A stretch of DNA of 64,000 nucleotides from an uncultured Lachnospiraceae bacterium (lineage in GTDB: Bacteria; Bacillota; Clostridia; Lachnospirales; Lachnospiraceae), in the NCBI GenBank assembly GCA_947178145.1, contig CAMWXE010000022.1, forward strand, positions 1 to 64,000, in the 5' to 3' direction. A model generated the notes under the pieces. It had not been told where the DNA came from. It saw nothing but the letters and a program-made list of their open reading frames with translations, and made no database searches. Below, piece after piece: positions 1 to 64,000 of this stretch. The stretch's first letter is position 1; the number at the start of each line of letters is the position of its first letter. A program made the translations under genes and the position numbers.

Positions 1-2
1 AG

Positions 3-566
3 GTCGGAAGACTCCTGAAGAAGATCTATACGCTAAGACTCACCAACATGGAAGTGGAGAGCATCTTTGCAGATATGGTCAAAGGGTGGTTTGGCGGCAG
101 TGCGGAAGCGGCATACAATGATTTTATCAAAGCGCTTCTGCTCAATGATGTGGATTCGATGAATGAGTTTATGAATGAGATTGCACTTCAGAGCTTCTCA
201 AATTTTGACATCGCCCAAAGTACATCGTCCAAAGATGCCCCAGAGCGTTTTTATCACGGTTTTGTGCTGGGGCTGATGGTGGAGCTTTCCGGGCGGTTTG
301 TGATCACATCAAACAGGGAAAGCGGTTTTGGGCGTTATGATATCATACTCACACCCGGCGACAGGGAAAAGGACAATGCATATATTATAGAATTTAAGGT
401 GCATAAGCCCTTGAAAGAAAAAGACCTTGCGGAGACAGTCGCAAACGCGCTGAGGCAGATTGAAGAAAAACAATATGCGGCACAGCTGCGTGCAGAGGGC
501 TTTGCGCCGCAGCAGATCCGCAGGTACGGCTTTGCGTTTCGGGGGAAAGAGTGCCTGATTGGATAA
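3..566 (+). CDS. C-terminal part of an AAA-ATPase-like / PD-(D/E)XK nuclease family protein (5' end outside window)
   Basis: The reading frame is open from position 3 into an internal ATG at 48, so the gene begins upstream of the window and only its last ~187 codons are present. The visible part matches the nuclease-like C-terminal domain (formerly DUF1703) of the large clostridial AAA-ATPase-like family. Key blocks are FYHGFVLGLMVEL, ITSNRESGFGRYDIIL and IIEFKVH; the D..(E/K)xK arrangement (RYDIIL then IEFKV) is the PD-(D/E)XK core. The end, YGFAFRGKECLIG, is the usual family terminus, so the 3' end is intact. These proteins occur in many paralogous copies in gut Firmicutes. A role in nucleic-acid cleavage or mobile-element control is inferred for the family, not demonstrated here. 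Confidence 0.8.
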   Translation, partial: VGRLLKKIYTLRLTNMEVESIFADMVKGWFGGSAEAAYNDFIKALLLNDVDSMNEFMNEIALQSFSNFDIAQSTSSKDAPERFYHGFVLGLMVELSGRFVITSNRESGFGRYDIILTPGDREKDNAYIIEFKVHKPLKEKDLAETVANALRQIEEKQYAAQLRAEGFAPQQIRRYGFAFRGKECLIG

Positions 567-609
567 GAGAATATGGATAAGAGAATATGAATAAGGAGGA
601 TTATGACCA

Positions 610-2409
610 ATGGAAAAGGAATTAAAATCGCGCAGGGATATTCCTGTGGAATTGACGTGGGATCTGTCGCTGATCTATGCGACAGAGGAGGAGATGAATC
701 ACGATGTGGAGCGGGCGAAATCGCTCTGCAGCAGCATGGTGCAGGCGTACAAGGGCAAACTGGACACGCCGCAGGCGATCAATGCCTGTCTGGACGACTT
801 AAGAGAGTTCAACCGTCTGATTGTGCTGATCGGAAATTACTGTGATCTGGCGGTGTCTGTCGATTATTATGACACGCACAATCAGGAGCGCAACGAGGCG
901 TTTTCAAGTCTGATGGCGGAAATGCTCAGCAAGCTCAGTTTCATCGACAATGAGATAGCAGGTCAGGAGGACGCAGTGATTCAGGAGGCAGTCGAAATCT
1001 CCGCAGAAAACAAACACTATCTGCAGAATCTCCTGCGCATGAAACCGCACCTGCTCCACCCGGAGACGGAGCGTGCCCTGGCAGCGCTGTCCCAGACGAT
1101 TCAGGCGCCCTACCAGATATACAATATGGCAAAGCTGGCAGACATAAGGTTTGACTCCTTCACCGTAAATGGCAGGGCGTATCCCCTGGGCTACTCCCTG
1201 TTCGAGGACAATTATGAGTATGAGGAGGATACAGCAGTTCGGCGCAGCGCTTTTGCCGCGTTTTCGGCAAAGATACGCGAGTACGAGAATGTGACTGCGG
1301 CAGCTTACAACACACAGGTGCAGACCGAGAAGACCCTTGCAACACTCAGGGGCTTTGACTCCGTGTTTGACAGCCTCCTTTTCGGACAGAAGGTTACGAG
1401 GGAGATGTATCACCGTCAGATCGACCTGATCACGGAGAAGCTGGCGCCGCATATGCGCAGATACGCCCGTCTGCTCAAGAGAATACACAGGCTCGACCGC
1501 ATGACGTTTGCAGATTTAAAGATCGCCGTTGATCCGGAATATGACCCGAAAGTGACGATTGAGGAGTCGAGGGAGTATATCGAGAAGGGACTTTCCGTTA
1601 TGGGAGAGGATTATGTGGAGATGGTGCGGGAGGCTTACCGCGACCGGTGGGTTGATTTCGCCCAGAATCAGGGAAAATCGACAGGCGGATTCTGTGCAAG
1701 TCCTTATGGAAAAAATTCATTTATCTTATTGTCGTGGAATGAGCGCATGTCAAACGTCTTTACACTGGCGCATGAGTTGGGACATGCGGGGCACTTTAAG
1801 TCCTGCAACAGCAGCCAGTCCATCTTTGACACCGATGTGTCTACGTATTTTGTGGAAGCGCCCTCGACGATGAACGAGCTGCTGATGGCGCATTACCTGT
1901 TGAAGACGAACCCGGACCCGCGGTTCCGCCGCTGGGTGTTGTCCTGTATGATTGGCAATACGTACTATCACAATTTTGTCACGCATCTGATGGAAGCGGC
2001 TTATCAGAGAGAGGTTTACAAGATCGTCGACGACGGCGGCAGTGTCAACGCCGAGACGCTTACCCGGCTCATGCGGGAGACGCTGCAGGCCTTCTGGGGT
2101 GAGGATGTGGAAATCTCAGACGATGCGGCGCACACATGGATGCGCCAGCCGCACTATTATATGGGGCTGTATTCCTACACCTACAGCGCGGGACTTACTG
2201 TTGCCACACAGGTGTGCAGGCGCATAGAGAAGGAGGGAGCACAGGCCGTGGAGGACTGGAAGAAGGTGCTCGCCGCAGGCAGCACGCTCGACCCGGTGGG
2301 ACTGGCGAAACTTGCAGGAATCGATATCACCACGGATGCGCCGCTCCTGGATACCATAGCCTATATCGGGGAGATCATTGATGAGATTGAGAAATTGACA
2401 GATTGCTAG
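610..2409 (+). CDS. pepF: Oligoendopeptidase F (M3 metallopeptidase)
   Basis: Cytoplasmic zinc peptidase of family M3 that cleaves short peptides. The protein is 599 aa, the normal PepF length. It has an N-terminal helical domain and the catalytic HELGHAGHF motif at about residues 388-396 (HExxH zinc ligands and base), with a downstream region (YFVEAPSTMNELL) supplying the third, Glu ligand. An AAGGAGG ribosome site at about 591-598 sits properly before ATG 610; an earlier ATG at 603 is in another frame. The TAG stop is unusual. Its TA is the left target-site duplication of the adjacent MITE and its G is the element's first base, so insertion fixed the present C-terminus (EKLTDC). Whether residues were lost cannot be told without a homologue. 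Confidence 0.95.
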   Translation: MEKELKSRRDIPVELTWDLSLIYATEEEMNHDVERAKSLCSSMVQAYKGKLDTPQAINACLDDLREFNRLIVLIGNYCDLAVSVDYYDTHNQERNEAFSSLMAEMLSKLSFIDNEIAGQEDAVIQEAVEISAENKHYLQNLLRMKPHLLHPETERALAALSQTIQAPYQIYNMAKLADIRFDSFTVNGRAYPLGYSLFEDNYEYEEDTAVRRSAFAAFSAKIREYENVTAAAYNTQVQTEKTLATLRGFDSVFDSLLFGQKVTREMYHRQIDLITEKLAPHMRRYARLLKRIHRLDRMTFADLKIAVDPEYDPKVTIEESREYIEKGLSVMGEDYVEMVREAYRDRWVDFAQNQGKSTGGFCASPYGKNSFILLSWNERMSNVFTLAHELGHAGHFKSCNSSQSIFDTDVSTYFVEAPSTMNELLMAHYLLKTNPDPRFRRWVLSCMIGNTYYHNFVTHLMEAAYQREVYKIVDDGGSVNAETLTRLMRETLQAFWGEDVEISDDAAHTWMRQPHYYMGLYSYTYSAGLTVATQVCRRIEKEGAQAVEDWKKVLAAGSTLDPVGLAKLAGIDITTDAPLLDTIAYIGEIIDEIEKLTDC

Positions 2410-2629
2410 AGTGTGTTTGAAAAATGCTTTCTGTCAGATGTGTGTCACAATTTGTGGGAGATTAAGTCATCCTACAGATGACTCGCCAAATGAAGGGTGC
2501 ATAGGAGGCAAAGGCATAAAGGGCAATGCCTTATGTAACCTGAATTTGGTGCAAATATCACGCAAAGTGGTGAATACGACGCGTACGCGTCGTTATGCAG
2601 ATGGCAGGAATGGTTTTTCGAACACGCTC
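2409..2629 (+). mobile_element. MITE-like element with TA target duplication (221 bp)
   Basis: The ends are imperfect inverted repeats: GAGTGTGTTTGAAAAA at the left, and GAGCGTGTTCGAAAAA when the right end is read on the other strand. They are flanked by TA at 2407-2408 and 2630-2631, as expected for IS630/Tc1-mariner-type transposition. No transposase is encoded. The interior folds into several perfect hairpins: GTCATC/GATGAC near 2466, AAGGCAT/ATGCCTT near 2511-2531, and an 18-bp palindrome ACGACGCGTACGCGTCGT at 2576-2593. An open frame across it (2411-2632) has no ribosome site and is not a gene. It may act as a terminator for pepF. Confidence 0.75.
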
Positions 2630-2657
2630 TAGGCTGCCTTGGGGAGTGAGGTTGAAT

Positions 2658-3128
2658 ATGAACAAAATGATCGTTTATCATGGCAGTACAGAGATTGTAC
2701 GAGAACCAGAAATTCGAATAACTAAATTTAATAAAGATTTTTATTTTGGCTTTTATTGTACAATAATGAAAGAGCAGGCAAAACGTTGGGCTATGCGGTT
2801 TGGGAGAAGTGGATATGTCAGCTGTTATGAATATACTCCGAATAAAGAATTGAAAATGCTTAAATTTGATAAAATGACAGAGAGCTGGCTGGATTTTATT
2901 GTGGATTGTCGTGCTGGGATTGCCCATGACTATGATATTGTAGAAGGACCAATGGCGGATGATACAATTTATAACTATATTCAAGGCTTTATTGATGGGA
3001 AATATTCAAGAGCCGCGTTTTGGGAGCTGGCAAAATTTAAGTATCCTACACACCAAATCAGCTTTCATACAGCAAGAGCATTGAATACCCTGAGATTTAT
3101 AGAGGGAGTTTTAGAAAATGAAGAATAA
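2658..3128 (+). CDS. DUF3990 family protein (candidate ADP-ribosyltransferase-fold toxin)
   Basis: A 156-aa protein whose first residues MIVYHGS and the following FYFGFYCTIMKEQAKRWAMRF match the DUF3990 pattern (YHGS near the start, then GFY.T...QA..WA). As I recall the family, it shares the ADP-ribosyltransferase fold; that assignment is from memory. The start is taken at ATG 2658, preceded by GGGAGTGAGG, because the frame upstream (from 2595) runs through the MITE end. The stop overlaps the start of the next gene by 11 bp, indicating translational coupling. Strongly AT-rich codon use differs from pepF and vanG on either side, which suggests horizontal acquisition. Toxin activity is inference. 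Confidence 0.6.
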   Translation: MNKMIVYHGSTEIVREPEIRITKFNKDFYFGFYCTIMKEQAKRWAMRFGRSGYVSCYEYTPNKELKMLKFDKMTESWLDFIVDCRAGIAHDYDIVEGPMADDTIYNYIQGFIDGKYSRAAFWELAKFKYPTHQISFHTARALNTLRFIEGVLENEE

Positions 3129-3555
3129 TAATGATTTGTTTTTTGTGTGCAGTTTAATTGAGTATATTGCCAGAAAAACGAAAAACCGCAGATATGATGT
3201 TGTAATGCAATTGGGAAATGATATACAGCAGATATATGAATATGCAGATGTTTTTCACTGTGAGTCAATAGAGAAGGTTGCAGACGATTTTATACAAAAA
3301 GATGCTATAACAGAGGGAAATTATGATAATCTAATCAATTGTAAGTACACAATTCCAGATTATTGGGATATCGGGGAAGTCTTTGCGCGTTTGATTGAAG
3401 ATTGTTATGGGGAGGAAGAGGTTGTAAAAGGAATCAACGAAGTATATCGATCCTGGCTGGCGGATCGGATTTTAATGTTTAATTCGGATTTATATTATCA
3501 ATCAAGAGAATATATTGCAGTTTGCTATAAGGAGGGAGAGCTGTTATTGGCATAG
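3118..3555 (+). CDS. DUF3791-like protein, partner of the DUF3990 gene
   Basis: A 145-aa acidic protein beginning inside the end of the DUF3990 gene. The first ~60 residues (FFVCSLIEYIARKTKNRRYDVV...YADVFHCESIEKVADDFI) resemble DUF3791, a short helical domain often encoded next to DUF3990. The remaining ~80 residues (IPDYWDIGEVFARLIEDCYG...) are an additional domain I do not recognise. The overlapping two-gene layout, with the small partner translated from the toxin-like gene's end, fits a toxin/antitoxin-type pair, but no direct evidence of neutralisation exists in the sequence. No terminator with a T-run follows it. Confidence 0.5.
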   Translation: MKNNNDLFFVCSLIEYIARKTKNRRYDVVMQLGNDIQQIYEYADVFHCESIEKVADDFIQKDAITEGNYDNLINCKYTIPDYWDIGEVFARLIEDCYGEEEVVKGINEVYRSWLADRILMFNSDLYYQSREYIAVCYKEGELLLA

Positions 3556-3717
3556 TAAGAAAATCGTAAGATTCCCGGGAGAAAATCTTCATAAAGGCGA
3601 TAGAAATCCTACAAACATCAGGGAACTTGTTCTGATACAATGACTGCATCATAATGAGTTCCTTTTTGTGTTAAGAAATCATTATGCAATCTTAATCATT
3701 TTTAAGGATTTGCATCA

Positions 3718-3746
3718 TTGGATATTAAAAAATTTTTCCGTATACT
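3718..3746 (+). promoter_or_regulatory. Sigma-A type promoter of the vanG operon
   Basis: TTGGAT (3718-3723), a 17-bp spacer, then TATACT (3741-3746), giving a leader of about 125 nt before vanG. The remaining 3556-3876 stretch is AT-rich, with an AAGATT/AATCTT hairpin near 3572 that lacks a T-run and no other recognisable gene. I cannot identify a VanR-type binding site, and no two-component genes adjoin the operon. Confidence 0.6.
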
Positions 3747-3876
3747 CGTTACATATCGCAAAGAAATAATGGATTTCCGAGTGAATTCTTTTGGGATTGT
3801 TTTTTAGAGAATACTTAGAGATCGTTATGTTATTATAAAACATTGAAAACAAGAAGAGGAAGGGGAATGGAGAGAG

Positions 3877-4929
3877 ATGAAAAACATAGTCGTTATTTTT
3901 GGAGGGGCATCTTCGGAGTACGAGGTTTCGCTGCAGTCAGCATATGCAGTGATCAACAACATTGACAGGGAAAAATACAACCCGGTGACAGTCGGTATCT
4001 CGCGGGAGGGAAGCTGGTTCCATTTTACAGGGGATATCGACAAGATCAAGGAGAATACATGGTGCAATGCGGCGGACTGTGTACCTGCGGTGATTTCGCC
4101 GGACAGGACAGCGCACCAGTTGATTCTGTTACAGAAAGAAGGGATCAAAACCATTTCAATCGACGCAGTTTTTCCTGTGCTGCACGGGCGCAACGGCGAG
4201 GACGGAACGGTTCAGGGGATTGCGGAGCTTGCAGGGATTCCGCTTGTCGGCTGCGGCACACTGGCATCTGCGCTCTGTATGGACAAGGACAGGGCGCACA
4301 GGCTGGCGGGACTGGCAGGCGTGCGTGTGCCAAGGGCGATGGTGCTGACAGATAACAGTGCAGTCAACAAGGCGTTTGATTTTGCAAGGGAAATCGGATT
4401 TCCGGTCTTTGTTAAGCCTGTGAAAGCAGGTTCTTCCTATGGCGTGACAAAAGTGGAGGACATGGAACAGCTCTCACCGGCGGTAGCACTCGCTTTCCAA
4501 TATGACAACCGTGTCATTTTGGAGGAGACAATCGAAGGCTTTGAGGTGGGCTGTGCCGTCTGCGGCAGCGACAGGCTGACTGTCGGGGAAGTCGATGAGA
4601 TTGCGCTTGACCAGACAGGATTTTTTGATTACACGGAGAAATACACACTCAAGACCGCAGCGATCCATGTGCCGGCGAGGATTTCGTCAGACAAAGCGCA
4701 GGAGATCAAGGAGGCTGCCAAAAGGATTTACAAAGCACTGGACTGTTCCGGCTTTGCGCGGGTGGACATGTTTCTGACGCCGGAGGGTGAGGTTGTATTT
4801 AATGAGGTGAATACGATACCAGGATTTACAGAGCACAGCCGCTATCCGGGCATGATGAGGGCGGCAGGATACAGCTTTGCCGGGATACTGGACAGAATTA
4901 TCGGGCAGTGTTTTGAGAAAGATGAATGA
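3877..4929 (+). CDS. vanG: D-alanine--D-serine ligase, VanG type
   Basis: ATP-grasp ligase joining D-Ala to D-Ser, giving peptidoglycan precursors with low vancomycin affinity. The 350-aa protein closely follows VanG throughout: IFGGASSEYEVSLQSA at the N-terminus, VFPVLHGRNGEDGT, LASALCMDKDRAH, VKPVKAGSSYGVTK, and FDYTEKYTLK (about residues 250-259, omega loop) with the VanG-type EKY signature rather than the Ddl KY pattern. It ends with the metal/ATP motif NEVNTIPGFT. GGAGAGAG precedes ATG 3877. It is the first gene of a three-gene operon with vanXY and vanT. Substrate specificity for D-Ser is inferred from homology and from the serine racemase gene downstream. Confidence 0.92.
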   Translation: MKNIVVIFGGASSEYEVSLQSAYAVINNIDREKYNPVTVGISREGSWFHFTGDIDKIKENTWCNAADCVPAVISPDRTAHQLILLQKEGIKTISIDAVFPVLHGRNGEDGTVQGIAELAGIPLVGCGTLASALCMDKDRAHRLAGLAGVRVPRAMVLTDNSAVNKAFDFAREIGFPVFVKPVKAGSSYGVTKVEDMEQLSPAVALAFQYDNRVILEETIEGFEVGCAVCGSDRLTVGEVDEIALDQTGFFDYTEKYTLKTAAIHVPARISSDKAQEIKEAAKRIYKALDCSGFARVDMFLTPEGEVVFNEVNTIPGFTEHSRYPGMMRAAGYSFAGILDRIIGQCFEKDE

Positions 4930-4972
4930 CTGGAAACGGAAGATGGAACGGTTAAAAGGGGGACAACAGGAT

Positions 4973-5779
4973 ATGAAAACAGTTTTGTTAAAATACGAGG
5001 ATATTCACAAGGGATATCTGATTTTAGTGAACAAAGAATACCGATATTACGAGCAGCGTCAGAATCTGTCCTATGCAGGCGTATGGAACGGTGAGGAGAT
5101 TTTGTATGGGAGCATGCCCCTAGAGAGCATGCTCTTGGAGAGCATGCTCTTGGAGAGCAGGGCAAATCACGAGCTGAACAAGCTGATGGAGGAGATTGGC
5201 GGCTGGAAATATATCGTACCAGTGAGCGCGTGGCGTTCTCTTTCGGAGCAGCAGGAAATCTGGGATCAGTCCCTGCAGGAGAGCGGACAGGAGTTCACGG
5301 AACAATATGTCGCCATTCCCGGACATAGCGAGCATCAGACCGGGCTGGCGATAGACCTTGCATGGAAACAGGAGGAGATTGATTTTATCCGCCCGTATTT
5401 TCCGTATGAGGGCATCTGTCAGACTTTTCGCCAAAAGGCAGTAAAGTATGGACTGATACAGCGCTACCAGGAAGAAAAGCAGTCTGTCACACAGATAGGG
5501 CATGAGCCGTGGCATTTCCGGTATGTGGGGACACCGCATGCGGAGATTATGGCACAGAAGGGATTTGCGCTTGAGGAATATATTGCGTTTTTAAAGGATT
5601 TTTGTTATGGGAAAAATCCATTTATTTTTCAGAAATATAAGATATCTTTTGTGAAGGCAGCGGGTGATGTGACAGAGATTGCGATAGATGACGCGCATCC
5701 ATACTGTATTTCGGGAAATAACTGTGATGGGTTTATCGTGACAGAGGTTATCGGAAAAGAGGATAGAGATGAGAGCTGA
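4973..5779 (+). CDS. vanXY: D,D-peptidase/carboxypeptidase of the VanXY/VanY type (M15)
   Basis: Zinc D,D-peptidase that removes D-Ala-terminated precursors so that only D-Ala-D-Ser ends remain. Zinc motifs of the M15B family are complete: PGHSEHQTGLAIDL (SxHxxGxAxD, about residues 116-129) and GHEPWHFRYV (ExxWHxR). A C-terminal extension after residue ~205 carries an ISGNN.DGFIVT motif seen, as I recall, in VanXY of Clostridioides cryptic vanG clusters. I choose ATG 4973, preceded by AGGGGG; an in-frame ATG at 4922 overlaps the vanG stop (ATGAATGA) and is possible. An in-frame 15-bp tandem repeat at about 5114-5158 encodes three LES-containing units (PLES-MLLES-MLLES). No signal peptide is evident, so the protein should be cytoplasmic. 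Confidence 0.88.
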   Translation: MKTVLLKYEDIHKGYLILVNKEYRYYEQRQNLSYAGVWNGEEILYGSMPLESMLLESMLLESRANHELNKLMEEIGGWKYIVPVSAWRSLSEQQEIWDQSLQESGQEFTEQYVAIPGHSEHQTGLAIDLAWKQEEIDFIRPYFPYEGICQTFRQKAVKYGLIQRYQEEKQSVTQIGHEPWHFRYVGTPHAEIMAQKGFALEEYIAFLKDFCYGKNPFIFQKYKISFVKAAGDVTEIAIDDAHPYCISGNNCDGFIVTEVIGKEDRDES

Positions 5780-7961
5780 AGAGAAAAGCCATGAGAAGCG
5801 TTATACAGGAATCGACTTCTTTCGGCTGGCTGCGGCACTGTTGATCATCACGATTCACACATCGCCGCTTGCTGGTATCAGTGAGACGGGTGATTTCATT
5901 CTGACACGCATTGCCGCGCGTGTTGCGGTTCCGTTCTTCTTTGTGACTTCCGGATTTTTCCTGATTTCCAGATACAATTACCAGATTGGAAAATTAGGCG
6001 CTTTTGTGAGGAAGACAGCGCTGATCTACGGTGCTGCAATACTGATTTACATACCAGTCAATCTTTACAATGGCTATTTCAAAATGGAGAATCTGCTGCC
6101 CAATCTCATAAAGGATATTGTGTTTGACGGGACGCTGTATCATCTGTGGTATCTGCCAGCATCGATCACTGGCGGGGCGGCTGCGTGGTATCTGGTGAAA
6201 AAGCTGGATTACAAGAGGGCGTTTGCGGTGACGGCCGTGTTTTATCTCATCGGTCTGTTCGGGGACAGTTACTATGGACTGGCGGAGAAAAATCTGGTTT
6301 GCAGCCGTTTTTATGCGCTTCTTTTTCAGGTATCAGATTACACGAGAAACGGCATTTTCTTTGCACCGGTCTTTTTCGTAACAGGCGGGTTTATCGCGGA
6401 CCGCAAGGAGGAAGCTGCATGCAATGAAACGCAATGCAGGGATTCTGAGCCGCGAAAAATGGCGTCTGTAAAAGATGGCGTCTGCTTTGGGCTGATACTG
6501 GCACTGATGCTGGCGGAAGGGCTTACGCTGCATCATTTTCAGATACAAAGGCATGACAGTATGTATGTGTTTCTGCCGCCGTGTGTGTACTTTCTCTTTT
6601 CTTTCCTTCTGCAGTTCAGGGGAAAGCGCCATGCGTGTCTGCGGGATGTGTCGCTGATCGTCTATCTCATCCACCCGATGATGATCGTCGTGATCCGCAT
6701 GTTTGCAAAGCTGCTTCAGATACAGGGGCTGCTCGTGGACAATAGTGTGGTTCATTTCCTCGCAGTCACAGCGGCATCGGTCGGGTTCAGCGTGGCGGCG
6801 GCAGGATTGTGGAGCCGGTATGGGCACAGACATAAACAGCGCAATACCGATACCGACAGGGCCTATATAGAAATCAATCTGGAAAATCTGGAGCACAATG
6901 TAGCGGTTCTGGGCAGGGCAATGCCACGGGGATGTGAGCTGATGGCGGTAGTGAAAGCGGAGGCATACGGACATGGAATCTGTGAAATCGCGATACATCT
7001 GGACAGAATCGGTGTCAGGGCGTTTGCAGCGGCCACGATTGACGAGGGTATCAGACTGCGCAGATGCGGTATCAGGGGCGAAATTCTGATTCTTGGCTAC
7101 ACAGCGCCTGAGCGGGCAAGAGAGCTTCGCAAATACGACCTTACGCAGACACTAATTGATTATGACTATGCCTGCAGACTGGCGGAGCAGGGCTGCACGG
7201 TCAAGGTTCATATGAAAATTGACACAGGGATGCACAGGCTTGGATTTGATTCTGATTTTAATATAGAAGAAATCCTGTGTGTCTTTGCGATGGAGCATCT
7301 TGTCATAAACGGCATCTATACCCATCTGTGTGTCGCGGACAGTCTGGAGGAAGAGGATGTCCGTTTTACAAAACAGCAGATTGCAAATTTTTACGGCGTT
7401 TTGAGACAGTTGAAAAAGGAAGGGATACGCATTCCGAAAATCCATATACAGAGCAGCTATGGATTGCTGAATTACCCGGAACTAAAATGCAATTATGTCA
7501 GGGCGGGAGTCGCCCTGTACGGTGTCCTGAGCACTCCGGATGCACAGACGAAACTGCAGCCTGACTTGCGGCCAGTGCTCGCGCTGAAGGCGAAAGTGAT
7601 TCTGCTCAGGTTCGTTCCGCAAGGGGAATCCGTCGGTTACGGCAGAACCTTTGTCGCCGACAGGGACAGCGTCATTGCCATACTGCCCGTCGGCTATGCG
7701 GATGGGTTTCCGCGGAATCTGTCCGGCAGAGACAGCTATGTACTGATCAATGGGAGCTGGGCGCCGATTGTCGGGAGAATCTGCATGGATCAGCTTGCAG
7801 TTGATGTCACCGATCTTGCCGATATCGAAGTCGGCATGACCGCGACGCTGATTGGCAGTGATGGCAGTGAGACGAGCGATGCGCCGACGGTGGCTATGGA
7901 TTCCGGGAGCATCACGAACGAGCTGTTGAGCCGTCTTGGGAGCCGCCTGGGAAGAATATGA
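5769..7961 (+). CDS. vanT: Membrane serine racemase VanT (acyltransferase-3 domain + alanine/serine racemase)
   Basis: Supplies D-serine. Residues ~1-350 are a multi-pass membrane domain of the acyltransferase-3 type (FFRLAAALLIITIHTSPL at the start, about ten hydrophobic segments) thought to take up L-serine. Residues ~362-730 are a fold-type III PLP racemase, with the Schiff-base lysine in VVKAEAYGHG (about Lys396), substrate/PLP motifs NYVRAGVALYG and SVGYGRTF, and GRICMDQLAVDVTD near the C-terminus. The 730-aa length agrees with VanT of vanG/vanC clusters. ATG 5769 lies inside the vanXY end (11-bp overlap), so the two are coupled. It is the last gene of the operon, followed by a strong terminator. 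Confidence 0.92.
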   Translation: MRAEEKSHEKRYTGIDFFRLAAALLIITIHTSPLAGISETGDFILTRIAARVAVPFFFVTSGFFLISRYNYQIGKLGAFVRKTALIYGAAILIYIPVNLYNGYFKMENLLPNLIKDIVFDGTLYHLWYLPASITGGAAAWYLVKKLDYKRAFAVTAVFYLIGLFGDSYYGLAEKNLVCSRFYALLFQVSDYTRNGIFFAPVFFVTGGFIADRKEEAACNETQCRDSEPRKMASVKDGVCFGLILALMLAEGLTLHHFQIQRHDSMYVFLPPCVYFLFSFLLQFRGKRHACLRDVSLIVYLIHPMMIVVIRMFAKLLQIQGLLVDNSVVHFLAVTAASVGFSVAAAGLWSRYGHRHKQRNTDTDRAYIEINLENLEHNVAVLGRAMPRGCELMAVVKAEAYGHGICEIAIHLDRIGVRAFAAATIDEGIRLRRCGIRGEILILGYTAPERARELRKYDLTQTLIDYDYACRLAEQGCTVKVHMKIDTGMHRLGFDSDFNIEEILCVFAMEHLVINGIYTHLCVADSLEEEDVRFTKQQIANFYGVLRQLKKEGIRIPKIHIQSSYGLLNYPELKCNYVRAGVALYGVLSTPDAQTKLQPDLRPVLALKAKVILLRFVPQGESVGYGRTFVADRDSVIAILPVGYADGFPRNLSGRDSYVLINGSWAPIVGRICMDQLAVDVTDLADIEVGMTATLIGSDGSETSDAPTVAMDSGSITNELLSRLGSRLGRI

Positions 7962-7968
7962 AAATGAA

Positions 7969-8008
7969 GGCACCCATCCTGACGTTGGATTGGTGCCGAG
8001 ATTTTTTT
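7969..8008 (+). terminator. Rho-independent terminator after vanT
   Basis: Stem GGCACCCATCC / GGATTGGTGCC (one mismatch) with loop TGACGTT, followed closely by seven T residues. It ends the van operon just before the convergent helicase gene. Confidence 0.85.
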
Positions 8009-8024
8009 AGTAACTGTCAATAAG

Positions 8025-9575
8025 TTATGTAATTTCATGCTGCTCCGCCAGTTTTTTCATGCACATCCAGTAATTTCTTTCTCTCGTGGATTTTGCATTC
8101 CGAATATGTTGTTCTATCACACCTTTTTCGGACATCCAGTCTGTTCGAATGGATCCGAGATCCAGGCAGTGTATTGCCTCCTGGATTTTGCTTTCTGACA
8201 GACCAGCGCTTTGCATCCGCTCCAGCATCGCAGATGCTTTTCGCACATAGCAGGAATTGTAGAACATGCCCATATCCGGCCGATATTCCAGATCAAAAAT
8301 GCGGGTTCCTTTGGTGTTTGGAAGGAAACAGGAATCCTCAGAGGATTCTGTGATGTGCAAATAATATAGGGTTGCATTTTCTTTTCCCTCTTTTTTCCGG
8401 ATGATTCGACCAAGGCGCTGAATTCTCTGGCGCTGGGTTGAGGTGCCGGACAGGATGATGCCAACTGCAGCATCTGGGACATCGACACCTTCATCAATGG
8501 CTTTACAGGCAATCAGTATTCGGATATCCCCCAGCCGAAAACGTTCCAAAGCGTTTTTGTTTGCCTGTGGTCCAAGCCTGGAATGATAACGTGCGACTTT
8601 ACCAGAGTACAAGTCACACAGTCGTTCATATAACGCCTCAGCTTGACGAATGCGCTCGCCAAATATCAGTATTTTATTCTGTATGCCCAGATATCGTACC
8701 AGGTCATATGCGCAGTTGATCCGCTCGGCAGCCATACAGACTAAGCTTTTCCTTTTGTAGGACAAACGCATATATTGGCGGGCAGTGTCCGCAATGCGCC
8801 TGTCTTTGTCCCCGGTGAGCTTTCGCAGCAGTTCGAAGCGCTCTCTCTGGTCAAGTTTGTCGAGAATGGGATAGGATGAGAGCAGCGTGAAATACAGTAC
8901 GGACATCCGCTCAGAGAGCTCTTCATATTCAATCCGTTCCTCCTGCTCGAAAGAGAGCCCGATATGAAAAATATCGTAAGGACATACAGTGCGCCGTGCC
9001 GCGGCTGCATCCATTCCATAGCTGTAAATTTTGCGTCCAAGAGCTGCGGCAAGTTCCTGTCCGGCTTGACCGGAGGGCAAAGTGGCAGAAAGCCCCAGCG
9101 AGAAGAAGCGATCTTTGTAAGGAGTGATATGTGGCATAAATTCAAAAATCAATTGATTTTGTCCGCTTACATAGTGGTGGCATTCATCTGCGATGAGCAG
9201 TACAGACTTACCATTGCGGAGCTCTGACAAAATCTGGCGTGCAAGCTCGTAGCGCGCAGAGTTTATCACATAGATCATGTAATCGCAGTCTGGCGGGGAT
9301 TTGTATCCGCCTCCGCGCAGGCCGATTTGCTTCTGTATGTCTTTTTCGCTAAGAAAAGCTCTTAAAGCGCGGCTCCATTGGTGCATGAGTGTTCCAGTCG
9401 GAACGACGATTTTGACATGCAGCTCCATGTCCGCTCTCTGTGACAGGCGGTTTGCAGCAGTGAGTGCAAGCAGTGTCTTGCCTGATCCGGTCACAGCCTG
9501 CACCATTCCCCTGCCATTATTAGAAAACCACCGCCCGAGACATTCCTCCTGCCACTGATATAGTTTTTGTTCCAT
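8025..9575 (-). CDS. DEAD/DEAH-type SF2 helicase, divergent from BREX-like ATPase genes
   Basis: A 516-aa superfamily 2 helicase. Motifs in order: Q-like region KLYQWQEECL, Walker A TGSGKT (residues 29-34), motif Ia VVPTGTLMHQW, DEAH-like DECHH (130-134), SATLP (163-167), then the RecA2 domain with ILIFGERIRQAE, IACKAIDEGVDVP and QRIQRLGRIIRK (motif VI, arginine finger). I start it at the ATG whose complement is 9573-9575, preceded on its strand by AAAGGAAC; an extended frame upstream has no ribosome site. It is transcribed away from the three-gene set at 9835-12990, with back-to-back promoters in between. In Shango and BREX-related loci similar helicases accompany BrxC/D-type ATPases, so a DNA-directed defence role is likely but unproven. 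Confidence 0.88.
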   Translation of the reverse strand: MEQKLYQWQEECLGRWFSNNGRGMVQAVTGSGKTLLALTAANRLSQRADMELHVKIVVPTGTLMHQWSRALRAFLSEKDIQKQIGLRGGGYKSPPDCDYMIYVINSARYELARQILSELRNGKSVLLIADECHHYVSGQNQLIFEFMPHITPYKDRFFSLGLSATLPSGQAGQELAAALGRKIYSYGMDAAAARRTVCPYDIFHIGLSFEQEERIEYEELSERMSVLYFTLLSSYPILDKLDQRERFELLRKLTGDKDRRIADTARQYMRLSYKRKSLVCMAAERINCAYDLVRYLGIQNKILIFGERIRQAEALYERLCDLYSGKVARYHSRLGPQANKNALERFRLGDIRILIACKAIDEGVDVPDAAVGIILSGTSTQRQRIQRLGRIIRKKEGKENATLYYLHITESSEDSCFLPNTKGTRIFDLEYRPDMGMFYNSCYVRKASAMLERMQSAGLSESKIQEAIHCLDLGSIRTDWMSEKGVIEQHIRNAKSTRERNYWMCMKKLAEQHEIT

Positions 9576-9691
9576 GATTGTGTTCCTTTGCTGTTGTGAA
9601 AGGCTTTTTCTGTTGTCAAAATGTGTGCAAAATTTGTTGCTGTGTACGCCTTCGACGAACAAAATCGTGGCGTGAACAGTAATACAGTAAT

Positions 9692-9720
9692 AGTATATCA
9701 AAATTTCTGCTTATTTGAAA
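9692..9720 (-). promoter_or_regulatory. Promoter of the helicase gene
   Basis: On the minus strand, TATACT (9692-9697) with an extended TGn element. The hexamer 17 bp upstream, TTTCAA, is a weak -35. An ACGCC/GGCGT hairpin lies in the leader (about 9648-9674). Confidence 0.45.
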
Positions 9721-9727
9721 CAAAATG

Positions 9728-9756
9728 TTGAAAAAATGTTCTGTTTCGGATATACT
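9728..9756 (+). promoter_or_regulatory. Promoter of the BREX-like ATPase operon
   Basis: TTGAAA (9728-9733), 17-bp spacer, TATACT (9751-9756). It faces away from the helicase promoter, whose -10 is 54 bp away, so one regulator or supercoiling could govern both. Confidence 0.65.
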
Positions 9757-9834
9757 TTTTATAGTTTGTAAAGAATGGTCCTTTTCAAAACTATAAACAG
9801 ATACTTGTGCTAAAATGCACAGATTGGAGAAAGA

Positions 9835-10602
9835 ATGAATTACGAAGACTTTTATCAGGATCTACAGCCGCAGCAAAAAAGTGTGAAGGATGGGATTGCT
9901 TCCCTTCAGAAGTTGTTTAAGACAGTCAGCCGTGAGCTGGAGGGCGGGGATGTCAAAAATCTCGCCAAGGATTTGGAGGCTATGGCGCAGATGGTTTCAA
10001 CGGTTTCGGAATCTGTGGATGCCATGAAGGCTGCTGCGGATGGATTTGACGCGAAAGGATATTTTGAGAGCGGGGAATTTGCGGAACAGATGCTTGCAGT
10101 CTGTGCAGAAAAGGGTGTGGATGTCCGCGGAGAATTTCCCGTCTATGAGATGTTTCCTTACCGTGTAAAGCTGGATCCGGAGAATCAGGACGTTTATTTA
10201 GACCGCAAGAAAGTGCAGTGCATGCGTCCCGGAAGCTTTGTGGATATCGTCAGGAACGGCCAGGAGAAGCTCAACAAGGCATCTTTTAATGCGGTATCCT
10301 TTGCCAGTGAACTGGCAGATGCCTATGACCTGGCTGTTATAAAATACAACAGGCAGCCATTTTCGGACATTTATCTGACAAATTTGTATAAGATTTTGGC
10401 GCCGATGAGCCGTTTTCGGAAAGATTATGACCAGCAGAGCTTTGCGTTTGACCTGGCAAGGTTATATATTTCCGGTATAGAGGAGACGAAAAACGGAAGA
10501 AAGTTTCAGTTTGGACCAAGCAGAGTTGGAGGGAAGGCGATCCGAATTCTGGACATGGAAGGAAAGGAACAGTTTCTTGCGACAATTCGTTTTTTTGAGT
10601 AG
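9835..10602 (+). CDS. Unknown 255-aa protein, first gene of BREX-like ATPase cassette
   Basis: I do not recognise a family. The first ~75 residues are strongly helical with heptad character (SLQKLFKTVSRELEGGDVKNLAKDLEAMAQMV), suggesting a coiled coil. A central part contains the motif RGEFPVYEMFPYRVKLDPENQDVYLDRKK cut into short strands, and the C-terminal half is mixed alpha/beta. No transmembrane segment, cysteine cluster or catalytic motif is visible. GGAG lies six bases before ATG 9835. Only 20 bp separate it from the first ATPase gene, so the three genes form an operon. By position it could be the substrate- or DNA-recognition subunit; it does not look like the TerB-domain protein of Shango systems. 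Confidence 0.8.
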   Translation: MNYEDFYQDLQPQQKSVKDGIASLQKLFKTVSRELEGGDVKNLAKDLEAMAQMVSTVSESVDAMKAAADGFDAKGYFESGEFAEQMLAVCAEKGVDVRGEFPVYEMFPYRVKLDPENQDVYLDRKKVQCMRPGSFVDIVRNGQEKLNKASFNAVSFASELADAYDLAVIKYNRQPFSDIYLTNLYKILAPMSRFRKDYDQQSFAFDLARLYISGIEETKNGRKFQFGPSRVGGKAIRILDMEGKEQFLATIRFFE

Positions 10603-10622
10603 GCTGATGAGGGGGACATGCT

Positions 10623-11807
10623 ATGGCAGAAACGTTGAATGAAATTTCCGGGATTGCGGCGGAGCAGCTCACCTGTGGGGTTGCGTTCCTCACTGATTTC
10701 TGGCGGGAAAAGTATCTTCAGGAATATATTAGGAACGGCGGGAGCAAGATCAAGTTTGTGACAGGGCGTCAGGGAAGTGGAAAAACACATTTTCTGCGGT
10801 TGATGACAGCGATTGCAAAAGAAGAAAATTATAAGACTGCGCAGTTTTCAGCAAAAGATATCTGGCTTCATGATTTTAAGGATATCTATGTGGAGATTCT
10901 CCGGCAATGTGATATCATGGGGTGTCTGGAGGCGGTCAGTCATCAGTTAATTGAGCAGATGGGATTTGATTTTCGGAATATTCCAGCGGAAATGCGTTTT
11001 ATCGACTACCTTTCTCAAAATGATTCGGGTGATGCGATTACCAAGCGGGAGATTCGCTCTCAGCTGCGGGAAATCTTTTTGGACAACCCCTTGATGGACA
11101 ATAATTTTGCCCTGGCATGCAGTATGCTTACGGGGAGTATTTTGGGATATCCTGTGTTGGAAGAGCAGAACAGGGAACTGCTGCTTGCATGGCTGGAGGG
11201 CGACCGCTCCATCAAACTGTCCCAGCTGCGGGCGCTGGATTTTTACCCTTGCCGAATCACAAAATACAATGCCAGACATATGCTTCGCTCTCTGGCAGAG
11301 CTGATACGCATGGGCGGGTATTCAGGCCTGTTTGTGACAATTGACGACATGGAGATTCTGACCAGTCGTTCCAGTCTGGAACCAGTACATTATACAAAGG
11401 TGAAGCGGGAAGATACGTATGAGAGTATCCGCCAGCTGATTGACGATATCGACAGCATGAGAAACATTCTGTTTGTGTATGCTTTTGACCGCGAACTGCT
11501 TGACAACGAAAATGCCGGGATAAAATCGTATCAGGCGTTGTGGATGCGAATTCAGAATGAGATTGTGGGAGAGCGTTTTAACCGTTTTGCGGATATGATA
11601 GATATGGACCAGCTGGCGGCACAGGAATATACACCAGATGTGATCGTTGCAATGTCCGAGAGCATTGCAGGTGCGCAGAACAGCACTATGGTCAGTCCGT
11701 TGGATCGGGAGGGCGCAGAACAGCTTGTAGAACGTGCACGCATGGGGGCGGTAGGCGTGCCGCAACTGATTCAGATGACGATGCAGGGGGTGGATGCGGA
11801 TGTATGA
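10623..11807 (+). CDS. BREX-system-like P-loop ATPase (first of two)
   Basis: A 394-aa ATPase of the BrxC/BrxD ATP-binding group (formerly DUF2791). Walker A is GRQGSGKTHF at residues ~47-56 and Walker B LFVTIDDMEIL at ~235-245. Between them are family-like helices containing ARHMLRSLAELIRMGGYSGL, the arrangement in which BREX ATPases place a regulatory helix before Walker B. A C-terminal segment (RFNRFADMIDMDQL, then VERARMGAVGVPQLIQ) resembles the lid region. Its stop overlaps the start of the next ATPase gene by 14 bp, so the two products are probably made in fixed ratio and may form a hetero-oligomer. Sequence similarity between the two is low outside the motifs. Function is inferred from the family only. 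Confidence 0.8.
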   Translation: MAETLNEISGIAAEQLTCGVAFLTDFWREKYLQEYIRNGGSKIKFVTGRQGSGKTHFLRLMTAIAKEENYKTAQFSAKDIWLHDFKDIYVEILRQCDIMGCLEAVSHQLIEQMGFDFRNIPAEMRFIDYLSQNDSGDAITKREIRSQLREIFLDNPLMDNNFALACSMLTGSILGYPVLEEQNRELLLAWLEGDRSIKLSQLRALDFYPCRITKYNARHMLRSLAELIRMGGYSGLFVTIDDMEILTSRSSLEPVHYTKVKREDTYESIRQLIDDIDSMRNILFVYAFDRELLDNENAGIKSYQALWMRIQNEIVGERFNRFADMIDMDQLAAQEYTPDVIVAMSESIAGAQNSTMVSPLDREGAEQLVERARMGAVGVPQLIQMTMQGVDADV

Positions 11808-12990
11808 TATGGAAGCGAGACATATGATCGAAGCACTGCGCTCGGGGGTACCTTCCCGCGCTGTGGGGCAGTATTTTTCGGAGGCGCGTCCGAAAATCAT
11901 GAAAGAAATTTCAGACCGGCTGGATCAGGTCTGTGAGCAGGGAAAGTCAAGCGGTATGGTGATTTGCGGAAAGTATGGGGAAGGCAAAACCCATCTGCTG
12001 AACACGGTATTTAGCCTGGCCCACTCCAACAGTATGGTAGTCTCCTATCTGTCGCTGAGCAAGGAAACACCGATGGATAAGCTCTATCTGGTGTATCAGA
12101 AACTGATACAGAATACCTATCTTCCCAAACGGGAGCAGCCGGGGTTTATGCATGAGGTAGAGAAAATATCTGCAAAAAACCCGATCGCAAACGAGATGAT
12201 TTTATATGCTGCAAAACAGTTGGAGACCGATAAGCTGTATTATCTGTACCGCTCTTATCTCAACACGGAGGACCCGGACGAAAAGTTTTTGCTGCAGGCG
12301 GATCTGGAGGGAGATTTTATTGCAAATGCTTCGCTGAAAAAAATTTATCGGCGTATTTTTAATGCGCCTGTGAAGTACAATGTCAATTTTACCAAGACAA
12401 AGCACTGTGGGGACTACATTTCTTTTATGAGTCATCTGTTTACACAGATGGGGTATCATGGATGGGTGATTTTGGTTGACGAGACGGAGCTTATGGGGCG
12501 CCTTGGCAAAAAAGCGCGCCTGAATGCATACAGGAATATGGCGAAATTCCTGATGCCGAACATGTGTCCAGAGTCGACGTTCAGTATCTTTGCGCTCAGT
12601 GCCTCCTATGTGGAGGATGTCATTGAGGGAAAACATGAATATATGAACCTCGAGGAGATTTATCCAGAGGAACAGGAGCCGGCCAGATCGGTCCTGGATA
12701 TGCTGACGAAGGCACCTCAGCTGCTGCCGCTGACGAAAGACGAAATCAACGAGGTATTGTGTAAGATACAGGATTTTCATGGCAAGGCATACGAGTGGAC
12801 GCCCAGTTTGTCAGCGGCTTCGCTGACGGCATCAACACAGTCAGGCGGTTATCTGCTGCGCACGAAAATCCGCGCGGCAATCGAGTTCTTAGACCAGCTT
12901 TATCAGTATGGAAAGGCAGGAAATACGACCATCAATGAACTTGGCGAGGAGACATTTGAGGAAGATGTACCAGTGATTGATGATTTTTAA
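11794..12990 (+). CDS. BrxD-like BREX-system P-loop ATPase (second of two)
   Basis: A 398-aa protein with the typical BrxD/DUF2791 opening, MIEALRSGVPSRAVGQYF, then Walker A CGKYGEGKTHLL (residues ~57-68) in the GxYGxGKT form of the family, and Walker B GWVILVDETELM (~222-233). The acidic C-terminus follows a winged-helix-like tail (GGYLLRTKIRAAIEFLDQL). The start may be ATG 11794 or 11800; the latter gives better spacing from GGGGGTGG and overlaps the previous stop as ATGTATGA. A clear terminator closes the operon. With the helicase and the 255-aa protein it makes a four-gene cassette lacking the methyltransferase, PglZ and TerB proteins of BREX or Shango. Confidence 0.85.
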   Translation: MRMYDMEARHMIEALRSGVPSRAVGQYFSEARPKIMKEISDRLDQVCEQGKSSGMVICGKYGEGKTHLLNTVFSLAHSNSMVVSYLSLSKETPMDKLYLVYQKLIQNTYLPKREQPGFMHEVEKISAKNPIANEMILYAAKQLETDKLYYLYRSYLNTEDPDEKFLLQADLEGDFIANASLKKIYRRIFNAPVKYNVNFTKTKHCGDYISFMSHLFTQMGYHGWVILVDETELMGRLGKKARLNAYRNMAKFLMPNMCPESTFSIFALSASYVEDVIEGKHEYMNLEEIYPEEQEPARSVLDMLTKAPQLLPLTKDEINEVLCKIQDFHGKAYEWTPSLSAASLTASTQSGGYLLRTKIRAAIEFLDQLYQYGKAGNTTINELGEETFEEDVPVIDDF

Positions 12991-13008
12991 TGGAATCAAA
13001 TAAAAATG

Positions 13009-13030
13009 GCTGTCGGTGACAGCTTTTTTT
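13009..13030 (+). terminator. Terminator of the BREX-like operon
   Basis: GCTGTC / GACAGC stem with GGT loop, directly followed by seven T residues. Confidence 0.8.
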
Positions 13031-13056
13031 ATACAGTTTTTTATCGTTTCAAAGAC

Positions 13057-13085
13057 TTTACAAATACCGCAATATTGCGTATAAT
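13057..13085 (+). promoter_or_regulatory. ROK-gene promoter with an embedded palindrome (likely operator)
   Basis: TTTACA (13057-13062), 17-bp spacer, TATAAT (13080-13085). The spacer contains the perfect 12-bp palindrome CGCAATATTGCG (13068-13079). A repressor bound there would block RNA polymerase; the ROK regulator encoded next is the obvious candidate (autoregulation, inferred). Confidence 0.7.
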
Positions 13086-13112
13086 TCTTTTATCAATTAA
13101 TTTATAAAAGAG

Positions 13113-14240
13113 ATGAAGAGAATGAAGCAGTCAACGGAAAAGAAAAGTATCGAGAAAAGAAATATCGCAAAGTGTAAAATCTTAGATTTTATGTTGAATC
13201 AGGGCAGTACTACGAAGGCGGACATAGCAAAACAGTTGAATCTGAGTATGCCGACAGTTCTGTCAAACATCGGAGAACTGACGGAAAAAGGTCTTGTGAT
13301 GGAAGTGGGGGAGATGGAGTCCACCGGAGGGCGCAAGGCGAGACGGATTTCCCTGAAGGAAGACTATTACTATGCGGTTGGCGTTGATATCACAGCACAT
13401 CATATTGGTATGGTGCTGGTCAATTTTGGCGGAAAAATAATTCAGCAGCAGAGAGTCCGATTTGATTTTCAGACAGATATCGCGTACTGCAGACAACTGG
13501 CAGCGCAGATACAGGAGTTTTATAAGGATATCGCAGCAGAAGAGAAAATTCTTGGAATCGGTATCTCACTTCCGGGTATTATCAACGAGAAAGAACGTGT
13601 TCTGGTGAAATCCCATGCATTACAGTTGGAAAATTATAGTCTGAAAATGATAGAGCAGCTGTTTTCGTTACCCGTATATTTTGAGAATGACGCGAATGCG
13701 GCGATGCTGGCAGAGAATCCGCGGCAGTTGGGGGATGTCGTATACTTATCTCTGAATAATACGCTGGGCGGCGCAGTCTGTATTGATGGCAGGTTGTTTT
13801 CAGGGCAGAACTGCAAAGCAGGTGAGTTTGGTCATATGATTTTGCTGCCTGGCGGGAAGCAGTGTTATTGCGGGAAAGAAGGATGTGCAGATGCCTATTG
13901 TGCTGCGAGTGTGTTGTCTGATAACGGAAAGCGTTCGCTTGATACATTTATGCAGATGTTGGGAACGGATGCGGATGCAGACAGACAGTGGGAGGAATAT
14001 CTGGAGAATCTAGCGATGCTGATATCGAATGTCCGCATGATTTTTGATACGGATATTATTTTAGGCGGTGATGTCGGGGGGTATCTGGAGAAATATATGA
14101 TGGAACTGGCTGAAAAAGTGATGAAATATAATCAGTTTGACAAGGATGTAAGTTATCTGAAAAATTGCAGTTATCAGAAAGAAGCGTCCGCAGTGGGTGT
14201 GGCAAAGCATTTTTTTCAGTTATATGTAAATCAGATATAG
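13113..14240 (+). CDS. ROK family transcriptional regulator
   Basis: NagC/XylR-type repressor: an N-terminal winged helix (about residues 20-80, DIAKQLNLSMPTVLSNIGELTEKGLV, with the TGGRKAR wing) followed by a sugar-kinase-like ROK domain. The zinc motif is intact as CYCGKEGCADAYC (CxCGxxGCxD form), near GEFGHMIL. The phosphate-site motif GGAVCIDGRLFSG and the ENDANAAMLAE segment suggest retained sugar binding. Start ATG 13113; ATG 13122 is an alternative. It lies 130 bp before the GH115 gene in the same direction, with no strong terminator between. It therefore probably senses a xylan-derived sugar or aldobiouronic acid and controls the glycosidase; the ligand is inferred. Confidence 0.88.
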   Translation: MKRMKQSTEKKSIEKRNIAKCKILDFMLNQGSTTKADIAKQLNLSMPTVLSNIGELTEKGLVMEVGEMESTGGRKARRISLKEDYYYAVGVDITAHHIGMVLVNFGGKIIQQQRVRFDFQTDIAYCRQLAAQIQEFYKDIAAEEKILGIGISLPGIINEKERVLVKSHALQLENYSLKMIEQLFSLPVYFENDANAAMLAENPRQLGDVVYLSLNNTLGGAVCIDGRLFSGQNCKAGEFGHMILLPGGKQCYCGKEGCADAYCAASVLSDNGKRSLDTFMQMLGTDADADRQWEEYLENLAMLISNVRMIFDTDIILGGDVGGYLEKYMMELAEKVMKYNQFDKDVSYLKNCSYQKEASAVGVAKHFFQLYVNQI

Positions 14241-14370
14241 CGATACAAGCAGGCGCTCCAATTGCATTTCAGGAGGCTTTGACGCAGCGCTCTTTTTTGG
14301 CATTATCCTTTTAGGAACTGTAGAAATGGCTGTGAAGGAGAAGCTGACTGTTTCGGAACGGAGGACACAA

Positions 14371-17300
14371 ATGGATTTCGAATTGAAAAGAAGGCAGCAG
14401 TGCGTGATACGAGTGGACGAACACGAGACGGAGGCGGTAAAGATTGCAGTCGCCAATCTGGTAAGAGATTTAGAGTGCACTTTGAATTTAGTGGCACAAG
14501 TGTCACAAATAACTGTGGGATGTAATGAAAAAGATTGCAAGAAAGAAGGGTATGCCGAGATTCTGGTTGGAACATTCCACGTGTCAGAGGTGTTTGACGA
14601 ATTTGTAGATTTTACAGACCTGTGTGATGAGACAAACAGATTGAGAAAGGAAGCATATTTACACAGGATTTCCAACGGCAAGCTGATCATTGCGGGCAGT
14701 GACAGGCGCGGAACGATTTATGGGATATATGATTTGTGTGAAGCTTTGGGCGTATCTCCATGGCATTTCTGGGCGGATGTGCCAGTGCGGAAAAAGCAGG
14801 AGTTTCTGCTGCCAGAAGATTATGAAAAGGTGGACTATCCTTCGGTGGAATACCGCGGTATTTTTATCAATGACGAGGAAGAGCTGGATGCATGGGTAGA
14901 GAATTACATGGGAGAAGCGACAATTGGACTGAAAACATATGAGAAAGTGTTTGAGCTGCTGCTGCGGCTGAAGGCAAACTATATCTGGCCGGCAATGCAT
15001 GTCAATTCGTTCAACTTAACCCGGGAAAACGGTGCATTGGCAGACCGCATGGGCATTGTGGTCGGAACTTCCCACTGCGATATGCTGATGCGCTCCAACA
15101 ATCGGGAGTGGAAGCCCTGGATTCAGAATAAGGGGTATACGGATGCAGTTTACGACTATTCTATCGAGGGACGAAACAGGGAAATCCTGCGGGAATACTG
15201 GAAGGAGAGTGTGGAGCAGAACCGGGATTTCGAGGTGTGTTACACACTTGGCATGCGTGGTATTCACGATTCCGGGTTTGAGACGCGGGCGTTGAAAGGG
15301 AAAAGTGAGGAGGAAATCAGAAATGCGAAAATAGCACTTTTGGAGAAGGTTATTGCGGACCAGCGTGAGATACTAAAGGACACACTTGGACACGAGACGA
15401 TGATGACTTTTATCCCATATAAAGAAGTGCTGGAGCTGTATGACAATGGTTTGAACATACCAGAGGACATGACGTTAGTGTGGGCTAATGACAACTATGG
15501 CTATATCCGCCGTTATCCGTCTGAGAAGGAGAAGAGACAAAGGGGCGGCAATGGTATTTACTATCACAATTCTTACTGGTCACCGCCAAGCATGTCCTAT
15601 GTGTTTCTCTGTTCGATTCCGCTGGCGCATACCAGGAATGAGCTGCAGAAGGCGTGGAATGAGGGAATCCGTAAGCTGTGGGTGCTCAACAGCGGTGCCA
15701 TGAAACCGTTAGAGCAGGAGATTACTTTTTTCCTGAGACTGGCGTGGGAAATCGGAAAGCAGGGTGTACTGACAGAGGATGTGGAGGCCTTTGTCGAGGA
15801 CTGGATTGACAAAACTTTTACAGGAAAAATCGGCAGTCAGGTTTCTGTGCTGCTCAACGATTTCTCACAGCTGACCAATGTGCGCAAGGTGGAGAACATG
15901 GACTGTGATGCCTTTTCACAGACTGCATACGGTGATGAGGCAGCAGTGCGTATTCAGCGGTATGAGGAGCTGTTTTCGCAGGGAAATATGTTGTATGAAA
16001 GGCTTCCTAAGGAGGAAAGAGACGCCTTTTTCCAGCTGGTACTGATGCGGATTCACGCCGCTTATTTCACGAATCTTTCATATTATTATGGAGACAGGAG
16101 CACACTGATGTACGAGCGTGGGAATATGCAGGCGGCAGCTTACTACACAGGGAAAGCAAGGGAAGTGGAGGATGCTCGCAGACGGCTTCTGCATTATTAT
16201 AATTATGAAATGTGTGGTGGAAAATGGAATGGTATCTTGAATCCGGAGGGATTCCCTCCCCCGCGCACAGCGATGATGCCAGTCTGCACCCCGCCGTTAA
16301 AAATCGAGGGAGAACCTGCTATGCGCGTGGATATCTGGAATGGGGAGGCAGCGCTTTGCTTTGGGATGCCTGGGGAGAAATGGATTGAGATTGGCAATAC
16401 AGGCTCCGGTCAATTTGTGGTGCGGATACAGGCGCCAGAGTGGGTGACACTCTCTGAGACACAGGCTGTAATCCAAGGGGAGAAGAGAATCCTTGTGCGT
16501 GTGTCTGATGTTTCCAGAGACCGCGAGGGGGAGCTTTTAATAGAAAGTATGGGCGATGTGCGGCGTGTTCCGATTCGGACGGTGCAATCAGAATATGCGA
16601 AAGATGGTTGTGCGCTGGAGGAGGACGGGCTGATTGTGTTGGAGGGAGACGCTTTTGAGAACGTGGATTCGCAGAATGAAAATAGCAAGTCATATCATCC
16701 GACAGGGAAAGACTTTAAACTGGTTCGCAGACTTGGGCGTATGCAGAGGAATCTGGTGGAGGCATGTGTACAGAGTGTGTGTGATGACAAATACATAGAA
16801 GTAACACCAATAAAAGAAATAATGTCAAAAGCGCAGCCTCTGTGTTACCGCTTCGCAACAGTTAGCAAGGGAGAATTTCTGCTCGAAATTCATCGGTTCC
16901 CGTCGCTCAATTCTGTCGGCAGAATTCGAATAGGAATATCGCTGGACGCAGGGCCAGTACAGATTGTCGAGTCGTTTTCTAATGATGAGTGGCGCGGCGG
17001 CTGGAAAAAGAATGTGCTTAACAACGTAGACCGCCTCTATTCGAAACTTTCGGTTTCAGAGGTGGGAAGGCATCAGCTTTGCGTGTGGGCTATTGACAAA
17101 TATTTTGCTTTTTCACGCATTGTAATCTATACGAGTCCGAGGAAAGAAAATAATCTGGCTGGTATCCGAGGAGCGCAGCCACTGCCGGTCGAACGGGACT
17201 GGCCTGTGTGGTGTGATCTGTTTTATGGAAAATATGAGTTATTACCCAGACCTGTATTTTATGCAGCTCCTGAGAATAGCAGTGACACGATTGCCGTGAC

Positions 17301-17883
17301 TTGTCAGATGGTGCAGGCGGAAAGCTATGGAAGAGAAGTGACACCGGACTGGTATCGGGAGCGCGGGAAACAGGTCTTTGCGGAAGCTGACGGTGCGATT
17401 CGGATTGACGCGGCGGCAGTGCTGGCACAGAGTGATTGTGCATGGATAGATTCTCACAGTGATAAAGGGCTTTGGCGTCATTGCAGCAGCGAATCGTTTG
17501 GGCGCAGCGGGCTTGCCATGTACATCAGGACACCAGAGCTGAGTTGGACGCCAGAGCGCGCGCCCAGTTTGAATTATCGCATTCAGTGCGAGGGTGGTAG
17601 ATATACTTTGTGGATATTAGCCAAATTCAACGTGCGGGAGGAAGGTCTTTTCGGCATTGGAATAGACAGGGAAATCATACCACAGAGCAGATTATATGGA
17701 AATGGCAGGCTGTGGCGTTACGAGACAGAGCAGATCTACTGCTGGGTGCCGGCAGCGCAGATACAGTTTGGCAGAGGGGAACATGTGCTGCATATCTATG
17801 CGCCTGCATCAGGCATGCGGTACGACAGGTTGTACCTGACAAGCGGAGGAGAAAGACCGCCAATGGATTCAGAGTGGATGTAG
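14371..17883 (+). CDS. Glycoside hydrolase family 115 (xylan alpha-1,2-glucuronidase)
   Basis: A large (~1170 aa) enzyme of GH115, which removes 4-O-methyl-glucuronic acid side chains from glucuronoxylan or its oligosaccharides. Family hallmarks: RRGTIYGIYDLCEALGVSPWHFWADVPV, VEYRGIFINDEEELDAW, LLLRLKANYIWPAMHVNSFN (TIM-barrel core) and VCYTLGMRGIHDSGF, followed by a helical domain and a C-terminal beta-rich region. I choose ATG 14371 because GGAGG lies seven bases upstream; ATG 14326 in the same frame has only a weak site. There is no signal peptide, so it should act inside the cell on imported acidic xylo-oligosaccharides. No transporter or xylanase is adjacent. The ROK gene upstream is the likely regulator. 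Confidence 0.9.
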   Translation: MDFELKRRQQCVIRVDEHETEAVKIAVANLVRDLECTLNLVAQVSQITVGCNEKDCKKEGYAEILVGTFHVSEVFDEFVDFTDLCDETNRLRKEAYLHRISNGKLIIAGSDRRGTIYGIYDLCEALGVSPWHFWADVPVRKKQEFLLPEDYEKVDYPSVEYRGIFINDEEELDAWVENYMGEATIGLKTYEKVFELLLRLKANYIWPAMHVNSFNLTRENGALADRMGIVVGTSHCDMLMRSNNREWKPWIQNKGYTDAVYDYSIEGRNREILREYWKESVEQNRDFEVCYTLGMRGIHDSGFETRALKGKSEEEIRNAKIALLEKVIADQREILKDTLGHETMMTFIPYKEVLELYDNGLNIPEDMTLVWANDNYGYIRRYPSEKEKRQRGGNGIYYHNSYWSPPSMSYVFLCSIPLAHTRNELQKAWNEGIRKLWVLNSGAMKPLEQEITFFLRLAWEIGKQGVLTEDVEAFVEDWIDKTFTGKIGSQVSVLLNDFSQLTNVRKVENMDCDAFSQTAYGDEAAVRIQRYEELFSQGNMLYERLPKEERDAFFQLVLMRIHAAYFTNLSYYYGDRSTLMYERGNMQAAAYYTGKAREVEDARRRLLHYYNYEMCGGKWNGILNPEGFPPPRTAMMPVCTPPLKIEGEPAMRVDIWNGEAALCFGMPGEKWIEIGNTGSGQFVVRIQAPEWVTLSETQAVIQGEKRILVRVSDVSRDREGELLIESMGDVRRVPIRTVQSEYAKDGCALEEDGLIVLEGDAFENVDSQNENSKSYHPTGKDFKLVRRLGRMQRNLVEACVQSVCDDKYIEVTPIKEIMSKAQPLCYRFATVSKGEFLLEIHRFPSLNSVGRIRIGISLDAGPVQIVESFSNDEWRGGWKKNVLNNVDRLYSKLSVSEVGRHQLCVWAIDKYFAFSRIVIYTSPRKENNLAGIRGAQPLPVERDWPVWCDLFYGKYELLPRPVFYAAPENSSDTIAVTCQMVQAESYGREVTPDWYRERGKQVFAEADGAIRIDAAAVLAQSDCAWIDSHSDKGLWRHCSSESFGRSGLAMYIRTPELSWTPERAPSLNYRIQCEGGRYTLWILAKFNVREEGLFGIGIDREIIPQSRLYGNGRLWRYETEQIYCWVPAAQIQFGRGEHVLHIYAPASGMRYDRLYLTSGGERPPMDSEWM

Positions 17884-18065
17884 GTGCAGAGGATGGTCTT
17901 ATTGGGGGAACAATATGGCTGGACAGGAAAAGTTCATTTAAAATTCATTGAATTTATATGTGTTATCTGCTACAATAGTCATTGATTTGTGCAGTTATGG
18001 TTTTATGTTAATCAAAATCGTGCTGCGAAAAGAAGTTTTTTGTAACAATGCATTCTTCTGTTCGG

Positions 18066-18094
18066 TTGAACAGATATGACGGCATGGTTATAAT
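18066..18094 (+). promoter_or_regulatory. secA promoter
   Basis: TTGAAC (18066-18071), 17-bp spacer, TATAAT (18089-18094), placing transcription start about 20 nt before secA. A second possible promoter, TTGAAT-17-TACAAT, lies upstream at 17948-17976. Confidence 0.65.
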
Positions 18095-18118
18095 AGATTA
18101 TTTAGATTGGAGCTGCAG

Positions 18119-20686
18119 ATGAGTATTATAGAAAAAGTATTCGGTACACACAGTGATCGCGAACTAAAAAGAATTGAACCCATCGTAAAAAAGATTGAAA
18201 GCTATCGCGACGAGATGGGAAAGCTCAGCGACGAGGAACTTCGCGCCAAGACCACAGAGTTCAAGAAGAGAGTGGCGGAGGGCACCAGCCTCGACGACAT
18301 TCTCCCGGAGGCTTACGCAGTTGTCCGCGAAGGCGCAAAGCGTGTACTCAATCAGGAACATTACAGGGTACAGCTGATCGGTGGGATTGTCCTGCATCAG
18401 GGGCGCATCGCAGAGATGAGAACCGGTGAAGGTAAGACACAGACAGCGCTTCTCCCCGCTTACCTGAATGCACTGGAAGGAAAAGGGGTACATGTTGTCA
18501 CAGTCAATGACTACCTGGCAAAGCGAGATGCCGAGTGGATGGGGCAGGTACACGAGTTTCTGGGACTTAAAGTTGGAGTCGTGTTAAACGACATGAAACC
18601 CGACGAGAGGCGGGAGGCGTATAACTGCGATATCACCTATGTCACCAACAATGAGCTTGGCTTTGATTACCTGCGTGACAACATGGTAATCTACAAGGAA
18701 CAGCTTGTGCTCAGGGAACTTCACTACGCTATCATTGACGAGGTGGATTCCGTGTTGATCGATGAGGCGCGAACTCCGCTGATCATATCAGGACAGAGCA
18801 GCAAATCCACAAAGCTCTACGAAGTATGTGATATTCTGGCAAGGCAGATGAAGCGTGGCGAGGACATTCCGGAAATGACCAAGATGGACTTCGTCATGGG
18901 CGTGGAACAGGAAGAGACGGGCGATTTTATCGTTAATGAGAAGGATAAGGTTGTAAATCTCACAGCTGCGGGCGTGGAGCGCGTGGAGAAATTTTTCCAG
19001 ATTGAGAACCTTGCAGATCCTGAGAACCTTGAGATACAGCACAATATCATACTGGCATTAAGGGCGCACAACCTGATGTTCCGTGATCAGGACTATGTGG
19101 TGAAGGATGATGAGGTGCTGATTGTCGACGAGTTCACAGGACGTATTATGCCAGGACGCCGGTATTCTGATGGCCTGCACCAGGCGATTGAGGCAAAAGA
19201 GCACGTCAAAGTAAAGCGGGAAAGCAAGACACTTGCGACGATCACATTCCAGAATTTCTTTAACAAGTTTGTCAAGAAGTGTGGTATGACTGGTACAGCG
19301 CTCACAGAGGAAAAGGAGTTTCGCGATATCTACGGAATGGACGTTGTTGTCGTTCCGACAAACCGTCCGGTAGTGCGTATCGATCATCAGGACAGTGTAT
19401 ACAAGACGAGAAAAGAGAAGTTGAAGGCAATTGTGGAAGCGGTGGAGAAAGCACATTCCACAGGGCAGCCTGTCCTTGTTGGTACGATTACAATTGAGGC
19501 GAGCGAGGAATTGAGCAAAATGCTCACAAGGCGCGGCATTCAGCACAAAGTGTTGAACGCAAAGTTCCATGAACTCGAGGCGGAAATCGTAGCTGACGCC
19601 GGACAGCACGGATCTGTCACGATCGCGACCAATATGGCGGGGCGTGGTACCGATATCAAGCTTGACGAGGAGGCGAGAGCAGCAGGCGGCCTCCTGATTA
19701 TCGGCACGGAGCGCCATGAGTCAAGGCGTATTGATAACCAGCTGCGAGGCCGTGCTGGCCGTCAGGGAGATCCTGGTATGTCACGGTTTTATATTTCACT
19801 CGAGGACGATCTCATGCGTCTGTTCGGTTCCGAGCGTCTGATTAATATGTTCAATACACTTGGGATTCCCGAGGGGCAGGAGATTGAGCACAAGATGCTC
19901 ACAAGCGCCATCGAGAACGCGCAGAAGAAGATCGAGAGCAACAACTTTGGCATCAGAAAAAATCTTCTGGAATACGATCAGGTCATGAATGAACAGCGCG
20001 AGATTATCTATGAGGAGCGCCGCCGTGTTCTTGACGGTGAGAGCATGCGGGATGCAATCTACAAGATGATTACGGATATTGTCGAAAGCTCGGTGGACAC
20101 GGCAATCAACGACGATCTGGAGCCGGAAGAGTGGGATTTGAAGGAATTGAACACACTGCTTCTCCCGATTGTCCCGATTCATCCGGTAGTGCTTGAGCGC
20201 GTGTCCAAGAAAACGAAAAACGGGTTAAAGCACCAGTTAAAGGAGGAGGCAGTCAAGCTCTATGAGAGCAAGGAGGCTGAGTTCCCCGAGTCGGAAAATA
20301 TACGTGAGATTGAGCGCGTCCTTCTGTTGAAGGTGATTGACCGCAAGTGGATGGATCACATTGATGACATGGATCAGCTGCGTCAGGGTGTAGGCCTGCA
20401 GGCGTACGGCCAGAGAGATCCGCTTGTGGAATACAAGATGAACGGGTACGAAATGTTTGACGCCATGACAGCCAATATCAAGCAGGATACAGTGCGCCTG
20501 CTGCTGCATGTAAAGGTGGAACAGAAGGTAGAGCGCGAGGAAGTGGCAAAAGTTACCGGAACGAACAAAGATGATACCCTGCAGAAGGGACCCAAGATGC
20601 GGGCTGAGGCAAAAGTATATCCAAATGATCCCTGCCCGTGTGGAAGCGGAAAGAAATATAAACAGTGTTGTGGCAGGAAAGCGTAA
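18119..20686 (+). CDS. secA: Preprotein translocase ATPase SecA
   Basis: Motor ATPase that drives secretory proteins through SecYEG. Visible motifs: Walker A region [15 protein letters not shown]-type Walker [22 protein letters not shown], the preprotein cross-linking domain, motif [14 protein letters not shown], the helical scaffold domain, and a C-terminal zinc-binding SecB/ribosome tail [16 protein letters not shown]. Length (855 aa) is normal for Firmicutes. The start is set at ATG 18119 with GGAG just upstream; a TTG at 18107 in the same frame would overlap that site. It is followed 44 bp later by prfB, the classical secA-prfB order of Gram-positive bacteria, so the two are likely cotranscribed. 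Confidence 0.97.
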
Positions 20687-20730
20687 AACGGTTTTGTGCT
20701 ATTTCAGATAAGAAAAAGGTGGTGAACGCA

Positions 20731-21835
20731 ATGGTAGAACTCGACCAGATGAAACAGGAGTTACAGACCTACGAAAGTCCATTAGCGGAAGTGAGGGATT
20801 CACTTTGACCTCGCTAATAAGGAGAGGCGGATCGAAGAGTTAGAGCGCGAGATGGAGGCACCTGGATTTTGGGATGATCCTGACCGCTCAAACAGACAGA
20901 TGAAAGAACTAAAACAGTTAAAAGACACCGTGGAACAATGCAGCGGGCTTAAGTCGCAGTACGAGGATATTGAGACTTTGATTGAAATGGGATATGAGGC
21001 GCAGGACGCTGAGATGATACCGGAGATTCGGGAAGAGCTGGACGGGTTTATCGAGACATTTGAGGCGCTCCGCATCAGCACACTGTTGTCGGAGGAATAT
21101 GACAAGTGCAATGCAATCCTGAAATTGAATGCGGGTGCAGGGGGCACAGAGAGTTGTGACTGGGCAGGAATGCTCTACCGTATGTACACCCGATGGGCAG
21201 AGCGGAAAGGATTTTCCGTCGAAGTGCTGGATTTTCTTGATGGGGATGAGGCGGGCATCAAATCCGTCACCTTTCAGGTGAACGGTGAGAATGCCTATGG
21301 ATATCTCAAGTCGGAGAAAGGCGTGCACAGACTTGTGCGCATCTCACCGTTTAACGCGCAGGGAAAGCGTCAGACTTCCTTTGTGTCGCTTGACGTCATG
21401 CCCGATATCGAGGAAGACCTGGATGTGGAGATTAACGAGGATGATCTGCGGATTGATACTTACCGAAGCAGTGGTGCAGGCGGTCAGCATATCAACAAAA
21501 CCTCCTCGGCGATTCGCATTACCCATATACCGACGGGAACTGTGGTACAGTGTCAGAACGAGCGCTCCCAGTTCCAGAACAAGGACAAGGCGATGCAGAT
21601 GCTGAAGGCAAAACTGTATCTTTTAAAACAGGAGGCAAATGCAGAAAAGCTTTCTGATATACGCGGCGAGGTGAAGGAAATCGGATGGGGTAATCAGATT
21701 CGCTCCTATGTCATGCAGCCCTATACCATGGTGAAAGACCACAGGACGAACTTTGAATCGGGAAATGTGGATGCGGTTATGGATGGCGCATTAGACGGAT
21801 TTATCAATGCCTATCTCAAGTGGAAAAACACATAA
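20731..21835 (+). CDS. prfB: Peptide chain release factor 2 with programmed +1 frameshift
   Basis: RF2 recognises UGA/UAA stops and triggers peptide release. Translation begins at ATG 20731 and runs 25 codons to CTT (20803-20805) followed by an in-frame TGA (20806-20808). A +1 shift at CTT-TGA-C continues with GACCTCGCT (D-L-A) into the main frame. The stimulatory Shine-Dalgarno-like GAGGGA lies just upstream (20794-20798). The product joins 20731-20805 with 20807-21835 (367 aa). Key residues: the SPF stop-recognition tripeptide in RISPFN and the catalytic GGQ in SGAGGQHINK. Annotating only from the first downstream ATG (20852) would lose the N-terminus. The site allows autoregulation by RF2 level. 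Confidence 0.96.
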
Positions 21836-21858
21836 AAAGCAGGCTTTGCCTGCTTTTT
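21834..21858. terminator. Bidirectional terminator between prfB and the DUF975 gene
   Basis: AAAAAGCAGGC / GCCTGCTTTTT with a TTT loop; A-run and T-run on both sides serve both convergent genes. It overlaps both stop codons. Confidence 0.88.
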
Positions 21859-22696
21859 ATGTGTTGGTAACTGTCTTATTGCGCACAGACATAATATCCA
21901 GATAAAAATTTGTCAAGGCCATATTCATATAAGGAATCACCCAGATTAACGTGATGCCACATGTGAAGAGGCTGAGCAGGAATGCGGGGATAAAGCCAGC
22001 ATATAGCAGAAATAATCGCAGTTTATTTCCATTCATGACTTCAAAGCTCTTTTTCAGAATGGTTGTCGCACTCCAGTTCGGAAAATCGAGGATCATGTAG
22101 AATGCCGGAAAAAAGGGCAGCGTCAATATGAGCGAAATGACAGCACACACAAACATGATCAGATAGAATTTCATCATGGCATTGTATAGAATACTGTAAG
22201 ATTCCAGCAGTTCATAACTGTCAATGGTGCTTCCGGCGAGCAGGGCACGTAAGTCAGTGCCCCCGGATCCGCCCAAAAGAGGAATGGAATTTATTACATT
22301 CACGTATTGTACGGATGCGATTTCCAGCGGAATCATGCATATGGATTCGATGACAACAATAACAGCGCCAATTTTCAGGATCTTGACGGTATTTTGCTGA
22401 AAGCCGCAGAACAGATCTCTGATGGTGCTTGGCATACTGCAGGCTGATTTCAGGAAAATAAAAGCTGCTCCAACGTTTAAGACAGAGGCAATGACCTGCA
22501 CGATAAATACGAAAATGTAGTTGACGGCAAACCCTATTGTAGTGCCTGCAGGAATCAGGGAGGATACAAGATCAACTGCCAAAAAGGATATGACAAATTT
22601 GAGCAGTACTGTTCCGATTAGGATTCCCAGATACTGGCCGGTCTGCATTCTTGCCAGAAATTTTATCTCAGAGTTGCTTTTATATTGTGGTTGCAT
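21857..22696 (-). CDS. DUF975 family multi-pass membrane protein
   Basis: A 279-aa integral membrane protein with about six hydrophobic segments. The C-terminal pattern KLRLFLLYAGFIPAFLLSLFTCGITLIWVIPYMNMALTNFYLDI matches DUF975, as shown by its FTCGI..LWVIPY and T.A.FYLD elements (quoted here in parts: FLLSLFTCGITLIWVIPY, NMALTNFYLDI). The likely start, MQPQYKSNSEIKF, is complementary to 22694-22696, with AAAGGA upstream on that strand; a longer frame exists but lacks a better site. No biochemical role is established for the family. It is a single-gene unit between prfB (convergent) and tex (divergent). Confidence 0.75.
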   Translation of the reverse strand: MQPQYKSNSEIKFLARMQTGQYLGILIGTVLLKFVISFLAVDLVSSLIPAGTTIGFAVNYIFVFIVQVIASVLNVGAAFIFLKSACSMPSTIRDLFCGFQQNTVKILKIGAVIVVIESICMIPLEIASVQYVNVINSIPLLGGSGGTDLRALLAGSTIDSYELLESYSILYNAMMKFYLIMFVCAVISLILTLPFFPAFYMILDFPNWSATTILKKSFEVMNGNKLRLFLLYAGFIPAFLLSLFTCGITLIWVIPYMNMALTNFYLDIMSVRNKTVTNT

Positions 22697-22811
22697 AATT
22701 GTGAAGTCCTTTCTTGTCATACAAACAGCTGTATTGCCATGATGGCGAAACTTGTTAACACATTGTATCATGTTTAATACAAGAAAACAATGAAATCAAA
22801 GTGAAATTTTC

Positions 22812-22840
22812 TTGAATCGCTTTGAATTTTATCATATAAT
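22812..22840 (+). promoter_or_regulatory. Promoter of tex
   Basis: TTGAAT (22812-22817), 17-bp spacer, TATAAT (22835-22840), about 60 nt before the tex start. Confidence 0.65.
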
Positions 22841-22906
22841 TGTAATATCGTTGTCTGAGTTGTTGTACAGACGGCAATATTAGGATAAAGAAGGAAAAGT
22901 TAAGCT

Positions 22907-25270
22907 ATGGATATCATTTTAAAGCTAAAAGAAGAACTTAAAGTAGAAAAGTGGCAGGTTGAAGCTGCCGTAAAACTCATAGATGAGGGAAACACGATCC
23001 CATTCATCTCCAGATACCGCAAGGAAGTGACAGGGTCGCTCAACGATGAGGTGCTGCGAAACCTCAACGAGAGACTGGGCTATCTCAGAAATCTGGAGGA
23101 GAAAAAGGAACAGGTGCTTGGAAGCATCGAGGAGCAGGGGAAGCTCACCGACGAGCTGCGGGCAAAGATTCTTGATGCAGAGACAATGGTAGCTGTCGAC
23201 GATCTGTATCTTCCATACAGACCAAAGAGAAAGACACGCGCCAGCGTTGCCAAGGAGAAAGGGCTTGGCGGACTGGCAGACATTATCCTTGCGCAGGAGA
23301 CGACAAAGCCGCTGACGACAGAAGCGGAGTGTTTTGTGAGCGATGAAAAAGGCGTCAGCAATGTAAAGGAAGCCCTTCAGGGGGCCATGGATATTATTGC
23401 GGAAATGATATCGGATGAAGCAGATTACAGGACCTATATTCGCCAGGCAACGTTTGACGAAGGAAAGATTATAAGCACCGCCAAGGATGCAAAGGCGCAG
23501 AGCGTGTATGAAATGTACTATGATTTTGAGGACCCGGTCAATAAGGTTGCCGGACACAGGGTACTTGCACTGAACAGGGGAGAAAGTGAAAAGATTCTCA
23601 CAGTGAAGATAGAGGCTCCCGCAGAGCGCATTATCCGCTTTCTTGAGAAAAAAATCATCACAAAGGACAACGAAAATACGACGCCGGCATTGCAGGAGAC
23701 CATAGCAGACAGCTACAACAGGCTGATTGCGCCGGCCATCGAGCGGGATATCAGAAATGAGCTCACGGAGAAAGCAGAGGACGGTGCAATCGCTGTGTTT
23801 GGCAAGAATTTGGAGCAGCTTCTCATGCAGCCTCCAATTGCCGGGAAAGTCGTTCTCGGCTGGGACCCTGCTTTTCGGACAGGCTGTAAGCTTGCCGTGG
23901 TAGATGAGACAGGAAAGGTGCTGGACACCAAGGTCATCTATCCGACTGCGCCCCAGAACAAAGTAGAGGAGGCAAAAAAGGAGCTGAAAAAGCTGATCAG
24001 CAAGTACAATGTGAGCTTGATTTCTGTCGGAAACGGGACTGCCTCCCGCGAGTCCGAACAGGTGATTGTGGACTTGATCAAGGAACTCGACACGCCGGTA
24101 CAGTACATCATCGTAAACGAAGCGGGCGCATCTGTATATTCCGCGAGTAAGCTTGCAACAGAGGAGTTTCCGAACTTTGATGTGGGGCAGAGAAGTGCAG
24201 CGTCCATCGCAAGGCGCTTGCAGGACCCGTTGGCGGAGCTTGTAAAGATTGATCCGAAGTCTATCGGGGTAGGGCAGTACCAGCACGACATGAACCAGAA
24301 AAAGCTCAGCGAAGCGCTGAACGGAGTCGTGGAGGATTCCGTCAACAAAGTCGGTGTGGATCTGAACACTGCATCCGCGTCACTGCTGGAATATATATCG
24401 GGTATCAACAAGACCATCGCCAAAAACATTGTCGATTACAGGGAGACAAACGGGCGCTTCCGGAACAGAAAGCAGTTGTTGAAGGTGGCAAAGCTGGGGC
24501 CGAAAGCCTATGAGCAGTGCGCGGGATTTATGCGCATACTTGACGGAGACAATCCGCTGGATGCCACAAGCGTACATCCAGAGTCTTATGATGCGGCGCT
24601 AAAACTGTTGGAGAAGCTCAATATTTCCATGGATGATTTAAAGGAAATCCAGAAAAAAGCGGTGTCTGCAAAATCTGCGAAACCGACAAAGCAGGACAGC
24701 AAAAACAGTAAAAAGAACGCTAAAAAACAGAGTATTGTCATCAAAAACACCAATACAGCTATGGGAAAAGCGCTCGCAGCCGCCATGGGCAGCGTGACAC
24801 TTGACGCACCGCAGGCGCAGAGCAGGCAAGAGGAAACGGCTGCACAACAGATCGAAGGCGGACTGGAGAGACGCGTCAAGGACAAAAAGAAGATGGCAGA
24901 GGAGCTTGGAATCGGTGAGATTACGCTGACGGATATCCTGAAAGAGCTTGAGAAACCTGCGCGAGACCCGCGCGAGAACATGCCGAAACCCATTCTCAGA
25001 AGTGACGTTCTCGAGATGAAGGACTTAAAACCGGATATGATATTAAAGGGAACTGTCCGAAATGTCATTGATTTCGGTGTCTTTGTAGATATCGGCGTAC
25101 ATCAGGATGGTCTGGTGCACATTTCCCAGATTACCAATAAATTCATTAAACATCCGCTCGAGGCAGTCAGCGTCGGGGATATTGTGGATGTGAAGGTGCT
25201 CGATGTGGATCTTGCGAAGAAGAGAATATCTCTGACAATGCGGCTGGATCAGGATAGCAAAAAGTCTTAA
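22907..25270 (+). CDS. tex: Tex family RNA-binding transcription accessory protein
   Basis: A 787-aa Tex/YhgF protein. Domains in order: N-terminal helical Tex domain with IPFISRYRKEVTGSLND (about residues 29-45); YqgF-like RNase H fold (LGWDPAFRTGCKLAVVDETGKV, about 317-340); helix-hairpin-helix (VGVDLNTASASLLEYISGI); and a C-terminal S1 domain (GTVRNVIDFGVFVDIG, LVHISQ). It is longer than most Tex proteins because of a lysine/alanine-rich low-complexity insert at about residues 583-660 (KSAKPTKQDSKNSKKNAKK), a likely flexible linker before the S1 part. Tex binds nucleic acid and influences transcription or virulence gene expression in several bacteria; its exact role here is unknown. Single-gene unit with its own promoter. 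Confidence 0.93.
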   Translation: MDIILKLKEELKVEKWQVEAAVKLIDEGNTIPFISRYRKEVTGSLNDEVLRNLNERLGYLRNLEEKKEQVLGSIEEQGKLTDELRAKILDAETMVAVDDLYLPYRPKRKTRASVAKEKGLGGLADIILAQETTKPLTTEAECFVSDEKGVSNVKEALQGAMDIIAEMISDEADYRTYIRQATFDEGKIISTAKDAKAQSVYEMYYDFEDPVNKVAGHRVLALNRGESEKILTVKIEAPAERIIRFLEKKIITKDNENTTPALQETIADSYNRLIAPAIERDIRNELTEKAEDGAIAVFGKNLEQLLMQPPIAGKVVLGWDPAFRTGCKLAVVDETGKVLDTKVIYPTAPQNKVEEAKKELKKLISKYNVSLISVGNGTASRESEQVIVDLIKELDTPVQYIIVNEAGASVYSASKLATEEFPNFDVGQRSAASIARRLQDPLAELVKIDPKSIGVGQYQHDMNQKKLSEALNGVVEDSVNKVGVDLNTASASLLEYISGINKTIAKNIVDYRETNGRFRNRKQLLKVAKLGPKAYEQCAGFMRILDGDNPLDATSVHPESYDAALKLLEKLNISMDDLKEIQKKAVSAKSAKPTKQDSKNSKKNAKKQSIVIKNTNTAMGKALAAAMGSVTLDAPQAQSRQEETAAQQIEGGLERRVKDKKKMAEELGIGEITLTDILKELEKPARDPRENMPKPILRSDVLEMKDLKPDMILKGTVRNVIDFGVFVDIGVHQDGLVHISQITNKFIKHPLEAVSVGDIVDVKVLDVDLAKKRISLTMRLDQDSKKS

Positions 25271-25296
25271 TTTATCTCAGAAGTTCGGACAAATAC

Positions 25297-25343
25297 AAAA
25301 GTCCATGCTCAGCGATAGAAATATGCTGAGCATGGACTTTTTT
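25297..25343. terminator. Bidirectional terminator between tex and the alpha-xylosidase gene
   Basis: AAAAGTCCATGCTCAGC (25297-25313) pairs perfectly with GCTGAGCATGGACTTTT (25324-25340), with A- and T-runs on the two sides. It serves the convergent genes. Confidence 0.9.
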
Positions 25344-25350
25344 GTATGCT

Positions 25351-27693
25351 TTAGAATGTGATTTCAATCACAGATGCACCCTGGTCAGGTGTGACGATCG
25401 AATCATTTTCCTCAATTGTCAAAAAGCCGTTTACAGCATTGGCTGCGCGCATATTTACCATGCGGATTGTGTATGGCTTGCTGCCTTCAGCAGTCACGAG
25501 AATGCTGTGCCCCTGTCTCTTTATGGAAGCAGAGAGCTCTACAGTATTGTTCATGCTGTATACTTCTGTGTCAATTTTGATTCCGTCGTGAACGGCGTAG
25601 ACGCGGAGTTCACAGCTGTCAGCATAGTCGTAATCCGGTCTGTCGTCACGTGCACCGACCACCACAACCGAATTCTCACGCACCATCAGGGGAATGCTGA
25701 GATAGCTGTGCTGTTCTGCAATCCATGTGCCGCCTCTGTATTCCTTTCCAGTAAAGAAGTTTGTCCAGATACCCTGCGGCAGATAGTATTCCGCCAGGCT
25801 CTCGTCGTTGAAAATCGGAGCCACAAGCAGACTGTCACCGAGCATATACTGTTTGTCGAGATAGTGACAGTTCCGGTCCTTTGCAAACTCAAGCACCATG
25901 CTTCTCATAGTTGGAATGCCCTGTGTGGCAGCGGTGATAGCGGTCTTATAAAGATAGGGCATCAGCTTTGCTTTCAGGCGTGTGAAGAAGCGGACGACAT
26001 CGACAGCCTCCTCGTCATACGCCCATGGCACACGGTAGGACTGGCTGCCATGGAGCCTGCTGTGGGAGGAGAGCAGACCAAAAGCCACCCAGCGCTTGTA
26101 GACATCAGCCGTGGAAGTATGCTCAAACCCTCCGATATCATGCGCCCAGAAACCAAACCCGGACATACAAAGGGACAGACCGCCGCGCAGGCTTTCCTCC
26201 ATAGATTCATAGTCTGACCAGCAGTCGCCGCCCCAGTGAACAGGGAATTTCTGACCGCCGACAGTCGCAGAGCGGGCAAAGAGTACTGCCTGTCCTTTTC
26301 CACGCTTTCTCTCGAGCAGCTCATAAACGCATTTATTATATAAATAAGTGTAGTAGTTGTGCATTTTTTTCGGGTCGGAATCGTCATAATAGATGGCATC
26401 TGTCGGGATTCGCTCGCCGAAATCTGTCTTGAAGCAGTCGACGCCCATGTCGAGCAGGATTTCCAGCTTGTCCTGGAACCATTTCCATGCGGCCGGATTT
26501 GTAAAGTCCACAATTGCCATGCCTGACTGCCACATATCCCACTGCCATACCTGACCGTTCGGACGTCTGATAAAGTATCCCTTTTCCATGCCTTCCCTGA
26601 AAAGAACCGATTCCTGCCCGATGTAGGAGTTAATCCACACGCAGACATTCAATCCTTTGTCTTTGATGCGCTTTAACATTCCAACTGGATCAGGAAATAC
26701 GCTGCTGTCCCACAGGAAGTCGCTCCAGTGGAATTCTTTCATCCAAAAGCAGTCAAAATGGAAAGTTCTCAGGGGAATTCCCCTGTCAAGCATGCCGTCG
26801 ACAAAGCGCATGACGGTCTCCTCGTCATAGTTTGTCACAAACGAGGTGGAGAGCCATAGTCCAAAGGTCCACGGCGCGGGAAGGCCCGGCTTTCCGGTGA
26901 TATCGGTATATCGCCTCAGCACATCCTTCATCTCGGGACCATTGATCAGGAAGTAGTCGAGGTAAGTGCCTTCCACAGAGAACGCTGTCTTTGTGACCGT
27001 TTCTGTGCCAATTTCAAATTCTACATTTTCCGGGTGGTTTACAAAGACCCCATAGCCCTTGCTTGAGACATAAAATGGGATGTTTTTGTAGCACTGTTCC
27101 GTGCTGGTTCCACCGTCGGCGTTCCAGATTTTCACACTTTGGCCGTTTTTGACAAAAGGGGTAAAGCGTTCGCCCAGACCATATATTTTCTCATCAACGC
27201 CCAAGCCAAGCTGCTGGCGCATGTATGTGTCATAATTGTCACCTCTGTCGTAGGCAGGCCCGCGCCAGTTTGTTTTCACAAGGGCAAGGTCATTTCCCTT
27301 GGATTCCGTGATCAGCTTACCATTTCGTGTATATCGCATATACCAGGTTTTTTTACCGATTTCAAGTGCAAGAGAACCGCTGTAAATAATGATGCGATCC
27401 TCATTTTCATCTGCCATAAGAGGCCTTGCGTTAGCATTGATCTCAAACGCCGGATAGGTGTTTACCGCGCCAAGGTGATGGTAAGCCTGCACGCGGATTA
27501 CTTCATCCATGGGGGCTGTGATGACCAGCGTCAGATTGATGCCGCCGAGAGTGTCACCTCTTCCTTTGATGTGGATTGTGGGGGCACAGATTGTCACCTT
27601 GTCCGTCTCTGTCTTTGCAAAATAAGCCTGCTGTGGCGCGAAGCATTCACAGCCTTCCTGCTGAAGCCAGCAGCCATTACTGAATTTCATCAT
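25351..27693 (-). CDS. yicI: GH31 alpha-xylosidase (YicI type)
   Basis: Retaining alpha-xylosidase that removes alpha-1,6-xylosyl residues from xyloglucan fragments such as isoprimeverose. The 780-aa protein parallels E. coli YicI along its length: FHFDCFWMKEFHWSDFLWD, the nucleophile aspartate in CFKTDFGERIPTDA (about Asp416-419), the acid/base region GGDCWSDYESMEESLRGG, and GFWAHDIGGFE, then HSRLHGSQSYRVPW. The F..CFWM and KTDFGE elements distinguish alpha-xylosidases from alpha-glucosidases of the family. No signal peptide, so cytoplasmic. AGAGG precedes ATG ATG (27693/27690). It is a single-gene unit with no transporter nearby. Together with the GH115 gene it points to hemicellulose oligosaccharide use. 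Confidence 0.93.
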   Translation of the reverse strand: MMKFSNGCWLQQEGCECFAPQQAYFAKTETDKVTICAPTIHIKGRGDTLGGINLTLVITAPMDEVIRVQAYHHLGAVNTYPAFEINANARPLMADENEDRIIIYSGSLALEIGKKTWYMRYTRNGKLITESKGNDLALVKTNWRGPAYDRGDNYDTYMRQQLGLGVDEKIYGLGERFTPFVKNGQSVKIWNADGGTSTEQCYKNIPFYVSSKGYGVFVNHPENVEFEIGTETVTKTAFSVEGTYLDYFLINGPEMKDVLRRYTDITGKPGLPAPWTFGLWLSTSFVTNYDEETVMRFVDGMLDRGIPLRTFHFDCFWMKEFHWSDFLWDSSVFPDPVGMLKRIKDKGLNVCVWINSYIGQESVLFREGMEKGYFIRRPNGQVWQWDMWQSGMAIVDFTNPAAWKWFQDKLEILLDMGVDCFKTDFGERIPTDAIYYDDSDPKKMHNYYTYLYNKCVYELLERKRGKGQAVLFARSATVGGQKFPVHWGGDCWSDYESMEESLRGGLSLCMSGFGFWAHDIGGFEHTSTADVYKRWVAFGLLSSHSRLHGSQSYRVPWAYDEEAVDVVRFFTRLKAKLMPYLYKTAITAATQGIPTMRSMVLEFAKDRNCHYLDKQYMLGDSLLVAPIFNDESLAEYYLPQGIWTNFFTGKEYRGGTWIAEQHSYLSIPLMVRENSVVVVGARDDRPDYDYADSCELRVYAVHDGIKIDTEVYSMNNTVELSASIKRQGHSILVTAEGSKPYTIRMVNMRAANAVNGFLTIEENDSIVTPDQGASVIEITF

Positions 27694-27850
27694 TACCTCT
27701 TTTCTGTGCCGGCCTCGATATTAAATGGGTGTTGCACATGTCTTAAAATGCTGCACCCGGCACTGTGCAGATGTATAGTTGTATCATACCATATATTAAC
27801 AAAAAGAAAATAAAATAATGCGATATTTTTTGCATTATTTTTGAAATAAG

Positions 27851-27880
27851 TTGGTCAAAATTGCTGATATGTGGTAAAAT
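27851..27880 (+). promoter_or_regulatory. Probable promoter of the metallo-hydrolase gene; rest of the 27694-28036 intergenic stretch
   Basis: TTGGTC (27851-27856), 18-bp spacer, TAAAAT (27875-27880). The 343-bp divergent spacer also contains TATGAT on the minus strand near 27783 that may serve the alpha-xylosidase, and a GC-rich imperfect hairpin at about 27923-27957 (GCCGGCT ... AGCGGC). Nothing else is recognisable. Confidence 0.4.
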
Positions 27881-28036
27881 AATGAAAAGAAATTGTATTA
27901 CACAAAGATTCACAAGGACGCTCGCCGGCTGTGGAGAACGCTGTTCGGTTAGCGGCTAATCAGGAATACGCAGCAAAAAACAGTAGTATTATAAAGCAAT
28001 CAGTTCGGAAATTTATAAGATAAAGGAGGAATTTGT

Positions 28037-29635
28037 ATGAAGCTTACTTTTGTAGGTGCGGACCATCAGGTGACGGGGAGCTGTCATTTTCTGCAGGCGT
28101 GCGGCAAAAACATTCTCGTGGACTGTGGGATGCAGCAGGGCTCCAACCCCTTCGAGTGCTGCGAGATGCCGGTTGATGAGGCGCAGATCGACTATGTGTT
28201 TCTGACGCATGCGCATGTGGACCATTCGGGGAATCTGCCGCTTTTGTATGCGAAAGGTTTCCGGGGACAGGTGTTTACGACGGAGGCGTCGGCTGATCTG
28301 TGCTCCATCATGCTTCGCGACTGTGCCCATATCCAGATGCAGGAGGCTGAGTGGAAAAACAGAAAGGCAAAGAGGCACTCAGGAATTCCGCTGGTGGAAC
28401 CAGCGTATACCATGGAGGATGCGGACGGAATTATCAGAAATATTGTTCCATGCGCGTACAATAAGGATGTCGAGATCAGTGACGGAGTGAGAATTCGTTT
28501 TACCGATGTAGGACACTTGCTCGGCTCCGCGAGCATTGAGGTCTGGCTGACCGAGGGCGATGTGACGAAAAAGGTTGTATTTTCCGGTGATATCGGCAAC
28601 AAAAACCAGCCGCTGATCAAAGATCCGATCTACACGAAAGAGGCGGATTATGTTGTCATGGAGGCGACTTACGGCGACCGGTATCACGCGAAGCAGAAGG
28701 AAGGATATGTGTCAGACCTTGCCGAGGTAATCAACAAAACCTTTGCAAAGGGCGGCAATGTCGTTATCCCTTCGTTTGCAGTGGGCAGAACGCAGGAGAT
28801 TCTGTATTTCCTGAGAAAAATTAAGGCAGACAATATGATTCCGAATTTCCCGGGGTTTGAGGTGTATGTCGACAGCCCGCTCGCTGTGGAAGCGACGGGA
28901 GTATTTCAGAAAAATATCTACACATGCTTTGACGAGGAAGCGATGGAACTGGTGAACAAAGGGATCAATCCGCTGAATTTTCCAGGATTGAAGCTTGCCA
29001 TCACAAGCGAGGAGTCAAAGGAAATCAATTTTGACGAGACGCCGAAGGTTATCATCTCCGCGAGTGGTATGTGTGAGGCAGGACGAATCAGACATCACTT
29101 AAAGCACAACCTGTGGAGACCAGAGTGTACGATATTATTTGTGGGATATCAGGCAGCGGGAACACTCGGACGTATTTTAATAGAAGGTGCTGACGAGGTA
29201 AAACTGTTTGGCGAGGCTGTCGAAGTCAGGGCAAAGATCACACAGCTGCCGGGACTCAGCGGCCATGCGGACAAAGGCGGCCTGCTTGAGTGGGTGAATG
29301 CTTTTGAGAAGAAGCCTGACAAGGTATTTATCGTGCATGGCGAGGATACTGCATGCAGCTTGTTTGCGGAGTGTCTCAGACGAGAGCATGGCCATGATGC
29401 ATATGCACCGTATTCTGGCACAAGGGTTGATCTGCTTACCGGAGCTGTCGAATTTGAGGCATCGCCTGTTGCTGTCAAGAAGCGTATGCGCAGTGTATCT
29501 GATGTATTTGCAAGACTGCTTGCAGCAGGACAGAGACTGATTGCAGTGATCTATAAGAACGAGGGCAGGGCAAACAAGGATTTGGCAAAATTTGCAGACC
29601 AGATCAATTCCCTTGCGGATAAATATGACCATTGA
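28037..29635 (+). CDS. MBL-fold beta-CASP metallo-hydrolase (RNA-processing type)
   Basis: A 532-aa metallo-beta-lactamase/beta-CASP nuclease of the YSH1/CPSF-like bacterial group. Zinc motif THAHVDHSG at about residues 55-63; FTDVGHLLGSAS gives motif 3, FSGDIG motif 4, then the beta-CASP domain with ATYGDR, SFAVGRTQEIL, VIISASGMCEAGRIRHHL and LPGLSGHADKGGL (motifs A-C), with the terminal HGE. After the core, a ~70-aa tail (VKKRMRSVSDVFARLLAAGQRLIAVIYKNEG) is less conserved. Relatives process or degrade RNA; DNA substrates are also possible. AAAGGAGGA precedes ATG 28037. It is not in an evident operon; folA follows after 136 bp. Confidence 0.88.
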   Translation: MKLTFVGADHQVTGSCHFLQACGKNILVDCGMQQGSNPFECCEMPVDEAQIDYVFLTHAHVDHSGNLPLLYAKGFRGQVFTTEASADLCSIMLRDCAHIQMQEAEWKNRKAKRHSGIPLVEPAYTMEDADGIIRNIVPCAYNKDVEISDGVRIRFTDVGHLLGSASIEVWLTEGDVTKKVVFSGDIGNKNQPLIKDPIYTKEADYVVMEATYGDRYHAKQKEGYVSDLAEVINKTFAKGGNVVIPSFAVGRTQEILYFLRKIKADNMIPNFPGFEVYVDSPLAVEATGVFQKNIYTCFDEEAMELVNKGINPLNFPGLKLAITSEESKEINFDETPKVIISASGMCEAGRIRHHLKHNLWRPECTILFVGYQAAGTLGRILIEGADEVKLFGEAVEVRAKITQLPGLSGHADKGGLLEWVNAFEKKPDKVFIVHGEDTACSLFAECLRREHGHDAYAPYSGTRVDLLTGAVEFEASPVAVKKRMRSVSDVFARLLAAGQRLIAVIYKNEGRANKDLAKFADQINSLADKYDH

Positions 29636-29679
29636 AGTGCAGGAAAAGGAAATACTTGCAGAGTATGCCAGAGCGGTAA

Positions 29680-29722
29680 GGAATAGTTCCTAAGATGGCC
29701 ATATGGCCTGAAACGGTTCAGG
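29680..29722. repeat. Three successive short palindromes upstream of folA
   Basis: GGAATAGTTCC (29680-29690), GGCCATATGGCC (29697-29708) and CCTGAAACGGTTCAGG (29707-29722, 6-bp stem) follow one another. No T-run follows, so they are not a simple terminator. Confidence 0.5.
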
Positions 29723-29771
29723 TGTCGCAGTATGGGAAATGTAGGACAGATAGCAGGAGGAAAATAGGGAT

Positions 29772-30275
29772 ATGAATATCATAGCGGCTGTGGATAAGAA
29801 CTGGGCGATCGGTTTCCAGAATAGTCTTCTGGTCCGGATTCCGAGGGACCAACAGATATTTCGGGAGATGACAGAGGGAAAAGTGATTGTCATAGGCAGA
29901 AAAACGTTGGAGACGTTTCCGCAGAAGCAGCCGCTGAAAAACCGTGTAAACATTATCCTGTCACGCAGCACAGACTATGCAGTCAAGGATGCTGTTGTAG
30001 TTCACTCCATGGAGGAGCTTTTTGAGGTGCTCAAAAAGTACGACGAGAACGATGTCTATGTGGCGGGGGGAGCGAGCGTGTATGAGCAGCTCCTTCCTTA
30101 CTGCGATACGGCGCATATTACGAAAATTGATTATACATATCAGGCAGATGCCTATTTTCCACGGCTTGACGAGATGGAGGGCTGGGAACTGACCGCGGAC
30201 AGCGAGGAGCAGACGTATTTTGATCTCGAGTACTATTTTCAGAAATATGAGCGAAAAAAGGAGAGGAAATATTGA
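29772..30275 (+). CDS. folA: Dihydrofolate reductase
   Basis: Reduces dihydrofolate to tetrahydrofolate with NADPH. The 167-aa protein begins MNIIAAVDKNWAIGF (substrate/NADPH loop) with the catalytic aspartate in IPRDQQIF (about Asp26), VIGRKTLETFP and the NADPH site VYVAGGASVYEQLLPYCD, ending with a typical beta-hairpin (FDLEYYFQKYER). The usual tryptophan of the 'LPW' segment is replaced (SLLVRIPRD), as in many clostridial forms. AGGAGGAAAAT precedes ATG 29772. ilvE follows after 122 bp with its own likely promoter region. Confidence 0.93.
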   Translation: MNIIAAVDKNWAIGFQNSLLVRIPRDQQIFREMTEGKVIVIGRKTLETFPQKQPLKNRVNIILSRSTDYAVKDAVVVHSMEELFEVLKKYDENDVYVAGGASVYEQLLPYCDTAHITKIDYTYQADAYFPRLDEMEGWELTADSEEQTYFDLEYYFQKYERKKERKY

Positions 30276-30397
30276 CTTTTGCGGTTGGCAGTATAATAAT
30301 GAATGGAAGGAATTGTCTGGAAATGGAGTACTGGAGCATTTTGAAAAATTGACAGGGTGTGTGGTGACACGCAGCAGAAAGAGGAGGAGAACTTGAA

Positions 30398-31420
30398 ATG
30401 GAAAAAAAAGATTTGGATTGGTCTGGCCTGGGCTTTAGCTACAGACAGACCGAGAAACGGTATGTTACAAACTTTAAAGATGGTGCATGGGATGCAGGTG
30501 TCCTCACGGAAGACGCCAATATTGTGTTGAATGAGTGCGCTGGTGTTTTGCAGTATGCACAGACTTGCTTTGAAGGCTTGAAGGCATATACGACACAGGA
30601 TGGGAAGACCGTCGTGTTCCGGCCAGACTTGAATGAGCAGCGCATGCATGACAGCTGCGTGCGCCTTGAGATGCCGACACTTCCGGAGGGTCGTTTTGTG
30701 GAGGCCGTAAAGCAGGTAGTCAGGGCGAATGAGGCATATGTACCGCCGTATGGTTCCGGCGCGACGCTCTATGTGAGGCCGTATATGTTTGGAACGAACG
30801 CTGTGATTGGTGTCAAGCCGGCTGACGAATACCAGTTCCGAATCTTTACAACACCTGTAGGACCGTATTTCAAGGGAGGTGCGAAACCTCTTACGATAAA
30901 AGTCAGCGATTTTGACCGCGCGGCGCCACATGGGACAGGCCATATCAAAGCAGGGCTCAACTATGCAATGAGCCTGCATGCGATTGTCACAGCTCACAGG
31001 GAAGGCTTCGACGAGAATATGTATCTGGACCCGGCGACACGCACCAGGGTGGAGGAGACAGGCGGCGCGAACTTCCTTTTCGTGACTAAGGACAACAAGG
31101 TAGTCACTCCAAAGTCAGACAGCATTCTCCCGTCAATTACCCGCCGTTCCCTGATGGTTGTGGCAAAGGACTATCTTGGACTGGAAGTAGAGGAGCGGGA
31201 AGTGCTCCTGGATGAGGTCAGCGATTTTGCGGAGTGCGGATTGTGTGGTACAGCGGCAGTCATCTCACCGGTAGGAAAGATTGTCAACAAGGGGAAAGAA
31301 ATCTGTCTGCCATCTGGTATGGACGAGATGGGACCCGTGACCAGGAAGCTTTATGATACACTGACAGGTATTCAGATGGGACGCATCGAAGCGCCAAAAG
31401 GCTGGATTGTGGAGATCTGA
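30398..31420 (+). CDS. ilvE: Branched-chain amino acid aminotransferase
   Basis: PLP-dependent fold-type IV transaminase for Leu, Ile and Val. The 340-aa length and motifs fit the eukaryotic/Bacillus-like class: QTCFEGLKAY, VVFRPDLNEQRMHDSCVRL, the PLP lysine in GTGHIKAGLNYAMS (about Lys187), MYLDPATRTRVEETGGANFLF (broken as DPATRTRVEETGGANFLF), and ECGLCGTAAVISPVG. GAGGAGAAC precedes ATG 30398. TTGACT near 30273 with an AATAAT hexamer 17 bp on may form its promoter, though this is weak. A good terminator ends the unit. Confidence 0.94.
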   Translation: MEKKDLDWSGLGFSYRQTEKRYVTNFKDGAWDAGVLTEDANIVLNECAGVLQYAQTCFEGLKAYTTQDGKTVVFRPDLNEQRMHDSCVRLEMPTLPEGRFVEAVKQVVRANEAYVPPYGSGATLYVRPYMFGTNAVIGVKPADEYQFRIFTTPVGPYFKGGAKPLTIKVSDFDRAAPHGTGHIKAGLNYAMSLHAIVTAHREGFDENMYLDPATRTRVEETGGANFLFVTKDNKVVTPKSDSILPSITRRSLMVVAKDYLGLEVEEREVLLDEVSDFAECGLCGTAAVISPVGKIVNKGKEICLPSGMDEMGPVTRKLYDTLTGIQMGRIEAPKGWIVEI

Positions 31421-31457
31421 CATAGATTAGAACCATATATTTTGAGAATGAATGAAG

Positions 31458-31499
31458 ACAGGGCCGATTTGGATTTTTCCAATTAGCCCTGTTTCTTTT
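31458..31499 (+). terminator. Terminator after ilvE
   Basis: ACAGGGC (31458-31464) pairs with GCCCTGT (31486-31492). The loop holds a second small stem (TTGG/CCAA), and a T-rich run follows. Confidence 0.8.
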
Positions 31500-31564
31500 G
31501 TGAGTCGTAACTATCTTAGTGACGATAGGATGCAATTTTTGAGGAAATAAATTATGACATATTG

Positions 31565-31677
31565 TGAAATCGATTACAGTATTTTACACAAAAATAAATT
31601 GGAAAAGTTATGAAAAATGTCAATTTACAAATAATAGCCAAAGCGATATGATAATATCATAAATGAAATCGATTACA
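31565..31677 (+). promoter_or_regulatory. ptsI-operon control region: promoter between two identical LacI/cre-type operators
   Basis: TGAAATCGATTACA occurs at 31565-31578 and again, identically, at 31664-31677, start-to-start 99 bp. Between them are TTTACA (31624-31629), a 17-bp spacer and TATGAT (31647-31652). The second operator covers the expected transcription start. The sites fit both a LacI-family operator and the CcpA cre pattern TGWNANCGNTNWCA. The same layout recurs before the amylosucrase gene. The 31421-31729 spacer holds nothing else besides the ilvE terminator. Confidence 0.75.
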
Positions 31678-31729
31678 CATATATACTCAATAGTGTATTG
31701 CGAAATCTAAATTGCGGAGGTGGCGGAAC

Positions 31730-33349
31730 ATGATGAAGTTTAATGGAAAATCTGTCTACAAGGGCATCGCAGTCGGTCCTGTGATGGTTCTGAGGCAGGA
31801 GGAACAGAAAGTCAGGCGGAGCAAGGTTGAGGATACCGATGCGGAGATGGAGCGGGTTCGTCAGGCAGTCGGCATGGCGCAGGAGCAGCTGCAGAAGTTA
31901 TATGACAAGGCCGTTGCGGAGGTGGGCGAGGCGAGCGCGGCGATTTTCGAGGTGCATCAGATGATGCTGGAGGATGAGGATTATCTGGACGCGATCAACA
32001 ATATGATTCGGACAGAGCTTGTGGGCGCGGAATATGCGGTTGCTGTGACAGGTGACAATTTCTCTGAAATGTTTGCAGGAATGGATGACGAGTACATGAA
32101 AGCCAGGGCAGCAGATGTGAAGGACATCTCAAACCGCCTGATTCAATGTCTGAGCGGCAGCAGGGAAAACAGTCTGGAACTGCGGGAGCCGTCAATTATC
32201 GTGGGGGACGATCTGAGCCCAAGCGAGACCGTGCAGATGGATAAGCAGAAGATTCTGGCGATCGTCACAGTGCACGGTTCGGCAAACTCCCACACATCGA
32301 TTCTTGCCCGCATGATGAATATTCCGGCGTTAATCGGCGTTCCGATGGAGTTGGAAAAGATTTCATCGGGCATGAAGGCTGTCGTTGACGGAATGCAGGG
32401 CGAAGTCATCTTTGAACCGGATGAGTCCGTGTGCGCGGAGGCGGAGAAAAAGATTGAACAGGAAAAGGAAAAGCGGTGTCTCCTGCAGGAGCTGAAAGGC
32501 AAAGAAAACGTCACATTGAGTGGAAAGAAGGTCCATATTTATGCAAATATCGGCGGCGTTGGCGATGTAGGATATGTTCTGGAAAATGATGCGGGCGGCA
32601 TCGGACTTTTCCGCAGTGAATTCCTGTATCTTGGACGACAGGATTTCCCGACAGAGGAGGAACAGCTGCAGGCGTACAGGCAGGTTCTTCAGACGATGGG
32701 AGAGAAGAAAGTGATTATTCGCACACTGGATATTGGAGCTGACAAACAGGTGGATTACTTTCATCTCGGAAAGGAGGAGAATCCGGCACTCGGATACCGG
32801 GCAATCCGCATCTGTCTGAAACAGCCGGATATTTTCAAGACACAGCTGCGCGCACTGTTTCGCGCGACTGTGCACGGCAATCTCTCCATCATGTATCCAA
32901 TGATTACTTCCACGGAGGAAGTAAAACGGATTTATGAGATTGTGGAGGAGGTAAGGGCGGAACTGCGGGACGCTGGGATTCCGTTCAGGGAGCCGGAGCA
33001 GGGGATTATGATCGAGACGCCGGCGGCGGTGATGGTCAGCGATGAACTCGCGCAGATGGTCGATTTTTTCAGTATCGGTACAAATGACCTCACACAGTAT
33101 ACGCTTGCCATTGACCGCCAGAATGAACGGCTGGATGACTTTTACAACCCCCATCACAAAGCGATTATCCGCATGATCCAGATGGTGGTCGACAATGCGC
33201 ACAAGTGCGGGAAATGGGCAGGCATCTGCGGGGAGCTGGGCGCTGACCTGGAGCTGACAGAAACATTTGTGAACATGGGAATGGACGAATTGTCGGTTTC
33301 GCCCTCCATGGTACTGCCTCTCAGAAAGCGGATCAGAGAGCTTTCCTGA
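31730..33349 (+). CDS. ptsI: PEP-protein phosphotransferase (PTS enzyme I)
   Basis: First enzyme of the sugar phosphotransferase system; it takes phosphate from PEP and passes it to HPr. The start is ATG 31730 (MMKFNGKSVYKGIAVGP), with GCGGAGG nine bases upstream; the longer TTG-initiated frame from 31712 would begin inside that site. Phosphorylated histidine in VTVHGSANSHTSILARM (SHTS element, about His190). The PEP-binding TIM barrel shows GIGLFRSEFLYL, LDIGADKQ, MIETPAAV, FFSIGTNDLTQYTLAIDR and the catalytic cysteine in GICGELG. 539 aa. It leads a five-gene operon with a Crh-like protein, a HAD phosphatase, a sucrose EII and HPr, so general and sugar-specific components are induced together. 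Confidence 0.94.
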   Translation: MMKFNGKSVYKGIAVGPVMVLRQEEQKVRRSKVEDTDAEMERVRQAVGMAQEQLQKLYDKAVAEVGEASAAIFEVHQMMLEDEDYLDAINNMIRTELVGAEYAVAVTGDNFSEMFAGMDDEYMKARAADVKDISNRLIQCLSGSRENSLELREPSIIVGDDLSPSETVQMDKQKILAIVTVHGSANSHTSILARMMNIPALIGVPMELEKISSGMKAVVDGMQGEVIFEPDESVCAEAEKKIEQEKEKRCLLQELKGKENVTLSGKKVHIYANIGGVGDVGYVLENDAGGIGLFRSEFLYLGRQDFPTEEEQLQAYRQVLQTMGEKKVIIRTLDIGADKQVDYFHLGKEENPALGYRAIRICLKQPDIFKTQLRALFRATVHGNLSIMYPMITSTEEVKRIYEIVEEVRAELRDAGIPFREPEQGIMIETPAAVMVSDELAQMVDFFSIGTNDLTQYTLAIDRQNERLDDFYNPHHKAIIRMIQMVVDNAHKCGKWAGICGELGADLELTETFVNMGMDELSVSPSMVLPLRKRIRELS

Positions 33350-33414
33350 TATTTTCCAGATACAAGAATACAGAACAATGCAATGGTTTACTTAAGAGAG
33401 AGAGGATGGTTTTT

Positions 33415-33660
33415 ATGCAGCAGGTACATATTAGATTTCATGGTGTAGATCAGGTAAGGCAGTTTGTAAATATCGTCAATACATTTGATACGAGCTTCGA
33501 TATGGGCTCTGGACAGAGAATTGTTGATGCAAAATCCATACTTGGCATAATGGCGTTGGATCTGTCAGGTCCGCTCCGGCTGAGATATCATTCCAATGAT
33601 GCGGAAAATGACAGAGAGATCACAGAGAAAATTGCACCGTTCTTGTACGCAAAGGCATAG
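33415..33660 (+). CDS. Crh-like HPr paralogue lacking the catalytic histidine
   Basis: An 81-aa HPr-fold protein. The regulatory-serine block is kept (VDAKSILGIMALD, Ser at position ~41, equivalent to Ser46 of HPr), but the usual GIHARPA phosphorylation loop is replaced by HGVDQVRQFV, so no active-site histidine exists. It therefore cannot carry PTS phosphate and resembles Bacillus Crh, a catabolite-repression cofactor of CcpA, by logic rather than close sequence identity. ATG 33415 is favoured over 33406 by spacing from AGAGAGG. It lies directly after ptsI. Whether HPr kinase modifies it is unknown; no hprK is in the window. Confidence 0.78.
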   Translation: MQQVHIRFHGVDQVRQFVNIVNTFDTSFDMGSGQRIVDAKSILGIMALDLSGPLRLRYHSNDAENDREITEKIAPFLYAKA

Positions 33661-33680
33661 TTTTCAGGAGGTAGATATCA

Positions 33681-34523
33681 GTGGAACAAAAAATCATTTT
33701 TCTGGATATTGACGGCACGCTGACGGAGCCGGGAACAAACGAACCGCCAAAGTCGGCGATATGGGCAATCCGGCAGGCACAGAAGGAAGGGCACTATGTA
33801 TTTCTGTGCACCGGGCGGAATTACGATATGCTCCAGCCACTTTTAAAATATAATTTTGACGGTGTGATCGCTAGTTCGGGCGGATATATTGAATGTAAGA
33901 AAAATGTGATCTATGACTGCCCGATGACAGAGGAGCAGAAGCGGGCTGCGATGGATATTCTGAAGGAGAACGGCGTATTTCGGACCGTGGAGTGCATGGA
34001 CGGTTCTTATACGGACGCAGAGTTTAAGGAGTTTTTGCGCGAACACGCCGCAGAGGGCGGAAACAGTGAGCTGCTGCGATGGAGAGAGCAGATTGAGAAG
34101 GCGCTCAATATCCTTCCGATGGAGGAGTACAGAGGGCAGCCGGTGTATAAGATTGTGGTCATGAGCCCGTCGAGGGAGCAGCTATTCGAACCGCAGAAAC
34201 TGTTGGAGCCGGATTTTACATTCTGCATTCAGGATGCGAACGAAGGCGGTTTTATCAACGGGGAAGTTGTGAACCGGAAGTTTGACAAAGGGAAAGCGGT
34301 GGAAAGAGTCTGTGAATATTTTCACATACCAACCTGCAACGCTGTGGCGATCGGGGACAGCATGAACGACAGGGAGATGCTGGAGACAGCAGGTCTCAGC
34401 ATCTGCATGGAGAACGGAAGCGAAGAGCTGAAAAAGCTGGTGGACGACATCTGTCCCTCTGTGCAGAAAGACGGGATTCGCGATGCATTTCTAAAGCACC
34501 ATCTAATTACCGGGGCATTGTAA
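33681..34523 (+). CDS. HAD-superfamily (Cof-type) phosphatase
   Basis: A 280-aa haloacid dehalogenase phosphatase of the Cof/IIB type. Motif I is FLDIDGTLTEPG (nucleophile Asp9, general acid Asp11), motif II LCTGRNYDML, a large cap domain, motif III lysine in KFDKGKAVERV, and motif IV AIGDSMNDREML. The start is GTG 33681 with CAGGAGG upstream. It lies within the ptsI-to-ptsH operon beside a sucrose-type PTS permease, so a sugar phosphate, possibly sucrose 6-phosphate delivered by that permease, is a reasonable substrate. This is inference; Cof-type enzymes act on many sugar and nucleotide phosphates. Confidence 0.85.
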   Translation: MEQKIIFLDIDGTLTEPGTNEPPKSAIWAIRQAQKEGHYVFLCTGRNYDMLQPLLKYNFDGVIASSGGYIECKKNVIYDCPMTEEQKRAAMDILKENGVFRTVECMDGSYTDAEFKEFLREHAAEGGNSELLRWREQIEKALNILPMEEYRGQPVYKIVVMSPSREQLFEPQKLLEPDFTFCIQDANEGGFINGEVVNRKFDKGKAVERVCEYFHIPTCNAVAIGDSMNDREMLETAGLSICMENGSEELKKLVDDICPSVQKDGIRDAFLKHHLITGAL

Positions 34524-34565
34524 GTTATAAGATATGCAAATATAAATCAGAAAAGAGGAAAGAAC

Positions 34566-36473
34566 ATGGCTATGGATTATGCGAAATGCGCAAAAGAAAT
34601 CTATGACACACTGGGCGGCAGAAGCAATCTGGTAAGTGCGGCACATTGTGCAACCAGACTGCGCCTGGTCACTGTGGATAACAGTAAGATCGACATGAAG
34701 AAGCTGGAGAATATTGACGGGGTAAAAGGCGTATTCAGCAATAACGGACAGCTGCAGCTGATCATTGGCACTGGTACGGTCAACAAGGTGTATGAGGAGT
34801 TTTTGAACGTGAGCGGCATGACCGCGGCGACAAAGGAGGAAGTGAAAGCGGCAGCGGCGGCACAGCAGCCTTTGTTTAAGAGAATGATCAAGGCATTGGG
34901 CGATGTGTTTGTCCCGATTCTTCCGGCAATCGTGGCTTCCGGCCTGATGATGGGACTGGTGGAGGCGCTGGGAAAAGCGATTCCGTCCTTTGCGGGAAGC
35001 GACTGGTATGGAATACTCGATTTGATGGCAAACACGGCGTTTACCTTCCTTCCGGTATTAATCGCTGTGTCAGCGGCGAGGGTGTTTGGCGGGAATATTT
35101 TCCTGGGCGCGGTAATCGGTATGATCATGATTCACCCGAATCTGATCAATGCATGGTCTGTCAGCTCGATGGAAGCCGCCGAGATTCCGGTGTGGCGTTT
35201 GTTTGGATTTTTCCCGATACGTCAGGTTGGATATCAGGGACACGTCATTCCGGTCATTATCGCAGTGTGGCTCATGTGCATGATTGAGAAATGGTTACAT
35301 AAACATGTCCCGGAGATGATCGATCTGTTTGTCACGCCGCTGTGCACCGTGATTGTGACGGCGTTTATCACACTGGGTATCATCGGACCGGTATTTTCCA
35401 CAGCGGAGAGTTATGTTCTGGAGTTTGCCGGGTGGATTATCACTGTGGGACATGGGATTGGCGCAATGATCATGGGGGCGTTGTACCCGCTCACGGTTGT
35501 CTGCGGTATCCATCATATGTACAATGTCATCGAGGCAGGGATGCTGTCCGCGGCGGACGGACTCAACATCTGGATGCCGATTGCCTCGGCGGCGAATTTT
35601 GCACAGGGCGCAGCGTGCCTTGCAGTCGGGCTGAAAGCAAAAAATCTCAAGACAAAGTCTGTGGCGATTCCGTCCTCCCTGTCTGCGGCACTGGGCATTA
35701 CAGAACCGGCAATCTTTGGCGTAAATCTGCGGTTTGTGAAGCCGCTTGTCTGCGGTATGGTGGGAGGCGCGGCGGGAGCGCTGCTCGGTTCCCTCTTCCA
35801 TATCGGTGCGACTTCTTACGGTGTGACTGGGATTCCCGGATTTTTGATCACGCTGGATTATACAGTGCAGTATGCGATTGTCCTCGCAGTGGCATTTGGC
35901 GTATCTTTCGTGCTGACATGGTTTGTTTGGAAAGAGGAGACGGAGGAGTCTGGTAAAACAGCAGATGCAGCCCCGGTTTCGGACAATGACGCTGCAGAAT
36001 TGACAGCGGAAACCGCACAGACAGAAAAAGCTTTGTATGCACCGATCAAAGGGAATATTATCAGCAGGGAAGCGATTCCGGATGAGACGTTTGCAGCCGG
36101 TGTGCTGGGAGACGGCGTGGGAATAGAGCCTGAGACTGGTGAGGTAGTTTCCCCGTTTGACGGAGAGATTTCTTCGGTGACAGATACACGCCATGCGATC
36201 GGAATCACAGGACCTGACGGGATGGAAGTGCTGATTCATGTGGGAATTGATACCGTGAATATGAATGGAGACGGTTTTGAACTGTTCGTGTCAGAGGGTG
36301 ACAGGGTAAAAGCCGGGCAAAAACTTCTGACATTTGACATCGCAAAAATTAAGGCGGCAGGATACAGTACGACGACAGCAGTGCTTCTGACAAACAGTGA
36401 CGATTATCCGGATTTCAGGATCTTAAAGACTGGCAGGACCAATGCGATGGAAAAGGTATTTACAATTGAATAA
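34566..36473 (+). CDS. PTS EIIBCA permease, sucrose / alpha-glucoside type
   Basis: Membrane transporter that imports and phosphorylates a disaccharide. Order B-C-A: EIIB at residues ~1-85 with the phosphocysteine in HCATRLRL (about Cys28); EIIC at ~100-455 with about ten transmembrane helices and the sucrose-permease block GIHHMYNVIEAGM, AALGITEPAIFGVN; a Glu/Ala/Thr-rich linker; then EIIA-glc type at ~490-635 (PFDGEISSVTDTRHAIGI, phosphohistidine in VLIHVGIDTVNMNG). Resemblance to ScrA/SacP plus the amylosucrase-like gene nearby favours sucrose, but trehalose or other alpha-glucosides cannot be excluded. AAAGAGGAAAG precedes ATG 34566. Confidence 0.9.
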   Translation: MAMDYAKCAKEIYDTLGGRSNLVSAAHCATRLRLVTVDNSKIDMKKLENIDGVKGVFSNNGQLQLIIGTGTVNKVYEEFLNVSGMTAATKEEVKAAAAAQQPLFKRMIKALGDVFVPILPAIVASGLMMGLVEALGKAIPSFAGSDWYGILDLMANTAFTFLPVLIAVSAARVFGGNIFLGAVIGMIMIHPNLINAWSVSSMEAAEIPVWRLFGFFPIRQVGYQGHVIPVIIAVWLMCMIEKWLHKHVPEMIDLFVTPLCTVIVTAFITLGIIGPVFSTAESYVLEFAGWIITVGHGIGAMIMGALYPLTVVCGIHHMYNVIEAGMLSAADGLNIWMPIASAANFAQGAACLAVGLKAKNLKTKSVAIPSSLSAALGITEPAIFGVNLRFVKPLVCGMVGGAAGALLGSLFHIGATSYGVTGIPGFLITLDYTVQYAIVLAVAFGVSFVLTWFVWKEETEESGKTADAAPVSDNDAAELTAETAQTEKALYAPIKGNIISREAIPDETFAAGVLGDGVGIEPETGEVVSPFDGEISSVTDTRHAIGITGPDGMEVLIHVGIDTVNMNGDGFELFVSEGDRVKAGQKLLTFDIAKIKAAGYSTTTAVLLTNSDDYPDFRILKTGRTNAMEKVFTIE

Positions 36474-36501
36474 ATTTTATGAAAATAAGGAGGAAAAAAC
36501 A

Positions 36502-36759
36502 ATGCAGAAATTCAGTTATGTGATCAAAGATGAGGTAGGTATCCATGCGAGGCCGGCGGGGCTTTTGGTGAAGGAAGCCAAGAAGTATGAGAGTACGATC
36601 ACGATTGTGAAGGGCGCAAAGTCTGCTGCGGCAACAAAGCTGATGGCAGTCATGGGACTTGGCGTAAAGTGCGGCGACACGGTGGACGTGGAAGTGGAAG
36701 GTGCAGATGAGATCACTGCCTGCGCGGAGATCAAGGCTTTTTTCGAAGAAAATCTATAA
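36502..36759 (+). CDS. ptsH: HPr phosphocarrier protein (His15 present, Ser46 replaced by Lys)
   Basis: General PTS carrier passing phosphate from enzyme I to EIIA. The 85-aa protein has GIHARPAG with His15 exactly in place. An ungapped alignment to Bacillus HPr puts Lys46 (ATKLMAVMGLG) where the HPr-kinase target Ser46 normally stands. So this HPr should transfer phosphate but not be inactivated or turned into a CcpA cofactor by serine phosphorylation. The start is ATG 36502 with AAGGAGG upstream; a longer frame overlaps the EII end. It is the last gene of the operon; a strong terminator follows. Confidence 0.93.
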   Translation: MQKFSYVIKDEVGIHARPAGLLVKEAKKYESTITIVKGAKSAAATKLMAVMGLGVKCGDTVDVEVEGADEITACAEIKAFFEENL

Positions 36760-36769
36760 ATCGATGCAG

Positions 36770-36807
36770 CAGGCAGGGGAATAGACACATATTCCCCTGC
36801 CTGTTTT
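36770..36807 (+). terminator. Terminator after ptsH
   Basis: CAGGCAGGGGAATA pairs with TATTCCCCTGCCTG (the 36770-36803 stem), followed by TTTT. It ends the pts operon. Confidence 0.88.
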
Positions 36808-36894
36808 ATCGCACGCTGCTGGCTGGATCCGTTAACTTTCATTTTTAGCTTTCATTTTGGAAAGACAATCATGGAAGTGTTTGAAGTGTGAAGA

Positions 36895-37007
36895 TGAAAA
36901 CGATTACAGGAAAACTCTCAAATATAATATGGAAAAACTAGGAAAATGTCTATTTACATTTGATAAAACAAGTTGTATGATGAATATGATATATGAAATT
37001 AATAACA
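36895..37007 (+). promoter_or_regulatory. Amylosucrase-gene control region, a copy of the ptsI control design
   Basis: Operator-like TGAAAACGATTACA at 36895-36908 and TGAAATTAATAACA (11 of 14 matches to the ptsI operator) at 36994-37007, again start-to-start 99 bp. Between them are TTTACA (36953-36958), 17 bp and TATGAT (36976-36981). A block reading TGGAAAA, then GAAAATGTC, then ATTTACA is shared with the ptsI region. The spacer 36808-37110 holds no gene. Confidence 0.72.
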
Positions 37008-37110
37008 TACAGTATGTCGGAACGACAAGTCTATTCCTCCGCAGTCGGTATCAGTGCTGCGCGGAGATCAAATAGGCAGAAAAATATGCAGAATATAAGG
37101 AGATAGCGCT

Positions 37111-38949
37111 ATGAAAAAAGAGGAAAGTGTATACATGAAACGGCTGGAGCGTCATCATGACGAGTTGCGCTGGCTCTATATGGAGTTGTACGATAATGAC
37201 TCTATGTTTGCGGAGCTGTGCGACACGATGAGGCAGTTTTACCTGGAGAGAGACAAGGCGTTAAAGACCAGCGACCAGAAGCGGGAGTCAGACCAGAACT
37301 GGTACAGGCAGAATGACATGCTCGGCATGATGTTCTACATCGATAACTTTGCCGGAAATATGAAGGGCGTGGAGTCGAAACTGGACTACATTGAACAGTG
37401 CAATGTGAATTACATTCATCTGATGCCGTTTCTGGACACACCCGAAGGACGCTCAGACGGAGGCTATGCGGTGTCAGACTTCCGCAAGGTGCAGCGGAAG
37501 CTGGGGAGCATGGACGACCTGGACAGCTTGACAGCTGCATGCCACAAGAAAGGCATCAACGTCTGCATGGATTTTGTCATGAACCACACGTCGGAGGACC
37601 ATGCGTGGGCAAAAAAGGCGCGCCAGGGAGACGGAGAGTATATGAGCCGTTACTTTTTCTTCAACAATGCACAGGAGCCGGCCATGTATGAAAAGACAGT
37701 GCCGCAGGTTTTTCCGACGACGGCACCGGGCAATTTTACATGGGTTCCGGAGATTGGTCACTATGTGATGACCACATTTTATCCTTATCAGTGGGATCTG
37801 AATTACAAGAATCCAAGGGTATTTAACGAGATGATGTACAATTTCCTCTATCTGGCAAACAGGGGCATTGATATCATTCGCATTGACGCGGTTCCATATA
37901 TCTGGAAGGAATTAAATACTTCCTGCCGCAATCTGAAGCAGGTACATACGATTGTCCGCATGATGCGTATGATCAGTGAGATTGTATGCCCGGGCGTACT
38001 TCTGCTCGGTGAGGTTGTTATGGAGCCGGAGAAGGTGACACCCTATTTTGGCACGGTCGAGAAGCCGGAATGCCATATGCTCTACAATGTCACCACGATG
38101 GCGACGACATGGCATACAGTGGCGACAAGGGATGTCAAACTGCTGAAAAGGCAGCTGGACATCGTGAATGCGCTGCCCAAGGACTATGTGTTCCTGAATT
38201 ATCTGCGCTGCCATGATGATATCGGCTGGGGGCTTGACTATGCGACTTTGAAGATGGACGGCATGGAAGAGCGTGCTCATAAAAAATACCTGAATGATTA
38301 TTTTCAGGGGTATGACGGGGACAGCAGCAGCCGCGGAGAGCTCTACAATGCAGACCCGGTTACAGGTGACGCCCGCTTCTGCGGTACGACGGCGTCCATG
38401 TGCGGTGTGGAGAAGGCTGGATTTGAGCAGGATGACGCGGCGATGGGGCGGGCCGTAAAGCTGGATCTGATGCTGCACGCGTATATGTTTATGCAGTCGG
38501 GAATCCCGGTGCTGTACAGCGGGGACGAGATCGGGCAGGTGAATGACTACACCTACAAGGATGATCCGAATAAAGCGGCAGACTCGCGGTATCTTCACCG
38601 CGGTGCGATGAACTGGAAGCTGGCGGAGAATAGGAAGGATACAGCTACTGTGGAGGGAAAAATCTTTCAGGGATTGAAGCAGCTGGAACAGATTCGCAAG
38701 ACAGAGAAGGTATTTGTGTCGAATGCTGACACTTGGACGATTGAGACACGGGACCCGGCGGTATTGTGCATCGGCAGATACTATGACGGGGAGAAACTCA
38801 TCGGACTGTTTAATTTCAGCGAATATGACAAAACCGCACGGATTGATGAGAACGATGGTGCGTATGTGGAATTGATTTCAGGAAATGAGCTGAAACCAGC
38901 TGAAGTCAATATGCCGGCTTATGGATTTTATTATTTTAAAAAGAAGTAA
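37111..38949 (+). CDS. Amylosucrase-like GH13 enzyme (sucrose-acting)
   Basis: A 612-aa GH13 protein resembling amylosucrase / sucrose hydrolase (subfamily 4). N-terminal helical domain (about 1-90), then NDMLGMMFYIDNFAGNMKGV, LHLMPFLDTPEGRSDGGYAV-like HLMPFLDTPEGRSDGG, VMNHTSEDHAWAK, PQVFPTTAPGNFTWVPEIG, the nucleophile Asp in DIIRIDAVPYIWK (about Asp254), acid/base Glu in LLLGEVVMEP, and RCHDDIGWG. These enzymes release fructose from sucrose and extend an alpha-glucan or hydrolyse. No signal peptide, so cytoplasmic. GGAG precedes ATG 37111. Own promoter with the same operators as the pts operon, so co-regulated. Exact product (polymer or glucose) cannot be read from sequence. Confidence 0.85.
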   Translation: MKKEESVYMKRLERHHDELRWLYMELYDNDSMFAELCDTMRQFYLERDKALKTSDQKRESDQNWYRQNDMLGMMFYIDNFAGNMKGVESKLDYIEQCNVNYIHLMPFLDTPEGRSDGGYAVSDFRKVQRKLGSMDDLDSLTAACHKKGINVCMDFVMNHTSEDHAWAKKARQGDGEYMSRYFFFNNAQEPAMYEKTVPQVFPTTAPGNFTWVPEIGHYVMTTFYPYQWDLNYKNPRVFNEMMYNFLYLANRGIDIIRIDAVPYIWKELNTSCRNLKQVHTIVRMMRMISEIVCPGVLLLGEVVMEPEKVTPYFGTVEKPECHMLYNVTTMATTWHTVATRDVKLLKRQLDIVNALPKDYVFLNYLRCHDDIGWGLDYATLKMDGMEERAHKKYLNDYFQGYDGDSSSRGELYNADPVTGDARFCGTTASMCGVEKAGFEQDDAAMGRAVKLDLMLHAYMFMQSGIPVLYSGDEIGQVNDYTYKDDPNKAADSRYLHRGAMNWKLAENRKDTATVEGKIFQGLKQLEQIRKTEKVFVSNADTWTIETRDPAVLCIGRYYDGEKLIGLFNFSEYDKTARIDENDGAYVELISGNELKPAEVNMPAYGFYYFKKK

Positions 38950-38990
38950 ATCTCAGGTGAAATCTATTGCGGAGATTGGAAAAATCTGTA

Positions 38991-39147
38991 AGGAATTGTC
39001 AAGAAATAACTTGTTAATTTGACGCCGTATAAATGTTCAGCTGCAAAGAAGATAATCGCAGGCGTAGCGGGCTACGTCAAGATTATCTGATGACGCAGAT
39101 GAACATTTAGACAAGTCAAATTGATGAGTTATTTATTGACAGTTCCT
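38991..39147 (+). mobile_element. Hairpin MITE with TA target duplication (157 bp)
   Basis: About 55 bp of each end are inverted repeats of one another (AGGAATTGTCAAGAAATAAC at the left; AGGAACTGTCAATAAATAAC reading inward from the right). The centre is another stem (AGATAATC...GATTATCT with CGTAGC...GCTACG), so the whole element folds on itself. TA flanks both sides (38989-38990 and 39148-39149). No coding capacity. Placed between the amylosucrase stop and lacI, it may terminate one unit and supply a TTGACA (39137-39142) to the other. Confidence 0.82.
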
Positions 39148-39212
39148 TATGACATATAGTGTAAAAGAATATTTGGGATAACGTTTTGGTGTATAAGTGA
39201 GGAATGGTATCA

Positions 39213-40190
39213 ATGAACATAACAGAGATTGCGAAGCGGGCAGGCGTATCCAGCGCTGCCGTCTCACGCTATTTTAACAACGGTTATATTTCGGAGGAAA
39301 AACAGGAGGCAATCCGCAGGGTTGTGGAGGAGACGGGCTATCGTCCCTCTCTTCAGGCGCAGACGCTCCGGACGAAGAAGACAAAGATGGTCGGCGTGAT
39401 CGTGCCCAAGGTTGCCTCCGCTTCCATCGGCAGAATTGTGGAGGGACTTCTCTCTGTATTGAATGAAAGTGAATATCAGATGCTTCTCGCTGTTACTCAG
39501 AATGACCCGCAGAAGGAAGTGGAGTATCTGACTGCATTTCACGAGAAGCAGGTGGACGGTGTAATATTGATAGCAACGGTGTTCACGGCAGCACACAAGC
39601 GCGTGTTAAAAGGAGTGTCAGTCCCGGTTGTGATTGTGGGACAGTATTTGTCTGGTTACTGCTGTGTGTATCATGACGATTACCATGCCGCCTATGACCT
39701 CACAAAGCTTTTTCTGGAAAAGGGCAGAAAAAATCTGGGGTACATCAGCGCGATACAGCAGGATAAGGCTGTCGGAGAATCCCGGTACAAGGGATACTGC
39801 GATGCAGTGCGCGACATGGGCTGTGGAGAGCTTGCGCAGAATGTCTCAACAGCCGCTTTCACCGTTGGTTCGGGATATGAGAAGACAGGGGAACTGCTGG
39901 CGAAATGTCCTGATTTGGACGGGCTGATCTGTGCGACAGACACAATGGCTGCCGGCGCCATGCAGTACCTGCGAGAGCATCATATTGATGTGCCGGAGAA
40001 GATACTGGTCGCGGGGCAGGGTGATTCTGATATGGCGAGGGTGACAGCGCCGCCGTTGATTACCGTCCACTATTCCTATGAGAAAAGCGGGGAGCTCGCT
40101 GTTCAGATGCTGATGGGGTTACTGCGGCATGAGGAAGGGGCTGTCAAGGAAGTGAAGCTTGGGTATCATATTGTTGATCTGCAAAGGTAG
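39213..40190 (+). CDS. LacI-family transcriptional regulator of the sugar locus
   Basis: A 325-aa repressor: HTH at residues 1-25 (MNITEIAKRAGVSSAAVSRY), hinge helix near residue 50 (LQAQTLRTKKT), then a periplasmic-binding-protein-like ligand domain (VGVIVPKVASASIGRIVEGL, DGVILIATV, GLICATDTMAAGAM, VAGQGDSDMARVTAPPLITV). The start is ATG 39213 with GTGAGG upstream; ATG 39204 sits too close to it. The paired operators before ptsI and the amylosucrase gene are its likely targets. GGATAACGTTTTGG at about 39176-39189, just before the gene, could be an autoregulatory site. The effector is probably sucrose, a phosphorylated derivative or fructose (inferred). Confidence 0.88.
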   Translation: MNITEIAKRAGVSSAAVSRYFNNGYISEEKQEAIRRVVEETGYRPSLQAQTLRTKKTKMVGVIVPKVASASIGRIVEGLLSVLNESEYQMLLAVTQNDPQKEVEYLTAFHEKQVDGVILIATVFTAAHKRVLKGVSVPVVIVGQYLSGYCCVYHDDYHAAYDLTKLFLEKGRKNLGYISAIQQDKAVGESRYKGYCDAVRDMGCGELAQNVSTAAFTVGSGYEKTGELLAKCPDLDGLICATDTMAAGAMQYLREHHIDVPEKILVAGQGDSDMARVTAPPLITVHYSYEKSGELAVQMLMGLLRHEEGAVKEVKLGYHIVDLQR

Positions 40191-40858
40191 TGATCGGCGA
40201 TAACTGCCAGATGGCTCCCAATGTGGCGATATATACAGCAGGACATCCAGTTCATCCGCCGGAAAAGGTACAGTATGACATGCGCCTGAGCGGGTCCTAC
40301 CTGTCCATGGAAGAAAAATACGGGGAACATGCGCCGGAACCGGATCTTGAAGCGACAGTCCATGTCCACGATTTCCGGATGACGCTGGACGAGATATTCA
40401 ACTATATAGGGCAGGAAGAGCTTCCGGAACACTTTGCGGCATATGACAACGACATGAGAAGTTATGCGCTGGTTGCAAACGGGATAACCTATATGCAGAG
40501 AACGGGAAATGACATGAAATACAGGAAGCCGCCGAACATAACAACGGTGGCGGAATATCTGCAGCTGATGCTGGACAGGGGGATATTTGTGGATCTGTTG
40601 TCAGATAAGGAGGTATGCGATATGACGATGGAACAGTTTTCGAGGGATGATATTCTGATCTATCAGGGCCGCGAAGAAGGCCGCGAGGAAGGCCGTGAAG
40701 AGGGGCGCGAGGAGGGCCGCGAAGAAGGCATTAGGGCGTTCATACTTGACAAAATAGAAGACGGAGTGGCAGAGGGCATTGTGATACAGAAACTCCGCAG
40801 GCACTTTACGCTGGATGAGAATACTGCAAGGCAGTATTACAGGGCATATGGAAAATAG
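40172..40858 (+). pseudogene. Chimeric remnant: sugar O-acetyltransferase fragment fused to a repeat-tailed Rpn-like C-terminus
   Basis: The first ~30 codons (from inside the end of lacI) read VVIGDNCQMAPNVAIYTAG, a left-handed beta-helix piece of a maltose/galactoside acetyltransferase, stopping abruptly after HPVHPPEK. The frame then continues into an unrelated ~190-aa segment that ends with a charged tandem repeat (GREEG units, imperfect 12-bp DNA repeats at 40670-40732) and a helical tail. This tail type is common in Rpn/PD-(D/E)XK transposase-like proteins of gut Firmicutes, but I cannot name the family with confidence. The open frame (GTG 40190, no good ribosome site) suggests a deletion joined two gene fragments. 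It may still be translated. Confidence 0.6.
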
Positions 40859-40878
40859 AACAGGCAGGAGCATCTTAA

Positions 40879-40911
40879 GGAGCATTCTGGAAAACAGAAT
40901 GTTCCTTTATT
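40879..40911 (+). terminator. Terminator after the chimeric remnant
   Basis: GGAGCATTCTG (40879-40889) pairs with CAGAATGTTCC (40895-40905; one G-T pair), followed by TTTATT. Confidence 0.65.
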
Positions 40912-40926
40912 AAAGATGATGCAAAT

Positions 40927-41142
40927 ATGATACATTCATCTGATACAATGGGGACAGACACAAAAGGGAATTATTATAGGATGCATAGGAGTCTGGATGT
41001 GTATACGGAAGGATTTCATCTTGGTGCACTGTTAGGGTTAGTTATAATTATACTGCATATTGTTGGCTCGATTTTGGCATTGCAGTATCATCAGAGTGAA
41101 CATGACGCACTGATACAATTCATGAATGAATTGGAGGATTAA
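40927..41142 (+). CDS. Small single-pass membrane protein, unknown
   Basis: A 71-aa open frame with one clear transmembrane helix (about residues 31-52, LGALLGLVIIILHIVGSILAL) and charged ends. The ribosome site is poor (AAAGATG some 12 bases before ATG 40927). I do not recognise the family. It lies before an unrelated membrane protein and could be part of the same transcription unit. Confidence 0.4.
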   Translation: MIHSSDTMGTDTKGNYYRMHRSLDVYTEGFHLGALLGLVIIILHIVGSILALQYHQSEHDALIQFMNELED

Positions 41143-41280
41143 CGGTCAGAAGACAACGGTTCTTTGTGAGAATGGGAAACAGGAAATATAGAACAGTATC
41201 ATAAAGATTAGTATGCAAATCCATGTAAATTGCTGTAAACAATGTCTGCTGTAGGCTATAAATGTACTGGAGGAATCAAT

Positions 41281-42390
41281 ATGAGACGAAACCGAATTCC
41301 GAATGAAAAAAATAGAAGAAATAAAATTTGGGCAAGTACGGTTATAGTGCTTATTCTGCTTGCATCAGTGTGTGGAATTATAATAAGGCTGATGGAAGAT
41401 ATACCAACTATGGAAGATATCTATTTTCAGGCATACGATAATCAGACTATGGAAACAGTTATCTACAAATATGATGCAGATACGGAGAAGGTATATGAAG
41501 TTGGAAAGGTTGGCGGATATTTTCACAATTGTAAGATCGACAGCGGGAAAAAACATATAACAGGAGTGAGAAGTCCGTGGTATCCAGAAGAAGTCTATGA
41601 TGCAGAATCTGGTTTGGAGTCAGGCATTGTGCGTTACTCTCTGGAGGACGGAACATCAGTTCTTTTGCGCGGTGAGCAGCAGATGCGCATTGGAAATAAG
41701 GAAAATATTGTATGGGACTGTTCTTTTCCTTTTGATGGTGGAGAAAAAATGCTTATGTGTTATGGAGATGAGGAATTGCAATATCTGCTATATGACTTGA
41801 AAACAAATAATGCAAAAAAAATAGATGTTCCTAAAATGAACCGGGGAGTGTGTGACATTAGAAAAAGTAATATATGGTATCCTATGAGAAACGGGGTCAT
41901 GCAGTATAATGTGAAAACAAATCAAATAAAGGAATATCTCCAAGACGCAAGCCAGTGTAGCGTATCAGATGATGGCAGGAAGACTGCGTACTTTGGAGAC
42001 CATGCAAAACGCATTTTTTTATATGATGCAGTGTGCAAAAAGAATCTCTGTATCCTGAGAGCAGGATGGAACAAGACATTTGGCAGCATTTCCCCATATT
42101 CATGCGGATGGGACCAGAGTGGAAATTATTTCTGTTATGTAGAACATTTTAACAAATTTTTTGGCAGCAGCGATACAAGGATTAAAGTTTATAATTTATC
42201 TACAAAAACGAGTAAATGTATTTATCTACAGCGAAATGCACCTGCGACGATCACTTATGAATTTATAAGGAATGCAGACGAAATTGGTTTTCAGGACAAT
42301 TTTATACAATCTGCGGAATCAGACAATCTTGACGTAAGAACTGGGAAAGGAGGGTTTTTTAAACAGTCATTTCGAAGGAATTACCATTAA
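41281..42390 (+). CDS. Membrane-anchored extracytoplasmic protein, unknown (beta-propeller-like)
   Basis: A 369-aa protein with a positively charged N-terminus and one transmembrane helix (about residues 18-37, KIWASTVIVLILLASVCGII), leaving ~330 residues outside. The outer part is rich in aromatic beta-strands with repeating short blades (SVSDDGRKTAYFGDHAKRIFLYD; CGWDQSGNYFCYVEH; IKVYNLSTKTSKCIYL), similar in style to TolB/WD-like propellers, though no family can be named. TGGAGGAATC before ATG 41281 fixes the start. No catalytic motif seen. The class D beta-lactamase gene follows in the same direction behind its own promoter. Confidence 0.7.
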   Translation: MRRNRIPNEKNRRNKIWASTVIVLILLASVCGIIIRLMEDIPTMEDIYFQAYDNQTMETVIYKYDADTEKVYEVGKVGGYFHNCKIDSGKKHITGVRSPWYPEEVYDAESGLESGIVRYSLEDGTSVLLRGEQQMRIGNKENIVWDCSFPFDGGEKMLMCYGDEELQYLLYDLKTNNAKKIDVPKMNRGVCDIRKSNIWYPMRNGVMQYNVKTNQIKEYLQDASQCSVSDDGRKTAYFGDHAKRIFLYDAVCKKNLCILRAGWNKTFGSISPYSCGWDQSGNYFCYVEHFNKFFGSSDTRIKVYNLSTKTSKCIYLQRNAPATITYEFIRNADEIGFQDNFIQSAESDNLDVRTGKGGFFKQSFRRNYH

Positions 42391-42456
42391 GGGCGAAGGC
42401 AGGAATGATAGCCATCTTTGTTCATGCGTTTATTCTGCAGCTATCAGAAGAAGGAC

Positions 42457-42485
42457 TTGACAGGAAAAGATTACTGATGTAATAT
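42457..42485 (+). promoter_or_regulatory. Promoter of the class D beta-lactamase gene
   Basis: TTGACA (42457-42462), 17-bp spacer, TAATAT (42480-42485). A near-consensus -35 suggests steady expression. No BlaI-type operator was recognised. Confidence 0.6.
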
Positions 42486-42539
42486 TATATAATCTAAAAT
42501 CTTACAAGTGTAATGTATAATAAGGGAAAGGATATGACT

Positions 42540-43478
42540 ATGAAGCAATGGAAAAGAATGTGTTGGATTGCGGTATGTACACTGAGCTTATCAGGCTGTG
42601 CAGACAACTATAGTATAGAAGAAAAAATGGAGCAGACTGAAATAGAACAGATTTATGTTCCAATGGAGACAGAGACGCAGGATTTGACACAGAGTGTCAG
42701 CGCGGAGCCAAAGGTGACGGATGTGGACTGGTCAGAATATTTTGACGGGCTCAATGGAGCGGCAGTCATATATGATGCTTCTGGCGGACAGTATATGATA
42801 TACAATCGGGAACTGGCATCGACCAGAAGGTCACCATGCTCCACGTTTAAGATTATTTCTTCCCTGACTGCGCTGGAGAATGGACTTATTGAGCCAAAAG
42901 ATTCTGTACGGAAATGGAGCGGTGAGGTATTCTGGAATGAGGACTGGAATAGAGACATTGATTTTGGTGAGGCGTTTCGAACCTCCTGCGTGTGGTATTA
43001 CAGGCAGGTTGTGAATGATATTGGAAAGGATGCGATGCAGAGGGAACTTGAGAAACTTCATTATGGCAACTGCGATCTTTCTGATTGGGAGGGGCGGCTG
43101 AATACGAACAATAACAACCGTGCGCTGACAGGCTTCTGGATTGAGTCGTCATTGCTGATCTCTCCGAAAGAGCAGGTGGAGGTTATGGAGCGTATCTTTT
43201 CTGAAAATGCGGATTATTCCAAGGAAACACAAAAGGAATTGAAACAGGTCATGCTAGTGGGACAGGATGAGGCAGATATTCCTATCTATGGAAAGACAGG
43301 AATGGGAATGGCTGAGGGAATTGTTGTTGATGCATGGTTTACAGGATTTGCGGAGGACACAGACGGAAATATATATTTTTGCGTATATCTTGGAAGGACA
43401 GACGGCAAAAATGTATCCAGTTCGCTGGCAAGAGACATAGCAATCCGGCTTGTGACAGAGTATCATGATGTGCAATAA
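42540..43478 (+). CDS. Class D beta-lactamase-like lipoprotein
   Basis: A 312-aa penicillin-interacting serine enzyme. Lipoprotein signal with lipobox LSGC (about residue 20), then a ~50-aa linker. All class D signatures are present: STFK (active-site Ser in PCSTFKII), SCV (SxV motif), YGN in LHYGNCDL, the tryptophan block FWIESSLLISP, and KTG in IYGKTGMG. These separate it from ordinary PBPs. The arrangement resembles the chromosomal class D enzymes of Gram-positive bacteria (CDD of Clostridioides). A BlaR-type sensor domain is an alternative, but no zinc-protease/membrane part is present. ATG 42540 is preferred over 42534 by spacing from GGAAAGG. Activity and spectrum are unknown. Confidence 0.82.
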   Translation: MKQWKRMCWIAVCTLSLSGCADNYSIEEKMEQTEIEQIYVPMETETQDLTQSVSAEPKVTDVDWSEYFDGLNGAAVIYDASGGQYMIYNRELASTRRSPCSTFKIISSLTALENGLIEPKDSVRKWSGEVFWNEDWNRDIDFGEAFRTSCVWYYRQVVNDIGKDAMQRELEKLHYGNCDLSDWEGRLNTNNNNRALTGFWIESSLLISPKEQVEVMERIFSENADYSKETQKELKQVMLVGQDEADIPIYGKTGMGMAEGIVVDAWFTGFAEDTDGNIYFCVYLGRTDGKNVSSSLARDIAIRLVTEYHDVQ

Positions 43479-43597
43479 AATTTCGTATTGAATACTCCAA
43501 AAATATAAAAGAGCATACAGTCTATATAAACATAGTATTTATGCGGTCTGAAGCTGTTTTTGCGTTATTCTGGGCGCAACTCCTGGCGAATAAGTGC

Positions 43598-43626
43598 TTG
43601 ACATCGCTCGTTTAAAAGAGTAAAAT
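43598..43626 (+). promoter_or_regulatory. Promoter of rny
   Basis: TTGACA (43598-43603), 17-bp spacer, TAAAAT (43621-43626); leader of about 130 nt. The GGAG of the ribosome site can pair with CTCC just downstream (43747-43757), which could limit initiation. Confidence 0.7.
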
Positions 43627-43762
43627 TAATACGTTGTAGTATCTGCAAAGATATGATCAAGTGACTATTCGGAATACTTTATAGATTTCAGCGTTGAGCA
43701 GGAAACTGTGGAGGCACTGAACAGTTGCACAATGAAAATTTAATAAGGAGGTGCTCCTGTAT

Positions 43763-45304
43763 ATGCTATACGTATTAGAGGCAGTGATTATTATTGCCAT
43801 ATGTGTAGCGGGATGCTTTTTCGCATTTTCAAACTACAAGAAAAATGTGGAGGCTACAATTGGAAATGCAGAGGACAAGGCGAGAGAAATTGTCGATGAA
43901 GCTCTCAAAACTGCGGAGACGAAGAAGCGCGAGGGACTTCTTGAGATTAAGGAGGAATCCATTAAGACCAAGAACGAACTTGACAAGGAGATCAAGGAAC
44001 GCAGGGCGGAAGCCCAGCGCTACGAGAGACGTGTTCAGCAGAAGGAGGAAAGCATTGACAAGAAGGCGGATGCCATCGAGAAGAAGGAAGCCAGCCTTGT
44101 CGCAAGAGAAGAAGAACTCGCAAAACAGAGTGCAGTTGTTGCAAGACTGAACGAAGAGCGGATACAGGAACTGGAACGAATTTCAGGATTAACCTCTGAA
44201 CAGGCAAAAGAACATTTGTTAAAAATTGTTGAAGACGAAGTCAAACATGAAACAGCAGTGATGGTCAAGGAAATGGAAAGCAGGGCGAAGGAAGAAGCTG
44301 ATAAGAAGGCAAAAGAGTATGTTGTCACAGCGATTCAGAAGTGTGCTGCAGACCATGTATCCGAGACAACGATTTCCGTTGTCCAGCTTCCAAATGATGA
44401 GATGAAAGGAAGAATCATTGGAAGGGAAGGGCGTAATATCAGGACTTTAGAGACACTTACAGGTGTAGAGCTGATTATTGATGATACGCCGGAGGCAGTA
44501 ATTCTTTCAGGCTTTGATCCCATTCGGAGAGAAGTGGCAAGAATTGCGCTGGAGAAGCTGATCGTGGATGGGCGTATCCATCCGGCGAGGATTGAGGAGA
44601 TGGTTGAGAAAGCCCAGAGAGAAGTCGAGATCATGATCAAGGAGGAAGGCGAAGCAGCAACGCTGGAAGTTGGCGTGCATGGCATCCATCCAGAGCTTGT
44701 GAAGCTTTTGGGCAAAATGAAGTTCAGAACGAGCTATGGTCAGAACGCATTGAAACATTCGATTGAGGTAGCTCATCTTACCGGACTACTTGCTGCAGAG
44801 ATGGGGCTTGATGTCAGAATGGCAAAGAGAGCCGGTTTACTGCATGATATTGGCAAGGCAGTAGATCATGAGATGGAAGGGTCACATATACAGTTAGGTG
44901 CAGAATTGTGCAGAAAGTACAAGGAATCACCAATTGTTATCAATGCTGTAGAGTCACATCACGGCGATGTTGAGGCACAGTCATTGATTGCCTGTCTGGT
45001 GCAGGCTGCTGATACAATTTCAGCTGCGAGACCAGGGGCAAGACGTGAAACTCTCGAAACATATACAACCAGATTAAAACAACTAGAAGATATAACCAAC
45101 AATTTTAAAGGTGTCGACAAATCTTTTGCGATTCAGGCGGGTAGAGAGGTTCGTGTTATGGTAGTTCCTGAGCAGATTAATGATGCTGACATGATATTGC
45201 TGGCGCGTGATATATCCAAGCAGATTGAGGCAGAGCTTGAATATCCGGGACAGATCAAGGTAAATGTCATCAGGGAATCTCGTGTCGTTGAGTATGCGAA
45301 ATAA
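43763..45304 (+). CDS. rny: Ribonuclease Y
   Basis: Membrane-anchored endoribonuclease that starts decay of many mRNAs in Firmicutes. N-terminal transmembrane helix (residues ~2-22, [18 protein letters not shown]), a long coiled coil rich in Lys/Glu (about 30-200), KH RNA-binding domain ([17 protein letters not shown]), and HD catalytic domain ([12 protein letters not shown]). 513 aa, the usual size. Start ATG 43763 is chosen because AAGGAGG lies 11 bases before; a GTG at 43751 would sit within that site. Monocistronic by context; the terminator at 45334 follows. Confidence 0.95.
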
Positions 45305-45333
45305 TTTGAAATAGTTTAGACGAGCATTATGAG

Positions 45334-45370
45334 AACCATCAAAGTCCAAATGGATTTTGGTGGTTTTCTT
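45334..45370 (+). terminator. Terminator after rny
   Basis: AACCATCAAAGTCC (45334-45347) pairs with GGATTTTGGTGGTT (45352-45365) using two G-T pairs; loop AAAT; a T-rich tail follows. Confidence 0.75.
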
Positions 45371-45397
45371 ATGCACACAGAGGTAAGGAGGATTTAA

Positions 45398-45934
45398 ATG
45401 AATACAGAAATAAAGAGAGTGGGCAGAGAGCTTCAATGTGAAGGAGCAATTATAAAATACTATAAAGATACTGTGGTCCTTCCGGATGGAAAGACAGAAC
45501 GCTATGATTTTATCGGGCATAATGGTGCGGCTGCGGCTGTCGGCGTTTTAGCGGATGGGCGCCTTGTCATGGTCAGACAGTACCGGAATGCTTTGGACAG
45601 ATTCACACTGGAGATACCAGCCGGCGGATTAAATCCTGATGAGCCGACGATTGATGCGGCTGCGAGGGAGTTGGAGGAAGAGACTGGGTATCGGTGCGGT
45701 AAAATTGAGAAGCTGATCACGATCCGGACAACCGTGGCATTCTGCAACGAGAAGATTGACATTTATCTTGCGACAGATCTCAAAAAAACAGGGCAGCATC
45801 TTGACGAGGATGAATTTGTAAATGTTGAGATTCATACAGTGGAAGCGCTTGAAGAGATGATATATGACGGGACAATAGAGGATGCCAAAACAATCGCGTC
45901 TATTTTGGCATATAAGAATAAATATGTTAGATAA
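45398..45934 (+). CDS. NUDIX hydrolase, ADP-ribose pyrophosphatase type
   Basis: Hydrolyses ADP-ribose or similar nucleoside diphosphate compounds. The Nudix box is complete: GG at IPAGGLNPDEP, then AARELEEETGY (RExxEExG), about residues 68-93. The upstream strand pattern (VLADGRLVMVRQYRNALDRFTLEIPAG) is typical of the NudF subgroup. AAGGAGG precedes ATG 45398. It is followed by spoIIM and xerD, the same neighbourhood as nudF-spoIIM-ripX in Bacillus subtilis, which supports the assignment. Confidence 0.9.
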   Translation: MNTEIKRVGRELQCEGAIIKYYKDTVVLPDGKTERYDFIGHNGAAAAVGVLADGRLVMVRQYRNALDRFTLEIPAGGLNPDEPTIDAAARELEEETGYRCGKIEKLITIRTTVAFCNEKIDIYLATDLKKTGQHLDEDEFVNVEIHTVEALEEMIYDGTIEDAKTIASILAYKNKYVR

Positions 45935-45966
45935 TTCATAAGTTTAAATAAGAGTCAGCGGCATGG

Positions 45967-46659
45967 GTGAATTGGCGGATGAATAAGTTTAATACCGAAG
46001 AACGGGTTGAGAAACCCGTTGTATGCAGTGTCATTCCCGAGCAGGATGCATATATTGATTATCGAAAGCTTCATTATAAAAATACGATACCCGACAACAG
46101 GGTGCTTGTATTTCTTACAGGGTTTTGTGTGGGTATGGTATTTTTTTATTTGACTGGGGGACAAAATGCTGGCGTGGGAAGCCTGCTTGACAGTGAACAC
46201 TTGGCATTGCTGCAAAATCTTGAAGTAAATCGTTCCGGACTTTTTTCGTATGTTATTAGTTTACGGATTAAACAGCTGATATTTGGTGTAATCTGTGCAC
46301 TGAGCAGTGTAGGTGCACTGATGGCATATTCCATCCTGGGATGGTGTGGATTTGAGTTTGGACTTATTATTTTTTCGCTTGTATATGAGTATGGCATGAA
46401 AGGAATTCTTCTGACTTTTTCGATGGTTCTGCCGCATGGAATCTGTTATGGTGTTCTTTTTCTGCTGATATTTCGCAACTACTGGCTGCGTGACAAAAAA
46501 GGTTACCATAATGAGACAACTGCAGGAAGTGAAAAATCGCACAAAAAAATTGAAGCAATCAAAACGTTTGTTCTTATTTTGCTGCTGTTTAGTGCTGGGA
46601 TATTATGTGAAGTTTATATTAATCCTGAAATTATGAGAAAGGTAACATTGCTCTTTTAA
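45967..46659 (+). CDS. spoIIM: Stage II sporulation protein M
   Basis: Integral membrane protein of the SpoIID-SpoIIM-SpoIIP complex that drives peptidoglycan remodelling during engulfment of the forespore. The ~226-aa sequence has five hydrophobic segments, the conserved loop FSMVLPHGICYG, and the typical end GILCEVYINPEIMRKV. GTG 45967 or ATG 45979 may be the start; neither has a strong ribosome site. Its presence indicates an endospore-forming host. Position between the NUDIX gene and xerD is conserved among spore formers. Confidence 0.85.
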   Translation: MNWRMNKFNTEERVEKPVVCSVIPEQDAYIDYRKLHYKNTIPDNRVLVFLTGFCVGMVFFYLTGGQNAGVGSLLDSEHLALLQNLEVNRSGLFSYVISLRIKQLIFGVICALSSVGALMAYSILGWCGFEFGLIIFSLVYEYGMKGILLTFSMVLPHGICYGVLFLLIFRNYWLRDKKGYHNETTAGSEKSHKKIEAIKTFVLILLLFSAGILCEVYINPEIMRKVTLLF

Positions 46660-46764
46660 ACGGATAAATAGTCAGAAAAAAATGATATTTCGGGCACAAT
46701 TTTGACTATTGCGAGATAATAATTGAAAATTGATAAAAAATTTTTAAATTTTCTGAAAAAACAT

Positions 46765-46793
46765 TTGATTTTATGTAAAATACAATATATAAT
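46765..46793 (+). promoter_or_regulatory. Promoter of xerD
   Basis: TTGATT (46765-46770), 17-bp spacer, TATAAT (46788-46793), about 50 nt before the gene. Confidence 0.65.
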
Positions 46794-46847
46794 AGGAGTA
46801 GGCATAAGGGGTAAATCAAATCTTTATGAGGAGGTTTTTCAAAATTT

Positions 46848-47732
46848 ATGGAAAGAGAAATTAATAATTTTATTTCTTATTTACATAATATAAAGAAAAC
46901 TTCGAATAATACTGAATTATCATACAAGAGGGATTTAGGTAAGCTGCGCCAGTATTTAGAAGAAAAGGATATCGCGGATGTGAATGACATCACATCGGAG
47001 ATCCTGCAATCCTATATTGTGTATTTAGGTGACAATCATTTTGCAGCTGCAACCATATCCAGAAATGTCGCTTCTATAAAGGCTTTCTTTCACTATCTGT
47101 GCAAAGAGAGCATTGTGGAAAAAGATGTGTCTGATGGGTTGAAAGCGCCAAAGATTGAGAAGAAGATGCCTGAGATTTTAACTCCAGAGGAAGTGATATG
47201 GCTTCTGGAACAGCCAAAGGGAGATACTCCCAAAGAACTTCGCGATAAAGCAATGTTAGAGCTTTTATACGCGACAGGAATTCGCGTGACGGAACTGATT
47301 ACCCTGAAGGTTTCGGATGTGAATATGCAGATGGGATTTATTATCTGCAGGGACGGCAGCAGAGAGAGAGTGATTCCGTTCGGTGCTGCTGCTAAGAAGG
47401 CAATGACGAATTATCTTGAAAAAGCGCGTGACGTAATGCTGTTTGATCTGAAATCAGAGATTCTGTTTGTGAATTGTTCAGGACAGCCAATGAGTAGACA
47501 AGGGTTCTGGAAACTGATCAAGTATTATGCGAAAAAAGCCGGTATTATGGCTGATATTACACCACATACGCTCCGCCATTCTTTTGCTGCGCACTTAGTG
47601 GAGAATGGTGCGGATTTGAGAAGTGTACAGGAGATGCTTGGCCACTCTGACATCTCGACGACACAGGTATATACGAATTTGACCCATAACCGTATCAGGG
47701 AAGTGTATGCGAAAGCGCATCCAAGAGGATAA
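46848..47732 (+). CDS. xerD: Tyrosine recombinase XerD
   Basis: Resolves chromosome dimers at dif. 294 aa, with N-terminal SAM-like core-binding domain and C-terminal catalytic domain. Active-site residues: Arg in ATGIRVTELI, Lys near CRDGSRERVIPFG, HTLRHSFAAHL (His/Arg), LGHSDISTTQVYTN (His and nucleophile Tyr). GAGGAGG precedes ATG 46848 at slightly long spacing. The compact size, absence of an arm-binding domain and conserved location after spoIIM point to a housekeeping Xer protein, unlike the integrase at 56.3 kb. Confidence 0.92.
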   Translation: MEREINNFISYLHNIKKTSNNTELSYKRDLGKLRQYLEEKDIADVNDITSEILQSYIVYLGDNHFAAATISRNVASIKAFFHYLCKESIVEKDVSDGLKAPKIEKKMPEILTPEEVIWLLEQPKGDTPKELRDKAMLELLYATGIRVTELITLKVSDVNMQMGFIICRDGSRERVIPFGAAAKKAMTNYLEKARDVMLFDLKSEILFVNCSGQPMSRQGFWKLIKYYAKKAGIMADITPHTLRHSFAAHLVENGADLRSVQEMLGHSDISTTQVYTNLTHNRIREVYAKAHPRG

Positions 47733-47737
47733 AATTG

Positions 47738-47795
47738 CATGAAAAAGCCGCTCTTTTCTTAGATGACAGGGAAAGGAGCGGCTTTTTTCATGCGC
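47738..47795. terminator. Bidirectional terminator between xerD and DAHP synthase
   Basis: GCATGAAAAAGCCGCTCTTT pairs with AAAGGAGCGGCTTTTTTCAT, a stem of about 20 bp with internal A/T-runs. It serves both convergent genes. Confidence 0.88.
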
Positions 47796-47796
47796 G

Positions 47797-48825
47797 CTAT
47801 ATAAAATCAGCAATTCTATAAATCAAGTCTTCCGAATCTTTCCATCCGAGGCAGGGATCCGTGATGGATTTTCCGTAAATGTGCTCTCCGATTTTCTGAC
47901 ATCCTTCCTTGATGTAACTTTCGATCATGACACCTTTTACGAGATTCGCCAGATCCCTGTTTGTCCTGCGGGAATGCATTACCTCATGAACAATACGAAT
48001 CTGCTCTTTAAACTGTTTGTTTGAGTTGCTGTGGTTTGCGTCAACAATACATGCCGGATTGATAAGGTCGCGTTCATTGTATTTTTCCAGCAGGAGCATA
48101 AGGTCTTCATAGTGATAATTGGGCAGATTGTTGCCATGCTTGTTGACTGAGCCGCGCAGAATCGTGTGCGCAAGAGGGTTTCCGGTTGTATTGACTTCCC
48201 AGCCGCGGTAAATAAACGGATGGGGGTGCTGCGCCGCATATACGGAATTAAGCATGACGCTCAAGTCGCCGCTTGTCGGATTTTTCATTCCGGCAGGTAC
48301 ATCGAAGCCGCTGACAACAAGGCGGTGCTGCTGGTCTTCCACAGAGCGTGCGCCGATTGCGACATAGGAGAGAATGTCGGACACATATCCCCAGTTTTCG
48401 GGATAGAGCATCTCGTCTGCTGCGGTAAATCCAAATTCGCTCATGACACGCAGATGCATCTTTCTCATGGCGATGATGCCTTTTAAGAAGTTGGTTCCTT
48501 TTTCCGGGTCTGGCTGGTGTACGATTCCTTTGTAGCCGTCACCTGTAGTTCGTGGTTTGTTGGTATATATTCTTGGGATAAGGATCAATTTGTCACTGAC
48601 TTTATCGTTCACTTTGGCCAGTCTTGAGACATACTCGCACACGGCCTCTTCATTGTCAGCTGAGCAGGGGCCTATAATGACAAGAAACTTGTCCGATTTG
48701 CCGGTAAATACATCGCTGATCTCCTGATCTCTTTTTTTCTTCAACTCCTGCATCGCGTCAGGGACAGGGTACTCCTCCCTGATCTGATCAGGAGTTGGCA
48801 GTTTTTTTATAAACTCAAAACTCAT
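47797..48825 (-). CDS. aroF: 3-deoxy-7-phosphoheptulonate synthase (class I DAHP synthase)
   Basis: First step of the shikimate pathway, joining PEP and erythrose 4-phosphate. 342 aa of the AroF/G/H class: IIGPCSADN, PRIYTNKPRTTGDGYKG (PEP/E4P site), AIGARSVEDQQHR, GMKNPTSGDLSVM, the metal-binding VDANHSNSNKQ and MIESYIKEG. GGAGACC lies before the start on the minus strand. No T-box or tryptophan leader is apparent upstream. Which of the aroF/G/H paralogues it corresponds to in feedback sensitivity cannot be read. The flippase gene is 53 bp upstream on the same strand, so they may be cotranscribed. Confidence 0.94.
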   Translation of the reverse strand: MSFEFIKKLPTPDQIREEYPVPDAMQELKKKRDQEISDVFTGKSDKFLVIIGPCSADNEEAVCEYVSRLAKVNDKVSDKLILIPRIYTNKPRTTGDGYKGIVHQPDPEKGTNFLKGIIAMRKMHLRVMSEFGFTAADEMLYPENWGYVSDILSYVAIGARSVEDQQHRLVVSGFDVPAGMKNPTSGDLSVMLNSVYAAQHPHPFIYRGWEVNTTGNPLAHTILRGSVNKHGNNLPNYHYEDLMLLLEKYNERDLINPACIVDANHSNSNKQFKEQIRIVHEVMHSRRTNRDLANLVKGVMIESYIKEGCQKIGEHIYGKSITDPCLGWKDSEDLIYRIADFI

Positions 48826-48878
48826 TGTAGGTCTCCTTTCGTAAAGTACTTTAGGGACAGCTTATTGGAAGCTGACCG

Positions 48879-50249
48879 CTATCCTCTATCATATAACATA
48901 TAACGTCTTAAAGCAAGGACAATTAGAAAATCGAAAAAAATCTGGCTGACCAGAGTTCCATAAATATAGCCGGAAAATCCGATGGAAGGAACAATAAAAA
49001 ATACAAATGCAAGCCGAAAGAGGATGCTTGATATATTAAACAGGAATGTAATGCCCGTTTTGCCGAGACCGTGCAAAATACTGCAAAGTGTGCCGGACAT
49101 GTACAGGAAAGGGCACACAAAGGAGAGCGCGCGAATCTGGCTGGCGGCAATATCACTGCCAAAGAGCGACTCTCCAAGAATATCTGCAAAAGTAAAGAAA
49201 AACAGAAAACATAGTACACCGAGCAAAAAACAGCAACTGATTGTCAAGCAGATTGTTTTGCGTATCCGCTTTTGATTGCCCTGTGCCTGTGCTTCTGATA
49301 CTGATGGAAGAAGGAGGGAAGCGGCAGAACCAGTAAACGCACATGGAAACATGATAAGCGGAGTCGCCATCCCCGAAAAGACACCATATATGGACAGCGC
49401 CTCGGAGGATGTGAGACCACTTAACATCAGCCGTTTGGGAAGCTGTATGGTCTCTATGGTAGAGATGAAGCTAATGCATATTCTGTTGAGACTGATTGGC
49501 AGAGCTAGGGAGAGGATGGCTTTCCCCTTGCTGTAGGAAAGTGCCCTGCGGATGGAAAACTCTGCGTGATCTGGTTTGATTGCAAGCATGAAACAAGAAA
49601 AAGTGGCAGAGGAAAATTCACCTACCAAAAGTCCTACACAAATATAAGACAATGAAATATTCAAACCGGATTCTACAGAAAGCCGGAACAGGACATAGAC
49701 CGTGAGTACGCGGCAGCACTGTTCTATGATCATGGACCATGCCGGAATGCAGGCTCTTTTCCGGCCATAGAAGAATCCGTTGATGCAGGAGTGGATTGTG
49801 CCGAGAGGGAAGGAAAGGGCGCTGATGCGAAGCAGGGGGATACACCTTCTCTCACCAATCAGATTGACTGCGATAAAGGGGGCCTGGCAAAAGATTACAT
49901 AGGCCATAGTACCTGACAGAAAGAGGGAAATGGCAATTCCGGTAAAAAGATAACCATAGGCTTCGGACGCTTTATCTTTCTTTGAGGCAGCCACAAAGCG
50001 GGTGATAGCATTTTGAATACCAGAACCACACACAGCATGCACAAGCATCATGACAGGTGAAATGAGACCAAAAATACCAAGACTTTCCTCGCTAAAAACT
50101 CTTGATAAAAAAATGCGGTAAAAGAATCCAATCAGTTTCGTGATGATACCGGCAGCGGTGAGGAAGAATGTGCCAGTGATGATGGGATTTTTCAAGTATT
50201 TTGGATTGAGATAAGAACGAAGCTGTTTTGTGGATGGATTAGAATACAT
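48879..50249 (-). CDS. SpoVB/MurJ-like polysaccharide or lipid II flippase (MOP superfamily)
   Basis: A 456-aa polytopic membrane protein with 12-14 hydrophobic helices of the MVF/SpoVB group. The N-terminal stretch TGTFFLTAAGIITKLIGFFYRIFLSR-like (TAAGIITKLIGFFYRIFLSR) is typical of SpoVB, as are the loops YGRKRACIPAWSMIIEQ and LFGSDIAASQIRALS. In Bacillus, SpoVB acts in spore cortex synthesis; many Lachnospiraceae carry several paralogues, so a vegetative exporter role is also possible. GGAG is six bases before ATG on the minus strand. Located upstream of DAHP synthase. Confidence 0.82.
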   Translation of the reverse strand: MYSNPSTKQLRSYLNPKYLKNPIITGTFFLTAAGIITKLIGFFYRIFLSRVFSEESLGIFGLISPVMMLVHAVCGSGIQNAITRFVAASKKDKASEAYGYLFTGIAISLFLSGTMAYVIFCQAPFIAVNLIGERRCIPLLRISALSFPLGTIHSCINGFFYGRKRACIPAWSMIIEQCCRVLTVYVLFRLSVESGLNISLSYICVGLLVGEFSSATFSCFMLAIKPDHAEFSIRRALSYSKGKAILSLALPISLNRICISFISTIETIQLPKRLMLSGLTSSEALSIYGVFSGMATPLIMFPCAFTGSAASLLLPSVSEAQAQGNQKRIRKTICLTISCCFLLGVLCFLFFFTFADILGESLFGSDIAASQIRALSFVCPFLYMSGTLCSILHGLGKTGITFLFNISSILFRLAFVFFIVPSIGFSGYIYGTLVSQIFFDFLIVLALRRYMLYDRG

Positions 50250-50433
50250 AGGATAGCTCCGGTTGATTTACTTTCTATAATGTATGGGATATTTTGGCAA
50301 ATATGTCTCTAAATTTGGATTACCAGCTCCAGCAGCACAAGAAGTTTAAGCAAAATGATATGGAACTAAGGGAGCGTATGTGGTAAGATAGAAGTATTCA
50401 ATAATCTATAAGACAAAGAAGAAAGGCAAATTT

Positions 50434-51522
50434 ATGGGAAAAAAAGTTGTAGTAGGAATGTCAGGCGGGGTGGACTCGTCGGTGGCGGCGTACCTGTTAA
50501 AAGAACAGGGGTATGATGTCATAGGCGTGACAATGCAGATCTGGCAGGATGAGGAACAGAGTTCGGTGGAGGAAAACGGTGGCTGCTGCGGGCTGAGCGC
50601 TGTGGACGATGCGAGGAGAGTGGCTGCAAAGCTGGACATCCCATATTATGTGCTGAATTTTAAGAAGGAGTTTCGCGACTGTGTGATCAATCCGTTTGTG
50701 GAGGACTATCTGCACGGGAGAACGCCTAATCCCTGCATTCTCTGCAACAGACATGTGAAGTGGGAGGCGCTTTTGCAGCGGAGTATCGCGCTCGGGGCAG
50801 ACTACATCGCGACAGGGCATTACGCTCGCATTATACAATTAGATAATGGCAGATATGCGATACGCAGCTCTGTGACAGCCAAAAAAGATCAGACCTATGC
50901 GCTCTACAATCTCACACAGTATCAACTGGCACATACGCTGATGCCGGTGGGGGATTATGAGAAGGATGCGATCAGAGAGCTTGCAAAGAATCTGGAGCTT
51001 CCTGTGGCAGAAAAACCGGACAGTCAGGACATCTGCTTTGTGCCGGACAACGATTATGCGGCTGTGGTTCAGAAGGAGGCAGGCAATCGGATACCAGTCC
51101 CCGGGAATTTCGTCACTGCGGAAGGTGAGATTCTAGGGCAGCACAAGGGTATCATACATTATACAGTAGGACAACGAAAAGGGCTGAATCTTGCGATGGG
51201 GCATCCCGTGTTTGTGACAGAGATCAGACCGGAGACAAATGAAGTGGTGGTCGGGAAGGCGGAGGATGTCTTATCGGATTCGCTGGTGTGTGATGACTTG
51301 AATTTTATGGCGGTTGCGGATCTCACAGAACCGATGGAAGTGAAAGCAAAGATCCGCTATTCTCATGCAGGGGAATCCTGCGTGATTGAAAAGCTGAGGA
51401 ATGGACAGGTAAGGTGCAATTTCAAAAGGCCAGTCAGGGCTGTGACACCCGGACAGGCCGTCGTGTTTTACCAGGATGATTATGTTCTCGGCGGAGGAAC
51501 GATTGTCGGTGAAAATGCTTAA
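50434..51522 (+). CDS. mnmA: tRNA-specific 2-thiouridylase
   Basis: Thiolates U34 of tRNA-Glu, -Gln and -Lys. 362 aa with the PP-loop ATP site [12 protein letters not shown] (about residues 8-19), catalytic cysteines in NPCILCN (about Cys103-106) and SQDICFV (about Cys200), and a C-terminal beta-barrel with TVGQRKGL and the [17 protein letters not shown] ending. AAAGGC precedes ATG 50434 at moderate distance. Single-gene unit, convergent with the histidinol phosphatase gene. Confidence 0.95.
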
Positions 51523-51540
51523 TCAGATATTGAGAGATTG

Positions 51541-52356
51541 TCACAGTTTGAAATATTCAGGCATGCGGGACTGGAAGATACAGTAGTATTGGAAGCCGCA
51601 TGCTTTTAAAATGTCGCAGGCCTTGTCGAAGTGCGAGGCGATATCGCCAGGTGTGTGGGCGTCGGACCCGATCGTGATGATTTCGCCGCCAAGCGCGCGG
51701 TAACGCTTTAAAATATCTGCGCATGGGTTAGGTTGTCCAAGTCCGGCGCGAAAGCCGTTTGTGTTGAGCTCGATTCCCTTTTCATTCTCGATGAAGTGGG
51801 TCAGAATCTGGTCGAACACATCGGCGTGCTTTGCGTAGGTGAACTGCGCATTTTTGGTTGGGCCATACCGGACCACATAGTCGAGATGCCCATACACATC
51901 ATAATACGGAAGGGATTTGACACATTCCAGGACAGACTGAAAGTATTCATGGTGCGCCTCGTCCGCACTGCGCCCCTCAAAAAAGGCAGGGTAATAAGGA
52001 TCCTGGCGGTTGCATATGTGCGAGGAACCAATGATAAAGTCAAAGTCATGTGACTTGGAATACACGGCTAACTGGCGTTTTAAATGGGGCTGCAGACCGA
52101 GCTCCACGCCAAATCCGACCGAAATCCGGTCTCTGTATTTCTCCCGGAGTTTTAAGAGTTCATACAGATAAGAATCCGTGTTTAAGTCAAAGATATCCTC
52201 CTCGCCAGGCGCATAGACATAATCGGGGTCGTAATGCTCTGTGATGCAGATATGCGTCAGCCCAAGAGAAACAGCCTTTTGGATCATTTCTTCCATCGGG
52301 GCATCGCTGTCCCCGGAAAAGCTTGTGTGCATATGAAAATCAGCTTTGATAGCCAT
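51541..52356 (-). CDS. hisK: Histidinol-phosphatase, HisJ/PHP family
   Basis: PHP-domain phosphatase for L-histidinol phosphate. 271 aa with metal-binding motifs FHMHTSFSGDS, ITEHYD, FIIGSSHI, DVYGHLDYVVRYG, and GSDAHTPGDIA in the expected order. AAGGAGAAC lies before the start on the minus strand. No other his genes are nearby, so assignment rests on family resemblance; PHP phosphatases can have other substrates. Confidence 0.85.
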   Translation of the reverse strand: MAIKADFHMHTSFSGDSDAPMEEMIQKAVSLGLTHICITEHYDPDYVYAPGEEDIFDLNTDSYLYELLKLREKYRDRISVGFGVELGLQPHLKRQLAVYSKSHDFDFIIGSSHICNRQDPYYPAFFEGRSADEAHHEYFQSVLECVKSLPYYDVYGHLDYVVRYGPTKNAQFTYAKHADVFDQILTHFIENEKGIELNTNGFRAGLGQPNPCADILKRYRALGGEIITIGSDAHTPGDIASHFDKACDILKACGFQYYCIFQSRMPEYFKL

Positions 52357-52521
52357 AGAAAAGTTCTCCTTTTTTGTCAGATATACTTTTCAGTCTAACA
52401 CAAACTGATAAAAAATAATAGGAAAAAGTGTGTTCCTTTGAAAATATTGGAAAAGCATTGCGAGAGGCTGACTGTTTATAAATTTTTTATTGATGTTTTT
52501 ATGATTTTTTAAAAATATGAC

Positions 52522-52575
52522 TTGAAATTTATGCCATAATTAGGTAAAATGATTTTGTTGATAAAATTTTGTCAA
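52522..52575 (+). promoter_or_regulatory. gapA promoter with an 18-bp near-palindrome at the start point
   Basis: TTGAAA (52522-52527), 17-bp spacer, TAAAAT (52545-52550). Immediately after is TTGATAAAATTTTGTCAA (52558-52575), symmetric except for one pair, at the expected transcription start; it is a likely repressor site. Its TTG...CAA ends and AT core recall Rex-type redox sites, but I cannot assign it. The rest of the 52357-52728 stretch is AT-rich leader with no gene. Confidence 0.55.
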
Positions 52576-52728
52576 TCATTTTACACAAATCGCCGAAATG
52601 TGCTATTTTTTAGGGGTTGCATTTGCATAAAAACTGCTAAACGATCAGAGACTAAAAAGTAACTGTGTAAATTGTGGACAAAATAAAGATGATAAAATAA
52701 ATATTATCTATTTTAGGAGGAAAATGAC

Positions 52729-53745
52729 ATGGCAGTAAGAGTAGCAATTAATGGTTTTGGCCGTATCGGTCGTCTTGCATTCAGACAGATGTTTAATGCA
52801 GAGGGATACGAAGTAGTAGCAATCAATGACCTGACAAGCCCTAAGATGCTGGCACACCTGTTGAAATATGATTCTTCACAGGGAAAATATGAGCTGGCTG
52901 ACAAGGTTTCCGCAGGCGAGGATTCTATCACAGTAGATGGCAAAGAGATTAAGATCTATGCATTCCCAGACGCAAACAACTGCCCTTGGGGAGAGTTAAA
53001 GGTTGACGTTGTATTAGAGTGTTCAGGATTCTATACAAGCAAGGATAAGGCACAGGCACACATCAATGCCGGCGCCCGCAAGGTTGTTATCTCTGCTCCG
53101 GCTGGAAATGATCTTCCTACAATCGTTTACAATACAAACCATGAGACATTGAAGGCATCTGATACAATTATCTCAGCAGCTTCATGTACAACAAACTGCC
53201 TCGCACCGATGGCAGACGCATTGAACAAGTATGCGCCGATCCAGTCTGGTATCATGGTGACAATCCATGCTTACACAGGTGATCAGATGACTCTTGACGG
53301 ACCTCAGAGAAAGGGCGATCTGAGAAGATCCAGAGCAGCAGCAGTGAATATCGTTCCGAACAGCACAGGTGCAGCAAAGGCAATCGGCCTGGTTATCCCT
53401 GAGTTGAATGGCAAGTTGATCGGCTCTGCACAGCGTGTTCCGACACCGACAGGATCTACTACAATCCTGACAGCAGTTGTCAACAAGGCTGATGTGACAA
53501 AAGAGGGCATCAATGCAGCTATGAAGGCAGCAGCAAACGAGTCATTCGGTTACAATGAGGATGAGATCGTATCTTCTGACGTAATCGGTATGAGATTCGG
53601 TTCTCTGTTCGATGCTACACAGACAATGGTTAACAAGATTTCTGATGACCAGTATGAGGTACAGGTAGTTTCCTGGTATGACAATGAGAACAGCTACACA
53701 TCTCAGATGGTAAGGACAATCAAGTATTTCTCAGAATTAGCATAA
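52729..53745 (+). CDS. gapA: Glyceraldehyde-3-phosphate dehydrogenase, type I
   Basis: Glycolytic NAD-dependent GAPDH. 338 aa: NAD site [12 protein letters not shown] (residues ~7-18), catalytic cysteine in [12 protein letters not shown] (about Cys157), phosphate-binding [12 protein letters not shown] and [20 protein letters not shown], and the C-terminal [23 protein letters not shown] precedes ATG 52729. Codon use is strongly biased, as expected for high expression. Followed by pgk and tpiA, the standard glycolytic order, with a terminator between gapA and pgk. The last 32 bp of the gene plus one base are duplicated after the stop. Confidence 0.97.
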
Positions 53746-53794
53746 TGGGTGGATTGTCCTCGGACAATCAAGTATTTCTCAGAATTAGCATAAT
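53714..53794 (+). repeat. 33-bp exact direct duplication of the gapA 3' end
   Basis: The 33 bases at 53714-53746, covering the codons for TIKYFSELA and the stop, recur exactly at 53762-53794. The 15-bp spacer contains GATTGTCC, which pairs with GGACAATC of the second copy to form a perfect 8-bp hairpin with a TC loop. Confidence 0.9.
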
Positions 53795-53814
53795 TCTATC
53801 ACAAAAGACCTGTC

Positions 53815-53845
53815 AAGGTCCGGTCTTATGGACCGGACCTTTTTT
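53815..53845 (+). terminator. Terminator after gapA
   Basis: AAGGTCCGGTC (53815-53825) pairs with GACCGGACCTT (53831-53841), followed by T residues to 53845. Located 70 bp after gapA and 34 bp before pgk. Confidence 0.88.
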
Positions 53846-53878
53846 CGATGAAAATAAAATTAAAAGGAGAATGTAAAA

Positions 53879-55102
53879 ATGGGATTAAACAAGAAATCAG
53901 TTGATGATATCAACGCTAAGGGCAAAAGAGTACTTGTGAGATGCGACTTCAATGTACCTCTCAAGAATGGCGAGATCACAGACGAGACCCGTATCGTGGC
54001 TGCACTTCCCACGATCAATAAGCTGATCAAGGATGGCGGCAAGGTTATCCTTTGCTCTCATCTGGGAAAGGTTAAGAACGGACCAAACGAAGGCGAGTCA
54101 CTGGCTCCCGTGGCAAAGAGACTTTCCGAGAAGCTTGGCAAGGAAGTAAAGTTCATAGCTGATTACAATGTGACAGGCGAGGCTGCCACAGCAGCAGTGG
54201 AGGCTATGAGTGAGGGCGATGTTATCCTGCTGCAGAACACACGTTTTCGCGGCAAGGAAGAGACAAAGAACGGTGAAGAATTCAGCAAGGAACTGGCTGA
54301 TTTGGCAGATTTGTATGTGTGTGACGCATTCGGTTCCTCACACAGGGCACATGCATCTGTGGAAGGTGTTACAAAGTGCATTACCGCAAAGGGCGGTGAG
54401 AATGCAGTTGGCTATCTGATGCAGAAGGAGATTGATTTCCTTGGCAACGCAGTGGAGAATCCGGTAAGACCATTTGTGGCAATTCTCGGCGGTGCGAAGG
54501 TGGCAGACAAGTTAAATGTTATCAATAACCTTTTGGAGAAATGTGATACGCTCATTATCGGCGGCGGTATGGCGTTCACATTCTTAAAGGCAAAGGGATA
54601 CGAGATTGGTAATTCGTTAGTGGATGATGAGAAGCTTGACTACTGCAAGGAGATGATGGAGAAAGCTGAAAAGCTTGGAAAGAAACTTCTTCTTCCGATT
54701 GACACTACGATTGCAGATGGATTCCCGAATCCGATTGATGCTGAAATTGCTGTAGAAGTCGTTGATGCAGACAAGATTCCGGCAGGGAAAGAGGGGCTTG
54801 ATATTGGTACAAAGACTGCGGAACTCTTCGCAGATGCTGTAAAGTCAGCCAAGACAGTCGTATGGAATGGACCTATGGGTGTATTTGAGAATCCCACACT
54901 TGCAAAGGGAACAATTGCTGTGGCAAAAGCATTGGCTGAGACAGAGGCTACCACGATCATCGGCGGCGGCGATTCTGCAGCAGCAGTAAACCAGTTAGGA
55001 TTTGCAGATAAGATGAGCCATATTTCTACAGGCGGCGGTGCTTCTCTTGAGTTCCTGGAGGGCAAGGAACTTCCGGGTGTCGTTGCGGCGGATGACAAAT
55101 AA
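53879..55102 (+). CDS. pgk: Phosphoglycerate kinase
   Basis: Glycolytic ATP-forming kinase. 407 aa, with [16 protein letters not shown] and the substrate arginines in the N-domain, [23 protein letters not shown], the hinge and ATP-binding C-domain with [34 protein letters not shown] and [21 protein letters not shown] precedes ATG 53879. It follows the gapA terminator, so some independent expression or read-through is needed. A small open frame begins in its last codons. Confidence 0.97.
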
Positions 55103-55328
55103 AGTTTTGCAGGCTTTGACGGTGGCTGGCATCAGCCTGTGTCTTTGGTGTGCTGTATATATGATATATGTTGCCGCTTCTGAGCAGGCAGCGGCGAAAA
55201 TAGAATCATCAGGGACAAAGACGATGCTGGCAGCTGCCGGCTTTGTGGCAATAGCTGAGGGAGTTATTGTGCATACGGATACCGAACACACGGTTATCCA
55301 ATATTATCATAAATGGGACAGACTATAG
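55092..55328 (+). CDS. Possible small membrane protein between pgk and tpiA
   Basis: A 78-aa frame beginning at an ATG inside the last codons of pgk (11-bp overlap), with a hydrophobic helix at about residues 5-27 ([20 protein letters not shown]) and a soluble tail. No clear ribosome site, so it would depend on coupling to pgk. I do not recognise it, and it may be non-functional. It accounts for the unusual 285-bp gap between pgk and tpiA. Confidence 0.3.
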
Positions 55329-55387
55329 GTATGTCATATACCATAAAAAGGCAGATTAATCAGTTTGATAAGAAAGGGGATAGGAAC

Positions 55388-56137
55388 ATGGCAAGAAGAA
55401 AGATTGTAGCCGGCAACTGGAAGATGAACATGACTCCCAGTGAGGCTGTTAAGTTAGTTGACGAGTTAAAGGACCTGGTAAAGTCAGATGAGGTCGATGT
55501 AGTATACTGCGTACCGGCAATTGATATTGTCCCGGTTGTAGAGGCAGTTAAGGGCACAAATGTAGAAGTTGGTGCTGAGAATATGTACATTGAGGAAAAG
55601 GGCGCTTTCACAGGTGAGATTGCACCGGCAATGTTGGTGGATGCAGGTGCTAAGTATGTCATTGTCGGACATTCCGAGCGCCGCGATTACTTTAAGGAGG
55701 ACGATGCTTTCCTCAACAAGAAGGTAGCCAAGGCATTTGAGCATGGACTGACACCGATTCTTTGCTGCGGCGAGTCTCTGGAGCAGAGAGAAACCGGCGT
55801 TACGATGGACTGGATCAGACTGCAGATTAAGTCTGACCTGGTAGGCATCACGGCCGATCAGGTAAAGAAGCTGGTTATCGCTTATGAGCCGATCTGGGCA
55901 ATCGGAACAGGCAAGACTGCGACAACAGAGCAGGCACAGGAAGTCTGCAAAGGCATCCGCGACTGCATTGCTGAGATGTATGACACAGACACAGCTGAGG
56001 CAGTCCGCATTCAGTATGGCGGTTCTGTCAATGCTGGAAATGCTGCAGAACTCTTCGCGCAGCCTGATATTGATGGCGGTCTCGTTGGCGGGGCAAGCCT
56101 GAAAGCTGATTTCGGGAAGATCGTCAATTATAAGTAA
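55388..56137 (+). CDS. tpiA: Triosephosphate isomerase
   Basis: Interconverts DHAP and GAP. 249 aa from ATG 55388 ([14 protein letters not shown]) with GGGGATAGGAA upstream; the longer frame from 55313 is not used. Catalytic lysine in GNWKMN (about Lys13), histidine in VGHSERRDY, glutamate in [14 protein letters not shown], and phosphate-binding [19 protein letters not shown]. Last gene of the gap-pgk-tpi set, followed by a strong terminator after which mobile DNA begins. Confidence 0.97.
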
Positions 56138-56154
56138 GTAACAATGTGCACAAT

Positions 56155-56203
56155 AAAAAGCACCAGATATGGGGAATAAAACCCTTATATCTGGTGCTTT
56201 TTT
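56155..56203 (+). terminator. Terminator after tpiA
   Basis: AAAAAGCACCAGATAT (56155-56170) pairs with ATATCTGGTGCTTTTT (56187-56202), with T-run. It appears to mark the end of core sequence before the mobile element. Confidence 0.88.
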
Positions 56204-56253
56204 GTTGCTTTCTGACAATATACTTGTGTTTGGTAATGTTTTATAATGTGAGT

Positions 56254-56286
56254 GATATCACTTGCAGATATCACTCGGATATCACT
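56254..56286. repeat. Triple GATATCACT repeat upstream of the integrase
   Basis: GATATCACT begins at 56254, 56267 and 56278. The first is part of the 12-bp palindrome AGTGATATCACT (56251-56262). It sits 40-75 bp before the integrase start and could be an operator or an integrase/excisionase site near the left end of the element. Confidence 0.6.
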
Positions 56287-56326
56287 TTGAGACGGAAAAT
56301 ATTATCAAAAAAAGGAGTATCAATAT

Positions 56327-57709
56327 ATGGCTAAACGAAAAGATGGGGATGGCAGTGTCAGACAGTTACAGGATGGATCTTGGGAATGTCTTATGCAGAG
56401 TAAATATGTGAACGAGAATGGACGGCCGAAACGGATTAAAAGAAAAGCAGCAACAGAACAGGAGGCAATAAAGGAGTGCCGGTTAGCTTTGAAAGCTTGG
56501 GAGAAGGAATATGAGAGAGGAAGAAATACAAAAATAGACAAGACAAGAACACTCGGGTCTTACATGGAAGAATATGTAGACAAGGTTGTAAAAAACAGAG
56601 GCATTACAGGAAGTACATATAAAAGCTACATTTACACATTAAATGCAAATTTTTACAACTACAAAATTTCAAGGCTACAACTGCATATGTTAAATACAGT
56701 CGAATTCGAGTTGTACTTTGATACAGTTACGCATGATAAGAGTAGGAAGACTGCCAGTGTGCCAATACAATTATGCAAGCAGTTGTCCACTTGGTTATAT
56801 GGTAAGAGTCTGATACCAGAGGATTATGCCGCATATGCGCAGACAAAATATGAAAAGAAAGATGAGTATTTCAGGGATAGGGAGAATGAGGAAAAGAGCA
56901 GGAAGCAGATTTTTACGGATGAAGATATTGTTAAATTCTATAACAGTTACAAGAATAATGTATCAGAGTATAGTTGTGTGATTTTACTACAGTTGGAAAC
57001 AATGATGAGAGGTGGCGAGGTTTTAAATTTGCATATAGAGGATATAGACTTTGATAATAATACGATAACAGTAAGAAGTACAATTGCAGAGAGATTCATT
57101 GATAATGACAAGACAAAAGGATTGGAGAAATATGAAAAGGTTACAAAAGGGGGGAAGGAAAGAGTAATCTATATGAGTCCGTTCGCAAAGGAATTAGTAC
57201 TGTATATGCTGGAGCAGACAAACTTGAAATGCAGACATAATCCTAATAATCTGCTATATCCTAGTTTTTTAAAACACGGCAAGGCAAGAAGTATGGATGC
57301 ATATGAAATTCAATTAAAAGCATTATGTGACAAAATCGGAGTGGATAGAGATGTAAGGCCGAGAGAGAAACCAGATGGAAAAATTATAAATGAGGGATTG
57401 AATACACATGCTTTAAGGCATACAGCTATTACAATTGCTAACACAAGTAAAAATGCGAATGTGGTTGCAAATGCTCTGCAGGCAGGTCATACGGCCATCA
57501 GGACAGAGAATATATATACCCATAATAATTTAAAGGCACAGGAGCAGATAGAAACTGCCAGTAAGGCAGTTCTTAATCTAAGGCCGGAGAATCCACAAAA
57601 TGAGCCTTGCATGAAATTACAAAATGCAAAGAAAGACATTACAAGCATGTCAGAACAAGATAAAAAGTTGTATGAAATGTATTTGGAATTAAAAGAGAAA
57701 TTTGAATGA
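56327..57709 (+). CDS. int: Site-specific tyrosine integrase of a mobile element
   Basis: A 460-aa phage/ICE-type tyrosine recombinase. The N-terminal ~45 residues (RKDGDGSVRQLQDGSWECLMQ) are an AP2-like arm-binding domain, followed by a SAM-like core-binding domain (TLGSYMEEYVDKVVK) and catalytic domain. Catalytic residues: Arg in METMMRGGEVLNL-like MMRGGEVL, Lys in KGGKERVIYM, HALRHTAITI, and AGHTAIRTENIYTH (His and nucleophile Tyr). AAAAGGAG precedes ATG 56327. AT-rich codon use contrasts sharply with tpiA. It is the first gene beyond the tpiA terminator and marks the left part of an integrated element; no excisionase gene was identified. Confidence 0.92.
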   Translation: MAKRKDGDGSVRQLQDGSWECLMQSKYVNENGRPKRIKRKAATEQEAIKECRLALKAWEKEYERGRNTKIDKTRTLGSYMEEYVDKVVKNRGITGSTYKSYIYTLNANFYNYKISRLQLHMLNTVEFELYFDTVTHDKSRKTASVPIQLCKQLSTWLYGKSLIPEDYAAYAQTKYEKKDEYFRDRENEEKSRKQIFTDEDIVKFYNSYKNNVSEYSCVILLQLETMMRGGEVLNLHIEDIDFDNNTITVRSTIAERFIDNDKTKGLEKYEKVTKGGKERVIYMSPFAKELVLYMLEQTNLKCRHNPNNLLYPSFLKHGKARSMDAYEIQLKALCDKIGVDRDVRPREKPDGKIINEGLNTHALRHTAITIANTSKNANVVANALQAGHTAIRTENIYTHNNLKAQEQIETASKAVLNLRPENPQNEPCMKLQNAKKDITSMSEQDKKLYEMYLELKEKFE

Positions 57710-57713
57710 GAGA

Positions 57714-57735
57714 AGAGGAGAAATCCTCTTTTTTT
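57714..57735 (+). terminator. Terminator after the integrase gene
   Basis: AGAGGA (57714-57719), loop GAAA, TCCTCT (57724-57729), then a T-run. Confidence 0.7.
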
Positions 57736-57740
57736 CTATG

Positions 57741-57890
57741 CACACGGGCACCCAGAGGAAGTATGTCAGCTGGAGCTGACGGGTGCCCGGCGCGCGAGTA
57801 GGGGAAGATAAATCTTCTCTACTCGATTGTACACGCCGATGCAGAGGAAATATTCCACTGGAGTGGCGCATCGGCGGTGTGCGAGTAGGG
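57741..57890 (+). ncRNA. Tandem pair of covarying hairpins (candidate structured RNA)
   Basis: Two units share constant segments but have different, still perfectly paired stems. Unit A: outer stem CGGGCACCC (57745-57753)/GGGTGCCCG (57781-57789), bulge AGAGGAAGTAT, inner stem GTCAG/CTGAC with loop CTGGAG. Unit B: outer stem CGCCGATGC (57834-57842)/GCATCGGCG (57868-57876), bulge AGAGGAAATATT, inner stem CCA/TGG with the same CTGGAG loop. Both are followed by GCGAGTAGGGGAA, which after unit A pairs with TTCTCTACTCG. Conserved loops with compensated stems are the mark of a structured RNA. Strand is uncertain; the plus strand is chosen because GGA loop motifs read on it. No known family recognised. 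Confidence 0.55.
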
Positions 57891-58031
57891 GAATTAAGAT
57901 CCATCAGGCACTGAGACCGTATTTTTGCTAAAATGAAACAAAAGCGGGAGCTGCTATAATGATCACAGGAATTATAATCATATTGGACATGGGGAATGTT
58001 GTTCATCATATAGAAATGGAGGGATAAAGTT

Positions 58032-58490
58032 ATGCTGGATTATGATTATACAAAAGAGTATGGAATGCCGGTGGATGAAAGTTTAAGGCTGCTGAGAATG
58101 AAAAAATATCCCATGCAGCTTGATGAAGGCATTATTATGGTAGACCGGCTCGAATCTTCAGGAACAATCACAATTTTTGAGAGTATAAGCGAATCAGCAG
58201 ATGATGTCAGAAGGGATATAAGCAATGTTGAATGCTGTTTGAATGCTGTTAAGGTGGCAGGGGTAGTGGTTTCGATTAACCAAGATGAAAGAAAGGTATA
58301 TTTGGACAGAATTTTTTGCGAATACAGCTATGAAGACGAACTGGTTCCGATTTTAATGGAACAGGTAGTTAATTTCACAAAATTTTACAATTTTGAACTA
58401 AGCCTGCCATTACGAAAAAGACATAGACAGCAGGAACAGACTGTATACAGTAGGGGAAAGGCTATTGCAAAAACTATACTTGGATTGTAA
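58032..58490 (+). CDS. Unknown mobile-element protein, paralogue of the 59807 gene
   Basis: A 152-aa soluble protein with GGAGGGATAAAG before ATG 58032. The first ~50 residues contain the pattern MPVDESLRLLRMKKYPMQL, and the C-terminal half the pattern ERKVYLDRIFCEYSYEDELV followed by PILMEQVVNFTKFY. The gene at 59807 shares both blocks in the same order, so the two are duplicates. No catalytic motif, membrane segment or DNA-binding motif is recognised. A basic tail (LRKRHRQQEQ) ends it. Being next to the integrase suggests an accessory function of the element. Confidence 0.7.
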   Translation: MLDYDYTKEYGMPVDESLRLLRMKKYPMQLDEGIIMVDRLESSGTITIFESISESADDVRRDISNVECCLNAVKVAGVVVSINQDERKVYLDRIFCEYSYEDELVPILMEQVVNFTKFYNFELSLPLRKRHRQQEQTVYSRGKAIAKTILGL

Positions 58491-58560
58491 CTTGATTGGT
58501 AGAAGATATTCTAAATCGGAGTTCTTTCCCTCTCCCCCACACCCCCTCTCCTTTTCCGAA

Positions 58561-58651
58561 GGGGAACTCTGTTCCCCCTCGAACTCCCCCATGCAAGGGG
58601 GATAAGCATTCCCCCTTGACCCCTGCTTGTACAGCACGTTGTGCTGTACAA
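58561..58651. repeat. Cluster of inverted repeats in C-rich DNA
   Basis: GGGGAAC/GTTCCCC (58561-58577); CCCCC/GGGGG (58586-58601), which can instead pair with CCCCC at 58611-58615; and a perfect 11-bp inverted repeat TTGTACAGCAC/GTGCTGTACAA with a 3-bp centre (58627-58651). The preceding 58528-58560 is strikingly pyrimidine-rich. It could be a transfer or replication site or a decayed element end. No gene is supported here. Confidence 0.5.
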
Positions 58652-59806
58652 CAGAATTTTTTGTTGTGTGGGGGAAAACAAAAGAGAGATTTCTTAAAAA
58701 GTGTTGCCTTTTGATTGTGCCTGATTATTATGCCGGCAGGGGAGGGAAACGGCTTCGGGGCAGACTTTCCCTGCAGATTTTGCAAAGAAGTCTGCTCCGA
58801 AACTATTTCCTTCCCCCGCCAACATTTAATATGCCGTATAGGGTTTGGGTATCCGTGTTCGTGTCTGTTACTTTGCTTAATTGTTATGGATTTGATTCCT
58901 AACACTTAAGCAACACACTTTCTACAAGCATTAAACAGCCTGCTTCGACTTGCGTAGGGTTTCCCCATTCTGTGTGTCCCCTTCGCGCGTATTACCGTTG
59001 CGCGACGCTGTATTCCCCCGCGGGATAGTTTTAACCATACCAAATAGTAATATTTGGGTTAGGCTTATTGAGGTCTTTCTTCCGCTTTTAACCCCTGTCG
59101 TTATTTACATATAACAGATTTTGCAGATATGTAAAGCCGAGTGCATTCTCTGAATGGGCTGCACCATACCACCACGTTTATACTGTGCGTCAAACAGATA
59201 GATAAATATAAGTATAGTAAGTACTTAACATTATCCCTCCCTATTTTTGTAATAGGGCAACACCAACTTAGTTATGTACCAGTTGGGACCAACAACCAAA
59301 ATGTGTTTATTAACTGCCTACCTTTTGGCGTGCTTAGGCAAGTTTTTTATTTCTCTAAATATGAATTTTTTTCTTTGATGAAGAGATTGATATTTATAAA
59401 AAATAAATAAATTTTTTCGGTTGGGGAAAATTCTGCTGAAGATGTTTTACAGGACAGGGTACCATTACAGGGTTGATAATCTTCGTGAACTGAAATGATG
59501 AAAATTGGGCAAGGCGGATCATATGGGCATGCAAAAAGCTCAAAGAAGAAAGATTAGACAATCTATTTTTGGAGTGATATTCGGAAACTAACAGGTGTAA
59601 GAAAGAAACCTATTTCTGGTATCCTGCCAAAGTTGGGGATTTAGCTGCTACCGATACAATACGAAAGCTAATTGGATAATAAACTGAAATCGTATAATAA
59701 ATGTTTTTTTGCAAATTAATGATAGAAAAATAGTGCGGTATGATTCTTGTACGGTATGCTGTAATGGCAGCGGTATCCCTATAAACTTAGAAAGGAATAA
59801 GCGAAT
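58652..59806. other. Long non-coding stretch of the mobile element
   Basis: No gene with a ribosome site is visible. It holds TCGCGC/GCGCGA around TATTACCGT near 58985-59009, a CCAAATA/TATTTGG hairpin near 59040-59057, and GC-rich segments at 58920-59100 unlike the AT-rich flanks. Short broken frames at 59490-59680 (for example ending YFWYPAKVGDLAATDTIRKL) may be a decayed gene. An origin of transfer is possible but not shown. Confidence 0.4.
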
Positions 59807-60211
59807 ATGTTAGAATGTAATTGTACTAAAAAATGCAGTCTGCCAATGGATGAATCTTTAAGGGCAATGCGAATTAAAAAAAATCCTATACGGCTTAAGG
59901 AGAATATTATTTGTAATGACCAGATTGAATCGAAAGGGATTATACAGATATTGGAATATACTGGCGGCGGATTATTCATACAAGTAAATCACTTTGGAAC
60001 AGAGCAGGATACAAATGCAGTCATGGTGGCGGAAATAAAAGTATCTGTTTTTTTAGAGGAAAGAAAGGTACATATAGACAGGATTTTCCATGAATATGGG
60101 CATGAAGAACTTGTGTCAATACTGATGGAACAGGTTATAAATTTTGCAGATTTTTACTGCTGCTCAATAAACTTTTCTGATCGGCGGAAGAATAAGAAAT
60201 GTAGTCCTTAA
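59807..60211 (+). CDS. Unknown mobile-element protein, paralogue of the 58032 gene
   Basis: A 134-aa protein with AGAAAGGAATAAG before ATG 59807. It shares with the 58032 product the blocks LPMDESLRAMRIKKNPIRL near the start and ERKVHIDRIFHEYGHEELVS, then ILMEQVINFADFY near the end. The middle differs (ILEYTGGGLFIQVNHFG). It carries five cysteines, three near the N-terminus (CNCTKKC), absent from the paralogue. The family is unknown to me. Divergence is considerable, so the duplication is not recent, and both copies keep open frames, suggesting selection. Confidence 0.65.
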   Translation: MLECNCTKKCSLPMDESLRAMRIKKNPIRLKENIICNDQIESKGIIQILEYTGGGLFIQVNHFGTEQDTNAVMVAEIKVSVFLEERKVHIDRIFHEYGHEELVSILMEQVINFADFYCCSINFSDRRKNKKCSP

Positions 60212-60350
60212 TTAATGGAGATGTGTTGGCAGAAAGTAAAGGACAACAGAGATTTATAATTTAATATCACAGTGCTGGTTTCTCACAGCCCTGTATAAAT
60301 CAAATGAGGCTAAGGCTTAACCTTAACCTTATAGTTTCATTATCGGTGAT

Positions 60351-60393
60351 GGTTCTGACGGATGAGTGTATAATAATCTGTCAGAACCTTTTT
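60351..60393 (+). terminator. Terminator-like hairpin in the 60212-60695 spacer
   Basis: GGTTCTGAC (60351-60359) pairs with GTCAGAACC (60380-60388), followed by TTTTT. It probably ends transcription from 59807. The remaining spacer contains a perfect inverted repeat (60571-60595) and no supported gene. Confidence 0.6.
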
Positions 60394-60570
60394 CCTCTTA
60401 TTTTTGTGGTCAGGGAAGATCACAGAAAAAAAGAAAGGTGGCTGGTAAGACTTAAGAAGAGAGGCGGTGGCGCCTGTCTGGAACCCCAGTAAAATTAAGG
60501 AATTTTGGGATTCGATACAAACCATATGTGTCAAATCTGTGAATCATTTATGTGTCATGCTAATGAAACA

Positions 60571-60595
60571 TTAAATAGTCATTGTGACTATTTAA
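60571..60595. repeat. Perfect 11-bp inverted repeat with 3-bp centre
   Basis: TTAAATAGTCA and TGACTATTTAA separated by TTG. It has the same 11+3+11 geometry as the repeat at 58627-58651 but unrelated sequence. It lies 100 bp from the 3' end of the Rep-like gene. Confidence 0.7.
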
Positions 60596-60695
60596 GTATG
60601 TTGGTGCAGAGCCGAATCTGCCAAGAAAATATTTTATGTTAACATGAAATTATTGCTGACTGATTTGATTACAATAACGGCATTTATATGATGTT

Positions 60696-61280
60696 TTAAT
60701 CAAATGGATGGTTGTCATAATAATCATCGTCTTTTACCTGTGGGAGCGTAAGTCTGGGGGTTCTGTCTTTTATAATCTTTTGGGAGTTGCTTTTATTACT
60801 TTTATGCTGTTTCGGTTCTTTTAGAAAAATATTATCGGGAAATTTGCAATATTTTACATTACTTCCCCATGATTTCCATGCAAGATTTTTATTTATGTAA
60901 TATATATTGAAAGTACCGGTTTTTTCGACATGGATGAAACCAAGTTTTTTGAGTTCAGCAATGCACCGGGCAACGGTAGACCGAGACAAATCGAACTGCT
61001 CCATCAAGGTTGCTTGGGAACAGATCAAGGCATTATATTGATCCATCTGCTGTATCATAAAAAGCAGCATATTTAAGGCATTCTGGTTCAGTTTGTTTAA
61101 ACTGATAAGGTAATCTATGTTGTTAAGATTAAGTTGGGCATAGTTATTGAATGGGCTTTGCCGGTCTTTCTTCTTCTGTTCTGCAAGAGCTTCCTGCTCT
61201 GCTTTTTTTTCTGCCTCCAGTTGTTTTTTTCTGGTATCAAACGAAACACTGTCAATGGTGCTTTTATCGCCTACTTTCAT
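60696..61280 (-). CDS. Winged-helix replication-initiator-like protein (RepL-like)
   Basis: A 194-aa protein. Residues ~1-45 are charged and helical (QLEAEKKAEQEALAEQKKKD), then a helical region (NALNMLLFMIQQMDQY) and a winged helix with recognition helix DLSRSTVARCIAELKKLGFIHVEKTG (in parts: LSRSTVARCIAELKKLGF) and the wing NIYYINKNLAWKSWG. This layout resembles the Firmicute plasmid RepL group, though similarity is weak, and a MarR-like regulator is an alternative. An iteron-like repeat array lies ~670 bp upstream of its start, consistent with a replication role. The start ATG is the complement of 61278-61280; a GGATTATT upstream gives a fair ribosome site. Confidence 0.6.
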   Translation of the reverse strand: MKVGDKSTIDSVSFDTRKKQLEAEKKAEQEALAEQKKKDRQSPFNNYAQLNLNNIDYLISLNKLNQNALNMLLFMIQQMDQYNALICSQATLMEQFDLSRSTVARCIAELKKLGFIHVEKTGTFNIYYINKNLAWKSWGSNVKYCKFPDNIFLKEPKQHKSNKSNSQKIIKDRTPRLTLPQVKDDDYYDNHPFD

Positions 61281-61950
61281 GTCAATAATCCTCTTTGCTG
61301 ATAAATTTTAGTGTATATCATCTGCTACATAACTGCTGGATAAAATTGCACATACAATCAAATCTGCAAAAGTCAACATAGCAGGTGGCATATGTATTGA
61401 AAGACTTTTTTATTATTTAACCAGTGGATTTTGTTTAGGTTAATGAAATGTGTAATAAGTTATACACAATTGAAAAAAGTCTTTGAAAATAATAAGTATG
61501 CAGAGTAACAGGCTGAATTCCTATCTCATGATAACTGGATAGGATTCTGTTTATATTTATATGCTATCTCCATTTTATATGTTTGTTCTTCTATTTTCAA
61601 TCCCAAGAGCACATATTTAAAAATTTTCTGATTTTTATCGGATATTGGAAGTACTATGTACTGTAATAGTGAGAAATAGCCTGTTAAAAGAATAAAATCG
61701 GTCAAGATTAAATTTATTCTACAATTAATATTTTTGCTTTGCATATCCTTAATGGGGCTGAAGCTAACGTTTGAACTTGACAAGAAATCTGGAAACGAAA
61801 TAACTGCTCTTTAAGAAGTGGGAATGAGTAGATAGAAACATAGTGGTTGGAATAACTGATTATATTGGAGAGGAAGCAATTTTTAAGAACGTATTTTCTC
61901 CTGTTTTTTGCAAAAGGGCAGATATTGGGTGGGTATCATATTTTTGCGTA

Positions 61951-62150
61951 CAGGTATAGGTGATTTTTAATGTGCTATTTAAGTAAAAAAATGTAACAGG
62001 TATAGGTGATGCTTAAGATAAGGGAACTGATTTTTTAGATAGCAGGTATAGGTGATGTCTAATAAATGACTCCATCCAAATTAGGTAGCAAGTATAGGTG
62101 ATGTTTAAAATGAACAATACAGTTTTTCAACGGTTCAAGTATAGGTGGTG
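61951..62150 (+). repeat. Five iteron-like direct repeats with a 46-bp period
   Basis: Copies of CARGTATAGGTGATGTTTAA start at 61951, 61997, 62043, 62089 and 62136, giving steps of 46, 46, 46 and 47 bp with unrelated 26-bp spacers. The core TATAGGTGAT is perfect in four copies (TATAGGTGGT in the last). This is the only feature seen in the 61281-62336 stretch apart from the start regions of the flanking genes. It is likely a protein-binding array (iterons of a replication or partition site) rather than CRISPR. Confidence 0.75.
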
Positions 62151-62336
62151 TTCAATGGTGGTGCTCAGCGATTCAGGTTTTAGGTATGCTTAGAGGGCGG
62201 ATATTCGTTTTATGGCAGCAGAGATATACGATGTAAAAGCAATTTCTGCCAAATCTATTCTTTTCGAAGGTGTGATAAGATGAGTGTGTCAAAAGTAAAC
62301 AAGTTTCTGAACGAAAAATAAGGAGGGATTGGGAAT

Positions 62337-62648
62337 ATGGATTTAAGCAATTACTTAACCAGTGAAGAAAGTGAACAGATGGAAATGTTGATGAAGAAGG
62401 CGGCAGAAAGGAGGCAGCAGGATAAAGGAAAAACGGATGATATGGTGATATTCCTGTGTATGCAGATGCAGTATAAAAGCAGGGAACAACCGGATGAGAA
62501 AGTGGTTGGAAGAGGGGAAGAGTTTGATGCGGATCTGGAAAATGTGACGGAGCAGCTCTGTAAATTTTGCCAGAAGTACAGATTATGCGATAGTCGCAAA
62601 AAGTGTGGGGAGTATATGGCGGAAGATGAGGAACTACCATTTGATTAG
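62337..62648 (+). CDS. Small cysteine-containing protein of the mobile element, unknown
   Basis: A 103-aa acidic protein with an excellent ribosome site (AAGGAGGGA) before ATG 62337. Near the C-terminus is a cysteine cluster, LCKFCQKYRLCDSRKKCGEY (CxxCx5Cx5C), that could bind zinc or an iron-sulfur centre. The N-terminal half is helical and charged (EESEQMEMLMKKAAERRQQ). I do not recognise the family. It is downstream of the iteron-like array and may be transcribed with the small genes that follow. Confidence 0.65.
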   Translation: MDLSNYLTSEESEQMEMLMKKAAERRQQDKGKTDDMVIFLCMQMQYKSREQPDEKVVGRGEEFDADLENVTEQLCKFCQKYRLCDSRKKCGEYMAEDEELPFD

Positions 62649-62695
62649 GAGCGTGAAGCGACAAATGGTTTACAGAATATTTTGCAGGACACGGG

Positions 62696-62827
62696 ATGGA
62701 GGCGCTGCGAGTGAATGCAGGAGACAAAGAATGGGGGCATAAGATTTTACTGTTTAATGGAGCAATAGGACAATATAAACTAAAAAAGGAAGTGGTAGAT
62801 GATATAAGTATACGGATTTCAAGGTGA
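62696..62827 (+). CDS. Possible 43-aa peptide, unknown
   Basis: Short frame from ATG 62696 (MEALRVNAGDKEWGHKILLF...) ending in a beta-like, charged tail. The frame is open upstream to 62657. No strong ribosome site. It may be a small gene or the displaced end of the 62337 gene. The rest of 62649-63080 shows nothing recognisable. Confidence 0.2.
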   Translation: MEALRVNAGDKEWGHKILLFNGAIGQYKLKKEVVDDISIRISR

Positions 62828-63080
62828 AACATATAACTGAAAATGTTTTTCTGCTCTGTACGCAGTCCTGAGCAGAAAGGGGCTTACGTGGATGGAAGAA
62901 AAAATTGATATATGATGATAGACAGATGGTGTTTAGGAAACGGATTACCAGTCTTAGAAAGGAGGGAAGGCAGTAGTGAATTTTTTCTTTCCATCACCGT
63001 AAATTTTCTTTATTACAAGAGGGAGTTATAAAATATAAAAGACTTATTTTAACTTTATCGGGGAATACATACTGCCGACT

Positions 63081-63335
63081 ATGGTGGAGAAAGAGCCGAC
63101 ACCCGAAGAACTGGAAGAAATGCGGAAGAAAGAAGCGAGAAAGGATAAGCTTCATCAGAATTATCTGAAACGGAAAGCCAGTGGGAAACAGAAAGAATAT
63201 GAGGAACGCACCAAAGCGAAGAAAAAGGCGCAGATTGAGAGCCAAAAAGAGCAGATAAGAGTCGAGGACAGGGAAAAGGCATATATTTCCATGCAGGAGT
63301 GCCAAACATACCAAGAGCAGGGAAACAAGCTGTAA
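63081..63335 (+). CDS. Small highly charged helical protein, unknown
   Basis: An 84-aa Lys/Glu-rich protein, predicted almost wholly helical (EELEEMRKKEARKDKLHQNY, KAKKKAQIESQKEQIRVEDR). Such charged short proteins are common on conjugative elements, but no family is assigned. The ribosome site before ATG 63081 is weak (CGGGGAA about 15 bases upstream), so translation is uncertain. A terminator follows. Confidence 0.45.
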   Translation: MVEKEPTPEELEEMRKKEARKDKLHQNYLKRKASGKQKEYEERTKAKKKAQIESQKEQIRVEDREKAYISMQECQTYQEQGNKL

Positions 63336-63356
63336 TGTAAAACAAGGATTTTAAAG

Positions 63357-63391
63357 AAAAGACTATGACAGTGACGGTTATAGTCTTTTTT
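63357..63391 (+). terminator. Terminator after the charged small gene
   Basis: AAAAGACTAT (63357-63366) pairs with ATAGTCTTTT (63380-63389), followed by further T residues. Confidence 0.75.
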
Positions 63392-63502
63392 CATGCAATA
63401 ATTACCGTAGGAAGTGAAATCATATTCCCCAAGTGGAAAAATATCCACACACAATATTTTGAAAAGAGAAAAGGACAAGAATAAACTTGATGTAAAATTC
63501 TA

Positions 63503-63531
63503 TTGATTTTAAAAAGTTTGTTAAGTATAAT
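63503..63531 (+). promoter_or_regulatory. Promoter of the AbrB-type gene
   Basis: TTGATT (63503-63508), 17-bp spacer, TATAAT (63526-63531), 41 bp before the start codon. Confidence 0.7.
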
Positions 63532-63571
63532 TAGTCATACAAAACATACTTAATAAATGGGAGGTTTATTT

Positions 63572-63796
63572 ATGAAAAAGCCAAAAGGAAAATACGCATG
63601 GACAGTTACAGTCGGAGAAAAAGGGCAGATAGTAATACCCAAACAGGCTCGTGATATATTTGAAATCAATTCGGGAGATACTTTGATTATTTTGGGTGAT
63701 GAAAAAAAGGGATTGGCAATCCCTCCTAAGAGTGCATTTGCTCAATTTACTGCTGCTGTCTTTGAAACAGATATGGATAATGAGGGAGAGGAATGA
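63572..63796 (+). CDS. AbrB/MazE-type transcriptional regulator
   Basis: A 74-aa protein with a swapped-hairpin AbrB DNA-binding domain: WTVTVGEKGQIVIPKQARDIFEINSGDTLIILGDEKKGLAI-type pattern, seen as VGEKGQIVIPKQARDIFEI then GDTLIILGDE. ATG 63572 is used (GGGAGG upstream); the longer frame from 63557 overlaps that site. The acyltransferase gene begins two bases after the stop, so the two are cotranscribed, and the regulator probably controls its own operon. In many clostridia such pairs regulate membrane acyltransferases or transporters. Confidence 0.85.
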   Translation: MKKPKGKYAWTVTVGEKGQIVIPKQARDIFEINSGDTLIILGDEKKGLAIPPKSAFAQFTAAVFETDMDNEGEE

Positions 63797-63797
63797 A

Positions 63798-64000
63798 TTG
63801 AGAAAAATTTATCTTGATAACATACGATGGGCTACTGTTATATTGGTTTTAATTTACCATGTTTTTTATATGTTTAATGGCGTTGGTATTATGGGAGGTA
63901 TTCCGGGGGCGGCAAATATCTTTGTATTTGATTGGATAGCCTGTATTATATATCCGTGGTTTATGGTGCTTTTATTTGTTATTGCGGGTATGAGCGCAAG
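63798..64000 (+). CDS. Acyltransferase-3 family membrane protein (3' end outside window)
   Basis: Only the first ~67 codons are present, from TTG 63798, with GAGGGAGAGG just upstream. The sequence RKIYLDNIRWATVILVLIYH (the final His is the catalytic-type histidine of the first helix) and IAGMSA are characteristic of acyltransferase-3 proteins, which acylate sugars or glucans at the membrane. At least two transmembrane helices are visible. The substrate cannot be inferred. It forms an operon with the AbrB-type gene. Confidence 0.75.
   Translation, partial: MRKIYLDNIRWATVILVLIYHVFYMFNGVGIMGGIPGAANIFVFDWIACIIYPWFMVLLFVIAGMSA

Follow-up and report, generated by a model that had tools for sequence, protein, structure and literature searches.

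The window, that is, the whole stretch of DNA that was analysed (64,000 nucleotides of contig CAMWXE010000022.1 from an uncultured Lachnospiraceae bacterium), carries a compact four-gene cassette whose genes all lie where the sequence-only reading had placed them (Table 1). The helicase gene, HEL, is encoded on the minus strand and diverges from a plus-strand operon, U255-ATP1-ATP2, the whole extending from 8025 to 12990. The listed helicase reading frame encodes 558 aa and opens at a TTG codon; relatives start at the ATG at 9575, and HEL is thus assigned 516 aa, a sequence that was used without its first Met as the query in family searches. The first in-frame ATG of ATP2 is at 11794 (398 aa), and the consensus of 25 relatives starts at the ATG at 11800. 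The overlap read between the two ATPase genes is accordingly present and amounts to 14 or 8 nt, depending on the ATP2 start.

The regulatory features proposed for the locus stand in part. Promoter-like sites are present in the divergent gap, where a shared promoter region had been suggested, but the 13 sites in the scanned region are no excess over shuffled sequence (11.8, sd 3.3). Terminators had been placed at both cassette ends, and the one 3′ of ATP2 is retained, whereas the upstream hairpin has a T-run on the plus strand only, consistent with a terminator of the racemase gene that precedes the cassette. As the minus strand has no U-run after this hairpin, no terminator was found for HEL.

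Table 1 Genes and candidate regulatory features at the cassette locus
Feature	Position	Strand	Description	Evidence
HEL	8025..9575	-	SF2 helicase, 516 aa, XPB/Rad25- and PbeA-like core, C-terminal tail of ~110 aa	Pfam, PADLOC, PDB profile
U255	9835..10602	+	255 aa, predicted long helical hairpin (residues 3-70), then alpha/beta part	AF2 model
ATP1	10623..11807	+	BrxC/BrxD-family AAA+ ATPase, 394 aa, Walker A GRQGSGKT, Walker B VTIDD	PF10923 115.9 bits
ATP2	11800..12990	+	BrxC/BrxD-family AAA+ ATPase, 396 aa, Walker A GKYGEGKT, Walker B ILVDETE	PF10923 93.9 bits
Divergent gap	9576..9834	.	Promoter-like sites on both strands (weak evidence)	Sites 9728-9756 (+), 9719-9692 (-)
Terminator, ATP2	13008..13030	+	Intrinsic terminator 3′ of ATP2	Fold -8.9 kcal/mol, z -3.4
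Terminator, racemase gene	7969..8008	+	Intrinsic terminator of upstream racemase gene; marks cassette boundary	Hairpin 7969-7997, -17.4 kcal/mol, z -4.43

Sequence features of the four proteins

HEL matches the Pfam families ResIII (77.3 bits) and Helicase_C (63.1 bits), its best PADLOC match is PbeA (198 bits), and comparison of its profile with the PDB returns XPBII/RAD25 (best E 1.3e-43). The motifs TG.GKT, DECH and QRLGRI.R are invariant columns in an alignment of 31 sequences. Across the helicase-bearing set, DECH and QR.GR..R are found in 70/70 HEL, and the strict pattern [TS]GSGKT only in 43 of 70 long copies.

Judged by sequence, ATP1 and ATP2 are paralogues of the ORC/Cdc6 type of AAA+ ATPase. 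Both exceed the curated PF10923 (BrxC/D) cut-off of 22.2 bits, but scores with the BrxD equivalog (78.6 bits for ATP1, 48.8 bits for ATP2) fall far under its cut-off of 350; the earlier label of BrxD-like is right only at the superfamily level. In PADLOC the ATPases match BrxD and SngB best (SngB at 59.8 and 54.1 bits), and they also weakly match Hda/DnaA/DnaI-like proteins. Residues G48, G51, S52, G53, K54 and D241 of ATP1 are invariant in 30 sequences, and in the helicase-bearing set its Walker A pattern is present in 75/75 and its Walker B pattern in 74/75 long copies. Among long ATP2 copies of that set, exact GKYGEGKT occurs in 68/70 and the strict W[VI]I[LI].DE[ST]E only in 49/70. Mean pairwise identity over 64 loci is highest of the four for ATP2 (0.74), followed by ATP1 (0.67), U255 (0.62) and HEL (0.52).

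U255 gave no match better than E 0.04 in four family libraries; matches across Pfam, PADLOC, NCBIfam, PHROGs and PDB sequences were marginal only, to coiled-coil-like models and designed proteins. A Foldseek search with the AF2 model (pLDDT 87.6, pTM 0.70) returned nothing at E 0.001, and the VIA-align matches listed cover almost exclusively the N-terminal hairpin (~residues 1-75), as is expected of any helical hairpin. The view that U255 is not a known Shango or BREX subunit agrees with searches of PADLOC, Pfam and NCBIfam, in which no such match and no TerB match was obtained, and no profile relation to a haloarchaeal TerB-annotated protein was detected (hhalign probability 0.3%). U255 has strongly conserved residues, and its sequence serves as a family marker by which members can be found systematically.

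Recurrence and distribution of the cassette

Relatives of U255 were found at 72 loci and, in a distant class, in 29 of 113 genomes. The predicted co-occurrence of the four genes in other genomes is borne out: the helicase is held by 68 of the 72 loci, the remaining four stopping at contig edges. The arrangement HEL- U255+ ATP1+ ATP2+ is seen in 63 loci, and HEL comes last on the same strand in two. Contig ends cut seven loci (four before HEL, three before ATP2), breaks or gaps are visible in at least five (L058, L064, L071, L079 and L082), and HEL is 3.2 kb apart in L065. An ATP1 match follows the U255 match in 72/72 of these near loci, some of them broken. Since the same genes are found together in dozens of loci, the arrangement is not due to chance.

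The cassette is present in 6 of 250 genomes of the host family, and ATP2 in 8 of 30 genomes of the genus. Flanking genes are mostly unshared, the largest flank cluster (clusters unannotated) touching only 14 of 73 sources. On this patchy presence and these flanks a housekeeping locus was rejected, in keeping with the sequence-only reading. A downstream ROK gene beside the cassette is common to the window and a genus relative (G766), indicating that some inheritance at one site occurs.

The flanks were also compared with controls. The nearest 125 of 350 non-redundant ORFs within 5 kb (53 loci), reduced to 123 by removal of two that overlap the cassette, were set against 125 ORFs from 12 stretches of five genomes. 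At E 1e-15, 108 PADLOC families were matched by the flank proteins versus 50 by the controls, in counts where several models match one protein; among the matches listed, those to defence families beside window-type cassettes are scattered and not clearly better than the controls. Pattern scans with the U255 and ATP2 profiles confirmed no relative on viral contigs, and ATP2 had no match in phages. The viral-contig and phage results count against a defence reading, and the flank comparison does not clearly favour it. Among plasmids, window ATP2 matched four records: Desulfomonile, which is a cassette, and three haloarchaeal ones, two of which on examination carry genes annotated as TerB, ATP-binding and helicase, a Shango-like set. 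ATP2 of the SF1 and BrxL subtypes returned no plasmid cassette.

A conserved triad with exchangeable partners

The four-gene unit proposed earlier was drawn too tightly: what is conserved most widely is the triad U255-ATP1-ATP2, and the helicase is its exchangeable part. The triad genes, adjacent on the same strand in the window, keep this order in 38 of 43 further stretches, some of which are truncated by the end of a contig; the five exceptions are three contig ends, one 60-aa fragment and one lone U255 in a CRISPR locus. The partner varies by clade and is an XPB-like helicase, an SF1 helicase, BrxL or type I CRISPR-Cas genes. On the ATP2 tree (77 rows) four changes, the minimum possible, suffice for the five partner labels taken by themselves, and all nine labels, which include unknown and outgroup rows, need 12 versus a shuffled mean of 40.1, with 0/200 shuffles as low. 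The XPB-helicase rows form one clade of 34 (SH-aLRT 99). Moreover, pairwise identities of U255, ATP1 and ATP2 correlate at 0.93-0.97 over 100 loci; such co-divergence, like the clustering of partner labels, would follow from shared ancestry too.

Of 45 genomes, six have a cas1 match no more than 10 kb from U255, and 33 have cas1 anywhere; five of the six have the triad (one by a cas1 fragment only) and one a lone U255. One locus encodes Cas4, Cas1, Cas3', Csc1 and Csc2 above cut-offs beside 31 array repeats. Because the CRISPR-linked loci form one clade, they are not independent events. BrxL lies directly 3′ of the triad in two loci, and divergent cassettes with a DEAD-box helicase are carried by two plasmids, from Desulfomonile and Aulosira. 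The Desulfomonile U255 scores 26 bits with the narrower profile A1, and its high score with the broad profile A7, in which it was included, is so by construction; the Aulosira U255, outside both profiles, scores 85.8 bits with A7. The Aulosira copy is located 172 bp after PglZ-BrxD-helicase (BREX) genes; the plasmid is conjugative, measures 216 kb and has a replicon type distinct to itself.

Walker A conservation differs among these subtypes. The pattern G....GK[ST] is gone from ATP1 in 6/6 CRISPR-linked triads, where ATP2 keeps it, and from ATP2 in 2/2 BrxL triads, where ATP1 keeps it. The loss of one Walker A with retention of the other suggests a mixed AAA+ ring that needs one kind of active site.

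Relation to known systems and proposed function

The cassette is neither Shango nor BREX. Like Shango (SngA TerB protein, SngB ATPase, SngC helicase), it is a small operon combining a BrxC/D-family ATPase, an SF2 helicase and a third protein, and SngB ranks in the top two PADLOC matches of both ATPases. It differs in lacking TerB, in having two ATPases rather than one and in its XPB/PbeA-like HEL, for which no SngC model is among the best 25 of 47 PADLOC matches; a passage of PMC12278908 groups SngC with BrxHI, DruE and DpdJ. With the BrxD-BrxHI dyad of BREX type 2 it shares the Pfam family of BrxD, which a section of PMC12839542 describes as an AAA+ protein of the ORC/Cdc6 kind that is linked to a helicase and is suggested to load it, a role that is conjectural only. 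Unlike that system, the cassette has paired ATPases and U255, and lacks PglZ, a methyltransferase, BrxC/PglY and PglW; no PglX/BrxX methyltransferase was found among its four proteins and the eight flanking window proteins scanned. The absence of PglZ and TerB claimed for the cassette extends to the host draft genome (96.5% complete), which has no PglZ (PF08665) or TerB_N match.

Likeness to PbeABCD/Dnd systems is limited to HEL, whose best PADLOC match is PbeA and which reaches 150.6 bits with TIGR04095 (dnd_restrict_1), under the cut-off of 600. The other three proteins have no PADLOC match to PbeB, PbeC, PbeD or Dnd/Ssp modification genes, and no phosphorothioation gene was recognised in the cassette. 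Triad relatives sit among cas1, cas3, cas4 and csc1/csc2, as in type I CRISPR-Cas (including I-D), whereas no cas gene is found among the eight window neighbours scanned; the two cas1 genes of the host genome are both on other contigs. No description of the triad was found in the literature searched, which included word searches within PMC12839542, PMC12278908, PMC10250203, PMC10910872, PMC12669027 and PMC8565338, with supplements and most subscription papers outside its scope.

How might such a cassette act? Because the three-gene core recurs, with varying partners, beside CRISPR and other known phage-defence genes, the triad-based cassette probably represents a kind of bacterial immune machinery not described before, a defence role that we infer from the gene context of triad relatives. 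We give slightly better than even chances to the proposal that it belongs, as one subtype, to an apparently undescribed family of putative anti-invader systems, in which the triad loads or activates a DNA motor against foreign DNA. ATP1 and ATP2 would most likely assemble together on DNA as a mixed oligomer, and U255, with its helical hairpin, would most likely be an adaptor that directs the site of ring assembly or couples the ring to its partner. The ring would load or switch on the motor, which in this cassette is the XPB-like HEL and in other subtypes an SF1 helicase, BrxL or, at a type I CRISPR locus, the Cas3-type machinery, and the motor would unwind or strip foreign DNA, by which replication of that DNA would be blocked. 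The lack of a recognised nuclease domain in all four cassette proteins counts against a defence reading.

An unlikely alternative is a machine for DNA repair or replication restart that some lineages retain for genome upkeep, in which ORC-like ATPases load an XPB-type helicase. The closest solved structures to HEL by sequence profile are XPB/Rad25 helicases, the weak Hda/DnaA/DnaI-like matches point the same way, and the occurrence of U255 in over a quarter of the genomes of one class would fit repair too and counts against defence. However, the patchy distribution in family and genus and the mostly unshared flanks speak against it, and exchange of the partner for BrxL or CRISPR-Cas genes is unexpected for a repair pathway. 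It is less probable still that two ORC-like initiators and a helicase start the replication of a mobile element as its maintenance module, an idea consistent with the ORC/Cdc6-like ATPases and with a divergent copy near ParA on a 27-kb plasmid. The Aulosira plasmid has a replicon type of its own and its copy adjoins BREX genes, the CRISPR-linked copies are located among cas genes, and no flank cluster is widely shared.

A diverged form of Shango or of BREX type 2, with its TerB or PglZ partners lost or encoded elsewhere in the genome, would account for the PF10923 ATPases, their BrxD and SngB matches and the plasmid copy beside BREX genes, yet we regard it as improbable. In addition to the host genome result, PglZ is present in 4 and TerB_N in 2 of 12 other cassette genomes, always on a contig other than the cassette's; the ATP2 clade excludes two SngB-position ATPases from TerB-ATPase-helicase plasmid loci as well as one BrxD-like protein; and U255 shows no relation to the TerB-annotated protein. 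Similarly doubtful is an abortive system of the toxin type, with U255 as an unrecognised effector that is set free once the helicase encounters foreign DNA. U255 has strongly conserved residues and no library match identifies it, and in Hachiman (PMC12278908) a helicase sensor is coupled with an effector whose function was once unknown. However, U255 is retained where BrxL or CRISPR-Cas genes replace the helicase, which fits a shared adaptor better than an effector.

More tentatively, and at a little under even chances, the motor-loading proposal may be widened: U255-ATP1-ATP2 would be a single conserved AAA+ machine that serves prokaryotic immunity as a general-purpose loader. It would have been coupled successively to helicases of the XPB-like, SF1-like and DEAD-box kinds, to BrxL and to type I CRISPR-Cas interference, and in the last two one ATPase would have become a structural subunit. 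To our knowledge, the mechanism by which BREX stops phage is incompletely understood so far. If true, the general loader would link BREX-type and CRISPR-type immunity via a shared, undescribed motor-recruitment step. A small system with the same ATPase pair joined to several motors allows a direct test of whether helicase loading is a principle of immunity, and it leads one to expect an unrecognised accessory complex, driven by ATP, at some type I CRISPR loci.

Cassette organization, conservation and distribution

The cassette (table) comprises an XPB-like SF2 helicase gene, HEL, that diverges across a 259-bp gap from an operon encoding a 255-amino-acid protein, U255, and two BrxC/BrxD-family AAA+ ATPases, ATP1 and ATP2. 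Both the divergent layout and the ATPase family had been proposed from the sequence alone and are borne out, the PF10923 profile placing each ATPase over its cut-off. The HEL profile retrieves XPB/Rad25 structures, and the best PADLOC matches are PbeA for HEL (198 bits), BrxD (79.7 bits) and SngB (59.8 bits) for ATP1, and SngB (54.1 bits) and BrxD (48.9 bits) for ATP2. The upstream genes, a run that ends at the terminator bordering the cassette, resemble the ligase, VanXY and VanT genes of a VanG- or VanC-like cluster, and the downstream neighbor is a ROK regulator; neither the trio nor the regulator has an evident link to the cassette.

Cassette genes and upstream neighbors in window coordinates
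Feature	Position	Strand	Annotation
D-Ala-D-Ala ligase, VanY-type carboxypeptidase and acyltransferase-alanine racemase genes	3877-7961		upstream neighbors of the cassette
HEL	8025-9575	minus	Pfam ResIII and Helicase_C
U255	9835-10602	plus	first gene of the operon; no convincing Pfam match, no PADLOC match
ATP1	10623-11807	plus	Pfam PF10923 BrxC/BrxD, 115.9 bits, over cut-off
ATP2	11800-12990	plus	Pfam PF10923 BrxC/BrxD, 93.9 bits, over cut-off

The survey for four-gene synteny that the sequence-only reading had called for found a conserved unit. Scanning genomes with U255 identified 72 loci, with titles mostly from Lachnospiraceae plus three Sphaerochaeta-type MAGs and one Desulfosporosinus; many of the loci analyzed here are MAG contigs. 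Cultured carriers include Schaedlerella arabinosiphila DSM 106076 (L027) and Desulfosporosinus metallidurans (L077). The order HEL (minus), U255, ATP1, ATP2 (all plus) recurs in 63 of the 72; HEL lies downstream on the same strand in two, and seven are cut by contig ends. Of these seven, three lack ATP2 and four lack HEL, with 207-726 bp between the U255 start and the contig edge in the latter. Breaks or gaps are visible in at least five of the 72 copies: HEL is reduced to a 46-residue piece in L064, decay extends across the whole cassette in L082, and parts are absent from L058, L071 and L079. In L065, HEL is 3.2 kb away. Conservation decreases in the order ATP2, ATP1, U255, HEL (64 loci).

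Counting the window's own genome in each case, U255 is present in 6 of 250 genomes of the family and 15 of 398 of the phylum, and ATP2 in 8 of 30 of the genus; the cassette is accessory, not core. The 748 flanking ORFs of the 72 loci and the window fall into 563 clusters, the largest of which touches 14 of the 73 sources. At least one flank gene is common to 12 of 13 locus pairs at ≥95% ATP2 identity, to 8 of 21 at 90-95% and to few pairs below 90%, the pattern expected of a cassette that passes between lineages and is afterwards inherited for some time. The flanks of window-type cassettes showed no clear enrichment in defense genes.

The triad and its partner genes

Beyond the window clade, U255, ATP1 and ATP2 form a triad that occurs with other neighbors. 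A phylum search yielded 15 stretches from 14 genomes besides the window's own; the three genes are adjacent in 14, the remaining stretch being a short fragment, and HEL is present in only four. With a broader profile, U255 was detected in 4 of 20 genomes in one class and in 29 of 113 in another; the second class supplied 28 further stretches, for a total of 43. The triad is in order in 38 of these, some cut at a contig edge, and the five exceptions are three contig ends, one 60-residue fragment and one lone U255. This lone copy (L184, 9430-10224), with no ATPase detected, sits 8.6 kb from a cas1 match between ORFs that by eye resemble Cas3 and Cas4, and is a possible remnant.

The gene beside the triad differs between clades. 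The XPB-like helicase marks the window clade. In 14 loci it is replaced by an SF1 helicase of ~860 residues, 50-87% identical to the reference copy, that lies 3' of ATP2 in 13 loci and 5' of U255 in one; the three copies scanned with Pfam contain AAA_11, AAA_12 and a topoisomerase zinc ribbon. BrxL directly follows ATP2 in L124 and L188 (304 and 319.5 bits). A DEAD-box helicase is the partner on a Desulfomonile plasmid and a conjugative Aulosira plasmid.

Other triads lie among CRISPR genes. In L119 the triad is accompanied by 31 array repeats and by genes for Cas4, Cas1, Cas3', Csc1 and Csc2, which make up a type I-D-like set. The triad is found among Cas1 and Cas3 genes in L120, Cas3 and DevR/Csa2 genes in L121, and Cas1, Cas3 and Cas4 genes in L168; in L167 it also lies among such genes, with cas1 and a Csc2 match just below cut-off (25.4 versus 25.5). 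A cas6-like gene follows the triad in L122 at 28.6 bits, under the family's 58.65-bit cut-off. By our own sum over 45 genomes, 59 cas1 rows in ~126 Mb predict ~0.4 triads within 10 kb by chance, and cas1 is that close in 6 of the 45, once as a cas1 fragment and once beside a lone U255; the cas1-linked triads of these genomes are one clade.

In L123, L127 and L128 no helicase was recognized beside the triad, and the upstream gene encodes ~350-420 residues, with an HTH in the one tested, L127. At 11828-18000 of L123, near the triad, are a DUF6079 protein (1905 bits) and an N6/N4 methyltransferase, possibly a BREX-like pair. Downstream of the triad in L126, at 3901-8574, a 437-residue and a 545-residue protein, neither with a Pfam match, and an HSP70-like protein form another possible partner set. 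A SNF2-type helicase (L173, 2-2080; SCO1167 family; 699 bits, below the 1200 cut-off) that runs off the contig edge adjoins the CRISPR-clade triad of that locus and is possibly one more partner.

ATP2 phylogeny and Walker A losses

In a quick ATP2 tree of 77 rows, in which several branches are long and near-copies group on their own, the five partner labels need four changes, the minimum possible; with all nine labels, unknown and outgroup rows included, 12 changes are needed, and shuffled labels average 40.1. All XPB-helicase rows, 34 in number, group in a single clade (SH-aLRT 99). The six CRISPR rows fall within one clade of eight, and a clade of three contains both BrxL rows, the additional rows being of partner label "unknown"; placement of the Desulfomonile row is unsure. 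Two ATPases of TerB-ATPase-helicase loci and one BrxD-like protein lie outside.

By pattern scan of the helicase-bearing set, Walker A is present in 75 of 75 long ATP1 copies, and exact GKYGEGKT in 68 of 70 long ATP2 copies. In CRISPR-linked triads the ATP1 motif is gone in 6 of 6 and that of ATP2 retained; in BrxL triads the ATP2 motif is gone in 2 of 2 and that of ATP1 retained. Three loci of unknown partner, L166 and L173 (CRISPR clade) and L125 (BrxL clade), show the losses of their clades, and ATP1 Walker A is also lost in L189, outside both. Loss on alternate sides would be permitted by a mixed AAA+ assembly in which one kind of active site suffices.

Known systems and a proposed loading role

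Could the cassette be a variant of a described defense system? It is not Shango, as it lacks TerB and carries two ATPases. BREX identity is rejected because PglZ is missing and no methyltransferase occurs in the cassette or scanned neighbors, and Pbe identity was likewise rejected. The absences of PglZ, TerB and methyltransferase noted earlier hold for the cassette, and neither PglZ nor TerB_N is matched in the own draft genome; of 12 other genomes with the cassette, four encode PglZ and two TerB_N, in each case on a different contig from the cassette. On contig C5 of the own genome (L083, 6827-8849), a lone 425-residue PF10923 ATPase (492 bits) follows a DUF4391 protein; no adjacent gene is an evident TerB or helicase partner, and the remaining genes of the stretch are housekeeping-like by eye (pth, mfd, spoVT-like). 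The Aulosira laxa NIES-50 plasmid3 (L206) holds PglZ (1059 bits), BrxD (529 bits) and a helicase in tandem with a complete U255-ATP1-ATP2-helicase cassette that begins 172 bp later; the two helicases are 35% identical over 370 residues, and this PglZ scores as BREX-6 type. The literature searched, which did not extend to supplements or most subscription journals, contained no account of the triad.

The AlphaFold2 model of U255 (pLDDT 87.6, pTM 0.70) has two long helices followed by an alpha/beta part, at the start of which most relatives share a P.YE..P motif; no fold match spanning this part stood out in structure comparison. Because U255 is constant across partners, we infer that it may serve as an adaptor. 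Published BREX work proposes BrxD as a possible loader of BrxHI (PMC12839542), and this idea carries over naturally to a triad that loads its partner motor. We hypothesize that U255 and the ATPase pair would recruit or load the motor encoded alongside, and the genes that neighbor relatives of the triad suggest that it probably acts in defense.
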